42,557 bases of DNA, from positions 1 through 42,557 of IMG/VR virus record IMGVR_UViG_3300037193_000697; one strand, 5' to 3'. Source of the DNA: a virus. Position numbers and translations under genes: made by a program. Of the stretch, positions 1 through 42,557 are shown one piece after another (within the stretch, counting starts at the first letter, position 1; each line of letters begins with the position of its first letter). Under the pieces are notes generated by a model. The model was not told where the DNA came from and searched no databases. It saw nothing but the letters and a program-made list of their open reading frames with translations.

Positions 1-2
1 AG

Positions 3-200
3 GTCAACCTCACCGTCCGCGTGGACGGCGGACAGGAGGGTGTCATCGAGTTCCTCCACGACCCCACGGGGAACGTCAACCCCCGGGCACGGGAGGCGCT
101 GACGATGTTGACCGGCACCCACATGATCTTCACCGGTCCGGTGCTGTTCTCCGACATCCCCTCCGAGAAGGTCTTCCAGATCGTCTCGGGTCTGTCCTGA
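3..200 (+). CDS. C-terminal fragment of an unrecognised forward gene
   Basis: The frame is open from the window edge to a TGA and gives 65 residues beginning VNLTVRVDGGQEG. Its third codon positions are G/C-rich like the other genes. I do not recognise the family, and the N-terminus lies outside the window. It is the first of three forward genes at the left edge that resemble the small-gene cassettes of the right arm, so it is probably the end of that transcription unit. A copy of the dispersed palindrome begins on the base after its stop codon. Confidence 0.7.
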   Translation, partial: VNLTVRVDGGQEGVIEFLHDPTGNVNPRAREALTMLTGTHMIFTGPVLFSDIPSEKVFQIVSGLS

Positions 201-214
201 GTTTCCATAGGAAC
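201..214. repeat. dispersed palindrome copy 1 (GTTTCC-ATA-GGAAC)
   Basis: Half-sites GTTTCC and GGAAC are separated by 3 nt. It starts immediately after one stop codon and ends 12 nt before the next start codon (GTG at 227). It belongs to the 27-copy family described in the findings. Confidence 0.75.
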
Positions 215-226
215 TGAGGTGACGAA

Positions 227-550
227 GTGAGCAACCACCGCACCAAAATCGAGGGCAACCCCGGAGCGTGGCGAGGAGAGTGCTCCTGCAGCGAGCACGG
301 GGAGTGGATGAGGGTGCTGCAGCAGGCCGAGGACTGGATCATCGCCCACGAAGCCGAGGTGGCACGAGCCCGTGCGCGGGTCGGCAAGAGAGTGTCGCTG
401 AAGTCGGAGCGCGACTGGTACCTACTGCAAGCCGAGAACATGGCGAACGCGGAGCCGGAGCGCATCTTGTGGAAGCGGCTGGCCGACGAACTCACCACCC
501 GGCTGGGAGACACGGATGCTCCCAGCGAGGGTGACGAGACCTTATGGTGA
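227..550 (+). CDS. small hydrophilic protein, function unknown
   Basis: A 107-residue, charged, probably helical protein (residues 27-75 rich in Glu, Arg and Ala) with an early Cys pair (CSC near residue 19). No membrane segment or known domain is visible. It starts with GTG; the weak ribosome site GAGGTGACGAA overlaps the flank of the palindrome at 201-214. The next gene starts 20 nt after its stop codon. I do not recognise a family. Confidence 0.7.
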   Translation: MSNHRTKIEGNPGAWRGECSCSEHGEWMRVLQQAEDWIIAHEAEVARARARVGKRVSLKSERDWYLLQAENMANAEPERILWKRLADELTTRLGDTDAPSEGDETLW

Positions 551-570
551 ACCTGAGAGAAAGGCAGATC

Positions 571-870
571 ATGACCATCGCTCCCGCTCTACAGCAGTTC
601 GTCGCGCAGGTGAAGAACCTCCGGCCCGACGCGAAGGTCCAGTACGGAGAGCCCGACGGGATCGGGTTCGTACGCGAGGTGTCCTTCGACGCGCAGACCG
701 GCAAGGTGCTGAAGCCCATCTTGGAGGTCGGCATCGACCCGCGCATCGCGCGCTTCAAGATCGGCGGCAGGGAGCGTCGGATGACCGTCACCGTCGTCTC
801 CGACACCCGGGCCGACTACCGCGATCCCTTCCCCATCGAGGACGTAGCCGAGGTCCTGAAGGAGAAGTGA
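571..870 (+). CDS. small protein, function unknown, last forward gene on the left
   Basis: A 99-residue protein starting MTIAPALQQF. I chose the ATG at 571 over an in-frame ATG at 544 because GAAAGG lies 6 nt upstream of it, while the earlier ATG overlaps the previous gene. The sequence looks like a mixed alpha/beta fold with a strand-rich middle (VREVSFDAQTGKVLKPILEV). No family is recognised. Its stop lies only 3 nt from the stop of the convergent reverse gene at 874, and no terminator hairpin fits between them. Confidence 0.75.
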   Translation: MTIAPALQQFVAQVKNLRPDAKVQYGEPDGIGFVREVSFDAQTGKVLKPILEVGIDPRIARFKIGGRERRMTVTVVSDTRADYRDPFPIEDVAEVLKEK

Positions 871-873
871 CCG

Positions 874-1500
874 TCAGGTCGGCTCCGCCGTCCCCATGCT
901 GTGCGTGGAGTCGGCCTGACTCTCCCCTTCCAGCCCCGGCATGATGTCCTCCGGCCTCGCCTTGGCGATGGCCTCGATCGCGGGCCAGACGTGCATCTGC
1001 GCCTCCGCGTTGGTCTGCAGCGCCTCCTCGATCCGGCTCACCCGGTCGGCCTCCAACACCATCCGGTGCTCGATGTCGGAGAGTCGGACGAGGTTCTCCG
1101 AGACCGTCTGCTCGATCCGGTTCACCACGTCCCGCAGCGAGGTCCCGCTGTTGGGCTTCACCTCTGCACCGATCGCCCTGATCTTCAGGAACAACTCGAC
1201 GGTCTCCTGCTCCACCCGTTCGAGATGATCCATCATGACGCCCTGACCATGCTCGATGCTCTCCAGCCGGTCGAGCGCACCGGGCAGGGCAGGCTGAACC
1301 TCGTGATCGTTCTCCGGCAGGCGCACCGCAGGCCGACCGTTGAGCACGATCAGCGCCTTCTGGATGCCGTCGATGAACGGCCCAGCCTTCTTGGCCCACT
1401 TGACGGTGGCGCGCATCGCACCCCAGATGACACCGAGCGCGACGATCGTTCCTGCTGCCCCCAGTACGAACTGGTTACTGGGCAGCCACGCCCAGTCCAT
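874..1500 (-). CDS. membrane-anchored coiled-coil protein at the end of the tail operon (DUF2746-like)
   Basis: A 208-residue protein with one N-terminal membrane segment (about residues 11-30, FVLGAAGTIVALGVIWGAM), a basic stretch (VKWAKKAGPF), then long helical heptad-like segments (about 75-180) and a polar tail. The ATG overlaps the previous stop as TGATG. Proteins with an N-terminal anchor, an NSGTSLRDVVNRIE-type motif and coiled coils occur at the end of actinophage tail operons and are often labelled DUF2746; that family match is from memory. A holin-like or envelope-associated role is possible but not shown. Confidence 0.8.
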   Translation of the reverse strand: MDWAWLPSNQFVLGAAGTIVALGVIWGAMRATVKWAKKAGPFIDGIQKALIVLNGRPAVRLPENDHEVQPALPGALDRLESIEHGQGVMMDHLERVEQETVELFLKIRAIGAEVKPNSGTSLRDVVNRIEQTVSENLVRLSDIEHRMVLEADRVSRIEEALQTNAEAQMHVWPAIEAIAKARPEDIMPGLEGESQADSTHSMGTAEPT

Positions 1501-2417
1501 CAGTAGACCCAAGCACTTGCCACCCCCGTCAAGGGCTGGTCGAGGTACGCGGTCCCGTCGTCGATCTTGTAGGCGGTGCCGTGGATGGCGTCGATGGCGG
1601 GGGTGAGGGTGGCGTGGAAGGGCAGCGCCCCGGTCGGCTGGAACTGGACCGACAGCACGCCGTTGCGGCCAGCGAGTTCGTCGGCCTCGAACAGCACGAA
1701 CGACCCGAGGCCGTCGGTGGTGAAGGACGCCTGCTTGTGGATCACCGTCACGGCGTGGCCGTTGTACGCCTCGACCAGTTCGAGCATCTGGCCGTTGATG
1801 TTCTCGACCCCGACGTTGGAGCGCACCGGAGCCCACGCCGTCCCGGTCCAGTAGTCGATGAGCCCCGGGTTGGTGGCGAGCATCGACAGGCTGTTCGTCA
1901 CCGGGGCAGGGGAGGCAGCAGCACGGGCGGCGGCGTCCGCGTACACCCGGACCAACTGCCGGATCGCGGTGTCGGTCAGGCCCAGACCAGCAGCAGTGGT
2001 CGACAGCATCCTCGCGGGGTCCTCGCGCACCTGCAGCGGCGCACCGACAGACCCGTCACCGTCGAGGGAGTCGTCGTGGGTGACCGCGCCCGTGGGGGCG
2101 GTGACCGGTGCCACCGGCTCCCAGCGGGAGGTGGCCGAGTTCCACGACAGCACCTCACCGTTGTCCGCACCCGTGGTGTTCACGTCGGGCAGGTCGTTGA
2201 TCGAGGCGGTCGCGGCGAACGCCACCGCGAGGGTCAGGGGGGAGGCCGACGTGCCGTCACCGGTGAGGGTGAGGTTGAAGGTCGAGTTGTCCGCCACCAC
2301 GAAGTCGAGTTCGCTGGAGATGACGAACGGGTCGGTGGGGGTTCCACTCCCGGTGACCTCGACGTTGGTGCCTGCCGCCAACTTGCAGGTGCAGGAACCG
2401 GAGCAGCACTTGGGCAT
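1500..2417 (-). CDS. minor tail protein, tail-tip/receptor-binding candidate
   Basis: A 305-residue protein. Residues 1-35 form a Cys-rich start (CCSGSCTC) followed by VEVTGSGTPTDPFVI, closely resembling the first 45 residues of the neighbouring glycine-rich protein, so the two probably share an attachment module. A second TGxGTxxxPLTL repeat follows near residues 45-65. The C-terminal half (about 200-305) is beta-rich and lacks known catalytic motifs. The start ATG has AGGAGG 4 nt upstream. By position and composition it is a distal tail protein that may contact the host. Confidence 0.75.
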   Translation of the reverse strand: MPKCCSGSCTCKLAAGTNVEVTGSGTPTDPFVISSELDFVVADNSTFNLTLTGDGTSASPLTLAVAFAATASINDLPDVNTTGADNGEVLSWNSATSRWEPVAPVTAPTGAVTHDDSLDGDGSVGAPLQVREDPARMLSTTAAGLGLTDTAIRQLVRVYADAAARAAASPAPVTNSLSMLATNPGLIDYWTGTAWAPVRSNVGVENINGQMLELVEAYNGHAVTVIHKQASFTTDGLGSFVLFEADELAGRNGVLSVQFQPTGALPFHATLTPAIDAIHGTAYKIDDGTAYLDQPLTGVASAWVY

Positions 2418-2425
2418 CAGTCCTC

Positions 2426-3463
2426 CTAGTATGAGATCACGACGACGACGCCGGGCGCTCCCGCTGCCCCGCTGCCGGAGTTGAAGCCGTTGACCGAGGC
2501 TCCGCCTCCACCGCCACCGCCGCCATAGTTGCCCCCAGCCGCGCCGTTGCCACCCGCAGCGGTGGTCGAGGCCGCGCCCCCACCACCACCTGATCCGGCG
2601 TAGCCCACGCCTGCGCTGCCGACGGCACCAGCCGCGCCCGCAGACGCACCGCCTGCGCCGCCCGCGACGTTCTGGACCGTGCTCTTGCCACCAGCCCCAC
2701 CGGAGCCGATCACGTTCCCTGTGGAAATCCCCCCACCGGCACCGCCACCACCAGCGCCAGCGACTCCGATCGCGCCGTCGATGGTGGAGGACTGCTCACC
2801 TGAGCCGCCCGCTGCCGTGCCCCCTGCGCCACCACTGCCGGACTTCACCGAGCCGTACCCAGCGAACCCCGCAGCCGCCGTGGTCGCGGTGCCTCCAGCG
2901 CCGCCCCTGCCGCCCGTGGCAAGGCCGTACGCGCCGAACGAGGAGTTGCCCCCTGCTACGCCTGCGCCGCCGTTGGTGTCGTTGGCCGTGGCCCCAGCGC
3001 CAGCGGTACCGGCAGCCCCCACCGTGACCGCCACCGACGCGGTGAGGGGGACCATCGAGAGGGTCAGTTCAGCGAACCCACCACCACCGCCTCCTGCGCC
3101 TCCGGTGCGAGCAGACGCCGAGGCACCCCTGCGGCCACCTCCTCCGCCGCCTCCGCCGCCGACCATGATGACCCGGGCAGCGGTCTTGCCAGCGGGCTTC
3201 GTCCACGTCCCGGAGGTGGTGAAGACTTCGAGCATCGCCTCGGACTCCGCCGAGGAGACCGCCGAGATGACGTAGGGATCGGACACCGTGCCGGTGCCGG
3301 TCATGGTCATCGCGACAGTTGACGTGTCCTCTACCGCGATCGAGGAGCCCGTCGTGCTGATCTCGTAGGGGTTGGTCTGACTCCCCGAGCCGGTGATCTG
3401 GACACCATCACCGGGCACGAGCACACAGGAGCACCTGTCGGACGCGCAACCACACCGTGCCAA
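2426..3463 (-). CDS. glycine-rich minor tail protein (tail-tip adhesin type)
   Basis: A 345-residue protein starting at TTG, chosen because AGGAG lies 6 nt upstream and the frame has no better start. Residues 1-90 hold the Cys-rich, TGSG-repeat module shared with the 305-residue neighbour. Residues 95-345 are a long glycine repeat region (GGGGGGGGG, GGAGG, GGRGG) ending GAPGVVVVISY. Such regions are known in phage tail-tip proteins, where they can pack as polyglycine-II helices exposing variable loops. The second TGTGTxxDPYVI repeat mirrors the neighbour. Its role is probably adsorption. Confidence 0.85.
   Translation of the reverse strand: MARCGCASDRCSCVLVPGDGVQITGSGSQTNPYEISTTGSSIAVEDTSTVAMTMTGTGTVSDPYVISAVSSAESEAMLEVFTTSGTWTKPAGKTAARVIMVGGGGGGGGGRRGASASARTGGAGGGGGGFAELTLSMVPLTASVAVTVGAAGTAGAGATANDTNGGAGVAGGNSSFGAYGLATGGRGGAGGTATTAAAGFAGYGSVKSGSGGAGGTAAGGSGEQSSTIDGAIGVAGAGGGGAGGGISTGNVIGSGGAGGKSTVQNVAGGAGGASAGAAGAVGSAGVGYAGSGGGGGAASTTAAGGNGAAGGNYGGGGGGGGASVNGFNSGSGAAGAPGVVVVISY
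2714..2727. repeat. dispersed palindrome copy 2 (GTTCC-CTGT-GGAAA)
   Basis: Spacer of 4 nt, inside the glycine-rich tail gene, where it encodes ISTGN and interrupts the GC-rich repeat DNA. Confidence 0.6.
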
Positions 3464-3536
3464 GACCCGCTCCTATCGCTCTGCGACCGTCGTCGCGGTT
3501 TCAGCGTACCTCTTGTAGACCATTGTGGACTGGACC

Positions 3537-5213
3537 TCACGTGACCCCGGAAGTGCGCCGGAGGAACTCGTAGGAGGCGACGTGCTTGTTGCCCGTTCCC
3601 CACGATGAAGCGAGTAGGCCGACGTGGGTGGGGGCGATGGTCTTCACGACAGTCAGCCCCTTGATCCACGACACCCCGTCCGGTGAGACATCCGCCCTCC
3701 ATGTGCTCGCGCCGAGGAAGACGAGGCGCGCGAAGATGCGGGCACCCGGAGGCGTGACGAGCGGAGCAGGTGGTGTGCCCTGCGCGTTCCAGCCCGTGAA
3801 GGGTCGCGCGTCGGTCCGCTGCTCACCGCTGCTGGTGATGTGGGTGAGCAGGAGGGCCTGATTCCCCGAGCCGTGCGTGATGCCGTCGGAGAGGATGATG
3901 CCGCCCATCGAATACATCGCCGCAGGTGGGCCGAGCAGGGTCACGCAGGTGATGAAGGCGTCCCCATTCACCATCGTCCCGACGCCGGACCTCACGATGC
4001 CGTGGATGTTGTTGGCGGTGTCGCCCCCCTCGTGCTGCAGCGAGAGGACATCCGCGCTCTCGGTCCACGTCACGTTCGCAGCGGGAGCACCTCCGCCGTC
4101 GACCCGCACCCACGCGGGGTCGAGCACTCCGTCGTTGAACTCGTCGATCGAGGTGGTTCCCGAAGGAACCGACCAGCGCCGGTCCCGCACCGGGGATGCC
4201 GCGCTACCCCCGCCACCTACGGAGGTCTCCGCCTCGTACTCGAACTGGACCCAGATGTTGTCGCTCGCTGCCCACGCGAACGGGACGGCGCTGGTAACCA
4301 GCCCATTCGCCGCTCCTGTTGCCAGCATCCCCACAGAGACCGAGTTCGACGACGGCGTGAAGGTTGTACCTGCGTAGTGAATGCCCGCGCTCGCGTCGGT
4401 GAGGAAGATCGCCCCGAGTGCTCGGTGGTTGGGCGGGTTGCCAGCACTCGCCGTTCGCTGGGGGAGGGGGAGGCTCACCAAGTAGGTTCCGGTGCCAGCG
4501 TTCACGCCCGAGGTCCCGAAGGTGATCCGCGCCCATCCCTTCACCGTCGACCCGTTGGCGGTGTACCGACCTGCCTGCACCGAGCCGGTGCCGAGCGTCG
4601 GGCTCACGCCTGTGGAGGTGAGGGTGGGGGTGTAGTCCTGCCAGACCTCTCCGCTGCTGCTACCCCCACTCCCACCGATGTTGATCGGCGAGGTGGTGCT
4701 CTCGAACACGTCGACCACCAGCGACCGCTCGGTGAGGGTGACGGCGGCGGTCGACTCCGAGGCGTTCCACCTGACCTCGACCGTGTGGGAGACACCGCTG
4801 GTCAGCGTGATGGGGATGCGGGAGAACACCGCGTCGTACATGGAGTTGGAGCCCGCGACGTTGCCAGTGATCTGAGGCGTGATGGCGGTGCCGTCGAGGT
4901 ACAACTCGACCCGGTTGGTGTGGCTACCAGTCCAGCCGAGGGTGGCGTCCACGAACCCCATCCGGCCCACCGTTGAAGAGGGGATGGTGATGGTCATCCC
5001 AGACACCAGCGTGGGAGAGACGGGCACGGTACCAGAGTTCACGTCGGCGGCGTCGCGGTACCAGTACCGCTGCCCGAACGGGGCACTCGCCCCACCCCCA
5101 CCGCCGCCCGTGTCCTCGACCAGTCCGGTCACCACGCCGTCGATGACATCGAGCGCGTACGCCCCGGTGGTGTGGCCGGTGGCGTCGATCTGATGGGGCT
5201 TCAAGCGGGTCAC
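3537..5213 (-). CDS. minor tail protein, multi-domain
   Basis: A 558-residue protein. The N-terminus (MTRLKPHQIDATG) is a motif frequent in tail-fibre proteins. A glycine linker (residues 36-42) is followed by beta-rich segments around 55-170 and 180-340, another linker (RRWSVPSGTT, about 342-352), then a jelly-roll-like domain at 355-550 resembling concanavalin-type or DUF1349-like folds. It starts with GTG, overlapping the upstream stop as GTGA, with AGAGG 7 nt upstream. The 73 nt between its stop and the next gene hold only a 16-codon ORF without a ribosome site. Probably part of the tail tip. Confidence 0.8.
   Translation of the reverse strand: MTRLKPHQIDATGHTTGAYALDVIDGVVTGLVEDTGGGGGGASAPFGQRYWYRDAADVNSGTVPVSPTLVSGMTITIPSSTVGRMGFVDATLGWTGSHTNRVELYLDGTAITPQITGNVAGSNSMYDAVFSRIPITLTSGVSHTVEVRWNASESTAAVTLTERSLVVDVFESTTSPINIGGSGGSSSGEVWQDYTPTLTSTGVSPTLGTGSVQAGRYTANGSTVKGWARITFGTSGVNAGTGTYLVSLPLPQRTASAGNPPNHRALGAIFLTDASAGIHYAGTTFTPSSNSVSVGMLATGAANGLVTSAVPFAWAASDNIWVQFEYEAETSVGGGGSAASPVRDRRWSVPSGTTSIDEFNDGVLDPAWVRVDGGGAPAANVTWTESADVLSLQHEGGDTANNIHGIVRSGVGTMVNGDAFITCVTLLGPPAAMYSMGGIILSDGITHGSGNQALLLTHITSSGEQRTDARPFTGWNAQGTPPAPLVTPPGARIFARLVFLGASTWRADVSPDGVSWIKGLTVVKTIAPTHVGLLASSWGTGNKHVASYEFLRRTSGVT
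4155..4170. repeat. dispersed palindrome copy 3 (GGTTCC-CGAA-GGAACC)
   Basis: Perfect 6-bp arms and a 4-nt spacer. It lies in the inter-domain linker (SVPSGTT) of the 558-residue tail protein. Confidence 0.75.
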
Positions 5214-7366
5214 GTCGCCGCCTCTTCCAGTTGGGTGACCTCAGACTGCGTGATCGCACGCGGCAGGAAGAACACCTCGTCCATCACTCCGTTGTAGTAG
5301 TTGGCCGCGCTGGTGGGGTCCTTGCCGAACACGATGTCGATGCTGAAGTCGCGGTTGGCGATCGCACCCGTCACCGCCAGCGAGGAGTCCAGCACACCGT
5401 TGATGTAGATGCGCGCTGTGGTCCCGTCGTAGGTGGCGATCAGCCGGTACGTCTGGCCGATGGTCAACGTCGTGGGGGAGGTGAGGGTGGACATGGTGTT
5501 GTTGTTCTCGGTGGCCCAGAAGATCAACTCGGGCTTCCCGGCGTTCAGTCGCAGGCGGTAGTAGCGCCCCTGCGCACCAGTCCATGTCCCGTGGTCTCGG
5601 GACCACAACTCCTGCAGCCCGCTGATCGAGTTGGGCTTGATGAGCATCGAGAGCGTGATGTTCGGCCCGCCCGTGAGGAGCGTGTTGGCCGAGTAGCCCT
5701 CAGCGAAGTTGGCGTAGTCGTTCACGCCGTCGAAGGTGACGGCGGTGTTGGTGTCCCCGACGAGCAGGCTGGTCGCGCTCAGGGTGGGTCCGTTGTAGGT
5801 GCCGTTCCGCGCGCTCGTCGAGGAGTCGATCATCGTCGTGCCGGAGGCTTCGCCCATCCGGTAGTAGACGCGGGGCTCCATCGACTTCACTAGCCCAGAG
5901 TAGGTGGGACTGAGGCCGGTGCCCGCGAGGTAGTGCTGGTACCACCGGGTGATGCTCAACTTCTTGTTGTAGAGCACCGCCTCCTGTGCGCGTCCGTCGA
6001 AGTTCCGCCCGTTCACGTCGTTGCCGAGCGTCAGCCCTGCGGTGGAGGAGTTTAGGACGCCCGTCTTCGTGCCCGACGCGACGAGTTCGCCGTTGCGGAT
6101 CAGCCGGTAGGTGGTGCCGTCGTAGTCCAGCCCCACCTGATAGACGGTCCCGTTGGCGATCGACCCGATGGCGGTGGAGATCGAGCCCAGCGTCCCGTCG
6201 GTGCCGATGTACCCGACGAGCCCGTTGTTGTTGAGGCCCAGCGCCCACACCCGGGAGGAGTCGCCGCCACCGTAGACGCCGAACAGGTGCGCGCCCGCGC
6301 TGGCGGAGTCCGCGACGATCCACAGTTCGGCGGAGAACGCTGCGGGCTTCTGCCATGCGGCGTCCGCGATGGAGACGCTGCCGTTGGCGAAGTCGACCAC
6401 GCCCTCGCTCAACCCGGAGGCCAACTTCGCGAGGTCGAGGGTGAACCCCCCACCGTAGGTGCCGTCTCGGTCGTTGCCGGAGTAGTCGAAGGCGATGGTG
6501 CCGGTGTCCTCGTCCATCTTCCAGTAGAGGATCGGGCCATCGGCCATCGCCTCGATCGCGAACGGGGAGTCGACCGGGTTGTCCGGCGCGTCGACCGCCC
6601 AGTGGGCGTAGGTCACGCTCACCGCGTCGCCCACCTGAGGCTCGGCGGTCAACAGTTCCACCTTCGTCGGGACGCCGGTCATCTCCCAGTCGGTGCCCCT
6701 GATCTGGGACAGGCCGTTGATGAAGACGTGGACCGACTCCGCCACCGGCTCCCACGTCAGGTGCGGGAGAATCTGCGCCCCACCGTCTTCGAGGGTGAAT
6801 ACGTCGGTGTTGTGGAACTGCACCCGGGGGATGTCGACGACGACCTCGCCGATCCCGGCGCTGACCGAGACCCCCTCGCCCACGAAGTCCATCTGCGTGA
6901 CGGTGCCGGAGACCGTGGTCCCCTCGTCCTGCACAGCGAGCGCAGAGCCGCCTCCACCGCCCTCGATCTCCTGCCATGCGGAGAACTGCCGCTGGCCTCC
7001 TTCGGAGCCGTGGAAGCGGCGCGCACGCAGCGAGAGGGGCTCTTGGAGGTTGCCGTGCCGGTTGATCCAGATGAACTGCACGCCGTTGCCCTCGGCGTCC
7101 GCGATCGACTGGCCCATCCAGAAGTTCGTGGCGCTCGTCCCGTCCGGGGTGTTCATCGCCCCCGGCTCGGAGTAGTAGAACCCGTTGAACGCGGTGACCT
7201 CGTTGTTCCAGTCGAAGATCAGCACCGCGTGCGGGGCGATGCCCGGACCCATCAGGTCGGAGGCGGTCTTCACGAGAGGGCGGCGCTCCTCGTGGAGCAG
7301 GCGCTTCTCGTTCTGCCGGAAGTAGCCCTCGGCGTCGGTGACGATGGGCCAGTCGTTAGCAGCCAT
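5210..7366 (-). CDS. minor tail protein with two LamG/concanavalin-like domains
   Basis: About 718 residues. The N-terminal part (1-130) resembles tail-fibre knob segments (NFWMGQSIADAEG, then FSAWQEIEGGGGG); a beta-rich connector spans 140-270; two laminin-G/concanavalin-like jelly rolls follow. The first, about 285-490, contains LYWKMDEDTGTIAFDYSG; the second, about 495-718, contains VYYRMGEASGTTMIDSS. These domains usually bind carbohydrate. I prefer the ATG at 7366 (TGATG overlap) over the GTG one codon upstream because GAGGAGG is spaced for the ATG. A host-surface-binding role is inferred. Confidence 0.88.
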   Translation of the reverse strand: MAANDWPIVTDAEGYFRQNEKRLLHEERRPLVKTASDLMGPGIAPHAVLIFDWNNEVTAFNGFYYSEPGAMNTPDGTSATNFWMGQSIADAEGNGVQFIWINRHGNLQEPLSLRARRFHGSEGGQRQFSAWQEIEGGGGGSALAVQDEGTTVSGTVTQMDFVGEGVSVSAGIGEVVVDIPRVQFHNTDVFTLEDGGAQILPHLTWEPVAESVHVFINGLSQIRGTDWEMTGVPTKVELLTAEPQVGDAVSVTYAHWAVDAPDNPVDSPFAIEAMADGPILYWKMDEDTGTIAFDYSGNDRDGTYGGGFTLDLAKLASGLSEGVVDFANGSVSIADAAWQKPAAFSAELWIVADSASAGAHLFGVYGGGDSSRVWALGLNNNGLVGYIGTDGTLGSISTAIGSIANGTVYQVGLDYDGTTYRLIRNGELVASGTKTGVLNSSTAGLTLGNDVNGRNFDGRAQEAVLYNKKLSITRWYQHYLAGTGLSPTYSGLVKSMEPRVYYRMGEASGTTMIDSSTSARNGTYNGPTLSATSLLVGDTNTAVTFDGVNDYANFAEGYSANTLLTGGPNITLSMLIKPNSISGLQELWSRDHGTWTGAQGRYYRLRLNAGKPELIFWATENNNTMSTLTSPTTLTIGQTYRLIATYDGTTARIYINGVLDSSLAVTGAIANRDFSIDIVFGKDPTSAANYYNGVMDEVFFLPRAITQSEVTQLEEAAT

Positions 7367-9582
7367 CACACCTCCTCGGTCGCGGCATCCTCGGCGTCAG
7401 GGTCCTGACCACCGTTCGGAGCGGGTGACATGACCACTCCGATCGTCTCCCCTGTCGGCGTGGAGACGACGGTGATCGAGTCCAACTTCTGCCACTGAGA
7501 CACGGTGCGGCAGGTTGCTGACGAGCGTAGTGGCAGCCACACCCCGGGGATGAGTTGGTTGATCCCGAGTGTCACGTCCGGGTTCAGCGAAGCGTTGTCC
7601 GGTACTCGGACGACCAGCGGGGTCGGCCAGCGCCCGAGGATGTTCCTCCGCGCCTGCTGGGCGAGGGTGACCTCCAACTGCGCCCGAGCGGTGGGGGTCA
7701 GCGCCTCCGTGGGAGCCGAGGTCGCCTCGCCGTAGGCCGACGCGATCTGCTCGATGAACCCGTAATACTCGCCGGGGTCGTCCTCCTCCGCAGGGGTCGC
7801 GAGGCCGTAGACGCCGCTGTTGTTGGTGACCGCGAAGACGTTGGCGGTCTGCATCCCGTACTCGGTGACCACGGGCGGCTCGGAGAAGTCGCCGTCGCGC
7901 ATCTCGGGCAGCCTGCCGATCGCCCGGTGGGTGTCCCAGTAGATGATCCGGCGTCCCACCGTGGCGTAGTCCAGACCAGCGGTCGCAGCGAGGTCGTCGA
8001 CCTCCTCCCACGCGGTCTTGGAGAAGTCCGCGACGATGCGGGACTGACGCGCGTCGTCCGGCTGGCGCAGCAGCGTCAGGTAGGGCAGCACGTTGGGGTC
8101 GTTGGTCGCCAGCGCGTTCATCGTGATCCGCCCAGCGCGGTCCACGACGGTCGTCATCCCGATCTGCCTGCCGTTCACGATCCGGTAGGAGTCGTTGTAC
8201 CCCTGACGCATGATGCGGCGATAGACGTAGGCCATCACGTCCTTCGCCTCGATCTCCACGCTGTCGGTCTGATAGGTGATCCGCGTGACCGGCCCCTCCC
8301 ACACCCGCACCCCGTCGCGGAAGATGACGATCTCGTGCACCCACGAGCGGAGGTCGGCGAGGAGTTCGCAGCAGTCGTCCGCGAAGCCGACGACGTGGAT
8401 GATCGCGTTGGAGATGTCGTCGCGCTTGCGTCCCCACTGGACGCTCGCCAACGGCTTGATCTCACCGCGCCGCACCTTGCCGCCACGGTCGTAGACGAAC
8501 ACCCGGTAGTTGCCGCAGCCCAGCGAGCCGAGGGGCTCGGTCTGCACGTCCTCCACGTCGTCGAGTTCGATCGCGGAGCCCGGGGTGGGGACACCCCAGA
8601 AGTACGCCGACGGCGACCAGTCCGAGGGCAGCGACCCCGACGAGTCATAGGTCCGCATCTGCCACTCGTAGCGCACCCCGGCAGCGAAGGTTCCCTCAGG
8701 AAACTCCCAGAACCTCGACGTGCCCGGGGTGGTGGTGGTGCCGACGTGGACGGTCCACTCCGAGGTGCCGACAGCGCGGTACTGCAGGTCCGCCTTGACC
8801 TGCTGGTCACCGAACGAGGGGTCGCGGAACTTCCACTCGAACTCGGTGACCTCCCCTACGTCGACCGCCGAATCCTTGATCGGCGACAGCAGCAGCGGGT
8901 GGGCGGTGTTGCCGGTGACGAAGAACGACTGCCACAGGGTCCACGCGCCCCACGACCCCATCGCGTCCCGGGTGCGGATGCGGAACTCGTAGTAGGTGTT
9001 CGCGCGGAACGTGTCGACCGTGAAGGTGTGCTGGGCGATCGTCCGGTCCGGCAGGTAGGCCGAGCCGATCGGGCCGGGAGGGCGGTCGAGCAGCGCCTTG
9101 GTCCGGTACTGGATGTGGTAGCCGCGCTGGGAGTCGCCGTCCGGGTCGTGGTGCTTCCACGTGAACTTGATGAAGGTGCGCTCGGGGTACTGCGCGTTGG
9201 TGATCGGCGTGAGGATCGTCGGCGGGGTCGGGAAGCGGTTCGTCCAGAACCCCACCGTGGTCATGTTGGACAGCAGCCAGCGCCGGTCCTGCGTGCGCAG
9301 TTGCACGTAGTACCGGGTGTTGCGGCGCAGCCCGGTCAGGGTGGCGGTGGCGCGGCGGTTCTTCGGACCCCACGTGGAGAGCGCCTGCTTGCGGTTCTTG
9401 AACTGGGGGTTGTCGGCGTACCACACCACCAACCGGACGGTCCCGTTGTAGCCCTCGTCCGGGTCGTTGATGATCGCCGAGATGGGGATGGTGTCGGTCA
9501 TCAACCGCGTCGTGGTCAGGTTGCCCAGCGGCAACGTCCCGAGACGCGGAAGGGTGGGCGGGATCGGGCGGCGGTTTGCCAT
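7366..9582 (-). CDS. tail hub/baseplate protein with N-terminal FnIII repeats and Gp37-like C-terminus
   Basis: A 738-residue protein. Residues 20-330 contain three fibronectin-III-like repeats (Tyr/Trp-rich strands such as TRYYVQLRTQD, TYYEFRIRTRD, VRYEWQMRTYD). From about 350 to the end it matches the Siphovirus ReqiPepy6 Gp37-like tail hub family (YRVFVYDRGGKVRRGE, NAIIHVVGFADD, VEIEAKDVMAYVYRR). Such proteins form the ring joining the tail tube to the tip. It is flanked by the distal tail protein and the LamG protein, as expected for the tip module. The last residues are acidic. Confidence 0.88.
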   Translation of the reverse strand: MANRRPIPPTLPRLGTLPLGNLTTTRLMTDTIPISAIINDPDEGYNGTVRLVVWYADNPQFKNRKQALSTWGPKNRRATATLTGLRRNTRYYVQLRTQDRRWLLSNMTTVGFWTNRFPTPPTILTPITNAQYPERTFIKFTWKHHDPDGDSQRGYHIQYRTKALLDRPPGPIGSAYLPDRTIAQHTFTVDTFRANTYYEFRIRTRDAMGSWGAWTLWQSFFVTGNTAHPLLLSPIKDSAVDVGEVTEFEWKFRDPSFGDQQVKADLQYRAVGTSEWTVHVGTTTTPGTSRFWEFPEGTFAAGVRYEWQMRTYDSSGSLPSDWSPSAYFWGVPTPGSAIELDDVEDVQTEPLGSLGCGNYRVFVYDRGGKVRRGEIKPLASVQWGRKRDDISNAIIHVVGFADDCCELLADLRSWVHEIVIFRDGVRVWEGPVTRITYQTDSVEIEAKDVMAYVYRRIMRQGYNDSYRIVNGRQIGMTTVVDRAGRITMNALATNDPNVLPYLTLLRQPDDARQSRIVADFSKTAWEEVDDLAATAGLDYATVGRRIIYWDTHRAIGRLPEMRDGDFSEPPVVTEYGMQTANVFAVTNNSGVYGLATPAEEDDPGEYYGFIEQIASAYGEATSAPTEALTPTARAQLEVTLAQQARRNILGRWPTPLVVRVPDNASLNPDVTLGINQLIPGVWLPLRSSATCRTVSQWQKLDSITVVSTPTGETIGVVMSPAPNGGQDPDAEDAATEEV
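8690..8704. repeat. dispersed palindrome copy 4 (GTTCC-CTCA-GGAAAC)
   Basis: Arms of unequal T/A run length and a 4-nt spacer. Within the third FnIII repeat (EFPEGT). Confidence 0.65.
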
Positions 9583-9585
9583 GCG

Positions 9586-10890
9586 CTACACCGCCCGGGA
9601 GGTGAGGGAGAAGTCCACCCCAGCGGGGAGCGTGGCCCCGATCCGGGGCAGGTCCAGCGTCACGATGTACCCGATGCCGCAGGACAGGTGCGGCCACTCG
9701 AAGGGCGTCCCGTCGGTGGCGAACACCACCGAGTCCGCGCGGCGGCGCAGCCCGTTGCCGGACTCCACGTACACCTGCTCGGAGGAGGCGTCGAGCACCA
9801 GTGTCGAGGCGGCGGGGATGTAGGAGATCACGATGTCGCCGCAGTAGCCGCAGGGGTCGTCGTTCAGCACTCCGTCGCCGAACTGGTCGACGTAGAAGCG
9901 CACCCGCAGGTTCCGCACGTCGTCGTCGACAGGCGTGCGCACCGTGAGGGTGGGGGAGACCTCACCCCACAGCGGCACTCGTTCCTTCGGGATCGTGAAC
10001 AGGCGGCGGGTCCACGTCCGGGGGATGGTGGCGCAGGACAGGGTGATCGACGGCGGAGCGGGTGGCAGGATCACCGCAGGGCAGAGCGGGTCGGCGACCG
10101 GCTGGTAGGTGGGGGGCAGGCAGTCGACCTCGTTGTAGAGCAGCCCCGTGGTGTTGAGCACCGCGCCCTCGGGAGCGCCACCCACCCACGGGTCGGCGGT
10201 CTCGAACATGCCAGCCAGCACCGGGTCCTCTGCACCGAACACCCACGGGTCTCCGGCGACACAGGTGAACGTCGCCGTCCACACCGCGCCTCCGTCGCTC
10301 ATGTCGCGCTTGGCGGTGATCGTGGGGCCGGAGTTGAACACCACCCGGCGCAGCCCCCGCAGGTAGGGCGTCAGGCAGTCCTCGATGTGCTCGATCGGGT
10401 AGTAGGGGTCGACCACCGGCGAGGACGAGAGGAAGCACAGGTCGCTGCCCGCGCAGATGTTGGAGCCCCGGACCGAGCACGCCCCACCGAGGAGCGCCTG
10501 CTTCAGCCAGTCGTAGCCGTACTGGACGCCCGCCTCGGAGGCAGCCATCAGCGCGACGTTGAACACCACCGTCTTCGTCTGATGCCGGATGCGCCCCGCG
10601 ATACCCCCGTCCAATGTGGACTCGACAGGGGTAGACGTGCGGGTGGAGTCGTCGACCCCGGTGATCTCCAACGGGTAGACCCCGAAGAAGGAGTAGGAGT
10701 CGAGGTTGGCGGGGTCAGTCCACGGCGCGTCGTCCTGCATGGGGGAGTTGTAGGTGTCGCCCAGCAGTACCGCCAGCGAGTCGTTCTCGAACGACGGACG
10801 GAACCACTGGGTGTCCCGGGCGTACCGCTCTGCCCGAGCGACGTTGATGATCTCCGTCCCCGCGTACTCGAAGTACCCGTCCCAAGCCAC
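9586..10890 (-). CDS. minor tail protein, distal-tail type
   Basis: A 434-residue protein directly downstream of the tape measure gene, where distal tail proteins normally sit. The start (MAWDGYFEYAGTEIINVARA) and a central Cys-rich segment (GACSVRGSNICAGSDLCF) are typical of the actinophage minor tail family in this slot. It uses a GTG start with AGGAGG 4 nt upstream, 8 nt after the tape measure stop. It probably forms the ring that closes the tail tube below the tape measure. The assignment rests on position and general sequence character. Confidence 0.82.
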   Translation of the reverse strand: MAWDGYFEYAGTEIINVARAERYARDTQWFRPSFENDSLAVLLGDTYNSPMQDDAPWTDPANLDSYSFFGVYPLEITGVDDSTRTSTPVESTLDGGIAGRIRHQTKTVVFNVALMAASEAGVQYGYDWLKQALLGGACSVRGSNICAGSDLCFLSSSPVVDPYYPIEHIEDCLTPYLRGLRRVVFNSGPTITAKRDMSDGGAVWTATFTCVAGDPWVFGAEDPVLAGMFETADPWVGGAPEGAVLNTTGLLYNEVDCLPPTYQPVADPLCPAVILPPAPPSITLSCATIPRTWTRRLFTIPKERVPLWGEVSPTLTVRTPVDDDVRNLRVRFYVDQFGDGVLNDDPCGYCGDIVISYIPAASTLVLDASSEQVYVESGNGLRRRADSVVFATDGTPFEWPHLSCGIGYIVTLDLPRIGATLPAGVDFSLTSRAV

Positions 10891-10898
10891 GATGCCTC

Positions 10899-13800
10899 CT
10901 AGTACGCCGTCGCCACGAGCCGACTGACAACCTCCGCCGCGACCGCCTTCGGGTCACTGTTCGGAGAGACGACGGTCATCCCGCCGACGTTGATCTGACG
11001 GCTCACCCCACCACCGCCACCGTCCGTGCCGATCGGGGAGAGGCCCTGTGCGATCGCGGACAGCCACCGCACAGCCGGGTCCACCTGCGACAGCGGGCGG
11101 TTGAGCGGCACGACCGCCTCCGGCCCCTCCTCGCCGATGATCCGGGCCTGCGCCCCAGCGAAGATGCCACCATCTGCCGTGAGCCCCGGAATCTTGCTGA
11201 ACCACCCCGGAGGTGACGGCCAGTCGATCTTCCCGATCTGAGTGATGAGCCACTCGACGGCACTGCTGATCCCGCCGATGGCCGAGCGCACCGCCTCGAT
11301 GCGCCCGAGCAGCGGGAAGAACGCAGCAGCAGCCCCGCCGATCCCCGGCAGGGAGAAGCCGTCGCGCCGGATGCCCGAGATCAAGTCGCGGACCCACCCG
11401 AGGCGGGTCCTGATCCGGTCCAGCCAGTTCAGCACCGTCGCTACGCCGGGGATGGTGAGCGGGTTGCGCCGCATCTCCTGAACCCGGGTCCTGACCCTCT
11501 CCACGCCCCGCTGGATGCGGTCCAGCCAGCCGACCACCGTGGACACGCCGGGGATCGTCAGGGGGTTGTCCCGGAACTTGCGGATGCGCTCCCTGATCTT
11601 GTCGACACGCTCGCCGACCTTCGAGAACGCCTTCAAGATGCCGGAGGTGTCGGGGGCGTTGAACTCGATCCCCTCCCACGCCTTCCCCACGCGCTCGAAC
11701 AGCCGGAAAACGCCGGAGAAGTCCGGGGGGTTCACGTCGAAGGTGAGACCCGGAACGTCCCAGTCCGAGAAGTCCGGGGCGTTGAACTCGATGTTCTTGA
11801 ACCAGTCGGAGACCTTCTGAACCTTCTCCTCGACCTTGCTGAACTCCTCGTTGATCTCACCGAGTTCCTTGGCGATGCTCTCGAAAGCCCACTCCATGAA
11901 CTCCAACGCCTCCTGCACCGACTTGCGGGAGAAGAAGTTGTCCAACTTGTCCAGAATCTCCCCGAGGGAGACGGCGGCATTGCCGAGGTCGATCGCGAAG
12001 TCCTCCGCGTCCTCCGCCCACTCCTTGATGGCGTCGGGGTGGTCTTCGAGCCACTTGTCCCAGCGGTCGAACGTCTTGCCGAGGCGCTCCAGCATCGAGT
12101 CGCCGCTCGGCTTCGACTGCCCGAAGATGGTGCCTAGCAGGCCGCTCAACTCGCCCAGCGTTATCCCGACCTGCTTGGCGGAGTCACCGGCGTCGTCGAA
12201 GAACTTCTTCATCTTCTTCTGGCCCTCAGGGGAGTTCGCGAAGGTCTCGAACTTCTTCGTCACCTTGTCGAGCCACTTCAGGAAGCGGTCGATCAGCGGA
12301 GTGGCTGCGAGGAACGCGCCACCGAGACCGCCACCCAACTGCCGGATGCTCCTGCCGAGGGTCTCCATCGCCCCGGGCAGCCACTTCGTCATCTCGTCGC
12401 GCCAGTTGCGGAAGCCGGGGCTGTCGAGCGAGTTGATGAAGTCGTCCATGATGTGACTCATCGCCTCGCCCACCCTGCGGGAGAGGGGGCGCATACCTTC
12501 GAGGACGCGGGCCAGCCGCCTCCCCTGCTCCTCGGTGTTGGCGAACATGTTCTTGGCGAGGGTGTCGCGGAGTCCTGACGCCGCCCTCCCTGCGGCCTTG
12601 AAGTCCCGGGTCACCTTGTCCTTCAGCACGCCCGCGAGACCGTTGAAGCCGATGACGGCAGCGCCGATGATCGCCGCCAGCGGCACCATCGCACCCGCGA
12701 CGGCGACGATAGCGCCGATCAGGCCGAACGCGATCGAGGACGAGATCGCGGTGATGACGCCGAGCAGCATCGAGAAGATCGAGACCACGGGGCCGATCGC
12801 GACGAACATGGTCACGAGAGCCACCGCGACTCCGGCGATGCTCTTCAGCAGCACCTTGCCGATGGTGAGGCCCGCCTCCATCGCCATCGCCCCGATGCTC
12901 GCGAAGAAGCCGGTGGCCTGCTTCCCGGCGCGCGCCACGTCGCCCACGAAGTTGCCGAACGACAGCACCAGTCGCGGCACCAGCCCGACGAGGTTGGTGA
13001 CGTTGCGGGCCATCGAGCCCATGAAGTTCAGGAAGTTGTTCCGCGACCCCCGGCCCACGCTCGCGCCGATGAGGTCGGCGAACCGCCCCCACCCACGGTT
13101 GAAGCGGGGGAGGAGTTCGTGCTGCTTGCGAATCTCGGTGGTGACATCGCGGAAGTGCTTCGCCTGAGCGCCCAACTCGCTGGACAGCGGGATCAGACTG
13201 CGGCGGGTGCGGTTGAGGCTGTCGTCCAACTTGACGAACTCGCGGTTGAGATTGCCGACGATCTGCCGAGTGGCCTTGTCGATCTTCCCCATCTCGTTGT
13301 AGAAGTCGCGCTCGAACTCCAGCCGCTCCCGGTGCGCACGCTCGGCACGCTCCTGATCCTCGGCGTACGCCTCGTCCTCGATCTTGCGGGAGAGGGCGTA
13401 CTCGGCGCGCTTCTGCTTCAGGCGGGCAGCAGCAGCGGCCTTCTGGCGCTCCAACTCCTGCCGGTCCCGCTTCGCGTTCTCGGCGTACGCCTCGTCCTCC
13501 AACTTGTCGAGGGTCGCCTGAAACGCCTTCTCGTCGCGGATGATGTCGTCGTACGCCCGCTGAATCTGCGCCTGCAAGGTCTGCGTCATGTCGGGCAGCC
13601 GACCAGTACGGGCGAACCCGTCGACCACGTTCTTCGCTACCCGCTCACCGATCTCCTTAGCGCGGTCCTGAATCTCGGTGTCCATCCCCGCACGGCGGAG
13701 ACCCCCGGTGACCTGATTGGCGATGTTGCGCTCGAAGCCCCGGCCCAGCAGTTCCCGGTCTGCGCTGATCGCGCCGAACGCCTTCTCGACCGAGCGGATG

Positions 13801-13991
13801 AGGCTCTTCTCGACCTCGCGGTTCTTCTTCGTCTCCTCAGAGAACCCCTCCGCGTACGCCTTGGCGTTCTGCTTGCCGCCGTCCGCGAAGTGATCGTCAG
13901 CGTCGACCAGTTGGTCCCTGACGCTGCGCCCGAAGTCGTCGCCGTCGGCGAGGATGCGGACGAACGCGGTGCCGATCCGCTCTCTAGCCAC
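10899..13991 (-). CDS. tail tape measure protein
   Basis: A 1,030-residue protein. Residues 40-290 are mostly charged helix with repeated DEAYAE segments; hydrophobic membrane-like helices lie at about 380-455; three tandem units of about 35 residues near 805-908 share NPLTIPGV..(W)LDRI; the C-terminus has the family motif GGIFAGAQARIIGEEGPEAV near 941-962. Length times about 1.5 A per residue suggests a tail near 150 nm. It starts with GTG, with GAGGAAGG upstream, overlapping the chaperone fusion gene by 8 nt. It fixes tail length and helps DNA entry. Confidence 0.95.
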   Translation of the reverse strand: MARERIGTAFVRILADGDDFGRSVRDQLVDADDHFADGGKQNAKAYAEGFSEETKKNREVEKSLIRSVEKAFGAISADRELLGRGFERNIANQVTGGLRRAGMDTEIQDRAKEIGERVAKNVVDGFARTGRLPDMTQTLQAQIQRAYDDIIRDEKAFQATLDKLEDEAYAENAKRDRQELERQKAAAAARLKQKRAEYALSRKIEDEAYAEDQERAERAHRERLEFERDFYNEMGKIDKATRQIVGNLNREFVKLDDSLNRTRRSLIPLSSELGAQAKHFRDVTTEIRKQHELLPRFNRGWGRFADLIGASVGRGSRNNFLNFMGSMARNVTNLVGLVPRLVLSFGNFVGDVARAGKQATGFFASIGAMAMEAGLTIGKVLLKSIAGVAVALVTMFVAIGPVVSIFSMLLGVITAISSSIAFGLIGAIVAVAGAMVPLAAIIGAAVIGFNGLAGVLKDKVTRDFKAAGRAASGLRDTLAKNMFANTEEQGRRLARVLEGMRPLSRRVGEAMSHIMDDFINSLDSPGFRNWRDEMTKWLPGAMETLGRSIRQLGGGLGGAFLAATPLIDRFLKWLDKVTKKFETFANSPEGQKKMKKFFDDAGDSAKQVGITLGELSGLLGTIFGQSKPSGDSMLERLGKTFDRWDKWLEDHPDAIKEWAEDAEDFAIDLGNAAVSLGEILDKLDNFFSRKSVQEALEFMEWAFESIAKELGEINEEFSKVEEKVQKVSDWFKNIEFNAPDFSDWDVPGLTFDVNPPDFSGVFRLFERVGKAWEGIEFNAPDTSGILKAFSKVGERVDKIRERIRKFRDNPLTIPGVSTVVGWLDRIQRGVERVRTRVQEMRRNPLTIPGVATVLNWLDRIRTRLGWVRDLISGIRRDGFSLPGIGGAAAAFFPLLGRIEAVRSAIGGISSAVEWLITQIGKIDWPSPPGWFSKIPGLTADGGIFAGAQARIIGEEGPEAVVPLNRPLSQVDPAVRWLSAIAQGLSPIGTDGGGGGVSRQINVGGMTVVSPNSDPKAVAAEVVSRLVATAY

Positions 13992-14591
13992 CTTGTGCCT
14001 TCCTCGCCTGCTCGATCTGCATCATCTGCATGAACGCCGCACCCTCGGCCTCCAACTCGGACTCCGTGGGCTTCGCGGGCTTCTCGCCCGGGAGTGGTGC
14101 TGAGAGCATCATCTCCCAGTCCTCCACCTTCTCGGGGTCAATACGGTCGAGACACCACTTGTAGACGCAGTTCAGGAACCGATGGGGAGGGAGTCGGATG
14201 AGGTCGACGGCGATGTAGTCGGCGTCGAGTTCTGCCCAGCGCTCTGCGGCGACCGCGTAGAGACGGAGGGCGACTCGGTAGGGCGGCCAGTCCACTCCTC
14301 GATCATCCACATCATGATCTGCTCAACCTCCTCCAACCCGAACGGGTCTTGGCGGTCCAGCAGACGGTCCACGATGTAGTGGTGCGAGGGCTCGTCCATC
14401 ACCTCGACGAAGAAGTCGATGATCCCGGCGACCTTGGTGTGCTGGCTGGTGTGCCTGCCGGTGGAGGCCATGAGCATCGCCAACTGCCCGTCCTTGGGCT
14501 TGAAGCACTTCAGGTCAACGCCGTCGACCTTGAACTCCATGAGGGAGGTATCTTCCTCGACCTCCCGTACTGCGGTAGTGAACTCCTTCAC
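13984..14591 (-). CDS. tail assembly chaperone, frameshift-extended form
   Basis: A second open frame (13984-14310 and slightly upstream) lies in the -1 frame relative to the first chaperone and has no ribosome site of its own. Phages normally produce the long chaperone by programmed -1 frameshifting here. The extension reads YRVALRLYAVAAERWAELDA and onward, with G/C third positions and helical character, while the short form becomes Ser/Thr/Pro-rich, so the shift should fall early in the overlap. I see no canonical X_XXY_YYZ heptamer. The best single-tRNA slip is Pro CCT to CCC at 14282-14280, giving about 202 residues. The exact site is uncertain. Confidence 0.75.
14172..14591 (-). CDS. tail assembly chaperone, short form
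   Basis: A 139-residue protein starting at GTG with AAGGAG 5 nt upstream. Residues 1-105 (MKEFTTAVREVEEDTSLMEF through MMWMIEEWTGRPT) have the usual G-type pattern: a beta-rich start, then helices ending in an EEW(S/T)GRPT-like motif. The remaining residues are low-complexity Ser/Thr/Pro, expected of terminal translation past a frameshift site. It lies directly upstream of the tape measure gene, whose product it would keep soluble during tube assembly. Confidence 0.88.
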   Translation of the reverse strand: MKEFTTAVREVEEDTSLMEFKVDGVDLKCFKPKDGQLAMLMASTGRHTSQHTKVAGIIDFFVEVMDEPSHHYIVDRLLDRQDPFGLEEVEQIMMWMIEEWTGRPTESPSVSTRSPQSAGQNSTPTTSPSTSSDSLPIGS

Positions 14592-14626
14592 CGCTGCTCC
14601 TTTCGTTGTAGGGACTCAACTCTAGG

Positions 14627-14632
14627 AGCATA
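14627..14632 (-). promoter_or_regulatory. possible -10 element for the tail operon
   Basis: Read leftward the sequence is TATGCT, about 35 nt before the chaperone start and just after a hairpin terminator. No good -35 element is seen 17-18 nt upstream, so this is a weak call based mainly on position. Confidence 0.25.
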
Positions 14633-14658
14633 GAAAGGTAGAGGCGCGCAAAGACAGT

Positions 14659-14673
14659 CCCCGCGTGGCGGGG
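14659..14673 (-). terminator. hairpin between connector genes and chaperones
   Basis: Perfect CCCCGC-GTG-GCGGGG stem-loop in the 101-bp gap after the connector gene. No T-tract follows. With the palindrome at 14680-14693 it forms a double hairpin that may attenuate transcription between the head and tail halves of the operon. Confidence 0.5.
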
Positions 14674-14679
14674 GAGTCG

Positions 14680-14693
14680 GTTCCCGAGGGAAC
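14680..14693. repeat. dispersed palindrome copy 5 (GTTCC-CGAG-GGAAC)
   Basis: Perfect arms and a 4-nt spacer. It overlaps the last base of the connector stop codon, so the hairpin begins as translation ends. Confidence 0.75.
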
Positions 14694-15205
14694 TAGACGC
14701 CGATCTTCTTGCGGTGCAGACCCCGGATCGAGGGGTGCTTCGCCGAGGTGATCCGCGCAGCGCGGTCGAGGAAGGCGTTGCGGCGCTGGCCCCTCACCAT
14801 CGAGCGCCACACGTACTCGCCGTCCGTCGGACCCTTCACGCCCTTCAACTGCATCCAGTAGATGCGCATCCCCTTCGGGTTGTGCGCCTGAATGTAGGGG
14901 CCGGTGCCGCGCACCACGAACGAGGCGTAGCGCACGCCGATGGTCAGGGTGTTCTGCAGTTGCCGCGTCCCGACGCGCCGAGTGTTCACCCGGATGCTCC
15001 GCTTCAGCGCACCAGCAGGGTCCTTCTTGGGGTCCTTCGGCCTCTTGTTGACCGGGGCCTGCGACTTCGCCGCCTTCTCGAAGTCACGCCCGAGTTGCCG
15101 GAACCACCGCTTGATGAGCCGACCCTCGCCGTACAACTCGACATCGTGGATCACGATCGCCCGGATGCGGCGGTCGAGGACGACGTAGGTGAAGTCGTTG
15201 GGCAT
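14693..15205 (-). CDS. head-tail connector/tail completion protein candidate
   Basis: A 170-residue, strongly basic protein (SQAPVNKRPKDPKKDPAGAL) starting MPNDFTYVVLDRR; the ATG overlaps the upstream stop as TGATG. The pattern of an alpha-helical start, a Lys/Pro insert at the position often occupied by PVxTGxL, then beta-strands (TLTIGVRYASFVVRGTGPYI) and a GMRIYW segment fits the HK97 gp10-like connector family, which has a YA..V..GT.P...PK-type core. Its place two genes before the chaperones supports this. A longer upstream frame is only a shadow of the neighbouring gene. Confidence 0.75.
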   Translation of the reverse strand: MPNDFTYVVLDRRIRAIVIHDVELYGEGRLIKRWFRQLGRDFEKAAKSQAPVNKRPKDPKKDPAGALKRSIRVNTRRVGTRQLQNTLTIGVRYASFVVRGTGPYIQAHNPKGMRIYWMQLKGVKGPTDGEYVWRSMVRGQRRNAFLDRAARITSAKHPSIRGLHRKKIGV

Positions 15206-15687
15206 CAGATCGCGAACTGGACGAGGAGTGTCCCGCCGACCAGCCCACCCTCCGGCCCGGTGGGCTCGTAGGACCCGACGATCATGTCCCGGCTGTCCGG
15301 CGCGCAACACTGCAGCGCCTTGAACATCGCCATCGAGTCCGCGATCTGCAACTCTGTGGCCGCGAGCATCTGCGCAGCGGTCGGCGGCATCCCGGCAGCG
15401 TTTCCCACAGGAACGCACCGGACGATCCCCACCTCGACCTCGAAGCCGAGACCGGCCCCGCAGTTTCCCGGGGTGATGTCGGGCTGGCCGATCGCCTTCG
15501 CCGGGTAGATGTTCACCAGCCGCACCCACGCCATGCCGCACTTCGTCTGGCAGTTCCCGGCGTAGTCACCGGCCACCGCCTCACCCGGGAGGACGCCGCA
15601 GAAGCACGGCTCGGGGAGTTCGTCGGCGGCGATCTGTGCGCACAGGCAGGTCGCGAGGGCCTGCAGCCGGTCCGCGATGATCCCCAT
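15205..15687 (-). CDS. head-tail joining protein candidate, Cys-rich
   Basis: A 160-residue protein starting MGIIADRLQALATCLCAQIA, with at least nine Cys residues (CLC, CFC, CQTKC, CC) and a beta-rich core. It sits between the adaptor (15688-16458) and the gp10-like gene, where actinophages place a neck or tail-terminator protein. Overlap with the next gene is 1 nt. High Cys content is shared by the adaptor and major tail protein here, so disulfides or metal sites may stabilise the neck. The exact neck role is inferred from order. Confidence 0.72.
   Translation of the reverse strand: MGIIADRLQALATCLCAQIAADELPEPCFCGVLPGEAVAGDYAGNCQTKCGMAWVRLVNIYPAKAIGQPDITPGNCGAGLGFEVEVGIVRCVPVGNAAGMPPTAAQMLAATELQIADSMAMFKALQCCAPDSRDMIVGSYEPTGPEGGLVGGTLLVQFAI
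15400..15414. repeat. dispersed palindrome copy 6 (GTTTCC-CACA-GGAAC)
   Basis: Spacer of 4 nt, inside the neck gene (encodes VPVGN). Confidence 0.65.
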
Positions 15688-16458
15688 CTACCGCACCACC
15701 CGGGGGGAGCGTAGGTCAGGCGTCCAGACCTTGCTGCCCTGCGTCATCCCCTTCGGGTTCCACAGGCTGATGAACGAGTCCACCTCGCGGATGCCGGTGA
15801 AGCCGTCAGGGAACGCGCCGGAGTTGATCTCCATCGTGATGCCCTGCCGGGAGATGACGCTGACGTTGGAGGGGAGACGGCACTCGTTGGGGTTGGTGCA
15901 CGCCTTCGCGTACTCCACCGCCAGCACCCCGGCGACGTAGGAGGCGGCGGCGTCCACCGGGTAGGTGTTGAGGTAGGTCACCGAGAACGTCCCGATGGCG
16001 GTGTCGGGCTTGGTGAGGTCTTGGCAGGTCGGCCACGGGCACTCCCCAGCGCCAGTCCAGACCAGCCGGTCGCCGTCCACCCGGTAGTCGGTGGCCGCGA
16101 CGATGGCACCGTCGATCTTCACCTCCTCCACCTGCGTGACCGGCGAGGGGAGCGCGACCTCGCACAGCGCAGCGCAGGAGCAGTCGGTGGTGCAGCCGCA
16201 GGAGTTCACCCAGAACCCCGCGAGGCCGATGTGGGGCTGGAACCCCTGCGAGTAGTAGTACGGGATCGGAGAGCCCGCCGCGCAGCCCCTCTTGCACGGG
16301 CGCACCGTGATCGCGCACCCACCGACGCGGTACGCGGTCAGACGACGCAGGGTTGAGATCGCCAGCGCCTCTGACCGCGTACGCACCTCAACGGGAACGT
16401 CGGTCTCGTACTCGGGCCAGCACGATGTGTCCACCGGCCAGCACATCTGATCTGCCAC
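15688..16458 (-). CDS. head-to-tail adaptor
   Basis: A 256-residue protein with many Cys residues (PCKRGC, NSCGCTTDCSCAALC). The helical C-terminal part (YVAGVLAVEYAKAC through EVDSFISLWNPKG) matches the actinophage head-tail adaptor pattern, in which a gp6-like helical bundle ends with a FI..WNP-type motif. It starts with GTG, with AGGAGG 7 nt upstream. The 62-bp gap before it shows only this ribosome site. It would dock onto the portal to start the neck. Confidence 0.78.
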   Translation of the reverse strand: MADQMCWPVDTSCWPEYETDVPVEVRTRSEALAISTLRRLTAYRVGGCAITVRPCKRGCAAGSPIPYYYSQGFQPHIGLAGFWVNSCGCTTDCSCAALCEVALPSPVTQVEEVKIDGAIVAATDYRVDGDRLVWTGAGECPWPTCQDLTKPDTAIGTFSVTYLNTYPVDAAASYVAGVLAVEYAKACTNPNECRLPSNVSVISRQGITMEINSGAFPDGFTGIREVDSFISLWNPKGMTQGSKVWTPDLRSPRVVR

Positions 16459-16520
16459 GGTCAGTCCTCCTGTCGACTACTCCCGAGGATAGGCCGTGGA
16501 GTGGATGGGATGCCCTCAGA

Positions 16521-17423
16521 TCACGGCGCGTTGCCCGCGACCCACGCGGTGCCGTCCCAGTAGGCGTGCGACCCGTCGCGCAACACGATGTGCTGGCCCG
16601 TGGTCCACGCGGTGCCGGGAGTGGCAGCGAGCGGGTTGGCGGACAGTTCCGCGAAGTCCGCAGGGGCGTACGAGTTCGTCGGCTCCAGCGTGCCGGGAGC
16701 ACCAGCCGTGGCACCCGTGGCCTCGACGCCGAGCGCCGTGGCCCCACAGACCGCCTCCGGGGGGGCGACCGTGGTGAGTTCCATGTGCAGGTGGTCCTTG
16801 CTGTCGATGGGGGTCTTCAGCGGGGCGTCGATGCTGGAAGCGTCCTTGACCACGTTGTACGGGCCGACACCCCACGCGGAGCCGTCCTTCGACCGCGCAC
16901 CGGTGAGGGTGAAGTTCACCGCGTCGTTGGCGATGGTGAAGTCACCGATGATGCCGCCCTTGGCGAACGGGATCAGGAAGTAGCCGTAGGCCACACCGGA
17001 GCCCTCCTCGCAGGCAGCCGTCGGGACGTTCGACCACACCTCCAGCGCGAAGCCGGACTCGTCGGCGTCGACACCGGAGTTCACCCGGAAGCCCACACCC
17101 TGCGGGGTGGCCTGCGAGTCCATCACGACCTCCTGCCCGGTGAGCAGGCTGAACAGGTCGGGGTTGACGCCGCAGAACTCGATGGAGAGTTCGTAGCCGG
17201 TGAACGCCGGGGCAGGCTCGTCGAGGATGCAGACGCGCCCCGCCGCGTTGGTGACGCTGATGGTCTGGCCCTCGTCGGTCTGAGCAGACAGCCCGACCGA
17301 CACGAAGCCGTCGGAAGTCACCGTCGAGTCAGGTCCGAGAACCTTCGCGCCACACCCGTCGAGCCGGGTCACGCGCATCACACGTCCCCGGACGAGGGAG
17401 AAGCACTTGCTCGTGTCAGCCAT
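16521..17423 (-). CDS. major tail protein
   Basis: A 300-residue protein. Residues 1-200 have the tube-subunit pattern seen in actinophages: an early RVMRVTRLD strand, TGYELSIEFCGVNPDLFSLL near the middle, and later strands with GxGPYNVV. Residues 225-300 form a separate Gly/Thr/Pro-rich C-terminal domain ending HAYWDGTAWVAGNAP, probably an Ig-like or small carbohydrate-binding ornament on the tube surface. Start ATG with AGGAG 6 nt upstream. It lies before the head-tail connector genes, which is unusual because the major tail gene normally follows them. Confidence 0.85.
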   Translation of the reverse strand: MADTSKCFSLVRGRVMRVTRLDGCGAKVLGPDSTVTSDGFVSVGLSAQTDEGQTISVTNAAGRVCILDEPAPAFTGYELSIEFCGVNPDLFSLLTGQEVVMDSQATPQGVGFRVNSGVDADESGFALEVWSNVPTAACEEGSGVAYGYFLIPFAKGGIIGDFTIANDAVNFTLTGARSKDGSAWGVGPYNVVKDASSIDAPLKTPIDSKDHLHMELTTVAPPEAVCGATALGVEATGATAGAPGTLEPTNSYAPADFAELSANPLAATPGTAWTTGQHIVLRDGSHAYWDGTAWVAGNAP

Positions 17424-17432
17424 GATCCGCTC

Positions 17433-17669
17433 CTACTTGGTCTCGGACTTCGACGCGGCCTTCTTCGCCGTCGCCTTCTTCGCCGGGGACTTCTTCTCCC
17501 CGAACGCCTTCTCGTGGACTTCCGACGGGACCACGAAGCCCTCGCGCGTCGTCCGCACCACCGACGCCGGGAGACCCAGTTCCTCGGCGGCAGCGAGCAG
17601 GAGGACGGCGTTGTCGGCGGAGGTCTCGCTGACGGTCTCGAACTCGGGCTCGGACTTGCTCATCTGCAT
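17433..17669 (-). CDS. small head-module protein with Lys/Ala-rich tail
   Basis: A 78-residue protein: an acidic N-terminal third, a helical centre (SADNAVLLLAAAEELGLPAS) and a C-terminal KKSPAKKATAKKAASKSETK tail resembling histone-H1-like or DNA-binding tails. The ATG at 17669 overlaps the upstream stop (TGATG); a second ATG two codons later is possible. The gene lies between a capsid-like gene and the major tail gene. It could be a minor head protein contacting DNA, but I recognise no family. Confidence 0.7.
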   Translation of the reverse strand: MQMSKSEPEFETVSETSADNAVLLLAAAEELGLPASVVRTTREGFVVPSEVHEKAFGEKKSPAKKATAKKAASKSETK

Positions 17670-18445
17670 CACGCTTCCTGTGTTACCTCGACCGCCGCGT
17701 TGAAGCACTCGTACGTCGGGACGTACATGCGCTCGGCGAGGGCGTTGAACTCGTTGTCGTAGGGGACCTTCTGGACCACGCCGGAGACGATGGTCTTGTC
17801 CTCCCAGATGCTCACGGCACCTGTCGCGAACATCCAGTCAGCACCGGCAGCGGGAGCAGACGGGAGGGAGCCCCCGCCGTATCCGGCACCGGCCACGACC
17901 AGCGACCCGACGCCGGTTTCGAGGTGGTCACCGACGCGCTCGATCGCACCCCGGGCCACGAGGCGCACAGCCATGCCGCGCGTCATGTGGATCACGGCCC
18001 TGCCGCCGTAGTTGTCGCCCGCGTAGTCTTCGAGCGCCGCGAGGCCGACCACCACGTCAAGAGGGGTTCCGGTCCCGCCAGTCACGTCGGTGGCACCGGT
18101 GCCCATGACCTCCCAGAAGCCCTGCTCCACGGCCCGGGAGGCCCCGAGGTCGAGAGACCGGCGAGCACGCCCCTCGATGTCGTCGGAGCCGACGAGCCGA
18201 CACTGGAACAGGTGGTAGATCGGGACCGGCTCACCGATGACGGTGAGGAGGCCATCCTCGGCGACCTTGGTGCCCGGGGGGTCGCAGGGCGGGGTGAACG
18301 CCCGAGCCGGACCGCAGAAGTCCGGCTGGTACTCCACGCCCATCCCGATGCGCTCGGTGCCCTTGGTGGGGGGCACCGTGTCGAGCAGCCCGTACTTGGC
18401 GGGGGCCACCGTGGGTGCGGCTACGTAGATCGGTGCGATCGCCAT
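17669..18445 (-). CDS. second capsid-like protein (pentamer/vertex candidate)
   Basis: A 258-residue protein directly downstream of the major capsid gene. It has capsid-like segments: a long helix after RRSLDLGASRAVEQGFWEVM, a GRAVIHMTRGMAVRLVARG spine-like region and a C-terminal IVSGVVQKVPYDNEFNALAE strand typical of HK97-fold P-domains, but no N-terminal scaffold. In some actinophages such pairs are annotated as hexamer and pentamer capsid proteins. That reading is an inference; a decoration protein is the alternative. ATG with GGGAGGTGG upstream. Confidence 0.68.
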   Translation of the reverse strand: MAIAPIYVAAPTVAPAKYGLLDTVPPTKGTERIGMGVEYQPDFCGPARAFTPPCDPPGTKVAEDGLLTVIGEPVPIYHLFQCRLVGSDDIEGRARRSLDLGASRAVEQGFWEVMGTGATDVTGGTGTPLDVVVGLAALEDYAGDNYGGRAVIHMTRGMAVRLVARGAIERVGDHLETGVGSLVVAGAGYGGGSLPSAPAAGADWMFATGAVSIWEDKTIVSGVVQKVPYDNEFNALAERMYVPTYECFNAAVEVTQEA

Positions 18446-18470
18446 GTGCCACCTCCCTTCCTAGTTGGAT

Positions 18471-18506
18471 ACCCGGTGGGCCAGCGTGGCGACTGACCCA
18501 CCGGGT
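18471..18506 (-). terminator. hairpin after the major capsid gene
   Basis: Perfect 10-bp stem ACCCGGTGGG/CCCACCGGGT with a 16-nt loop, in the 66-bp gap between the two capsid genes. No T-tract. It is placed to reduce transcription past the most abundant product, a common arrangement after phage capsid genes. Confidence 0.65.
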
Positions 18507-18511
18507 CCCAA

Positions 18512-20137
18512 TCAGACGGCGGTTCCGATTCCGCACTCCACCACGTCGGCGGCACCGGTGCGACCGGCGTTGCAGACGGGGAGCGTGACGCGGTGGGCCT
18601 TGCCGCAGGTGTTGGCGACGAGGAGCCCCTGCTCGAAGAACAGCGCCGTGTAGACGTTGGTCGCGAGCGAGGCGGCGTCGTACACCGCGTTGAGCGTGAT
18701 GACGTCCGAGGTGCCCTTGACGAAGGTGCCAGCGGGGTAGATCAGGGCGTCGAACGTAGCCGGGTAGCCCTCGTTGGCAGCGAAGTCCGCCAACTCCTGC
18801 CAGCCGTACACGTACTGGACGTTCATGTTCCGCGCCGAGAACTCGGCGGAGATCATGGCGTCCGTGATGGCCTTCACGTCACGACCGGTGCGGAGAGCGA
18901 GGTCGTTGCGGACCGCACCCCGGACCCAGAACGGGACGACCACTTCGAGGGTCTCGTTGAGACCCATCTTGTACTCCTGACGGAGCCGGTCCCCGATGAG
19001 TTCGAGGTTGCCCAGCGTGGACGCGGCGGTCGAGCCGAAGTTCGGCACGGTCAGCGCGGCAGCAGTCAGCGCGAGGATTCGGTCGATGACCGACACGTTG
19101 ACCTTGTGGGCGTGGGCGACCATCGACCCGGTGAGGTACCGGTTGACCAGTTCCGGGTAGGCGGCGTTGGTCAGGATCGGGGCCTTGATGCACAGACCCA
19201 CGGCGTCGAGCCGGACCTCGGTGAAGGGCGGGCACTCGACCTCGTAGCAGGGCTTCGTGGTCCCGGCGATGGCCTGCGCCTCGGTCTGGGAGAAGCCCAC
19301 GTCGGTGTAGATCGACGCGAAGTCCGGTCCCTTCGTGAAGTTGAGGCCACCACGGCTGATGTTGATCTCGGGGATCGACAGGATGCCGTCGAGAGTCTCG
19401 CCGGTGACGCAGAGGTCGTACAGCGTCTCGGAGGGGGCACACCATCCACCAGCGGCGGTGAGCGAGCCCTTCGGGAGCCGGGCCTCGTTGGAGGCGTAGG
19501 ACAGGACCGACATGTCGTTGCCGTGAGGCTTGACGGTCAGTTCCTCCGGGAACTCCATCTTGAACTTCGCGACACCGTAGTGCTGCAGGTTCACGGACTG
19601 GCCGTCACCGGAGGGGACGCCGAACCCGCGCATCCGGGCGACGAGCGCCTCTCCGACCTCGGACATGTCGGTGAGGTTCTGGCCGGTGGAGAAGTCCGGC
19701 ACGTCGGCGGCAGCGGTGATGGTCACCGGGCTGGGCGTCTTCGCGGGGGACTGGGGGCGGGCGACCTTCTTCGCCAGCGCGGCGACACCCTTCGCCTTGG
19801 CCTTGACCGGCTCGGCAGCCGCCTCGGGCTCGGGCTCCTCCTCGGGCTCCTCATCCTCCGGCTCCTCCTCGACCTCCGGCTCCGGCTCGGTCTGGGAGAA
19901 GCGGTCGCGGAGAGCGGCGGCGCGGGTGGCACGCGCGGCAGCGGCCTCCTCGCGGGCGGTGCCCTCGGCGGTCACGGCGGCGAGGTGGTCAGCGAGCGCC
20001 TCTGCGGCCTCGATCTGCTCGTCGGTCGCCTCGTCGGTGAGGGCCTCCACGGCCTCGACGGCGGCGGTGCGCACGGACTCGGTGTAGGCGGCGAGGGCCT
20101 CTGCGTCGAGTTCGGCGAAGTTCTTGTTGATGTCCAC
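18512..20137 (-). CDS. HK97-type major capsid protein with fused scaffold-like N-terminus
   Basis: A 541-residue protein. Residues 1-150 are helical and acidic (a run near 84-103 of almost only Glu, Pro and Asp), then Lys/Ala-rich, the expected form of a scaffolding delta-domain removed by the maturation protease. The mature part begins near VPDFSTGQNLTD and contains capsid-fold segments (LPKGSLTAAGGWCAP, VVVPFWVRGAVRNDLALRTG and the C-terminal strand after GTSDVITLNAVYDA). It starts with GTG, with AAGGAG 5 nt upstream. The protease is encoded two genes upstream of this gene's leader. Confidence 0.93.
   Translation of the reverse strand: MDINKNFAELDAEALAAYTESVRTAAVEAVEALTDEATDEQIEAAEALADHLAAVTAEGTAREEAAAARATRAAALRDRFSQTEPEPEVEEEPEDEEPEEEPEPEAAAEPVKAKAKGVAALAKKVARPQSPAKTPSPVTITAAADVPDFSTGQNLTDMSEVGEALVARMRGFGVPSGDGQSVNLQHYGVAKFKMEFPEELTVKPHGNDMSVLSYASNEARLPKGSLTAAGGWCAPSETLYDLCVTGETLDGILSIPEINISRGGLNFTKGPDFASIYTDVGFSQTEAQAIAGTTKPCYEVECPPFTEVRLDAVGLCIKAPILTNAAYPELVNRYLTGSMVAHAHKVNVSVIDRILALTAAALTVPNFGSTAASTLGNLELIGDRLRQEYKMGLNETLEVVVPFWVRGAVRNDLALRTGRDVKAITDAMISAEFSARNMNVQYVYGWQELADFAANEGYPATFDALIYPAGTFVKGTSDVITLNAVYDAASLATNVYTALFFEQGLLVANTCGKAHRVTLPVCNAGRTGAADVVECGIGTAV
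19540..19553. repeat. dispersed palindrome copy 7 (GTTCC-TCCG-GGAAC)
   Basis: Perfect arms and a 4-nt spacer, inside the capsid gene (encodes EFPEEL). Confidence 0.7.
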
Positions 20138-20235
20138 GGGGACTCCTTGGCGATGAGAAGCGGGATGTGCACTACGTGCGTACCAGCGTCACCGGGCACC
20201 AAGGCCAACCGGGACTGTCCTACCAACAGAGACTA

Positions 20236-20252
20236 CACACAACCGGGGGGTC
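20236..20252 (-). promoter_or_regulatory. 17-nt upstream motif shared with the portal leader
   Basis: Read leftward: GACCCCCCGGTTGTGTG. It matches the motif at 26184-26200 at 15 of 17 positions. It lies in the 132-bp gap ahead of the capsid gene, about 100 nt before the start, followed by TGTTGGTAGGAC. It could be part of a late promoter or an activator site; no standard -35/-10 pair with 17-nt spacing is clear. Confidence 0.5.
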
Positions 20253-20269
20253 TGTGGGAGACACGCCGA

Positions 20270-20482
20270 TCACGGATCGCGGAGCAGGCCCTTCCCGATG
20301 TGGTTCTCCACGGCGATCTGGATCGCCCCGAAGACGATCGTGAGGATCAGGAGGACCGCTCCGTACTGCCGCTCGTCCATCGGGAGGATCGAGAAGGAGT
20401 CGAGCAGTTCGGTCACGGCGAACGCCGCGCTGCCCTGAACCGCAGTACGGGCAGGGCGGGCGACGACAGCGGGGGTGTTCAT
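20270..20482 (-). CDS. holin candidate, single membrane segment
   Basis: A 70-residue protein overlapping the endolysin stop by 4 nt (ATGA). A polar N-terminus is followed by one hydrophobic helix at about 40-58 (YGAVLLILTIVFGAIQIAV) and a short charged tail (ENHIGKGLLRDP). Small one-span proteins directly after an endolysin gene are typical holins, which collect in the inner membrane and open it at lysis. A longer frame is open upstream, but translational coupling supports this start. The reading could also be a simple membrane protein. Confidence 0.75.
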   Translation of the reverse strand: MNTPAVVARPARTAVQGSAAFAVTELLDSFSILPMDERQYGAVLLILTIVFGAIQIAVENHIGKGLLRDP

Positions 20483-21393
20483 CCGGTAGGCCCCTCTCCG
20501 AACTCGGCGAAGACTTCTCGGACGCCGCGCTTCACGGTCTCCACGTCGATGTTGCCGTCGCCGCCGATCTTCTGGACGATCAGTTCCGCCAACTTCTCGG
20601 GGTCGAGGGTGTTCGCGGAGATGGTCTTCACGAGGTACGCCCCGTCGAGGGTGTCGAGCAGGCGGGCGGGGACGGGCGGGGTCACGCTGCGGTCCACCCA
20701 CCGCTGGTGGGTCACCCCGAACAGGCGACCGTGGATGTCAGCGAGCATCTTCGATTCTGCGGGGGTCATGTCTTCTCCCTGTGGTCCGTTGGTGAGGGCG
20801 CGGCGTACACCGTCCCGGGTGCGGGCGGAGAGGCCGTCCTTCTTGCGGTCGACCTTGCGGTCGGTCCACTCGTAGTGGTCGAGGTTCGAGCCTGCTCCTC
20901 CGTTGGGGCTCCACCCCTCCGCCTCACAGATCGCGGCGGCAGCGAGGATGCCCGACTCGACCTGCTCGTCGGGCATCGTGCCGTCGTCGGGGTGGTAGTG
21001 GTACTCCAACCCCCAGAACAGCGGGTTGCCGTCGAGGTCCTCGACAGTCCCTCGGAACGACCCGTTGTACGTGCCGGACTCGATGGCGCGGTAGACCCGC
21101 TGGTCACCCTTCCCGGCGTGGTTGCAGTTCCCCCACCCGACGGCGGTGACCTGCCCTGCGCGGTGAATCCCGAGGTGGCAGAGCGGACCGGCCAGCGTCG
21201 AGTGCCCGTAGACCAGCACGCTGTTCTGCTGGACGGCAGACACCGACAGACCGCTCATCGCGGTCCAGTGGTGCATGATCCCGCGCGGACTCCACCCACC
21301 GGATGTGGTCCGGTTGGGCCATGTTGAGTGGCGGAGGAACCGTCCACCGAGCCAGTCCTTCAGCGCCTCCTCGAACTCCGAGGGGCTGACCAT
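20479..21393 (-). CDS. endolysin, N-acetylmuramoyl-L-alanine amidase
   Basis: A 304-residue protein with an amidase_2/PGRP-type zinc domain in residues 1-190: GIMHHWTA (zinc His near 41/42) and a late His with Lys and Asp (HYEWTDRKVD, His173, Lys180, Asp182) as in this family. It cleaves the bond between muramic acid and the stem peptide. Residues 200-304 are helical and may serve wall binding or oligomerisation. It is unusual in lying between the head protease and capsid genes, so lysis genes share the late head transcript. The start overlaps the region after a 48-residue protein gene. Confidence 0.9.
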   Translation of the reverse strand: MVSPSEFEEALKDWLGGRFLRHSTWPNRTTSGGWSPRGIMHHWTAMSGLSVSAVQQNSVLVYGHSTLAGPLCHLGIHRAGQVTAVGWGNCNHAGKGDQRVYRAIESGTYNGSFRGTVEDLDGNPLFWGLEYHYHPDDGTMPDEQVESGILAAAAICEAEGWSPNGGAGSNLDHYEWTDRKVDRKKDGLSARTRDGVRRALTNGPQGEDMTPAESKMLADIHGRLFGVTHQRWVDRSVTPPVPARLLDTLDGAYLVKTISANTLDPEKLAELIVQKIGGDGNIDVETVKRGVREVFAEFGEGPTG

Positions 21394-21395
21394 CT

Positions 21396-21542
21396 CTACT
21401 TCGTCAGGGTCTTGTACGAGCCGCCACTACGGATCACCGCTGCCTTGGCCTCGATCTCGGTCCGGTAGACCTTCTTCGTGCCCTTGGGGTCGGTGTACTC
21501 GTAGGACTGCTGGGCCTTGGTCTTGCCGCAGTTACATCCCAC
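21396..21542 (-). CDS. 48-residue GCNCGK-motif protein
   Basis: A 48-residue protein starting MGCNCGKTKAQQSYEY, from a GTG with AGGAG 6 nt upstream; it overlaps the end of the large fusion gene by 11 nt and ends 3 nt before the endolysin start. The N-terminal C-x-C pair plus Lys-rich body (DPKGTKKVYRTEIEAK) suggests a small metal- or nucleic-acid-binding protein. A similar GCNCGK motif closes the 68-residue protein at 30668-30874. Small CxC proteins at this point of head operons are common in actinophages, but their role is not known to me. Confidence 0.8.
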   Translation of the reverse strand: MGCNCGKTKAQQSYEYTDPKGTKKVYRTEIEAKAAVIRSGGSYKTLTK

Positions 21543-24390
21543 CTGTTGCTCCTTCGACTCGGGCCGCGAGCGCGGCCACCCGCTCCCGGCGCTTCTGCCG
21601 GGCCTCGATCGCGTCCGCCACGGCAGCCGCGAACACCTCCATGTTGAACTCCTCGGGCGGTGCGACCTGCTGCACCATCCCGGCAGCGACCAGCGCCACC
21701 TGACGCCCGTTGGACGCCGCCACCCGAACCGGGAAGCCGGGAGTGTTCACCGACAGGGCAGCGACGAGTTCGAGGTTGTCCCCGATCTCTCGCCAGTCGC
21801 CGGAGATGGCCGACGCGCGGAGCGTGGTGATCTGCTCGTCGGTCGCGCCGGGGCGCACCCATCCCGCTACCCAGATGCCGTGCTCGTCGTCACCGACCGC
21901 GACATCGCTGACTGCCGTGGAGGTCGAGTCGTAGTGCTCGATCGCCGCGCGCCAGCGCAGGCCGGGGGCAGCGTGACCGCCGCCGACGGAGAGCACGCCG
22001 GTGCGGACGAACGAGCCGTCGTCGAGCAGCACGGAGCCGGTGGTGAAGTAGCCGTAGTTGGTCTGGCTGCGCGGGGGCTCCACACACACGCCGTCGAACC
22101 CGATGTGGCAGGTGCCCCACTGGGCGATGTGGCCGAAGACCCGGCCCTCCTCGGTGACGGTGAGGGGGGTGGGCTCGGTCAGGTTGGGGTTGCTGAACCA
22201 TGCGGCGGGACCACGGTGGCCCGCCCCGGCGGCGACCAGCGTGACGGCCACGCCCTGCTCCTTCTCGGCGTCGAACGGCATCTCCTCCGCTGCGGCCTTG
22301 TGCTCCCCGGGCCAGATGCCGAGGGCGTCGTGGTGCCACTGCGCGCAGATTTGGTTGATGTACCGGAGGTCCTCCGGGGAGTTCTTCGCGATCTTCTCCC
22401 CGACGAGGACACGACAGCGGTTGAAGTCGCCACCCTTGCCCCAGCCGATCTTGATGAAGCCGGGCTCCCCGGGGCGGGTCCAGTAGTCGTGGATGCGCTT
22501 GGTGTCGGCGGGGTGGGTGATCCAGCCCTTGCCGCGCTTGAACTCCGCCGACGCGGTGATCGCCTCCGGGGGCTCCTCGCCCAACTTCCGGTACGCGCCG
22601 CGCAGCACCTTCTTCGCGGCCTCGATCTTCTCCGAGGGGGCGTCGGTCTGATTCAGCCGACCAGCGGCGGCGTGCACACCGGCACGGGAGAGCGCACCGT
22701 CGGGCTCACGGATCGGCAACTTGTGGTCCGACTTGTTCTCCTTGTCGTCGGACAGGTGCACGATCGTGGACTTGTACCACTGCTCGGGGGTGAAGCGGGA
22801 GGCGGAGCCGTCCCACGACTTGTCGCTGATCCCGGCTGCGACCAGTTCCATCTCGCCGTCGAGGAAGCCCTCGGGGGCCTCACCGAGCGCGACCCACGCC
22901 TCGGCGAACGCGGGGATCGCGACGATGGAGGCAGACGCGATGCGCGCGGAGGTGAAGGTGACCTTGCCCGACTCCTCGTCGAACTCGAACTCGGCGTCGT
23001 CGGCGTCCACGGAGACACCGAACCGTCCGAACTCGGCGATCATCCCGACCACCTCGTCGGCAGTGTCGGACTGCTGCAGGAAGACGCCGGTGCCGCGCAT
23101 CTCGCCGTCGACCCGGGCGATGTGGTCGATCCGGGCGACGGTGACGGAGCCGTTGTGGCCCTCGCCGGACGCCTTCTGCCACGTCAGCGGGACCGGGAGG
23201 TCACGGAAGGTGAGGGCACCCTCAGCGAACTGGCGACCGTCGCCACTCCACTTCCCCTCGGGGGCGAGGACGCCGTGCCACGGGACGGCGGCAGCAACCA
23301 CCGTCTCCTCTTCGTTCTCGGGCATCTGCTCTCCTAGCGCGTACTCGGTCTGCGTCTCACCATCCCATACGGCGAGGCGGTCGAAGGTGATCGTGGAGAC
23401 TTCGGCGGCGGCGGTGTCGATGGCCTGCCAGTCGTACTCGTCCACGGTCTCCTCGGTCATGTAGCCGATGGTCACGTGGGGCGTGAAGTCCGGGTACTGC
23501 TCGACGGAGTTGAACGCGGCGGAGATGGTCTCGTCGCTCAGCAGGGCCTCGCGCAGTTCCACGGCGGGGTCGGCGTCGAGGAACCACACCTCGGCACCCT
23601 CGTCCCCGAGCGTGCCCCGCTTCTGGACTCCGCCCTCGAACAGCGGGCCGGGAGCGGAGGCGGCGATGGCCTTCACGGCGGCGTGCACCGCCTCGCGGTC
23701 GACGCCCTCACCCTCACCCAGCCAGAGCAGGGTCATGTGCTTCTGCTCCGGTCCGACCTCGTGAGTGGGGTCGGCCTGCTCGGGCAGCGCCATGATCGTC
23801 AGGGATGTCTGCTTCTCGACGGCAGCAGTTTCCATGTGGAAACTCGCCTCCTCCGGGTAGGCCGGAGCGAGAGCACACCGGCAGTTGATCCACAGGTCGG
23901 GCCGCACGCCCGGGTATCCGGGGTACGGCATCTCCTCGCCGCCGACGATGAAGGGCTCACCGGGCGGTCGTTGCTGTCCCTCGACGAGACGGTGGGTCTC
24001 GCGTACGTCCCCATCGTGCATCGTCACCCACTCCATGACGAGGAACTCCGGGTCGTTCGATGCCGCCGCGAGGGTGGCGGCGTTCAGGATCGCGGTCGCC
24101 AGCCACGTCGCGATCAGTTCGGGGTCGGAGGTGGGGCTGGTCTCTTCCAGCGCGTTGCCGATCTGGCGGCGGAACAGTGTCCACTGCGAGGGAGCACCCT
24201 GCCCGCCCTCCTGCTGGTAGACCGTGAAGAAGGCGTCGTCGATCTCCTCCATCAGCGCCAGCGTCCAGTCAGCCAGCCCGTCACCGAGGTCACCGACGGC
24301 CTCCTCGACGTGCTGCAGCAGCCGCGCTTCGAGGGATTCCTGATCTCTCCGGCGCTTCGCTGCGAACTCGTCGAGCGCGAGGACGATCAT
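21532..24390 (-). CDS. MuF-like/2H phosphoesterase/capsid maturation protease fusion
   Basis: A 952-residue protein with several domains. About 1-180: MuF-like minor capsid region ending MHDGDVRETHRLVEGQQ and WINCRCALAP. About 195-352: 2H phosphoesterase (LigT/2'-5' RNA ligase-like) with both catalytic HxT motifs, His218 (KHMTLLWLG) and His305 (PHVTIGYM). About 365-505: prohead protease with candidate His412 (GHNGSV) and Ser460 (FGVSVD). About 535-605: DUF6582-like segment. About 612-700: GWITHPADTKRIHDYWTRPG region. About 740-890: conserved protease-associated domain (FGHIAQWGTCHIG, SAISGDWREIG). The start overlaps the portal stop as ATGA. It processes the capsid; the 2H activity is unexplained. 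Confidence 0.9.
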   Translation of the reverse strand: MIVLALDEFAAKRRRDQESLEARLLQHVEEAVGDLGDGLADWTLALMEEIDDAFFTVYQQEGGQGAPSQWTLFRRQIGNALEETSPTSDPELIATWLATAILNAATLAAASNDPEFLVMEWVTMHDGDVRETHRLVEGQQRPPGEPFIVGGEEMPYPGYPGVRPDLWINCRCALAPAYPEEASFHMETAAVEKQTSLTIMALPEQADPTHEVGPEQKHMTLLWLGEGEGVDREAVHAAVKAIAASAPGPLFEGGVQKRGTLGDEGAEVWFLDADPAVELREALLSDETISAAFNSVEQYPDFTPHVTIGYMTEETVDEYDWQAIDTAAAEVSTITFDRLAVWDGETQTEYALGEQMPENEEETVVAAAVPWHGVLAPEGKWSGDGRQFAEGALTFRDLPVPLTWQKASGEGHNGSVTVARIDHIARVDGEMRGTGVFLQQSDTADEVVGMIAEFGRFGVSVDADDAEFEFDEESGKVTFTSARIASASIVAIPAFAEAWVALGEAPEGFLDGEMELVAAGISDKSWDGSASRFTPEQWYKSTIVHLSDDKENKSDHKLPIREPDGALSRAGVHAAAGRLNQTDAPSEKIEAAKKVLRGAYRKLGEEPPEAITASAEFKRGKGWITHPADTKRIHDYWTRPGEPGFIKIGWGKGGDFNRCRVLVGEKIAKNSPEDLRYINQICAQWHHDALGIWPGEHKAAAEEMPFDAEKEQGVAVTLVAAGAGHRGPAAWFSNPNLTEPTPLTVTEEGRVFGHIAQWGTCHIGFDGVCVEPPRSQTNYGYFTTGSVLLDDGSFVRTGVLSVGGGHAAPGLRWRAAIEHYDSTSTAVSDVAVGDDEHGIWVAGWVRPGATDEQITTLRASAISGDWREIGDNLELVAALSVNTPGFPVRVAASNGRQVALVAAGMVQQVAPPEEFNMEVFAAAVADAIEARQKRRERVAALAARVEGATGGM
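23828..23843. repeat. dispersed palindrome copy 8 (GTTTCC-ATGT-GGAAAC)
   Basis: Perfect 6-bp arms and a 4-nt spacer. It falls exactly in the linker (FHMET) between the MuF and 2H domains. Confidence 0.8.
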
Positions 24391-26147
24391 GCGTCGACCT
24401 CCGCGAGCCGGAGCCAGTCGGCCAGCCTCTCCCTCTTGTGGGGGGACTGCTCGGTGAGCAGCGCGAGGCAGTAGGAGTCGAGGACGGGGACGATCTTCTC
24501 CACGTCAGCGATCCCTTCGAGCACCTGCGGTGCGCAGGACCATGCGTCTTCGAGCAGCCGAGACGCGGTGCCGTTGGCCCGGATGAACATGTGGGTCTCG
24601 TAGGCGGGGACACCGGGGGGCTTCCCTCCGGCCTGACGGAGCCGGTTGCCCGCCCGCTCCAGCGCGCGGAAGACCAGCGCCTCGGACGCGGCGACGAGCG
24701 CGGACTCCGAGGGTGTGCGGGGCCGCGTGGGGTGGTCCTCGATCGACGGGGTGGGCTGGGACTCCCGGGGCTGGGACTGGGGAGCCTCGATCTCCAACAC
24801 CACACCGAGGGCACCGAGCGCGGCCTGCACCTGCTCGGGCGTGGCGGAGCCGGTGGCGACCTTGCGCAGCAGCCACCGCTTGAACTCCTCCTCGTCGGGG
24901 AGGTCGTCGGAGTCGAAGCCGTTCTCGCGCAGCAGCGCCATCGCGGAGAGCAGGCCCCGGTCATACAACTCGAACGCCTCCTTGCTGCGGTCGGGGCGCA
25001 GCCGGAGGGCGGAGGTGTCGTAGGTGACCAGCGCGAGGGAGTCGTCGGACAGGGCAGGGCGCAGGTACCCCATCGTGAGCCCGTTGACGATCACGTCGAG
25101 CATCGGCTCCACGTGCATCTTGATGGTGGCTTCCTCGATCTGCCACGCACCCCAGTGGGAGACGCCGTTGGAGGTGCCGCCCCCGGTGCCGCCGTTGGAG
25201 GACATGCCGAGCACCTGCTCGGGTGGGAGGTCCATCCCGAGGGCGAAGCGGCGGATCGCCTCGTTGCGCAGGTCCATCGAGTGCGCGTCGAGTTCGCTCC
25301 AGAAGGTGAGCAACTTCGCCTTGTCGATCGCCTCGTCCGGTGCGGTGACCACGATCGGGACGAGCGCGGAGGGTGACTCCGGGTTCTCGATCGGGGTAAT
25401 CATCGCCTCGGCCAGCGTCAGCATGAACGAGTCGGCCTCGTTGGAGGTGGCGACGGGCTTGCCAGCCTGATCGGGCGGCGGGGGGAAGGTCATGCTCTGC
25501 GGCATCATCAGGATGCCCGCACCGGCCAGACGCGAGGTGACCTGAGCGTAGACATGGCGGGTGAGCCACTCGATCTCCGCGAGGATCGGGAGCAGGGCGC
25601 GGAATGGGGAGTCGGCCTCGATGCGACGGGCGGGGTGCGGCAGCCACAGCCGGATCACCACGTCGTCCTCGGTGAGCGTGATCGCGGCCATGCCGTTGCC
25701 GTAGTTGATCGTCCACGTGTTGCCGGTGACCTGCATCTCGATGCAGGAGACGATCTCCCACACGTCGCCCTGCGGGGTGTGACGCCCGACGAGGTAGCAC
25801 TCACCAGCGATGGTGAAGTGCATCCCGATGGCGTCAAGCATCTGCGCCTGACCGTCCTTGCCGTTGAACAGTTCGGACAGCGCGTCGAAGGCGGGGCCGG
25901 AGGTCTGTTCCATAGGAACGCCGCCGTCGAGGATCGCGGCCTTCAGCACGGCGCGGGAGACGGCGTGGCCGAAGAACTTCGCGGCGAAGCGCGCCTCACC
26001 GCAGATCGCGTAGTGCCGGTAGCACTCCGCCTGCCAGTCCTGCTTCGGCTGGTAGATGCGCGGGGCCTTGCCCGGATACCGGGTCGAGGAGGCGACGAGA
26101 CTCGTCGTTGGGATCACGACGGGATCAGGCTTGCGCGGACGAGGCAT
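24387..26147 (-). CDS. portal protein
   Basis: A 586-residue protein placed between terminase and the MuF/protease gene. The actinophage portal pattern is visible: an N-terminal Pro/Arg-rich start, then YRHYAICGEARFAAKFF, a clip-wing region with LGMDLPPEQVLGMSSNGGTGGGT (the tunnel-loop neighbourhood typical of this family) and a helical C-terminus. The portal forms the dodecameric DNA gate at one capsid vertex. ATG with AGGAG 6 nt upstream. The stop overlaps the next start as ATGA. Confidence 0.93.
   Translation of the reverse strand: MPRPRKPDPVVIPTTSLVASSTRYPGKAPRIYQPKQDWQAECYRHYAICGEARFAAKFFGHAVSRAVLKAAILDGGVPMEQTSGPAFDALSELFNGKDGQAQMLDAIGMHFTIAGECYLVGRHTPQGDVWEIVSCIEMQVTGNTWTINYGNGMAAITLTEDDVVIRLWLPHPARRIEADSPFRALLPILAEIEWLTRHVYAQVTSRLAGAGILMMPQSMTFPPPPDQAGKPVATSNEADSFMLTLAEAMITPIENPESPSALVPIVVTAPDEAIDKAKLLTFWSELDAHSMDLRNEAIRRFALGMDLPPEQVLGMSSNGGTGGGTSNGVSHWGAWQIEEATIKMHVEPMLDVIVNGLTMGYLRPALSDDSLALVTYDTSALRLRPDRSKEAFELYDRGLLSAMALLRENGFDSDDLPDEEEFKRWLLRKVATGSATPEQVQAALGALGVVLEIEAPQSQPRESQPTPSIEDHPTRPRTPSESALVAASEALVFRALERAGNRLRQAGGKPPGVPAYETHMFIRANGTASRLLEDAWSCAPQVLEGIADVEKIVPVLDSYCLALLTEQSPHKRERLADWLRLAEVDA
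25907..25919. repeat. dispersed palindrome copy 9 (GTTCC-ATA-GGAAC)
   Basis: Perfect 5-bp arms and a 3-nt spacer, inside the portal gene (encodes GVPMEQ near residue 77). Confidence 0.75.
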
Positions 26148-26183
26148 CTACCGCTCCTACGGGGGTGTCTATGAGGGGAGTGT

Positions 26184-26200
26184 CGCACAACAGGGGGGTC
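26184..26200 (-). promoter_or_regulatory. 17-nt motif in the portal leader shared with the capsid leader
   Basis: Read leftward: GACCCCCCTGTTGTGCG, 15 of 17 identical to 20236-20252. It lies about 40-50 nt before the portal start, after the small gene or genes of the 26213-26461 region, and is followed by CATAGACACC. It may be a late promoter or regulator element. Confidence 0.5.
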
Positions 26201-26212
26201 AGGTGAGGCAAC

Positions 26213-26461
26213 TCACTTGTTGACCCTCGTATCTGGCGGGTGGATCGTGGAGTCATGGAGCCGAACGAACTCGCAGCAGTGGTCGGTGCAGCCGTCGTAC
26301 TTCTCGCCGTAGCCGGTGAGGTCCCGGGGCAGGGGGGACGAGGACTCCGGCTGATCGCTGGGCTGCTCGGGTTCCTCGTCGTCCTCATCGTGCTGGCTAC
26401 CTAGTCGGCGGGCTCGTCGTAGGCGCTGATCGACGAAGCGACCTGCGCCGCTGCCATCCAC
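26213..26461 (-). CDS. possible small acidic/Cys protein between DUF1360-like gene and portal
   Basis: The reverse frame to TGA at 26213 codes SQHDEDDEEPEQ and then YGEKYDGCTDHCCEFVRLHD with mostly G/C third positions, as in real genes here. There is no convincing start: the nearest is a GTG at 26461, inside the preceding gene and without a ribosome site. It may start there, be reached by frameshifting from the DUF1360-like gene, or be unreal. It is exclusive in sense with the forward ORF at 26255-26404. The C-x3-CC motif could bind metal. Confidence 0.4.
   Translation of the reverse strand: MDGSGAGRFVDQRLRRARRLGSQHDEDDEEPEQPSDQPESSSPLPRDLTGYGEKYDGCTDHCCEFVRLHDSTIHPPDTRVNK
26255..26404 (+). 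CDS. alternative forward two-helix membrane miniprotein
   Basis: A 49-residue forward ORF with two clear hydrophobic stretches (LAAVVGAAVVLLAVAG and LIAGLLGFLVVLIVLAT) around a Gly-rich loop. Its stop shares CTAG with the convergent stop of the DUF1360-like gene. TTGACC at 26220-26225 with a weak -10 at 26243-26248 would start transcription at the ATG (leaderless). Against it, third positions are less G/C-rich than in neighbours, and the hydrophobicity could be the mirror of an acidic reverse frame. Confidence 0.3.
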   Translation: MEPNELAAVVGAAVVLLAVAGEVPGQGGRGLRLIAGLLGFLVVLIVLAT

Positions 26462-26715
26462 CCCCAGAACACCCACCACGACCAGTGGAGGTCGCTGAAG
26501 TACGCCCACGCGATTGAGATTGCGACGAGGTAGGGGTTCATGCACCACGGGCAGGTGAAGAGGCTGCCCCAGTTGTCCCCGACGAGGGCGAGCCACTTCC
26601 CACGCACCCACTCGGCGGGCGGGTAGTCGTCGTAGGTGATGATGCGCCCGAGTCGGGCGACCCCGAAGACGAGGACGAGGGCGAAGGCCACCCAGACCAG
26701 CGGGTCGTTCGGCAT
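26401..26715 (-). CDS. membrane protein, DUF1360-like
   Basis: A 104-residue protein: an N-terminal membrane helix (VWVAFALVLVFGVARL), then the family-like core ITYDDYPPAEWVRG..W..L, a TCPWCMNPY motif with paired Cys, and a second hydrophobic region (VAISIAWAYFSDLHWSWWVFWGWMAAA). This arrangement fits the DUF1360 family, which is common beside portal and terminase genes of actinophages and of unknown function. ATG with GAAGGA 7 nt upstream; it starts 2 nt after the previous stop. Probably in the host membrane. Confidence 0.85.
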   Translation of the reverse strand: MPNDPLVWVAFALVLVFGVARLGRIITYDDYPPAEWVRGKWLALVGDNWGSLFTCPWCMNPYLVAISIAWAYFSDLHWSWWVFWGWMAAAQVASSISAYDEPAD

Positions 26716-26717
26716 GT

Positions 26718-26897
26718 TCAGTTCCTTCGTTCAGATCGGACGTGCCAGACGCCCGACATCCGTGGACATGGGTAGATCGTGTGCGGACCGTGCTCGATGT
26801 GACGTGTCATCACCGCGTGGATCGCCTCGAAGCGCGACGGGTACTTCACCTTCTGCCCTCCGAGGTGGTTCCGACAACCACAGTCCCCCTTCTTCAT
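26718..26897 (-). CDS. small Cys-containing protein after terminase
   Basis: A 59-residue protein starting MKKGDCGCRNHLGGQKVKYP; the ATG overlaps the terminase stop as TGATG. It has a C-x-C pair, several His and one later Cys (YPCPRMSGVWHV), a layout like a small zinc-binding fold with substrate-contacting Arg/Lys. The same compact pattern occurs in several small proteins of this window. No function is known to me. Confidence 0.78.
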   Translation of the reverse strand: MKKGDCGCRNHLGGQKVKYPSRFEAIHAVMTRHIEHGPHTIYPCPRMSGVWHVRSERRN

Positions 26898-28345
26898 CAC
26901 ACCGCCCGCAGGTGCCTGTTCGTCGGAGCGCGGCGATCTGAGAGCAACTTGTTGGGGTCGGCCACCGTCGAGGGCATCACCCGGTGGGCGAGGGCGGTGG
27001 CTCCGTGCACGCAGGCGTCGACCCGGTTCGGTGAGTCTCCCTCGCCCGGTACCCACGTGGTCTGCTCATCTTCCAGCATCGCGAGGTCTCCCCGCTTGCC
27101 GACGTGCTTGACCCGCTTCTTCTCGTACAGCGCGACGATCGGCTCCGCGCGCAGCGCCTTCCCGCGCCGGGAGTCGACCAACTTGGGGCGACCGATCGGC
27201 ACCCCGCGCTTCTCGGCGGAGGTCTCGATGACGTGCGCGACCATCTCGCCGCCGTAGTTCTTCTCGGCCACGATGTCGTCAGCGGAGAACTCGACGTAGG
27301 CGTCGATCACCTTGTCGCCCCACTGGCCGGGGGAGTAGCGCCCGGTGTAGTCCGCGAGGACGTAGATGCACTTGTCCTCCCCGATCCCGAGGACGACGAT
27401 GCCGGTCTCGTCGGACTTCTTGTTGGCGGTGCCAGCGGGGTCGACGGCCACGACGATGCGGATCAGGTGAGGGGCCTCCTCGACCCACTCGTACATGTCC
27501 CACGCCCACAGAGCGCCCTCGACATCTTCGAGCACCTCGCCGTGGAGTTCTTGCTTGCCGAGCCGGGTGCCCTCGTAGCGGTCGAGGATGGTGCGCTTGA
27601 AGGTGTCCGCGAGGTTGTTCAGGTTCTCGTAGGTGGAGACCCGGTGGACTACAGTGAGGGGGTCGTTGATGAGCGCGCGCATCCACTTCGTCGGCTTCGG
27701 GGTGGAGGTGGCGATGACCTTCGGGTTCTTGCCGATACGAAGGCCGAACAGCATGTTGTCCCAGACCTCGTTGATGAGGGGGTAGTGGGCGGGCTCGTCT
27801 GCCCACGTGAAGCCGGACTGGGGGCCACGGAGGCGGTCGGGCTCCTCGGCGGAGAACCCTTGGCCGATGCAACCGTTGGGCCACGTCAACTTCTTCTTCG
27901 ACGGCTCCCACAGGGGACGCTTGCCCGGGGGCGAGGTCGCGAGGACGCCGGAGACGCCCTCCACCATCGTGTCGCGGAGGTCAGGTCCGGTGGCCGCGAG
28001 CAGCGTGATGCGCGGCGTGATGTTGGTGACCCGGTGGGTGATCTCGGAGCCGGTGCGGGTCTTGCCCGAACCTCGGCCCCCCGAGAGCAGTAGCGTCAGC
28101 CAGTCGTCGCGCCACCTCGGGGGGCGTTGGTCAGGACGGGCGTGCTCCCAGTCCCACTCGCCGTGGGGCTTCCCGTCGCAGGTGAGGTTCGGGCAGTAGA
28201 AGGGTCGCCATGTCGCGCCTTCGTGCTGGCGGAGGAGTTCGAGGGCCTTCTGCTGGGCCTCGGGCTTCCAGTTCTTGAACGCCTCTACGTCTACCGGGAG
28301 GTGTTCACGAGACGCTGGCAGGTCGCGCGGTGGATGCTCAGACAC
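26897..28345 (-). CDS. terL: terminase large subunit
   Basis: A 482-residue packaging motor. With the GTG at 28345 as start (GGTGG 8 nt upstream), Walker A SGGRGSGKT is at 88-96, Walker B with catalytic Glu is FTWADEP (Asp183, Glu184), and the coupling motif TSTPKP is near 213. The RNase-H-like nuclease begins at VAVDPAG (Asp302) and ends with SPNRVDACVHGATAL. A C-x4-C plus two His (residues 51-68) ahead of the ATPase may form a zinc knuckle. In-frame starts at 28423 and 28402 exist, but that region is occupied by another plausible gene. Confidence 0.93.
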   Translation of the reverse strand: MSEHPPRDLPASREHLPVDVEAFKNWKPEAQQKALELLRQHEGATWRPFYCPNLTCDGKPHGEWDWEHARPDQRPPRWRDDWLTLLLSGGRGSGKTRTGSEITHRVTNITPRITLLAATGPDLRDTMVEGVSGVLATSPPGKRPLWEPSKKKLTWPNGCIGQGFSAEEPDRLRGPQSGFTWADEPAHYPLINEVWDNMLFGLRIGKNPKVIATSTPKPTKWMRALINDPLTVVHRVSTYENLNNLADTFKRTILDRYEGTRLGKQELHGEVLEDVEGALWAWDMYEWVEEAPHLIRIVVAVDPAGTANKKSDETGIVVLGIGEDKCIYVLADYTGRYSPGQWGDKVIDAYVEFSADDIVAEKNYGGEMVAHVIETSAEKRGVPIGRPKLVDSRRGKALRAEPIVALYEKKRVKHVGKRGDLAMLEDEQTTWVPGEGDSPNRVDACVHGATALAHRVMPSTVADPNKLLSDRRAPTNRHLRAV

Positions 28346-28449
28346 TTCGCACACCACCAGTTCCCATGAAGAGGGGTCGCCGGAGTGCCGACCGTGAGCC
28401 ATGTGCCACAGCCGCCCGCGCACTTCTGCGTCCAGCGCACCTTCGCCAT
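28291..28449 (-). CDS. zinc-ribbon miniprotein overlapping the terminase start
   Basis: A 52-residue protein starting MAKVRWTQKCAGGCGTWLTV, with C-x3-C (KCAGGC) and C-x2-C (WWCAKC) pairs 20 residues apart, then a basic helix (IHRATCQRL). This is a standard four-Cys zinc-ribbon layout. It runs in a different frame through the 5' part of the longest possible terminase frame, so terminase more likely begins inside it (28345). The ribosome site is weak (GAG). It may regulate packaging genes or bind DNA. Confidence 0.75.
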   Translation of the reverse strand: MAKVRWTQKCAGGCGTWLTVGTPATPLHGNWWCAKCLSIHRATCQRLVNTSR

Positions 28450-28480
28450 GTGCTCAGTCTAGCCACGTGCCGCACGCAAC

Positions 28481-28711
28481 TCACCTGACTTCATCCGTTC
28501 GTACGATGTAGAGGGGGTTTGGCTGTCGTTGGATCAGTTCCTCGTAGGAAACCCCGAGGTCGTTCGCGAGGGCGCGGCAGAGCACCTCCCGAATGTAGGC
28601 GGAGTTGGAGGGGTGGCCGGTCTTCTGGCGGGCGCGGTAGATCAGGGCGGGGATGTTCTCGGAGGTCTGCACCTGCACGAGCGCCCTGTTGTCGTGCGCG
28701 TAGAACGGCAT
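28481..28711 (-). CDS. ribbon-helix-helix-like protein next to terminase
   Basis: A 76-residue protein starting MPFYAHDNRALVQVQTSENI; the ATG overlaps the small terminase stop (TGATG). The LVQVQTSENIPALIYRARQK strand-helix followed by SNSAYIREVLCRALANDLG is the pattern of CopG/Arc-type DNA-binding proteins, with the second helix carrying the usual hydrophobic spacing. The C-terminus is a short polar tail. It may be a regulator or a packaging accessory. The call rests on sequence pattern only. Confidence 0.75.
   Translation of the reverse strand: MPFYAHDNRALVQVQTSENIPALIYRARQKTGHPSNSAYIREVLCRALANDLGVSYEELIQRQPNPLYIVRTDEVR
28537..28552. repeat. dispersed palindrome copy 10 (GTTCC-TCGTA-GGAAAC)
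   Basis: Spacer of 5 nt, near the 3' end of the RHH-like gene (encodes VSYEEL). Confidence 0.65.
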
Positions 28712-29241
28712 CACCCACCGGCTTCCAGCGCGGGTGGGTCCTCGACGATCTCGCCCTCGAAGATGTCGTACTCCTCCACCGATGGGGCCTTGGCCTGCAC
28801 CACCGTGGAGACCCAGCGTTCGAGTTCCTCCATCGTGGGGGAGTGGACGATGAACTCGGCGGGGGCCTCGTAGCCGAACAACTTGGTGTGCTGGCCGATG
28901 AGTTCGCGGGCCTTGGTGACGGCCTGCAGGTGCTCGGGGTTGTCGGGGTTGATCGCCTTGGCCCACACCCCGCGCAGGAGACGGTCGAGGCGCTGGCCCG
29001 CGAGGACGCGCATCCTCTTCTGGGCCTCGGGGTCGTTGGCGATCTCCGCCTCCAACGCGCGCTCGACGGCGACGAGGGCCTGCCGGGGGGAGGGGTAGCC
29101 GATAACCTCGGCGATCTCGTCCCAGTCGGCACCGGCCATCTTCAACTGCAGCGCGGCCTTGGCCTTGCGCTCCCGGGCGCGGGCGACGTTCTTGCCGCTC
29201 CCGGTGCGCTTGACGCCGGTCGGGTCGGTCGAGTCCTGCAT
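28711..29241 (-). CDS. terminase small subunit candidate
   Basis: A 176-residue protein two genes before the large terminase. Residues 18-60 form a helix-turn-helix-like unit (ERKAKAALQLKMAGADWDEI, then GYPSPRQALVAVERALEAEI) typical of phage small terminases that recognise the packaging site; 70-125 is helical (QRLDRLLRGVWAKAINPDNP) and the C-terminal 50 residues are acidic, suitable for contact with the large subunit. ATG with AGGAGG 8 nt upstream. The HTH-plus-helix layout and position support the call. Confidence 0.82.
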   Translation of the reverse strand: MQDSTDPTGVKRTGSGKNVARARERKAKAALQLKMAGADWDEIAEVIGYPSPRQALVAVERALEAEIANDPEAQKRMRVLAGQRLDRLLRGVWAKAINPDNPEHLQAVTKARELIGQHTKLFGYEAPAEFIVHSPTMEELERWVSTVVQAKAPSVEEYDIFEGEIVEDPPALEAGG

Positions 29242-29260
29242 GTTTCTCGCCTCCTACGGC

Positions 29261-29989
29261 CTAGGTTACGCGCACCCAGACGGATTCGATCGACTCCGTG
29301 CGCCTCGTACCACCGGCCCACGCGGTCTTGCGCTCGCTCCAACCGGCCTTCCAGCCCTCCGGCGCGGTGTACTCGGAGACCAGCACGGTCGCGCCCGCCT
29401 CCGACCACTCCTCCATTGTGGCCCAGAACCGGTCATGGTTGAACGCGCCCCGGTAGTGCTCGGTCCCGACATACTCCTGCGTGTCGCGGTAGGGCGGGTC
29501 GCAGTAGACCACCACCCCGGGCCGCATCAGCGGGGTGTGGGCGGTGTAGTCGCAGGTTTCCAGATGGAACCTCGCCAGCGCCCTGCCGATCTTCACCACC
29601 GACCTGCGGGCCTGATCGGTGTAGTCGCGGCGCTTCCCGGTGGTGGCGGTGGTGCGGTCTTGGATGTAGCCCCCGAACCACGACCCGCCGTAGGAGCAGG
29701 CGAACCCGGCGAACGATCGCTCGGGTGAGGGGTTGGGGTCGGCGCGCAGTTCGAGCCACCGGGTCTTGGTGAGCACCATCGGCGGCAGCCAGCCGTCCGC
29801 GATGGCCCGCCACATCAGCATCAGGTCGGGGTTGGCGTCGGAGGCGATGGCCTTCGGGTAGTGCGGAGCGGCCCTGAGGAACACCGCGCCGCTGCCGAGG
29901 AAGGGCTCGACGTACATGTCGCCCTCGTGGGCGGTGATGTAGGCCGAGAGGGCTCCGGCGATCTTGGGCTTCGCGCCGAGGTACCTCAC
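29261..29989 (-). CDS. DNA N6-adenine methyltransferase, Dam/D12 class
   Basis: A 242-residue enzyme with the AdoMet motif VEPFLGSGAVF near residues 27-37 and the catalytic DPPY at 164-167 (VYCDPPYRDT), in the order typical of D12-class Dam-like enzymes. The start MRYLGAKPK, from a GTG overlapping the ParB-like stop (GTGA), matches the usual N-terminus of this family; an ATG at 30001 is possible. It would methylate adenine in phage DNA and could protect it from restriction. Target specificity cannot be read from sequence. Confidence 0.92.
   Translation of the reverse strand: MRYLGAKPKIAGALSAYITAHEGDMYVEPFLGSGAVFLRAAPHYPKAIASDANPDLMLMWRAIADGWLPPMVLTKTRWLELRADPNPSPERSFAGFACSYGGSWFGGYIQDRTTATTGKRRDYTDQARRSVVKIGRALARFHLETCDYTAHTPLMRPGVVVYCDPPYRDTQEYVGTEHYRGAFNHDRFWATMEEWSEAGATVLVSEYTAPEGWKAGWSERKTAWAGGTRRTESIESVWVRVT
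29555..29571. repeat. dispersed palindrome copy 11 (GGTTTCC-AGAT-GGAACC)
   Basis: Unequal arms and a 4-nt spacer, inside the methyltransferase gene (encodes RFHLET). Confidence 0.7.
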
Positions 29990-30576
29990 AAGCCGTCCCA
30001 TCCGGCGAGCCGGAGCAGCAACTCGAACTTCTCCCGGTCCCCGACGGCATCCTCGGTCATCTCCCAGAATGCGCGGCGCACGTGCGGGGGGACCTTGAAG
30101 GACAGGGTGGGCCACTGGGCGAAGTCGTCCTCTCCTGCGACCGGAATCTCGGCGAGGTGGGTGAGGACTTCGAGGTCGTTCTCCCGGTAGCCGGTGCCGA
30201 TCAGGGAGTCGGCGTCGTGGAGTTCGTTGAGGATGTTCAGCAGCAGGGCGTTGTCGGGCATCGCGAGCGCGGCGGTGCGGTTGTCGGCCAGCATGATGCG
30301 CTTGGCGTGGTACTGGTCCACATCGAGCAGCACCACGGGCACCTCGGTGGCCCCGAGCGCCTTGCAGGCGAGCCACGTGTGGTTGCCCGCGATGATGTAG
30401 CCGGTCGACGCCTGCACGAAGATGGGCCGGTAGACGCCGTTGGCGACAATGGACTCCTGAATCGCCTCGATGTCGCCGTTGTTGTAATTATCGGGGTGCT
30501 GCTGCACCTCGTCGATGGACTTCAGCAGCGGCTTCAGGTCTTCGTGGGCCTTGGCGGTGCCTCCGAGGTGGATCAT
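29986..30576 (-). CDS. ParB/sulfiredoxin-like nuclease-domain protein
   Basis: A 196-residue protein. Residues 15-100 show the ParB N-terminal fold: IDEVQQHPDNYNNGDIEAIQ, SIVANGVYRPIFVQ, and the motif YIIAGNHTWLACKALG that corresponds to the GxHR box used for nucleotide binding. Residues 100-196 are helical, perhaps DNA-binding. ATG with AGGAG 5 nt upstream. It is coupled by a 4-nt overlap to the Dam-type gene, a pairing frequent in phages where ParB-like proteins accompany methylases. A CTP- or ATP-dependent DNA role is inferred. Confidence 0.9.
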   Translation of the reverse strand: MIHLGGTAKAHEDLKPLLKSIDEVQQHPDNYNNGDIEAIQESIVANGVYRPIFVQASTGYIIAGNHTWLACKALGATEVPVVLLDVDQYHAKRIMLADNRTAALAMPDNALLLNILNELHDADSLIGTGYRENDLEVLTHLAEIPVAGEDDFAQWPTLSFKVPPHVRRAFWEMTEDAVGDREKFELLLRLAGWDGL

Positions 30577-30671
30577 GGTTGCTCCTTGAACGGCCAGAAC
30601 CGGATGATCGGGTAGATGAGCATGGCGACGACGGGAATCAGGTAGGCGAGGGCCTCGAACTTGCCCCTCAC
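30573..30671 (-). CDS. 32-residue single-span membrane miniprotein
   Basis: A 32-residue protein starting MRGKFEALAYLIPVVAMLIY with one hydrophobic helix (about 7-25) and a short aromatic-basic tail (RFWPFKEQP). It starts with GTG, overlapping the upstream stop (GTGA), and its own stop overlaps the ParB-like start (ATGA), so it lies in a tightly coupled chain, which argues for a real gene despite its size. Function unknown. Confidence 0.7.
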   Translation of the reverse strand: MRGKFEALAYLIPVVAMLIYPIIRFWPFKEQP

Positions 30672-30874
30672 TTCGGCTTTCCGCAGTTGCAGCCCTTCGA
30701 GTTGGCGTTCGCCTTGGCGGTAGCGGCCTTGGAGAGTTGCGCTGACCGTTTCGCGGCCTTCTCGGCGGTGGCCTTGCTCGCGTAGGTCTTCGGGGGGACC
30801 TTCTTGGGCGCTACGCGCTTCGGGGCGACGTTCTTGCGGTACTTCCGGGCGGTGCAGTTGCATCCCGATGGCAT
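30668..30874 (-). CDS. Lys/Ala-rich miniprotein with CNC motifs at both ends
   Basis: A 68-residue protein starting MPSGCNCTARKYRK and ending SKGCNCGKPK. The middle is about half Lys and Ala (AEKAAKRSAQLSKAATAKAN), which suggests a helical, DNA- or RNA-binding body; the two C-x-C pairs could join in one metal site. The end motif GCNCGK recurs at the start of the 48-residue protein at 21396-21542. ATG with GGAG 8 nt upstream. Confidence 0.75.
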   Translation of the reverse strand: MPSGCNCTARKYRKNVAPKRVAPKKVPPKTYASKATAEKAAKRSAQLSKAATAKANANSKGCNCGKPK

Positions 30875-30875
30875 C

Positions 30876-31556
30876 TCAGACACTCCTCTGGAAGTGGGCG
30901 TCCCCGCCGTCGCGGAGCAGGGCGTCGAGGTCGGTGCGGGCGATCCAGAAGTCCCGGAAGTGGCCCCACCAGCAGCGGCAGAGCACCCAGTCGCGGGAGG
31001 CGTCGTAGCCGCGAGCGACGTACTGGTGCCCGCCTGCGCGTCCTCCTCTGACATGGACCCGCCCGTCGCCGTCTTGGTCGAACATGTCCCAGTACCACCA
31101 CGTCCCCACCGAGATCGGGCGTCCCTCGATGATGTGCTGGACCACCCCGTCCGCTCCGCCGAACTCCCAGCGGTACTCCCCGGCGAGGCCCATCTCGATC
31201 GCGGTCTTCGCGGAGGCGTGCCCTGAGGAGCCGGTGTCCTCGGGGGGCCATGACCCGGGCCACGGGTCGATCTGGGTGTTGCGCGAGTAGATGCGCTCGG
31301 CGTCGTCCATGTTCAGGACGCGGCCCTTGACCCGGTTGCCGATGGCGTTGAGTTGGGTGCACTTGGCGACCCCGGTGCAGCACCCGACGCGCTGATTGGG
31401 GTTGGGCAGCGGGTCGTAGACCCGGATCGCCTTGTCTTTCCATGTGGAACGGTCGACGAGGCGGGCGAGTGGGAACGACCGGTTGCGGTCGTCGTGGACC
31501 TTCTGGCGTCCGAGTAGGGGGGAGTGCTGCTCGACGATCTCGATCTCTACGCTCAT
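30876..31556 (-). CDS. papain-like cysteine peptidase
   Basis: A 226-residue protein with the C1-type catalytic pattern: Gln55 and Cys60 in NQRVGCCTGVA, His177 in GGHQYVARGYD, and a late Trp-Gly (CRCWWGHFRDFWIA) in the place of the NSWG loop. No signal peptide is visible. Domains of this kind occur in actinophage lysins and as stand-alone proteins near packaging genes. It may cut peptidoglycan peptides or a host protein, but the substrate is not indicated. The start overlaps the previous stop as ATGA. Confidence 0.8.
   Translation of the reverse strand: MSVEIEIVEQHSPLLGRQKVHDDRNRSFPLARLVDRSTWKDKAIRVYDPLPNPNQRVGCCTGVAKCTQLNAIGNRVKGRVLNMDDAERIYSRNTQIDPWPGSWPPEDTGSSGHASAKTAIEMGLAGEYRWEFGGADGVVQHIIEGRPISVGTWWYWDMFDQDGDGRVHVRGGRAGGHQYVARGYDASRDWVLCRCWWGHFRDFWIARTDLDALLRDGGDAHFQRSV
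31436..31450. repeat. dispersed palindrome copy 12 (CTTTCC-ATGT-GGAAC)
   Basis: Spacer of 4 nt, inside the cysteine peptidase gene (encodes STWKD). Confidence 0.6.
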
Positions 31557-31717
31557 CGCTGCCTCTCACAGAAGTCGTTGAACCCGATGATCCCCCAACA
31601 CCACGGATGTTGGGCGAGGACACGGACAGCGAGGATGGTCTCGACGGCGTGGACGCGGCGCATCTGCTGCTCGACGTACCGCTGCAGGAGGGCGGAGAAG
31701 ACGGTCTCGGGGGTCAC
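31553..31717 (-). CDS. 54-residue protein, function unknown
   Basis: A short helical protein starting MTPETVFSALLQRYVEQQMR, with a central helix (VHAVETILAVRVLAQHP) and a Cys/Trp-rich end (WCWGIIGFNDFCERQR). GTG overlaps the previous stop (GTGA) and its stop overlaps the next ATG (ATGA), with AAGGTGG upstream. The coupling on both sides supports a real gene. No family recognised. Confidence 0.72.
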   Translation of the reverse strand: MTPETVFSALLQRYVEQQMRRVHAVETILAVRVLAQHPWCWGIIGFNDFCERQR

Positions 31718-32046
31718 GTGCCCACCTTGTCCTGCTCCCCGAGTGGGGTGCCAGGGCGGGGGACGGCCCAGATGAACTCCCCCTCCTCGCCCACGGGGAA
31801 GTGGTTGCGGCAGTTCGCGCAGAAGGTGCCGTCGTAGTAGTGCGGGTCGCGGGCGTAGGTCTCCGCGATCGGCTGGGCCATCGTGGTGACCGACCCGCAG
31901 GTGAGGTGGATGTAGGAGATGCGGAGGGGGCGGACGAAGCCCTTGGCGCGCTCCTCGGGGGAGAGCACGACGTACTCGCGCTGCATCCCGGTGGTGGGGT
32001 CGATCCCGCTGTTGCGGGCCTCTTCGGGGTCGGTGGTCAGGCCCAT
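31714..32046 (-). CDS. conserved phage protein with zinc-ribbon-like Cys motif
   Basis: A 110-residue protein starting MGLTTDPEEARNSGIDPTTG. The middle YVVLSPEERAKGFVRPLR, the HLTCGSVTTM segment and TFCANCRNHFPVGEEGEFIW give one Cys plus a C-x2-C that could form a zinc ribbon. The whole sequence resembles a small protein found widely in actinophages and some environmental phages, always without known function. The ATG is 10 nt from the previous stop. Confidence 0.82.
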   Translation of the reverse strand: MGLTTDPEEARNSGIDPTTGMQREYVVLSPEERAKGFVRPLRISYIHLTCGSVTTMAQPIAETYARDPHYYDGTFCANCRNHFPVGEEGEFIWAVPRPGTPLGEQDKVGT

Positions 32047-32056
32047 CTCTGCTCCT

Positions 32057-32215
32057 TCATGAAGGGACCTCGCAGTCGTGGGCCGCGAGGTGGTCGTAGG
32101 CGATCTGGCGCACCTCGTCGGTGTGGCAGGCCCCGAGCAGTCCGCACTCGGAGCACTCCACGAGGTAGTTGTCCTCCTCGTCGGCGGGGATCGCGGTGAT
32201 GACGTACTCGGTCAT
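32057..32215 (-). CDS. small zinc-binding-like protein
   Basis: A 52-residue protein starting MTEYVITAIPADEEDNYLVE, with C-x2-C (VECSECGLLGAC), a helix and a terminal H-x3-H-x-C (YDHLAAHDC), a layout close to a C2H2-type zinc finger. The ATG overlaps the previous stop (ATGA). Such fingers occur in small DNA-binding proteins of phages. No specific role can be given. Confidence 0.78.
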   Translation of the reverse strand: MTEYVITAIPADEEDNYLVECSECGLLGACHTDEVRQIAYDHLAAHDCEVPS

Positions 32216-32463
32216 GCGCCCGGGAGCAGCACGGTGGAGGGGTATTGGTTGCAGGGGTAGTGCCATGTCCCGACGATGGTGCGGGTGGGGTCGTAGGCGA
32301 CGTTGGTGGCGAACTGCATACCTGCGGGGTTGAAGATGGTCATGTTCGGCACGGTGCCGTTGTCGGGGGTCTTGACGGTGGTCACCGCTGCCCGGCAGAC
32401 GATCGGCTGGGGGCCGGTCTGATTGAGGTAGTGGACGCTCCTGCCCACCTCGGGGATGGTCAT
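32212..32463 (-). CDS. 83-residue beta-rich protein, unknown
   Basis: Starts MTIPEVGRSVHYLNQTGPQP with AAGGAG 5 nt upstream of the ATG. The pattern GRSVHYL...CRAAVTTV...MTIFNPAGMQF...GTWHYPC resembles a small beta-barrel protein seen in many actinophages (short SH3-like form), usually of unknown function. Two Cys could pair. It overlaps the RHH gene before it and the zinc-finger gene after it by 4 nt each. Confidence 0.78.
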   Translation of the reverse strand: MTIPEVGRSVHYLNQTGPQPIVCRAAVTTVKTPDNGTVPNMTIFNPAGMQFATNVAYDPTRTIVGTWHYPCNQYPSTVLLPGA

Positions 32464-32618
32464 GACTTCTCCTTCAGTTGACGGCGGATCGCCCACCTGA
32501 GCCACTCGGAGCGGTTGAGGGAGCCCTTGGCGGAGTCGATCTGTCTCACTTCGCCGAGGGTGAGCCGCACGGGGATGATCTGATCGCGCCTCCCGGTGAC
32601 GGAGGGTGGCCTAGGCAC
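32460..32618 (-). CDS. RHH DNA-binding protein 2
   Basis: A 52-residue protein starting MPRPPSVTGRRDQIIPVRLT; strand DQIIPVRLTLGEV, helix VRQIDSAKG and helix NRSEWLRWAIRRQL give the RHH fold of Arc/CopG-type repressors. GTG start overlapping the end of the first RHH gene by 8 nt; the stop overlaps the next ATG. It lies second in the leftward operon next to palindromic sites, consistent with autoregulation. Confidence 0.78.
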   Translation of the reverse strand: MPRPPSVTGRRDQIIPVRLTLGEVRQIDSAKGSLNRSEWLRWAIRRQLKEKS

Positions 32619-32772
32619 TCTGCGCCTTCTCGACTGCGGCCTGCCGGATGAACGTGGTGAGGGGCGTCTTCCCCCGGGCAGCCTCGATCAGCGCCTTGTC
32701 CTGAGCGGAGAGGCGGATCGTGGTCTTCTCCTTGCGTGTGTCTGCGGGGAGCGGTGGGCGTCCTCGGGCCAT
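32611..32772 (-). CDS. RHH DNA-binding protein 1, first leftward gene
   Basis: A 53-residue protein starting MARGRPPLPADTRKEKTTIR; strand TTIRLSAQDKALIEAARGKT followed by TTFIRQAAVEKAQ matches the RHH fold (CopG/DUF1778-like). It is the first gene of the leftward operon. A palindromic TGTAATACA ends 9 nt before the ATG and can supply a -10, so the mRNA may be leaderless. With its partner it is the best candidate for repressing the divergent region. Confidence 0.82.
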   Translation of the reverse strand: MARGRPPLPADTRKEKTTIRLSAQDKALIEAARGKTPLTTFIRQAAVEKAQSA

Positions 32773-32780
32773 ACCCCGAC

Positions 32781-32789
32781 TGTATTACA
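32781..32789 (-). promoter_or_regulatory. leftward -10/operator TGTAATACA
   Basis: Perfect 9-bp palindrome 8 nt before the first RHH gene. TAATAC fits a -10 element, which would give a leaderless transcript. The same 11-mer TGTAATACAGT recurs on the other strand at 33093. Confidence 0.55.
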
Positions 32790-32796
32790 AAAACGG

Positions 32797-32815
32797 GTTT
32801 CCGTGCCCCGGAAAC
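32797..32815. promoter_or_regulatory. 19-bp palindrome, operator candidate (copy 13 of the dispersed family)
   Basis: GTTTCCG-TGCCC-CGGAAAC with perfect 7-bp arms. It covers the -35 position of the leftward RHH promoter. This copy is the longest-spaced of the dispersed family (TTCC-N7-GGAA) and may be an RHH operator. Confidence 0.65.
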
Positions 32816-33092
32816 TAGGGCGTGTCGGTCCATTTCTTGTCAGGACGATAATGCTAGGCTCGACCCAACAGGGTGTGCCCGCTACGCCCGCTCTGGCGAC
32901 GAGGTAGACGACCTCCGACAGAACCCGACAGGACCATGAGCCCCCGTGGAGGGGGTGCTGTCCAGATCGGTAGCCAGACGGATTCCCCGGGACCGGACCC
33001 GCGTCACAGACGCCACAAGGCGAAGCCTGCCCCCGCGCAGGGAGGTCGGTCAAACAGTCGTGAGACCAACAGCGAAGCGCCTACACGAATCG

Positions 33093-33108
33093 TGTAATAC
33101 AGTATCAC
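33093..33108 (+). promoter_or_regulatory. second TGTAATACA operator, near-palindrome
   Basis: TGTAATACAGT followed by ATCAC forms an imperfect palindrome GTAATAC-A-GTATCAC. It shares an 11-mer with the site at 32781 in opposite orientation, the arrangement expected of a repressor controlling both directions. Confidence 0.5.
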
Positions 33109-33210
33109 CTGCCAAATGGCACACACCTGCCTCACCGCATTGCACAACCTGCTGGTAGGACCTGAGGGGACTGGGGGTGGGGTGGGGTCCTGTGGGGCCC
33201 TCAGATCGGC

Positions 33211-33224
33211 GTTCCCGATGGAAC
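33211..33224. repeat. dispersed palindrome copy 14 (GTTCC-CGAT-GGAAC)
   Basis: Perfect 5-bp arms and a 4-nt spacer, in the divergent region about 40 nt before the candidate rightward promoter. Confidence 0.75.
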
Positions 33225-33261
33225 GGACTCACTATGCCGACATGCCGCACCTAGACACATG

Positions 33262-33291
33262 TTGCGCACTGGACTAAGCGGATGTTCTACT
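33262..33291 (+). promoter_or_regulatory. candidate rightward promoter ahead of the boxA leader
   Basis: TTGCGC (33262-33267), 18-nt spacer, TCTACT (33286-33291). Transcription would start near 33298, just before the boxB-like hairpin and boxA-like element. Moderate match only. Confidence 0.45.
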
Positions 33292-33305
33292 AGTTGTGTT
33301 GCATC

Positions 33306-33331
33306 GATGGGCCGGAGGGTTCGGGCCCATC
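33306..33331 (+). promoter_or_regulatory. leader hairpin, boxB-like position
   Basis: GATGGGCC and GGCCCATC form a perfect 8-bp stem with a 10-nt loop, 16 nt upstream of the boxA-like sequence. A second small hairpin (TGCCA-AC-TGGCA) follows. rRNA antitermination leaders have hairpins in this place. Confidence 0.55.
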
Positions 33332-33347
33332 GGTTGCCAACTGGCAG

Positions 33348-33371
33348 TTTGAGAACTCAACAGTGTGTGTG
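33348..33371 (+). promoter_or_regulatory. rRNA-leader-type boxA antitermination element
   Basis: TTTGAGAACTCAACAGTGTG followed by TGTG. This is nearly the conserved boxA and flank of actinobacterial rRNA operon leaders, where NusB/NusE and other Nus factors bind to make RNA polymerase read through terminators. Here it stands in the untranslated leader of the first rightward gene, ahead of several strong terminators. Positions 33356-33371 are repeated inverted at 34298-34313. Confidence 0.7.
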
Positions 33372-33458
33372 TCCCTTGTGTGTCTGTCGCGTGCCGTGCC
33401 TCCCCCGTTGTGGGGGTGGCTCGGTGCTCGTCAGATACGGGTATCGGTCGAAACTATG

Positions 33459-33476
33459 GGCCCCGTGATTGGGGCC
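33459..33476 (+). promoter_or_regulatory. GGCCCC hairpin just before the first rightward gene
   Basis: GGCCCC-GTGATT-GGGGCC, perfect 6-bp stem, ending 16 nt before the ATG at 33493. No T-tract. It may be a weak attenuator or protect the 5' end of the coding part. Confidence 0.45.
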
Positions 33477-33492
33477 GGATTGTGAGTCTGTG

Positions 33493-34284
33493 ATGGCCGA
33501 GAACAAGAACAAGGGCAAGGGCAAGTCCACCGAGGTAGCCGAGGTGCCTTCGCTCCCTGTCATGTCCCTGTCGGACATGGCGACCGATGAGCGGTGGGGT
33601 GTCGCGGCATGGTCGGACAAGCGTCCTGCCGCTGACATCCGGGCGGTGGGGCAGGTCGCCTCCCGTATGGACGGGGTGCTGGAGTACGTCCGGGGCATCG
33701 CCACGTTCAACGCGGTGCGGTTCGGGCACATCGGCAAGAACGCGGAGTTCACTAAGCGGGCGGACCTTATGGTTGCCCTCGGGCTGTCGTCCCCGGGGCA
33801 GGTGACCCGGGCCGAGGACCTCGGTCGTGCCGCGATCGTTCACAAGGTCGTGCCCGGCACGGACCGGTGGACGCGAGTCGCAAAGGCTGTCCGTGCGTCC
33901 GGGACTGCCGCCAGTGCTGTGAAGGAGGCGCTGCGGCAGGACAAGCGCGTGACGTTCGCCACGCTGGACGGTCTGCTGGACGCGCTGGACAAGTCTGTCA
34001 GCGCGTCGGGGGAGTCGACCAATTCCCCCGAACAGGACTCGGGCACGGCGGGACGGGGCGGAGATGACCCCGTGGCCGAGGTGACGGCCGAGAGGCTGTC
34101 CACCGCGACTCCTGCGGCGCGGCTCAAGATGGCAGCGGAGTGCATCAAGACGCTGTCCGAGGTCGTGGCCACGATGGACGGCGACCGCGCGGGACTGGAG
34201 TCCGTGCTTGAGCGGCTGAACGTCCTGTCCGCCGACGTGCAGGCCCGACTCTCCGGCGAAGAGTCGGAGTCCGGGGCAGCCTGA
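33493..34284 (+). CDS. first rightward gene, function unknown
   Basis: A 263-residue protein starting MAENKNKGKGKSTEVAEV. Residues 30-165 look folded and mostly helical (VRGIATFNAVRFGHIGKNAE, MVALGLSSPGQVTRAEDLGR, TRVAKAVRASGTAASAVKEA); 170-192 are Ser/Gly-rich linker; 193-250 form a helical coil (MAAECIKTLSEVVATMDGDR) that may oligomerise. The ATG lacks a good ribosome site. It stands alone between an rRNA-type leader and two terminators and is enclosed by a 16-bp inverted repeat, so it is probably highly expressed and specially regulated. No family is recognised. Confidence 0.82.
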   Translation: MAENKNKGKGKSTEVAEVPSLPVMSLSDMATDERWGVAAWSDKRPAADIRAVGQVASRMDGVLEYVRGIATFNAVRFGHIGKNAEFTKRADLMVALGLSSPGQVTRAEDLGRAAIVHKVVPGTDRWTRVAKAVRASGTAASAVKEALRQDKRVTFATLDGLLDALDKSVSASGESTNSPEQDSGTAGRGGDDPVAEVTAERLSTATPAARLKMAAECIKTLSEVVATMDGDRAGLESVLERLNVLSADVQARLSGEESESGAA

Positions 34285-34297
34285 CAGGCACCGAGGG

Positions 34298-34313
34298 CAC
34301 ACACACTGTTGAG
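34298..34313 (-). repeat. inverted copy of the boxA flank
   Basis: CACACACACTGTTGAG is the exact reverse complement of 33356-33371, and the AGGG beside it continues the match after a one-base gap. It lies 13 nt after the stop codon of the first rightward gene and just before its terminator. The two arms could pair in the mRNA and close a 926-nt loop. Confidence 0.7.
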
Positions 34314-34316
34314 ACC

Positions 34317-34346
34317 GGGCCCCGCTGGCACCCGCCAGCGGGGCCC
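34317..34346 (+). terminator. strong hairpin terminator 1
   Basis: Perfect 13-bp stem GGGCCCCGCTGGC/GCCAGCGGGGCCC with a 4-nt loop, after the first rightward gene. No long T-tract, as is usual in GC-rich actinobacterial hairpin terminators. Confidence 0.8.
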
Positions 34347-34351
34347 TACCC

Positions 34352-34387
34352 ATGCCCCCGTTACCGCCACGCGCGGGACGGGGGCAT
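34352..34387 (+). terminator. hairpin terminator 2
   Basis: Perfect 10-bp stem ATGCCCCCGT/ACGGGGGCAT with an inner CCGC/GCGG helix. It follows terminator 1 after 5 nt, making a tandem stop. Confidence 0.7.
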
Positions 34388-34391
34388 CGCC

Positions 34392-34407
34392 GTTCCCGGA
34401 TGGAAAC
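34392..34407. repeat. dispersed palindrome copy 15 (GTTCC-CGGAT-GGAAAC)
   Basis: Spacer of 5 nt, intergenic, 4 nt after the second terminator. Confidence 0.65.
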
Positions 34408-34530
34408 TCCCCCACCGGACTCCCACTCCCCCCGGGCGCGCGGTGCGCGTAGCGGGGGCCGATCAACGAGCGCGTCAACGACGAGGAGGTCAACCATCCA
34501 ACCTGCCGCACCTAAGTCATGTAACCAAGT

Positions 34531-34559
34531 AGACAAAGGTGGCGAAGTAGGGTATACTT
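34531..34559 (+). promoter_or_regulatory. strong sigma-70/SigA-type promoter
   Basis: TAGACA (34531-34536), exact 17-nt spacer, TATACT (34554-34559). This is the best promoter match in the window. Transcription should begin near 34566 and serve the genes from 34641 to the terminator at 35206. Confidence 0.75.
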
Positions 34560-34592
34560 GTAGTTGAAGGTGAAGTTATGCCCTCAATCAGT

Positions 34593-34624
34593 CGGACCCG
34601 TCGGGGTCCGGTTCCCTCGGGAAC
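34593..34624 (+). promoter_or_regulatory. two adjacent leader hairpins; second is dispersed palindrome copy 16
   Basis: CGGACCC-GTCG-GGGTCCG (34593-34610) is followed at once by GTTCC-CTCG-GGAAC (34611-34624). Both lie in the untranslated leader, 17 nt before the first ATG. They may control ribosome access or mRNA stability. Confidence 0.65.
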
Positions 34625-34628
34625 AACT

Positions 34629-34653
34629 ACAGAGAGAGAGATGAGAGAGATGA
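34629..34653 (+). repeat. 25-bp leader/start repeat, copy A
   Basis: Exactly identical to 35561-35585. It starts ACAGAGAGAGAG and contains two in-frame ATGs (34641 and 34650), so it provides a GAGAG-rich ribosome site and the first four codons (MREM). The palindrome copy 16 lies 5 nt upstream. Confidence 0.8.
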
Positions 34654-34940
34654 CCCAAACGATCAATGCACGGCTCACTCCGTGGGCCACGCAACGGATC
34701 AGCAAGCGGTACTGCGACGGTGGCAAGGTCACCAAGCAGGCGCTGCGCCAGTCACTCCGGGACTACCCCAAGACGGAGTTCTGGACGATGGGCAACTTCG
34801 ACATGCGGGACGGGGCCTGCTTCACCACGGCGGAGGTCGCCCCCGCGTCCATCGAAGTGCGGACCATCGACAACGAGGGGCGCAACGACCTGCTCGCCAT
34901 CGTCGAGGTCCACCCGTCCGGTGCGGTGGTCGTCCGATGA
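34641..34940 (+). CDS. 99-residue protein, unknown
   Basis: Starts MREMTQTINARLTPWATQRI inside the 25-bp repeat. A basic N-terminal half (KRYCDGGKVTKQALRQSLRD) is followed by beta-strands (AEVAPASIEVRTIDNEGRND) and a hydrophobic end. Start choice: the first ATG of the repeat, as at 35573; the second ATG at 34650 or a distant ATG at 34578 (inside the leader hairpin region) is less likely. It overlaps the next gene by ATGA. No family is recognised. Confidence 0.75.
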   Translation: MREMTQTINARLTPWATQRISKRYCDGGKVTKQALRQSLRDYPKTEFWTMGNFDMRDGACFTTAEVAPASIEVRTIDNEGRNDLLAIVEVHPSGAVVVR

Positions 34941-35188
34941 ACGGGCTGTCCGCCACGTCGATCGTCGGGTCCACCAACCCGCCGTTCGGCACCGGTCCCC
35001 TCCCCTCCCCGCAGTACGGCCCCGCGTGGGTCGCCGACTGCTACGGGATCACGGTCGACACCATGAACGCCGACCTCGTGGTCCGGGGCATCGACACCGC
35101 CGACCTCACCGACGACGAGGTAGCCCGTGCGTGGGCACCGGAGACGGGGGTGACGGTCGTGGACCTGCTCGACACCGGGGCGGTCTGA
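34937..35188 (+). CDS. 83-residue protein, unknown
   Basis: Starts MNGLSATSIVGSTNPPFGTG by ATGA overlap. The C-terminal half (ADCYGITVDTMNADLVVRGI, LTDDEVARAWAPETGVTVVD) looks like a small alpha/beta domain with an acidic surface. It closes the first cassette after the strong promoter and is followed 17 nt later by a terminator. No family is recognised. Confidence 0.72.
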   Translation: MNGLSATSIVGSTNPPFGTGPLPSPQYGPAWVADCYGITVDTMNADLVVRGIDTADLTDDEVARAWAPETGVTVVDLLDTGAV

Positions 35189-35205
35189 ACCGGAGCCAAC
35201 GGACG

Positions 35206-35243
35206 GGACACGGCCCCCTTCATGCAGGGAGGGGGCCGTGTCC
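35206..35243 (+). terminator. strong hairpin terminator after the first cassette
   Basis: Perfect 13-bp stem GGACACGGCCCCC/GGGGGCCGTGTCC with a 12-nt loop. Confidence 0.8.
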
Positions 35244-35297
35244 TGTGCCCGGGCCAACCGGCTCAGCCAACTCGGGATGGAGAGAGGGGTGACGACC

Positions 35298-35576
35298 GTG
35301 CGGGAGTGGATGCCCGACGCTTCGGTGAGGCGTGGGGACAACAACCCGGAAGTGCGGGAGTTCTATTCGTGGTGCCGACGGGCGAAGCGGGTAGCCGATG
35401 GACTCGGCTTCCAATCGCCGTGTGGGGACCACGAGTACCAAGTGATGCTGTCGTTCTACGACGCAGGGCAGCCGCCGTTGGCGGCGATCCTCCTGCTCGA
35501 CGAGTGGCGGCAGGCTCAACGCCGGGCGGAGGCCCGGGTCAACCGTTCCACAAGGAACGAACAGAGAGAGAGATGA
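35298..35576 (+). CDS. basic helical protein, unknown
   Basis: A 92-residue protein. The GTG at 35298 has GAGAGGGG 8 nt upstream; the ATG at 35277 and GTG at 35289 are alternatives. It contains FYSWCRRAKRVADGLGFQSP, DAGQPPLAAILLLDEWRQAQ and an Arg-rich C-terminus. Its last codons run through palindrome copy 17 and the second 25-bp repeat, and its stop overlaps the next ATG. It starts soon after a terminator, so it needs readthrough or an unseen promoter. No family is recognised. Confidence 0.68.
   Translation: MREWMPDASVRRGDNNPEVREFYSWCRRAKRVADGLGFQSPCGDHEYQVMLSFYDAGQPPLAAILLLDEWRQAQRRAEARVNRSTRNEQRER
35544..35559. repeat. dispersed palindrome copy 17 (CGTTCC-ACAA-GGAACG)
   Basis: Perfect 6-bp arms and a 4-nt spacer, at the 3' end of one gene and 13 nt before the next start codon. 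Confidence 0.8.
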
Positions 35577-35585
35577 GAGAGATGA
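35561..35585 (+). repeat. 25-bp leader/start repeat, copy B
   Basis: Identical to 34629-34653 over 25 bases and again preceded by the dispersed palindrome. It supplies the start of the 62-residue gene (MREM) and the stop of the previous one. Confidence 0.8.
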
Positions 35586-35761
35586 TCGAGAGAGAGATTC
35601 ACACCTGTCAGGTGGTGGACTGCACCCACAAGGCGGTCCGCACCCACCCGTTCCTCGCTGACGTGAAGGTGTGCGGCACCTGCTACGTCGAGGCGGTGGG
35701 CGGAGCGGTGACGGTCGAGACCGTCATCCACATCGACCCGTCGATGGAGTTGCTGTCATGA
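35573..35761 (+). CDS. small zinc-ribbon-like protein
   Basis: A 62-residue protein starting MREMIEREIHTCQVVDCTHK, with C-x4-C (CQVVDC) and C-x2-C (VCGTC) pairs about 17 residues apart, a typical short zinc ribbon. Its first four codons come from the 25-bp repeat. It overlaps the next gene by ATGA. It may bind nucleic acid; the family is not recognised. Confidence 0.75.
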   Translation: MREMIEREIHTCQVVDCTHKAVRTHPFLADVKVCGTCYVEAVGGAVTVETVIHIDPSMELLS

Positions 35762-36048
35762 GCGGGCTGCCGGGCCGTGGCACGGTCCAGTCCATCGTGT
35801 TCGCCACGCTCAACAGCACCTACTTCTTCGAGTGGGTCACCGGCGAGCGGTACGGCATCCTCACCGGCGTCACCGGGACGTTCGAGGGGCGCAAGTTCCC
35901 GGTGGAAACCGAGTCGATCCGCGACCTCGTGTACCCCGGGGAGATGCCGGTGCTCGACGTGCTCAACGTCGAGGGTGGGCCGGACACGATCTACCTGACG
36001 AGGGTCACCAACTCCCTGCGCAAGACGTGGGATGGGCTGTCGTCATGA
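35758..36048 (+). CDS. 96-residue beta-rich protein, unknown
   Basis: Starts MSGLPGRGTVQSIVFATLNS, then FFEWVTGERYGILTGVTGTF and a mixed C-terminal part (VEGGPDTIYLTRVTNSLRKT). The pattern suggests a small beta-barrel. It is coupled on both sides by ATGA overlaps, so it is translated together with the zinc-ribbon and secreted-type proteins. No family is recognised. Confidence 0.72.
   Translation: MSGLPGRGTVQSIVFATLNSTYFFEWVTGERYGILTGVTGTFEGRKFPVETESIRDLVYPGEMPVLDVLNVEGGPDTIYLTRVTNSLRKTWDGLSS
35895..35909. repeat. dispersed palindrome copy 18 (GTTCC-CGGT-GGAAAC)
   Basis: Spacer of 4 nt, inside the 96-residue gene (encodes KFPVET). Confidence 0.65.
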
Positions 36049-36314
36049 GGGGCGCGCTGGTGGCGGCGCTCATCGTGGCGCTCGCATGGTGGCTGTCCCC
36101 CTCCCGGGGCACCGACGAGATCGTCGACCATGACGTGATCCGGGTCGAGGTTCCTGAGGAACCGTGCGCCAACGAGGACGGGCCGGGTCCCTGCTACTGG
36201 GATGCCACGACCCGGGGCAACGGGTACGGGCTGTCCTACTGGATCGACGAGCGGGGCAACTACCTCTACGACGATGGCCGGGTCGTAGAACCCGATGAGA
36301 ACAACAACGGGTAG
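36045..36314 (+). CDS. membrane-anchored or secreted small protein
   Basis: An 89-residue protein with an N-terminal hydrophobic segment (MRGALVAALIVALAWWLSPS) that acts as signal peptide or anchor, then an acidic domain with two Cys (EEPCANEDGPGPCYWDATTR) likely to form a disulfide and a Tyr-rich YGLSYWIDERGNYLYDDGR. The domain would face outside the membrane. A role such as superinfection exclusion is possible but not shown. It ends at a strong terminator. Confidence 0.78.
   Translation: MRGALVAALIVALAWWLSPSRGTDEIVDHDVIRVEVPEEPCANEDGPGPCYWDATTRGNGYGLSYWIDERGNYLYDDGRVVEPDENNNG
36149..36163. repeat. dispersed palindrome copy 19 (GGTTCC-TGA-GGAACC)
   Basis: Perfect 6-bp arms and a 3-nt spacer, in the linker of the secreted-type protein (encodes VPEEP). 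Confidence 0.75.
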
Positions 36315-36381
36315 CCCAGCACACTCCCGCCGACACCGCCTTACCCACATGGGGCGGTGTCGTGCGGAGTGTCCCGCTGGG
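36315..36381 (+). terminator. long nested hairpin terminator
   Basis: CCCAGC/GCTGGG encloses ACACTCC/GGAGTGT and CGACACCGCC/GGCGGTGTCG, a nearly continuous stem of over 20 bp that begins on the base after a stop codon. The gene-free 36382-36539 that follows has no clear promoter. Confidence 0.8.
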
Positions 36382-36539
36382 ATACTGAATAACGCGGAGC
36401 CGGGGGTCCCGGATGGGTTGCGACGGCGACTCATCTACCCGGCGTCCGAAGTGGTGGCCGGTTCGCCGGTTGCCCCGCAACGCCCTGTCCCCTGTGACTC
36501 TCTCTCCGGGGGGCGGGGCGTTTGCGCGCCCAAAAGACT

Positions 36540-36559
36540 CCGGTTCCACCGGGAACCGG
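36540..36559. repeat. dispersed palindrome copy 20 (CCGGTTCC-ACCG-GGAACCGG)
   Basis: The longest-armed copy: perfect 8-bp arms and a 4-nt spacer. It ends 24 nt before the start of the 14-residue leader peptide, with AAGGAGG between. Confidence 0.85.
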
Positions 36560-36583
36560 TCAACAAAGAAGGAGGAATGTCCC

Positions 36584-36628
36584 ATGAAGACCGAGGACTA
36601 CCCCAACGTAGAGAGCGTCCCGTCGTGA
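36584..36628 (+). CDS. 14-residue leader peptide
   Basis: MKTEDYPNVESVPS is preceded by AAGGAGG at 8-nt spacing, the best ribosome site of the right arm. Its TGA overlaps the ATG of the membrane protein (TGATG). The overlapping ATG at 36577 is too close to the ribosome site. The peptide may serve only to load ribosomes for the next gene, or to control it. Confidence 0.6.
   Translation: MKTEDYPNVESVPS

Positions 36629-42557: not shown

What the first reader, a model, noticed from the sequence alone, without database searches (positions are those of the whole stretch)
23335..23808. 2H phosphoesterase domain built into the MuF/protease head protein
Both catalytic HxT motifs (His218, His305) are intact between the MuF region and the protease. 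2H enzymes cut or ligate 2'-5' and cyclic phosphodiester bonds, and the anti-CBASS enzyme Acb1, which destroys cyclic nucleotide alarm signals, belongs to this superfamily. If protease cleavage frees the domain inside the prohead, it could be packaged and injected, acting before any phage gene is expressed. It may also repair RNA or be a capsid structural relic.
Basis: partly seen in the sequence, partly recalled or inferred. Interest (0 to 1): 0.8.

Follow-up and report, generated by a model that had tools for sequence, protein, structure and literature searches.

The report
Swappable enzyme module in phage head
A phage that probably infects actinobacteria carries, inside the protein that builds and trims its head, a complete enzyme domain of a kind used elsewhere to destroy immune alarm molecules; relatives swap this domain like a cartridge, so it is probably cargo for the next host cell and not a structural part, though nobody has yet shown what it cuts.

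Summary
A 952-aa head protein (21532-24390, minus strand) carries a complete 2H phosphoesterase domain (aa 194-354) between a MuF-like domain and a prohead protease. Its predicted fold is confident (pLDDT 94) and matches 2H enzymes including LigT, Usb1 and Acb1. Both catalytic His occur in 25 of 25 aligned phage domains; the first HxT motif, independent of the search pattern, in 80 of 80 further relatives.

The packaged-and-injected reading is partly supported and already in print as a prediction (PMC5512222, PMC9503650). Found here: (1) the domain is optional: two Mycobacterium phages have MuF and protease without it. (2) It is exchanged as a cassette: in two phage pairs the flanks are about 97-100% identical and the 2H about 75%. 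(3) A short motif, [LIVM][VT]A[AS][AGS], sits at domain junctions and also in capsid and portal proteins: a candidate protease site.

Best explanation: a protease-released, head-packaged effector that destroys a nucleotide signal or RNA in the host. Cleavage, packaging and substrate are inferred. It is not an Acb1 member by profile.

The parts
21532..24390 (-). 952-aa head protein: MuF, 2H, prohead protease and further domains
   Evidence: starts by overlapping the end of the portal gene (24387)
23848..24381 (-). MuF-like domain, aa 4-181
   Evidence: Pfam PF04233 5e-5 below cut-off, PHROG head morphogenesis 1.4e-14, boundaries from AF2
23818..23832 (-). MuF|2H linker, ETAAV (aa 187-191), departs from the strict junction motif
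   Evidence: pLDDT <50 at aa 182-193; strict motif at this junction in 16 of 28 aligned proteins
23329..23811 (-). 2H phosphoesterase domain, aa 194-354
23731..23739 (-). first catalytic motif His218-Met-Thr220
   Evidence: 25/25 and 80/80 relatives keep H and T
23470..23478 (-). second catalytic motif His305-Val-Thr307
   Evidence: 25/25 keep H (Hendrix has Ser in place of Thr); this motif was part of the search pattern
23485..23709 (-). stretch between the HxT motifs (aa 228-302) that corresponds to the exchanged segment in Squash/Hyperion
   Evidence: mapped by alignment (Squash aa 251-327)
23287..23301 (-). 2H|protease junction motif VVAAA (aa 364-368)
22855..23295 (-). prohead protease domain, aa 366-512, Ser460 invariant in 28 aligned proteins
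   Evidence: T4 gp21 5jbl Z 10.7; A3 invariant columns
22831..22845 (-). junction motif LVAAG (aa 516-520)
   Evidence: pLDDT <50 at 513-519
22546..22560 (-). junction motif ITASA (aa 611-615)
   Evidence: pLDDT <50 at 614-626
22225..22239 (-). junction motif LVAAG (aa 718-722)
   Evidence: pLDDT <50 at 698-723
21664..22221 (-). conserved C-terminal domain, aa 724-909, function unknown; the part shared with many mycobacteriophages
21679..21693 (-). motif LVAAG (aa 900-904) near the start of the C-terminal helix
   Evidence: 20 of 28 strict
24387..26147 (-). portal protein, two junction-type motifs (aa 17 LVASS, aa 484 LVAAS)
   Evidence: PHROG portal 1.8e-130
18512..20137 (-). major capsid protein with the same motif at aa 140 (ITAAA), 226 (LTAAG) and 357 (LTAAA)
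   Evidence: PHROG major head protein 9.9e-143
26897..28423 (-). terminase large subunit (context)

Best explanation
The 2H domain is an active phosphodiesterase carried as an optional, exchangeable cargo module in the head protein. MuF brings the polypeptide to the portal/head, the fused maturation protease cuts at the Ala-rich junctions and frees the 2H domain inside the prohead, DNA is packaged around it, and it enters the next host with the genome, where it destroys a nucleotide signal (cyclic oligonucleotide, 2'-5' or 2',3'-cyclic phosphate compound) or an RNA species before phage genes are expressed. Different alleles would suit different substrates. Shown by computation: domain, fold, HxT motifs, optional presence, allele exchange, shared motif. 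Inferred: cleavage, packaging, injection, substrate. My probabilities by step: active 2H enzyme 0.9; accessory effector and not structural 0.8; freed by the protease 0.6; packaged and injected 0.5; target is an immune nucleotide 0.4, RNA 0.25.
For: Fold and motifs; profile against solved sequences, penguinpox cGAMP phosphodiesterase 9bkq best at 1.8e-5. Optional: Gadjet gp13 and KLucky39 gp9 match the family profile in MuF, protease and C-terminal domain but show no 2H hit; of the 130 records none is from Mycobacterium, against 471 Mycobacterium records that share some part of the protein. Exchange: OneinaGillian/Fregley 0.998 / 0.754 / 0.977, MellowYellow/Pureglobe5 0.976 / 0.758 / 0.975 nucleotide identity for N-flank / 2H / C-flank; over about 6.4 kb up to the start of the capsid gene the 2H is the main island of divergence in these two pairs; in MellowYellow/Pureglobe5 the changes begin at ITAA|A and end just before PESLTAAGE. 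Among 6 phages whose MuF is >=98.7% identical to OneinaGillian's (itself included; 7 records), 2 carry one 2H allele and 4 another at 73-74%, with protease >=98.3%. In the 28 records whose MuF is 80-82% identical, 2H falls into 22 at 86-89% and 6 at 75-76%. Processing: the motif occurs 5 times in the window protein (0.16 expected), 96 against 6.0 in 28 aligned proteins; at the MuF|2H junction 16 of 28 and at 2H|protease 10 of 28, against 0.30 and 0.26 under shuffling inside the linkers; in three relatives' genomes 24 against 1.36 in nine portal, protease and capsid proteins, 9 against 6.58 in 128 other proteins. Linkers have pLDDT <50.
Against: No cut site, virion content or activity is demonstrated. 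The motif was chosen after looking at the alignment; only portal and capsid proteins test it independently. The window itself lacks the strict motif at the MuF|2H junction, and 18 of 28 proteins lack it at 2H|protease. With one mismatch allowed the motif is not specific (17 of 28 at one control inside the C-terminal domain). KLucky39's capsid protein has no strict motif. 2H-bearing head-region proteins of other types (SendItCS, ClubPenguin, ReqiPoco6, ReqiPepy6, OhMyWard, Schwartz33, Cantare) have none, and portal-fused Hendrix has one, but not at its 2H junction, so excision is not general. Exchange by recombination is common in these phages and does not by itself prove an arms race; dN/dS in 2H (0.12-0.60 over 11 pairs) shows constraint, not positive selection. 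Hyperion/Squash also differ in other parts of the same gene.
Confidence: 0.5

Rival explanations
1. The 2H domain is made late and acts in the infected cell itself (against late abortive signalling, or on RNA ends); fusion to the head gene only secures late, abundant expression.
For: The gene is in the head operon next to the portal gene; stand-alone or differently fused 2H proteins sit beside terminase and portal genes in other phages, so head-operon placement recurs without MuF fusion.
Against: Repeated fusion to MuF, portal or protease chains and junction motifs flanking the domain fit incorporation into the prohead better.
Confidence: 0.2
2. The domain is a delivered or late RNA-processing enzyme: Usb1-like RNase or 2',3'-cyclic phosphate end-healing enzyme.
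For: Best folds include cyclic phosphodiesterase 1jh6, Usb1, LigT; PMC5512222 section 20 proposes an Usb1-like RNase as one of two options for MuF-fused 2H domains.
Against: No RNA ligase or polynucleotide kinase partner is annotated in the parts of MellowYellow, Hyperion or Kithara read (first 50 kb each; Kithara's one 'RNA ligase' is the 2H protein itself); PMC5512222 reports that these 2H domains were never seen associating with RNA ligases. This speaks against end repair more than against an RNase.
Confidence: 0.25
3. Structural or assembly part of the head, its enzymatic look a relic.
For: It is fused to head-morphogenesis domains.
Against: Both His kept in 25/25 and first motif in 80/80; absent from two homologous head proteins; exchanged while its neighbours stay about 97-100% identical.
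Confidence: 0.05

Closest known systems
2H domains of polyvalent proteins and MuF/portal fusions (PMC5512222; PMC9503650)
   Same: 2H domain fused to MuF or portal in a phage head protein, predicted packaged and injected against nucleotide signals or as an RNase
   Different: The passages read do not mention a protease partner for the 2H fusions, junction motifs, optional presence or cassette exchange
Acb1 anti-CBASS nucleases (PMC9117128)
   Same: 2H fold and HxT/HxT tetrad (Acb1 H44, T46, H113, T115); structural match Z 9.4, rmsd 3.4, 119 aligned
   Different: Profile PF23474 below cut-off; Acb1 is a separate small protein (solved chains of 137-140 residues), here the domain lies inside a head protein; substrate unknown
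Avian poxvirus LigT-like cGAMP phosphodiesterases (9bkq; PMC11410667)
   Same: Best profile match among solved sequences, E=1.8e-5; Z 10.0
   Different: Separate protein of an animal virus; 20% identical in the structural alignment
Actinophage 'capsid maturation protease and MuF-like fusion protein' (GenBank annotation; cluster EG, PMC7302621)
   Same: Same gene place and domain order
   Different: Those names do not mention the 2H domain; other records call 2H proteins 'RNA ligase'
MuF-fused toxins (PMC3482391) and MuF-VIP2 fusions (PMC7302621)
   Same: MuF predicted to carry an enzyme into the head (passages)
   Different: Here the enzyme is internal, followed by the protease and more domains

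Membership tests
2H phosphoesterase superfamily | Two HxT/S motifs | tested here: met
   His218-x-Thr220, His305-x-Thr307; conserved in relatives
2H phosphoesterase superfamily | 2H fold | tested here: met
   Foldseek E 1.1e-6 to 1jh6; Z 12.9, rmsd 5.4, 151 aligned
2H phosphoesterase superfamily | Curated profile above cut-off (PF13563) | tested here: met
   31.9 bits on the slice, 27.3 whole protein, cut-off 27
2H phosphoesterase superfamily | Phosphodiesterase/cyclic phosphodiesterase activity | not testable with these tools
   needs purified protein
Acb1 (PF23474) | Acb1 profile above cut-off | tested here: not met
   15.2 bits on slice, 11.4 whole; cut-off 27
Acb1 (PF23474) | HxT/HxT tetrad | tested here: met
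   Acb1 residues read
Acb1 (PF23474) | Cleavage of CBASS cyclic nucleotides | not testable with these tools
   needs purified protein
MuF-fused head effector | MuF domain in the same chain | tested here: met
   PHROG head morphogenesis 1.4e-14; Pfam PF04233 24.4 bits, below its 29.6 cut-off
MuF-fused head effector | Presence in the virion and injection | not testable with these tools
   needs virion proteomics and infection assays
Prohead protease (T4 gp21 / herpes assemblin fold) | Fold and conserved serine | tested here: met
   5jbl Z 10.7, rmsd 3.6; herpesvirus proteases Z 8.0-9.5; Ser460 invariant in 28; no activity test
ATP-grasp RNA ligase (GenBank label 'RNA ligase' on relatives) | RNA ligase nucleotidyltransferase domain | tested here: inconclusive
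   PF09511 found nothing in the window, but its controls rang nowhere; Pfam scans of the window protein and of 10 of the 24 first-fetched relatives' proteins list no such domain

The most novel reading that the evidence does not exclude
Head proteins of these phages are polyproteins with an exchangeable enzyme slot: the maturation protease releases a 2H phosphodiesterase inside the capsid, alleles with different segments between the HxT motifs are traded between phages to match the nucleotide alarm systems of local hosts, and the enzyme is injected to disarm them before any phage gene is expressed.
Probability: 0.3. Interest if true: 0.85.

Novelty: new variant of a known kind. Interest (0 to 1): 0.6.

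Why it matters
If true, phages would arrive with their counter-defence enzyme already in the cell, ahead of alarm-signal defences that act early. The cassette exchange gives a ready experiment: near-identical culturable phages on one laboratory host (OneinaGillian against Fregley, Kelcole, Tempo, RobinRose on Microbacterium foliorum) that differ in this part of the head region mainly in the 2H allele. The junction motif, if it is the cleavage site, would make head processing in many actinophages predictable from sequence.

Tried and rejected
Chance HxT motifs: rejected by fold, profile and conservation. Acb1 membership: rejected by profile. Structural relic: disfavoured. Positive selection by dN/dS: not found; all 2H values below 1. 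Junction motif allowing one mismatch: too loose, one interior control reached 17 of 28, so I rest on the strict form. Single-sequence search of viral contigs found nothing; the alignment search worked. Capsid protein against solved structures: no hit, so the mature N-terminus could not be read from a structure. Papers on actinophage capsids gave no cleavage site: PMC7150772 has no 'cleav' or 'protease', and in PMC10635136 those words concern purification (passages only). PMC10792529 was an irrelevant hit. Searches for the phage BCSR5 phosphodiesterase and for the short tag of DUF7211 gave nothing useful. No RNA ligase by PF09511, but uncalibrated. No tRNA.

That I found no account of cassette exchange or junction motifs in print rests on the searches and on passages of the papers named; most subscription journals are not held.
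Full report
What is there. The window is a 42,557-base virus record. The ORF at 21532-24390 on the minus strand encodes 952 aa and starts by overlapping the portal gene. AlphaFold2 on 28 aligned proteins (pLDDT 80.7, pTM 0.36, so relative domain positions are not determined) gives separate domains joined by low-confidence linkers at aa 182-193, 355-365, 513-519, 614-626 and 698-723. In order: MuF-like (4-181), 2H (194-354), prohead protease (366-512), two small domains, and a conserved C-terminal domain (724-909) with a helical tail. Portal, terminase and major capsid genes lie around it.

The 2H domain. Pfam PF13563 passes its cut-off. The domain alone folds at pLDDT 94.2, pTM 0.88, and the structural matches are 2H enzymes: Arabidopsis cyclic phosphodiesterase 1jh6 (Z 12.9, rmsd 5.4, 151 aligned), TT0787 (12.3, 3.8, 147), YjcG (12.0, 4.3, 148), rotavirus VP3 phosphodiesterase domain (11.5, 3.3, 130), phage BCSR5 phosphodiesterase (10.3, 3.7, 133), penguinpox cGAMP phosphodiesterase (10.0, 3.8, 136) and Acb1 (9.4, 3.4, 119). 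Several are within one Z unit of each other, so fold does not name the substrate. By profile, the penguinpox enzyme is the best solved sequence (1.8e-5).

Catalytic motifs. In 25 aligned domains (window plus 24 phage records) both His are invariant, as is the first Thr; the second Thr is Ser in Hendrix. In 80 viral-contig relatives the first HxT is present in 80 of 80; the second was part of the search pattern and is no test there. The two sets overlap: at least five isolates appear in both.

Distribution. tblastn finds 130 records at E<=1: Gordonia 55, Microbacterium 46, Arthrobacter 14, Streptomyces 7, Rhodococcus 4, Curtobacterium 2, Brevibacterium 2. Architectures among the 24 fetched: MuF-2H-protease; 2H-protease without MuF in that ORF (Fransoyer, Kithara); 2H behind the C-terminal domain (MelBins); portal-2H (Hendrix); a 2H protein directly upstream of the terminase gene in six (SendItCS, ClubPenguin, ReqiPoco6, ReqiPepy6, OhMyWard, Schwartz33), with DUF7211 in all three of these that were scanned; and a 234-aa protein near the portal gene (Cantare). 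The constant is the head region of the genome.

Optional and exchangeable. Gadjet gp13 and KLucky39 gp9 match the family profile in MuF, protease and C-terminal regions and have no 2H. Among close relatives the 2H is traded: N-flank / 2H / C-flank nucleotide identity is 0.998 / 0.754 / 0.977 for OneinaGillian and Fregley, 0.976 / 0.758 / 0.975 for MellowYellow and Pureglobe5, and 0.984 / 0.807 / 0.844 for Squash and Hyperion. Divergence begins at ITAA|A and ends before PESLTAAGE in MellowYellow/Pureglobe5; in Squash/Hyperion it is confined, inside the domain, to aa 251-327, between the HxT motifs. In about 6.4 kb around, the 2H is the main divergence island for the first two pairs, while Squash/Hyperion have others. 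Squash 2H is closer to OneinaGillian (0.872) than to Hyperion (0.807) although its MuF is closer to Hyperion (0.984 against 0.799), which indicates recombination. Database counts agree: of 6 phages with MuF >=98.7% identical to OneinaGillian's (itself included), 2 carry one 2H allele and 4 another at 73-74%; of 28 records with MuF at 80-82%, 22 have 2H at 86-89% and 6 at 75-76%. dN/dS for 2H is 0.12-0.60 in 11 pairs: constraint, no sign of positive selection by this crude measure.

Junction motif. I noticed in alignment A3 a recurring [LIVM][VT]A[AS][AGS]. Window: 5 in the 952-aa protein (0.16 expected by shuffling), 3 in the capsid protein (0.18), 2 in the portal (0.09), 1 in total in the 16 other window proteins tested. 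Aligned set: 96 against 6.0. MuF|2H 16 of 28, 2H|protease 10 of 28, against about 0.3 each when residues are shuffled within the linkers; eleven interior control segments gave 0-2 strict matches each. In MellowYellow, Hyperion and Kithara: 24 against 1.36 in nine portal/protease/capsid proteins; 9 against 6.58 in 128 others. Portal and capsid proteins alone give 10 of the 24. I read this as a candidate maturation-protease site; it is post hoc for the 952-aa family, independent for portal and capsid, and not proven by any N-terminus. The second capsid site (SL[TV]AAGGW) may lie inside the mature subunit. Other 2H fusion types lack it at their 2H junctions.

Mechanism and rivals. See Best explanation. 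The packaging and injection idea is not new: PMC5512222 section 20 (that section read whole; other passages) and PMC9503650 section 21 (passage) state it for 2H-MuF and 2H-portal fusions. PMC7302621 (passages) notes the MuF-protease fusion in cluster EG and says of a MuF-VIP2 toxin that it is predicted to be in the virion. PMC11410667 (passages) shows LigT-like enzymes cleaving cGAMP and near-universal retention of the His pair in viral forms. PMC9117128 (passages) gives the Acb1 tetrad.

Verdict. A real 2H domain, of a kind already proposed in print. What is added is that it behaves as an optional, traded cassette with conserved catalytic motifs, flanked by a motif shared with the other prohead proteins. 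That raises the effector reading and makes it testable in culturable phages, without establishing substrate or delivery.

Noticed in passing
L011, L014, L016, L018, L019, L021 (gene upstream of the terminase): 2H proteins there carry DUF7211 in all three scanned (L011, L014, L018), a tag of about 25 residues, seen as HYG[VI]KGMKWGVRR in L011 and L014; PHROG matches to the same stretch include a virion structural protein family. Possibly a head-targeting tag.
   Followed up: partly
window 21664-22221: The C-terminal domain (aa 724-909) has invariant H806, H819, D821, S863, D865, W866 and is the part shared with hundreds of mycobacteriophages often annotated as maturation protease; it may be a second enzyme domain.
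   Followed up: no
window 20479-21393: An endolysin gene sits between the head protease and the capsid gene; the MuF-2H-protease relatives fetched have only a small ORF there.
   Followed up: no
window 29261-30376: DNA methyltransferase gene upstream of the terminase on the same strand.
   Followed up: no
L107 1737-2102, L108 2269-2757, L025 1772-2134: HIT-family nucleotide hydrolase/binding genes in three 2H-bearing phages, directly after the MuF gene in MelBins; a possible partner in nucleotide metabolism.
   Followed up: no
L019, L020, L023, L025: GenBank calls these 2H proteins 'RNA ligase'; in Kithara and MelBins the label covers a head-protease-type chain. The name is misleading.
   Followed up: partly
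L107 19398-20936: Hyperion carries another gene annotated 'phosphoesterase' between tail and connector genes.
   Followed up: no

Follow-up and report, generated by a model that had tools for sequence, protein, structure and literature searches.

The first rightward gene of a 42,557-base virus record (67% GC), analysed at its full length and hereafter the window, is preceded by an exact copy of an actinobacterial rRNA leader signal and followed by a trailer predicted to pair with it. From sequence and predicted folding, we think it likely that the unit running from candidate promoter P1 through boxA/boxC, gene 33493–34284, trailer and hairpin encodes a phage mRNA built like pre-16S rRNA. Such a message would probably borrow the cellular rRNA transcription machinery. 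The terminase, portal and tape-measure genes of the window are read leftward, and small genes are read rightward from 33493. The features discussed below are:

33237–33294, plus strand: candidate promoter region P1, with upstream box CCGACATGCCGCACCTA at 33237–33253 (box repeat; weak -35/-10)
33305–33332, plus strand: strong hairpin at the boxB position (inverted-repeat listing and fold)
33348–33371, plus strand: rrn-type boxA TTTGAGAACTCAACA running into boxC-like CAGTGTGTGTG (exact 20-mer match to actinobacterial 16S leaders)
33356–33395, plus strand: leader (5') strand of the helix, with 37 predicted pairs to 34275–34313 (-65.0 kcal/mol)
33493–34284, plus strand: first rightward gene (gene 1), an ORF of 263 aa with a weak, sub-threshold hit to the phage CII-type family PF06892
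34275–34313, plus strand: trailer (3' strand of the helix), in which 34295–34313 is an inverted copy of CTCAACAGTGTGTGTGTCC (inverted repeat and pairing prediction)
34317–34346, plus strand: terminator-like hairpin with a 13-bp perfect stem, a 4-nt loop and no T run (inverted-repeat listing)
34352–34387, plus strand: second GC-rich hairpin, ATGCCCCCGT ... ACGGGGGCAT (read from the sequence)
34530–34558, plus strand: predicted promoter P2 of the following genes, TAGACA-17-TATACT, 10/12 (promoter scan)

A host-type boxA in the leader of gene 1

The 20-mer TTTGAGAACTCAACAGTGTG occurs once in the window, as an exact match at 33348–33367 on the plus strand, with no other site at up to three mismatches and a chance expectation of 0 (100 shuffles). 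It is identical at every letter to the boxA-boxC of actinobacterial 16S rRNA leaders. The preliminary description had claimed a near match to the conserved actinobacterial boxA in front of the first rightward gene; compared with actinobacterial rrn leaders, the 20-mer matches exactly, and the orientation is correct. The site is non-coding and lies about 130 nt 5' of the ATG at 33493, in a candidate transcribed leader. Searching one genome per species recovered the 20-mer in at least 119 contigs, with titles almost all actinobacterial and one labelled Acidobacteriaceae. Among the matches listed, 63 of 120 sites are followed within 600 nt by a 16S 5' end, 55 lie at contig ends (<300 nt left) and two were not placeable. 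A relaxed boxA motif was found in 48 of 60 actinobacterial genomes, at about 80 sites, against one for the backwards control. Given the sites near 16S and the 60-genome scan, we therefore identify the 20-mer as boxA plus the start of boxC from an actinobacterial 16S leader.

Two neighbouring elements from the earlier description held up in part. A boxB-like hairpin had been placed before boxA; the strong hairpin at 33305–33332 is there, but upstream hairpins are not conserved in phage boxA leaders (mean z -0.6 upstream, -1.2 downstream), and boxB as a conserved element of these leaders is not supported. For rrn antitermination, boxA alone suffices (PMC10250234). A candidate promoter had been proposed at 33262; the P1 region is present, but its -35/-10 elements (TTGCGC ... 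TTCTAC or TACTAG) are weak and absent from the output of the sigma-70 scan. The P1 upstream box is repeated (88%) at 34498–34514 before P2, and CCnACnTGCCGCACCTA, standing at 33237–33253 and 34498–34514 before both rightward promoter candidates, is probably a regulatory or promoter element common to the two. A purine repeat, AGAGAGAGATGAGAGAGATGA, precedes two small rightward genes (34634–34660 and 35566–35590) and is perhaps an extended ribosome-binding region.

We found no DNA relatives of 33000–34000 in annotated phages and no relatives of gene 33493–34284 in the viral contigs searched. A search for the host by terminase gave remote matches only (12 of 394 genomes, best 48% identity). The phage-specific CTCAACAGTGTGTGTG occurs in one of 296 actinobacterial genomes, and in no other viral contig does it occur twice.

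A trailer that pairs with the leader

The segment 34295–34313, overlooked in the preliminary description, is an inverted near-copy of 33356–33374, complementary over 19 nt with a single G-U. Because it begins at position 9 of the 20-mer and has no TTTGAGAA, it is no second boxA. We also considered a boxA acting leftward from the inverted copy and rejected it: TTTGAGAA is missing, no leftward promoter was returned nearby, and the transcript would be antisense to gene 1. The end of gene 1, including its final codons and stop codon (34282–34284), overlaps the trailer, and the hairpin at 34317–34346 begins 3 nt past the trailer. The full pairing of leader and trailer is the best among 3558 places within 9 kb on each side (runner-up -48.7 kcal/mol), and its 37 pairs are interrupted by small bulges on one side. 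In the folded unit, 16 core pairs have a probability near 1. The helix is partly a GT repeat, and comparison with shuffled GC-rich trailer DNA gives it a z of only -1.7.

Host rrn operons provide a template for this arrangement. In all 18 host operons having enough sequence, the 16S trailer, 96–250 nt past 16S, pairs over 15–21 nt with the leader boxA, beginning at boxA position 7 or 8; the paired stretch reads ...CACACTGTTGGGT... in the host and ...CACACTGTTGAGA... in the window. A second host boxA, TTTGAGAACTGCACAGTGGA, lies 37–40 nt 5' of 23S, and this spacer copy pairs over 17–25 nt with the trailer that follows 23S in each of four operons, so both actinobacterial boxA copies belong to leader-trailer helices. 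In E. coli, boxC, about 18 nt past boxA, is in the helix and boxA itself is outside it (PMC10250234). The host rrn loci (L007–L125, L521–L524) thus differ from E. coli in holding boxA inside both the 16S and the 23S helices. Burial of the first boxA in the 16S helix suggests a possible explanation for the second boxA before 23S.

With a leader predicted to pair with a trailer right after the enclosed sequence, the window has the architecture of pre-rRNA. The enclosed sequence is not rRNA: it is a 263-aa ORF, and no Rfam family matched in the window. The window trailer is complementary to the part of boxA that is paired by the 16S trailer, and gene 1 therefore occupies the place of 16S.

boxA sites and bracketed genes in other actinophages

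A BLAST query with boxA returned 144 phage records, 142 of them from actinobacterial hosts, against none of 57 for a reversed-letter control query. In 15-mer scans of viral contigs, where we compared shares rather than totals among the matches listed, 23 of 118 loci had GC >0.60; with the motif reversed, 1 of 120 did. Sites were found in mycobacteriophages and in Streptomyces, Gordonia, Nocardia and Rhodococcus phages; mycobacteriophages carry an AATAG or AAATAG form and most others AACAG. The motif is non-coding and in the sense orientation in Immanuel3, Bantam, Nocardia P3.1, Bongo, MrMagoo, Scherzo, Adzzy, Superchunk, BRock, Lika, RGL3, Gilson, Manuel, FlowerPower and Endor1. The exceptions are Coruscant, where the site is inside an annotated gene, and GuyFagieri, where it touches a gene start. 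Among isolates, boxA mostly lies 80–500 nt ahead of the first gene of an early-type operon of small genes; some of these operons include anti-restriction genes. Whole phage records, picked for having a site, hold one or two boxA sites each and none of the backwards control. The literature searched, which mostly did not reach subscription papers, held no description of an rrn-type boxA in actinophages.

Several loci have further structure around boxA. A conserved stretch (CTGGTGAACGTTACTGCCGGTCATAACGGTGGGACGGGACAGCATC...) stands directly before boxA at L005 (reverse strand, 2380–2470), L006, L130 and L135 and may itself be a structured RNA. In L126 and L139, a long stem (GCATACGAAC...GTTCGTATGC) comes after boxA, and hairpin units that are almost identical (GGCCACCTTCGGGTGGCC ... 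GGCACTACAGCC) stand between the small genes. Two adjacent window genes at 38687–40007 have ...ALRSG..Q..G.L...YCCLGV... in common with an early gene of these two boxA phages. Perfect hairpins are many in Immanuel3, FlowerPower and G403, and none above chance occur in cluster A mycobacteriophages and Lika; a tie of boxA to terminator-rich operons is not general across the phages tested.

Two distant terminase relatives of the window (L175 and L215) carry boxA variants before the first early gene, divergent from terminase. The L175 boxA is of the spacer (pre-23S) type, and that of L215 reads TTGAGAACTTCATAGTG. In L175 the trailer lies 15 nt past the stop codon, its pairing is the best of 1997 places (-71.4 kcal/mol, z -8), and a hairpin follows directly. 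A separate shuffle comparison gave -76.7 for this helix against a shuffled mean of -43.8, and the chance of the 11-nt core alone in that gap is 0.001. The letters of L175 and the window differ past a common ACAGTG, so it is the pairing, not the sequence, that the two have in common. Streptomyces phage BRock (112-kb genome) is a third bracketed case, weaker than the window and L175, with its best partner of 963 places at stop+22 (z -6.7 against shuffles).

L215 has a boxA-like site but the trailer is absent, and the nearer terminase relatives L144, L145 and L150 have neither boxA nor trailer, so the trait comes and goes. Gene 1 gave no significant BLAST match to the first early genes of L150 and L175, though the layout is alike. 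No trailer was found after the gene in the other annotated isolates tested, and a bracket round gene 1 is limited to 3 of about 66 phage boxA loci. Among 48 further loci, only L262 pairs strongly, 404 nt downstream. We tried an anti-boxA as a rule for all boxA phages and rejected it; most loci are without a trailer. Judged by their sequences, putative rRNA-type signals are common in actinobacterial viruses, and the complete rRNA-like bracket is rare.

At L262, L317 and L334 (weakly at L332), the boxA flank pairs 150–430 nt downstream, before the first gene, and what is bracketed there may be a non-coding leader RNA rather than a gene. L150, a close relative without boxA, has stoperator-like TTTAGTGACTAAAC palindromes between early genes (1590–4330), and L215 has TGTCCAAGCTTGGACA at similar places.

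Proposed mechanism, alternatives and known systems

The preliminary description had suggested that host Nus factors could be recruited without a phage N or Q protein. We regard this as the natural reading, because an rrn boxA sits in the sense leader here and likewise in unrelated actinophages. In E. coli, boxA recruits NusB-S10, with NusA, NusG and SuhB, and a proposed model has boxC held at the RNA exit until the trailer emerges (PMC10250234). By analogy, NusB-NusE(S10) together with NusA, NusG and SuhB would bind the phage boxA as it emerges from polymerase. The Nus complex would keep the leader tethered at the RNA exit and would make polymerase resistant to Rho and pausing as it transcribes the untranslated leader and gene 1. 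The emerging trailer would then zip onto boxA/boxC; since it covers boxA itself, it should displace and release the Nus factors, a step that we infer, E. coli boxA being outside the helix. Polymerase would stop at the hairpin 3 nt later, and the closed helix could keep both mRNA ends together, either protecting them or offering RNase III a cleavage site, as happens in rRNA. The genes beyond would start at their own promoter, P2. More broadly, we give an even chance to the proposal that some actinophages wrap early mRNA as counterfeit pre-rRNA, in which boxA loads the complex and the trailer helix releases it and seals the ends, with the template differing between phages (pre-16S for the window, pre-23S for L175).

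The Nus complex might instead be only an RNA-folding aid, with boxA holding the leader until the trailer appears and the mRNA ends pairing for stability or processing while termination is unaffected. Folding is now held to be the main role of E. coli Nus factors on rRNA (PMC5725501, PMC10250234), and no other extra feature is as well conserved as the helix. Most phage boxA leaders are without a trailer, however, so boxA needs another use there, and we consider this reading possible but unlikely.

Plain rrn-type antitermination, in which polymerase would read through the hairpins from 34317 to 36315 to serve the whole right arm and the inverted copy would be incidental, seems to us distinctly doubtful. 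The boxA is real, most actinophage boxA leaders stand without a trailer ahead of long operons, and N- and rrn-type complexes do resist termination (PMC10250234). Against this, a 37-pair trailer is placed precisely between the gene and the hairpin, L175 has a re-invented equivalent, and boxA is generally not coupled to hairpin-studded operons. The preliminary description had invoked boxA to explain expression past terminators at 34317, 34352, 35206 and 36315, and this is not supported: P2 lies beyond the hairpins at 34317 and 34352, and the boxA-pairing trailer is just before them. P2 has the same upstream box as P1, and thus a link from boxA to terminators further right is unneeded and less likely. 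The two elements at 34317 and 34352 that had been called strong terminators do form GC-rich hairpins but have no T run, and the terminator scan omits them for that reason. The trailer probably ends the boxA effect.

A 19-nt inverted repeat on both sides of one gene could also mark sites for a phage regulator, or the ends of an invertible or mobile segment, with the rrn likeness secondary. We consider this very improbable: the 20-mer is exactly the rrn boxA, the 37 pairs bulge on one side as RNA would, and L175 has the same layout in different letters. Family searches found no recombinase in the gene 1 product, and the mobile or invertible segment was rejected on this and on the L175 layout. 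Repression of gene 33493, by pairing or Nus binding near its ribosome-binding site, has a precedent in E. coli suhB, whose boxA represses by occluding the ribosome site (PMC5725501), but is extremely improbable here, with boxA about 130 nt before the start codon and too far for direct occlusion.

The boxA sites point to a widespread phage route to the host rRNA transcription complex without an N- or Q-type protein, in the actinophages, a large and well-collected group. The bracketed cases would be a natural test of the leader-trailer helix, as a boxA-boxC-trailer module with no ribosome to assemble, in which transcription, release and RNA end protection could be measured separately from ribosome biogenesis.

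The phage unit shares with actinobacterial rrn leaders and spacers the same boxA-boxC 20-mer and the pairing of the same part of boxA with a trailer past the enclosed sequence; it differs in having a protein gene in place of rRNA, a phage-specific outer helix and an immediate hairpin. As in lambda nut/N, boxA lies in an early leader and is expected to recruit host Nus factors, whereas the phage boxA is rrn-type, a trailer is present, and a boxB-N pair was not identified: the N-type family gave no hit among the tested proteins, although N-like proteins are not recognisable by sequence alone and the hairpin at 33305–33332 is present. HK022 put RNA resembles the phage unit as an RNA-only route to modified polymerase. 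It acts through its own structure and is not known to use boxA, whereas the phage motif is the host boxA. E. coli suhB is, like the phage, a case of boxA outside rRNA (PMC5725501), but the suhB boxA represses translation of a host gene and has no trailer, whereas the phage unit has one.
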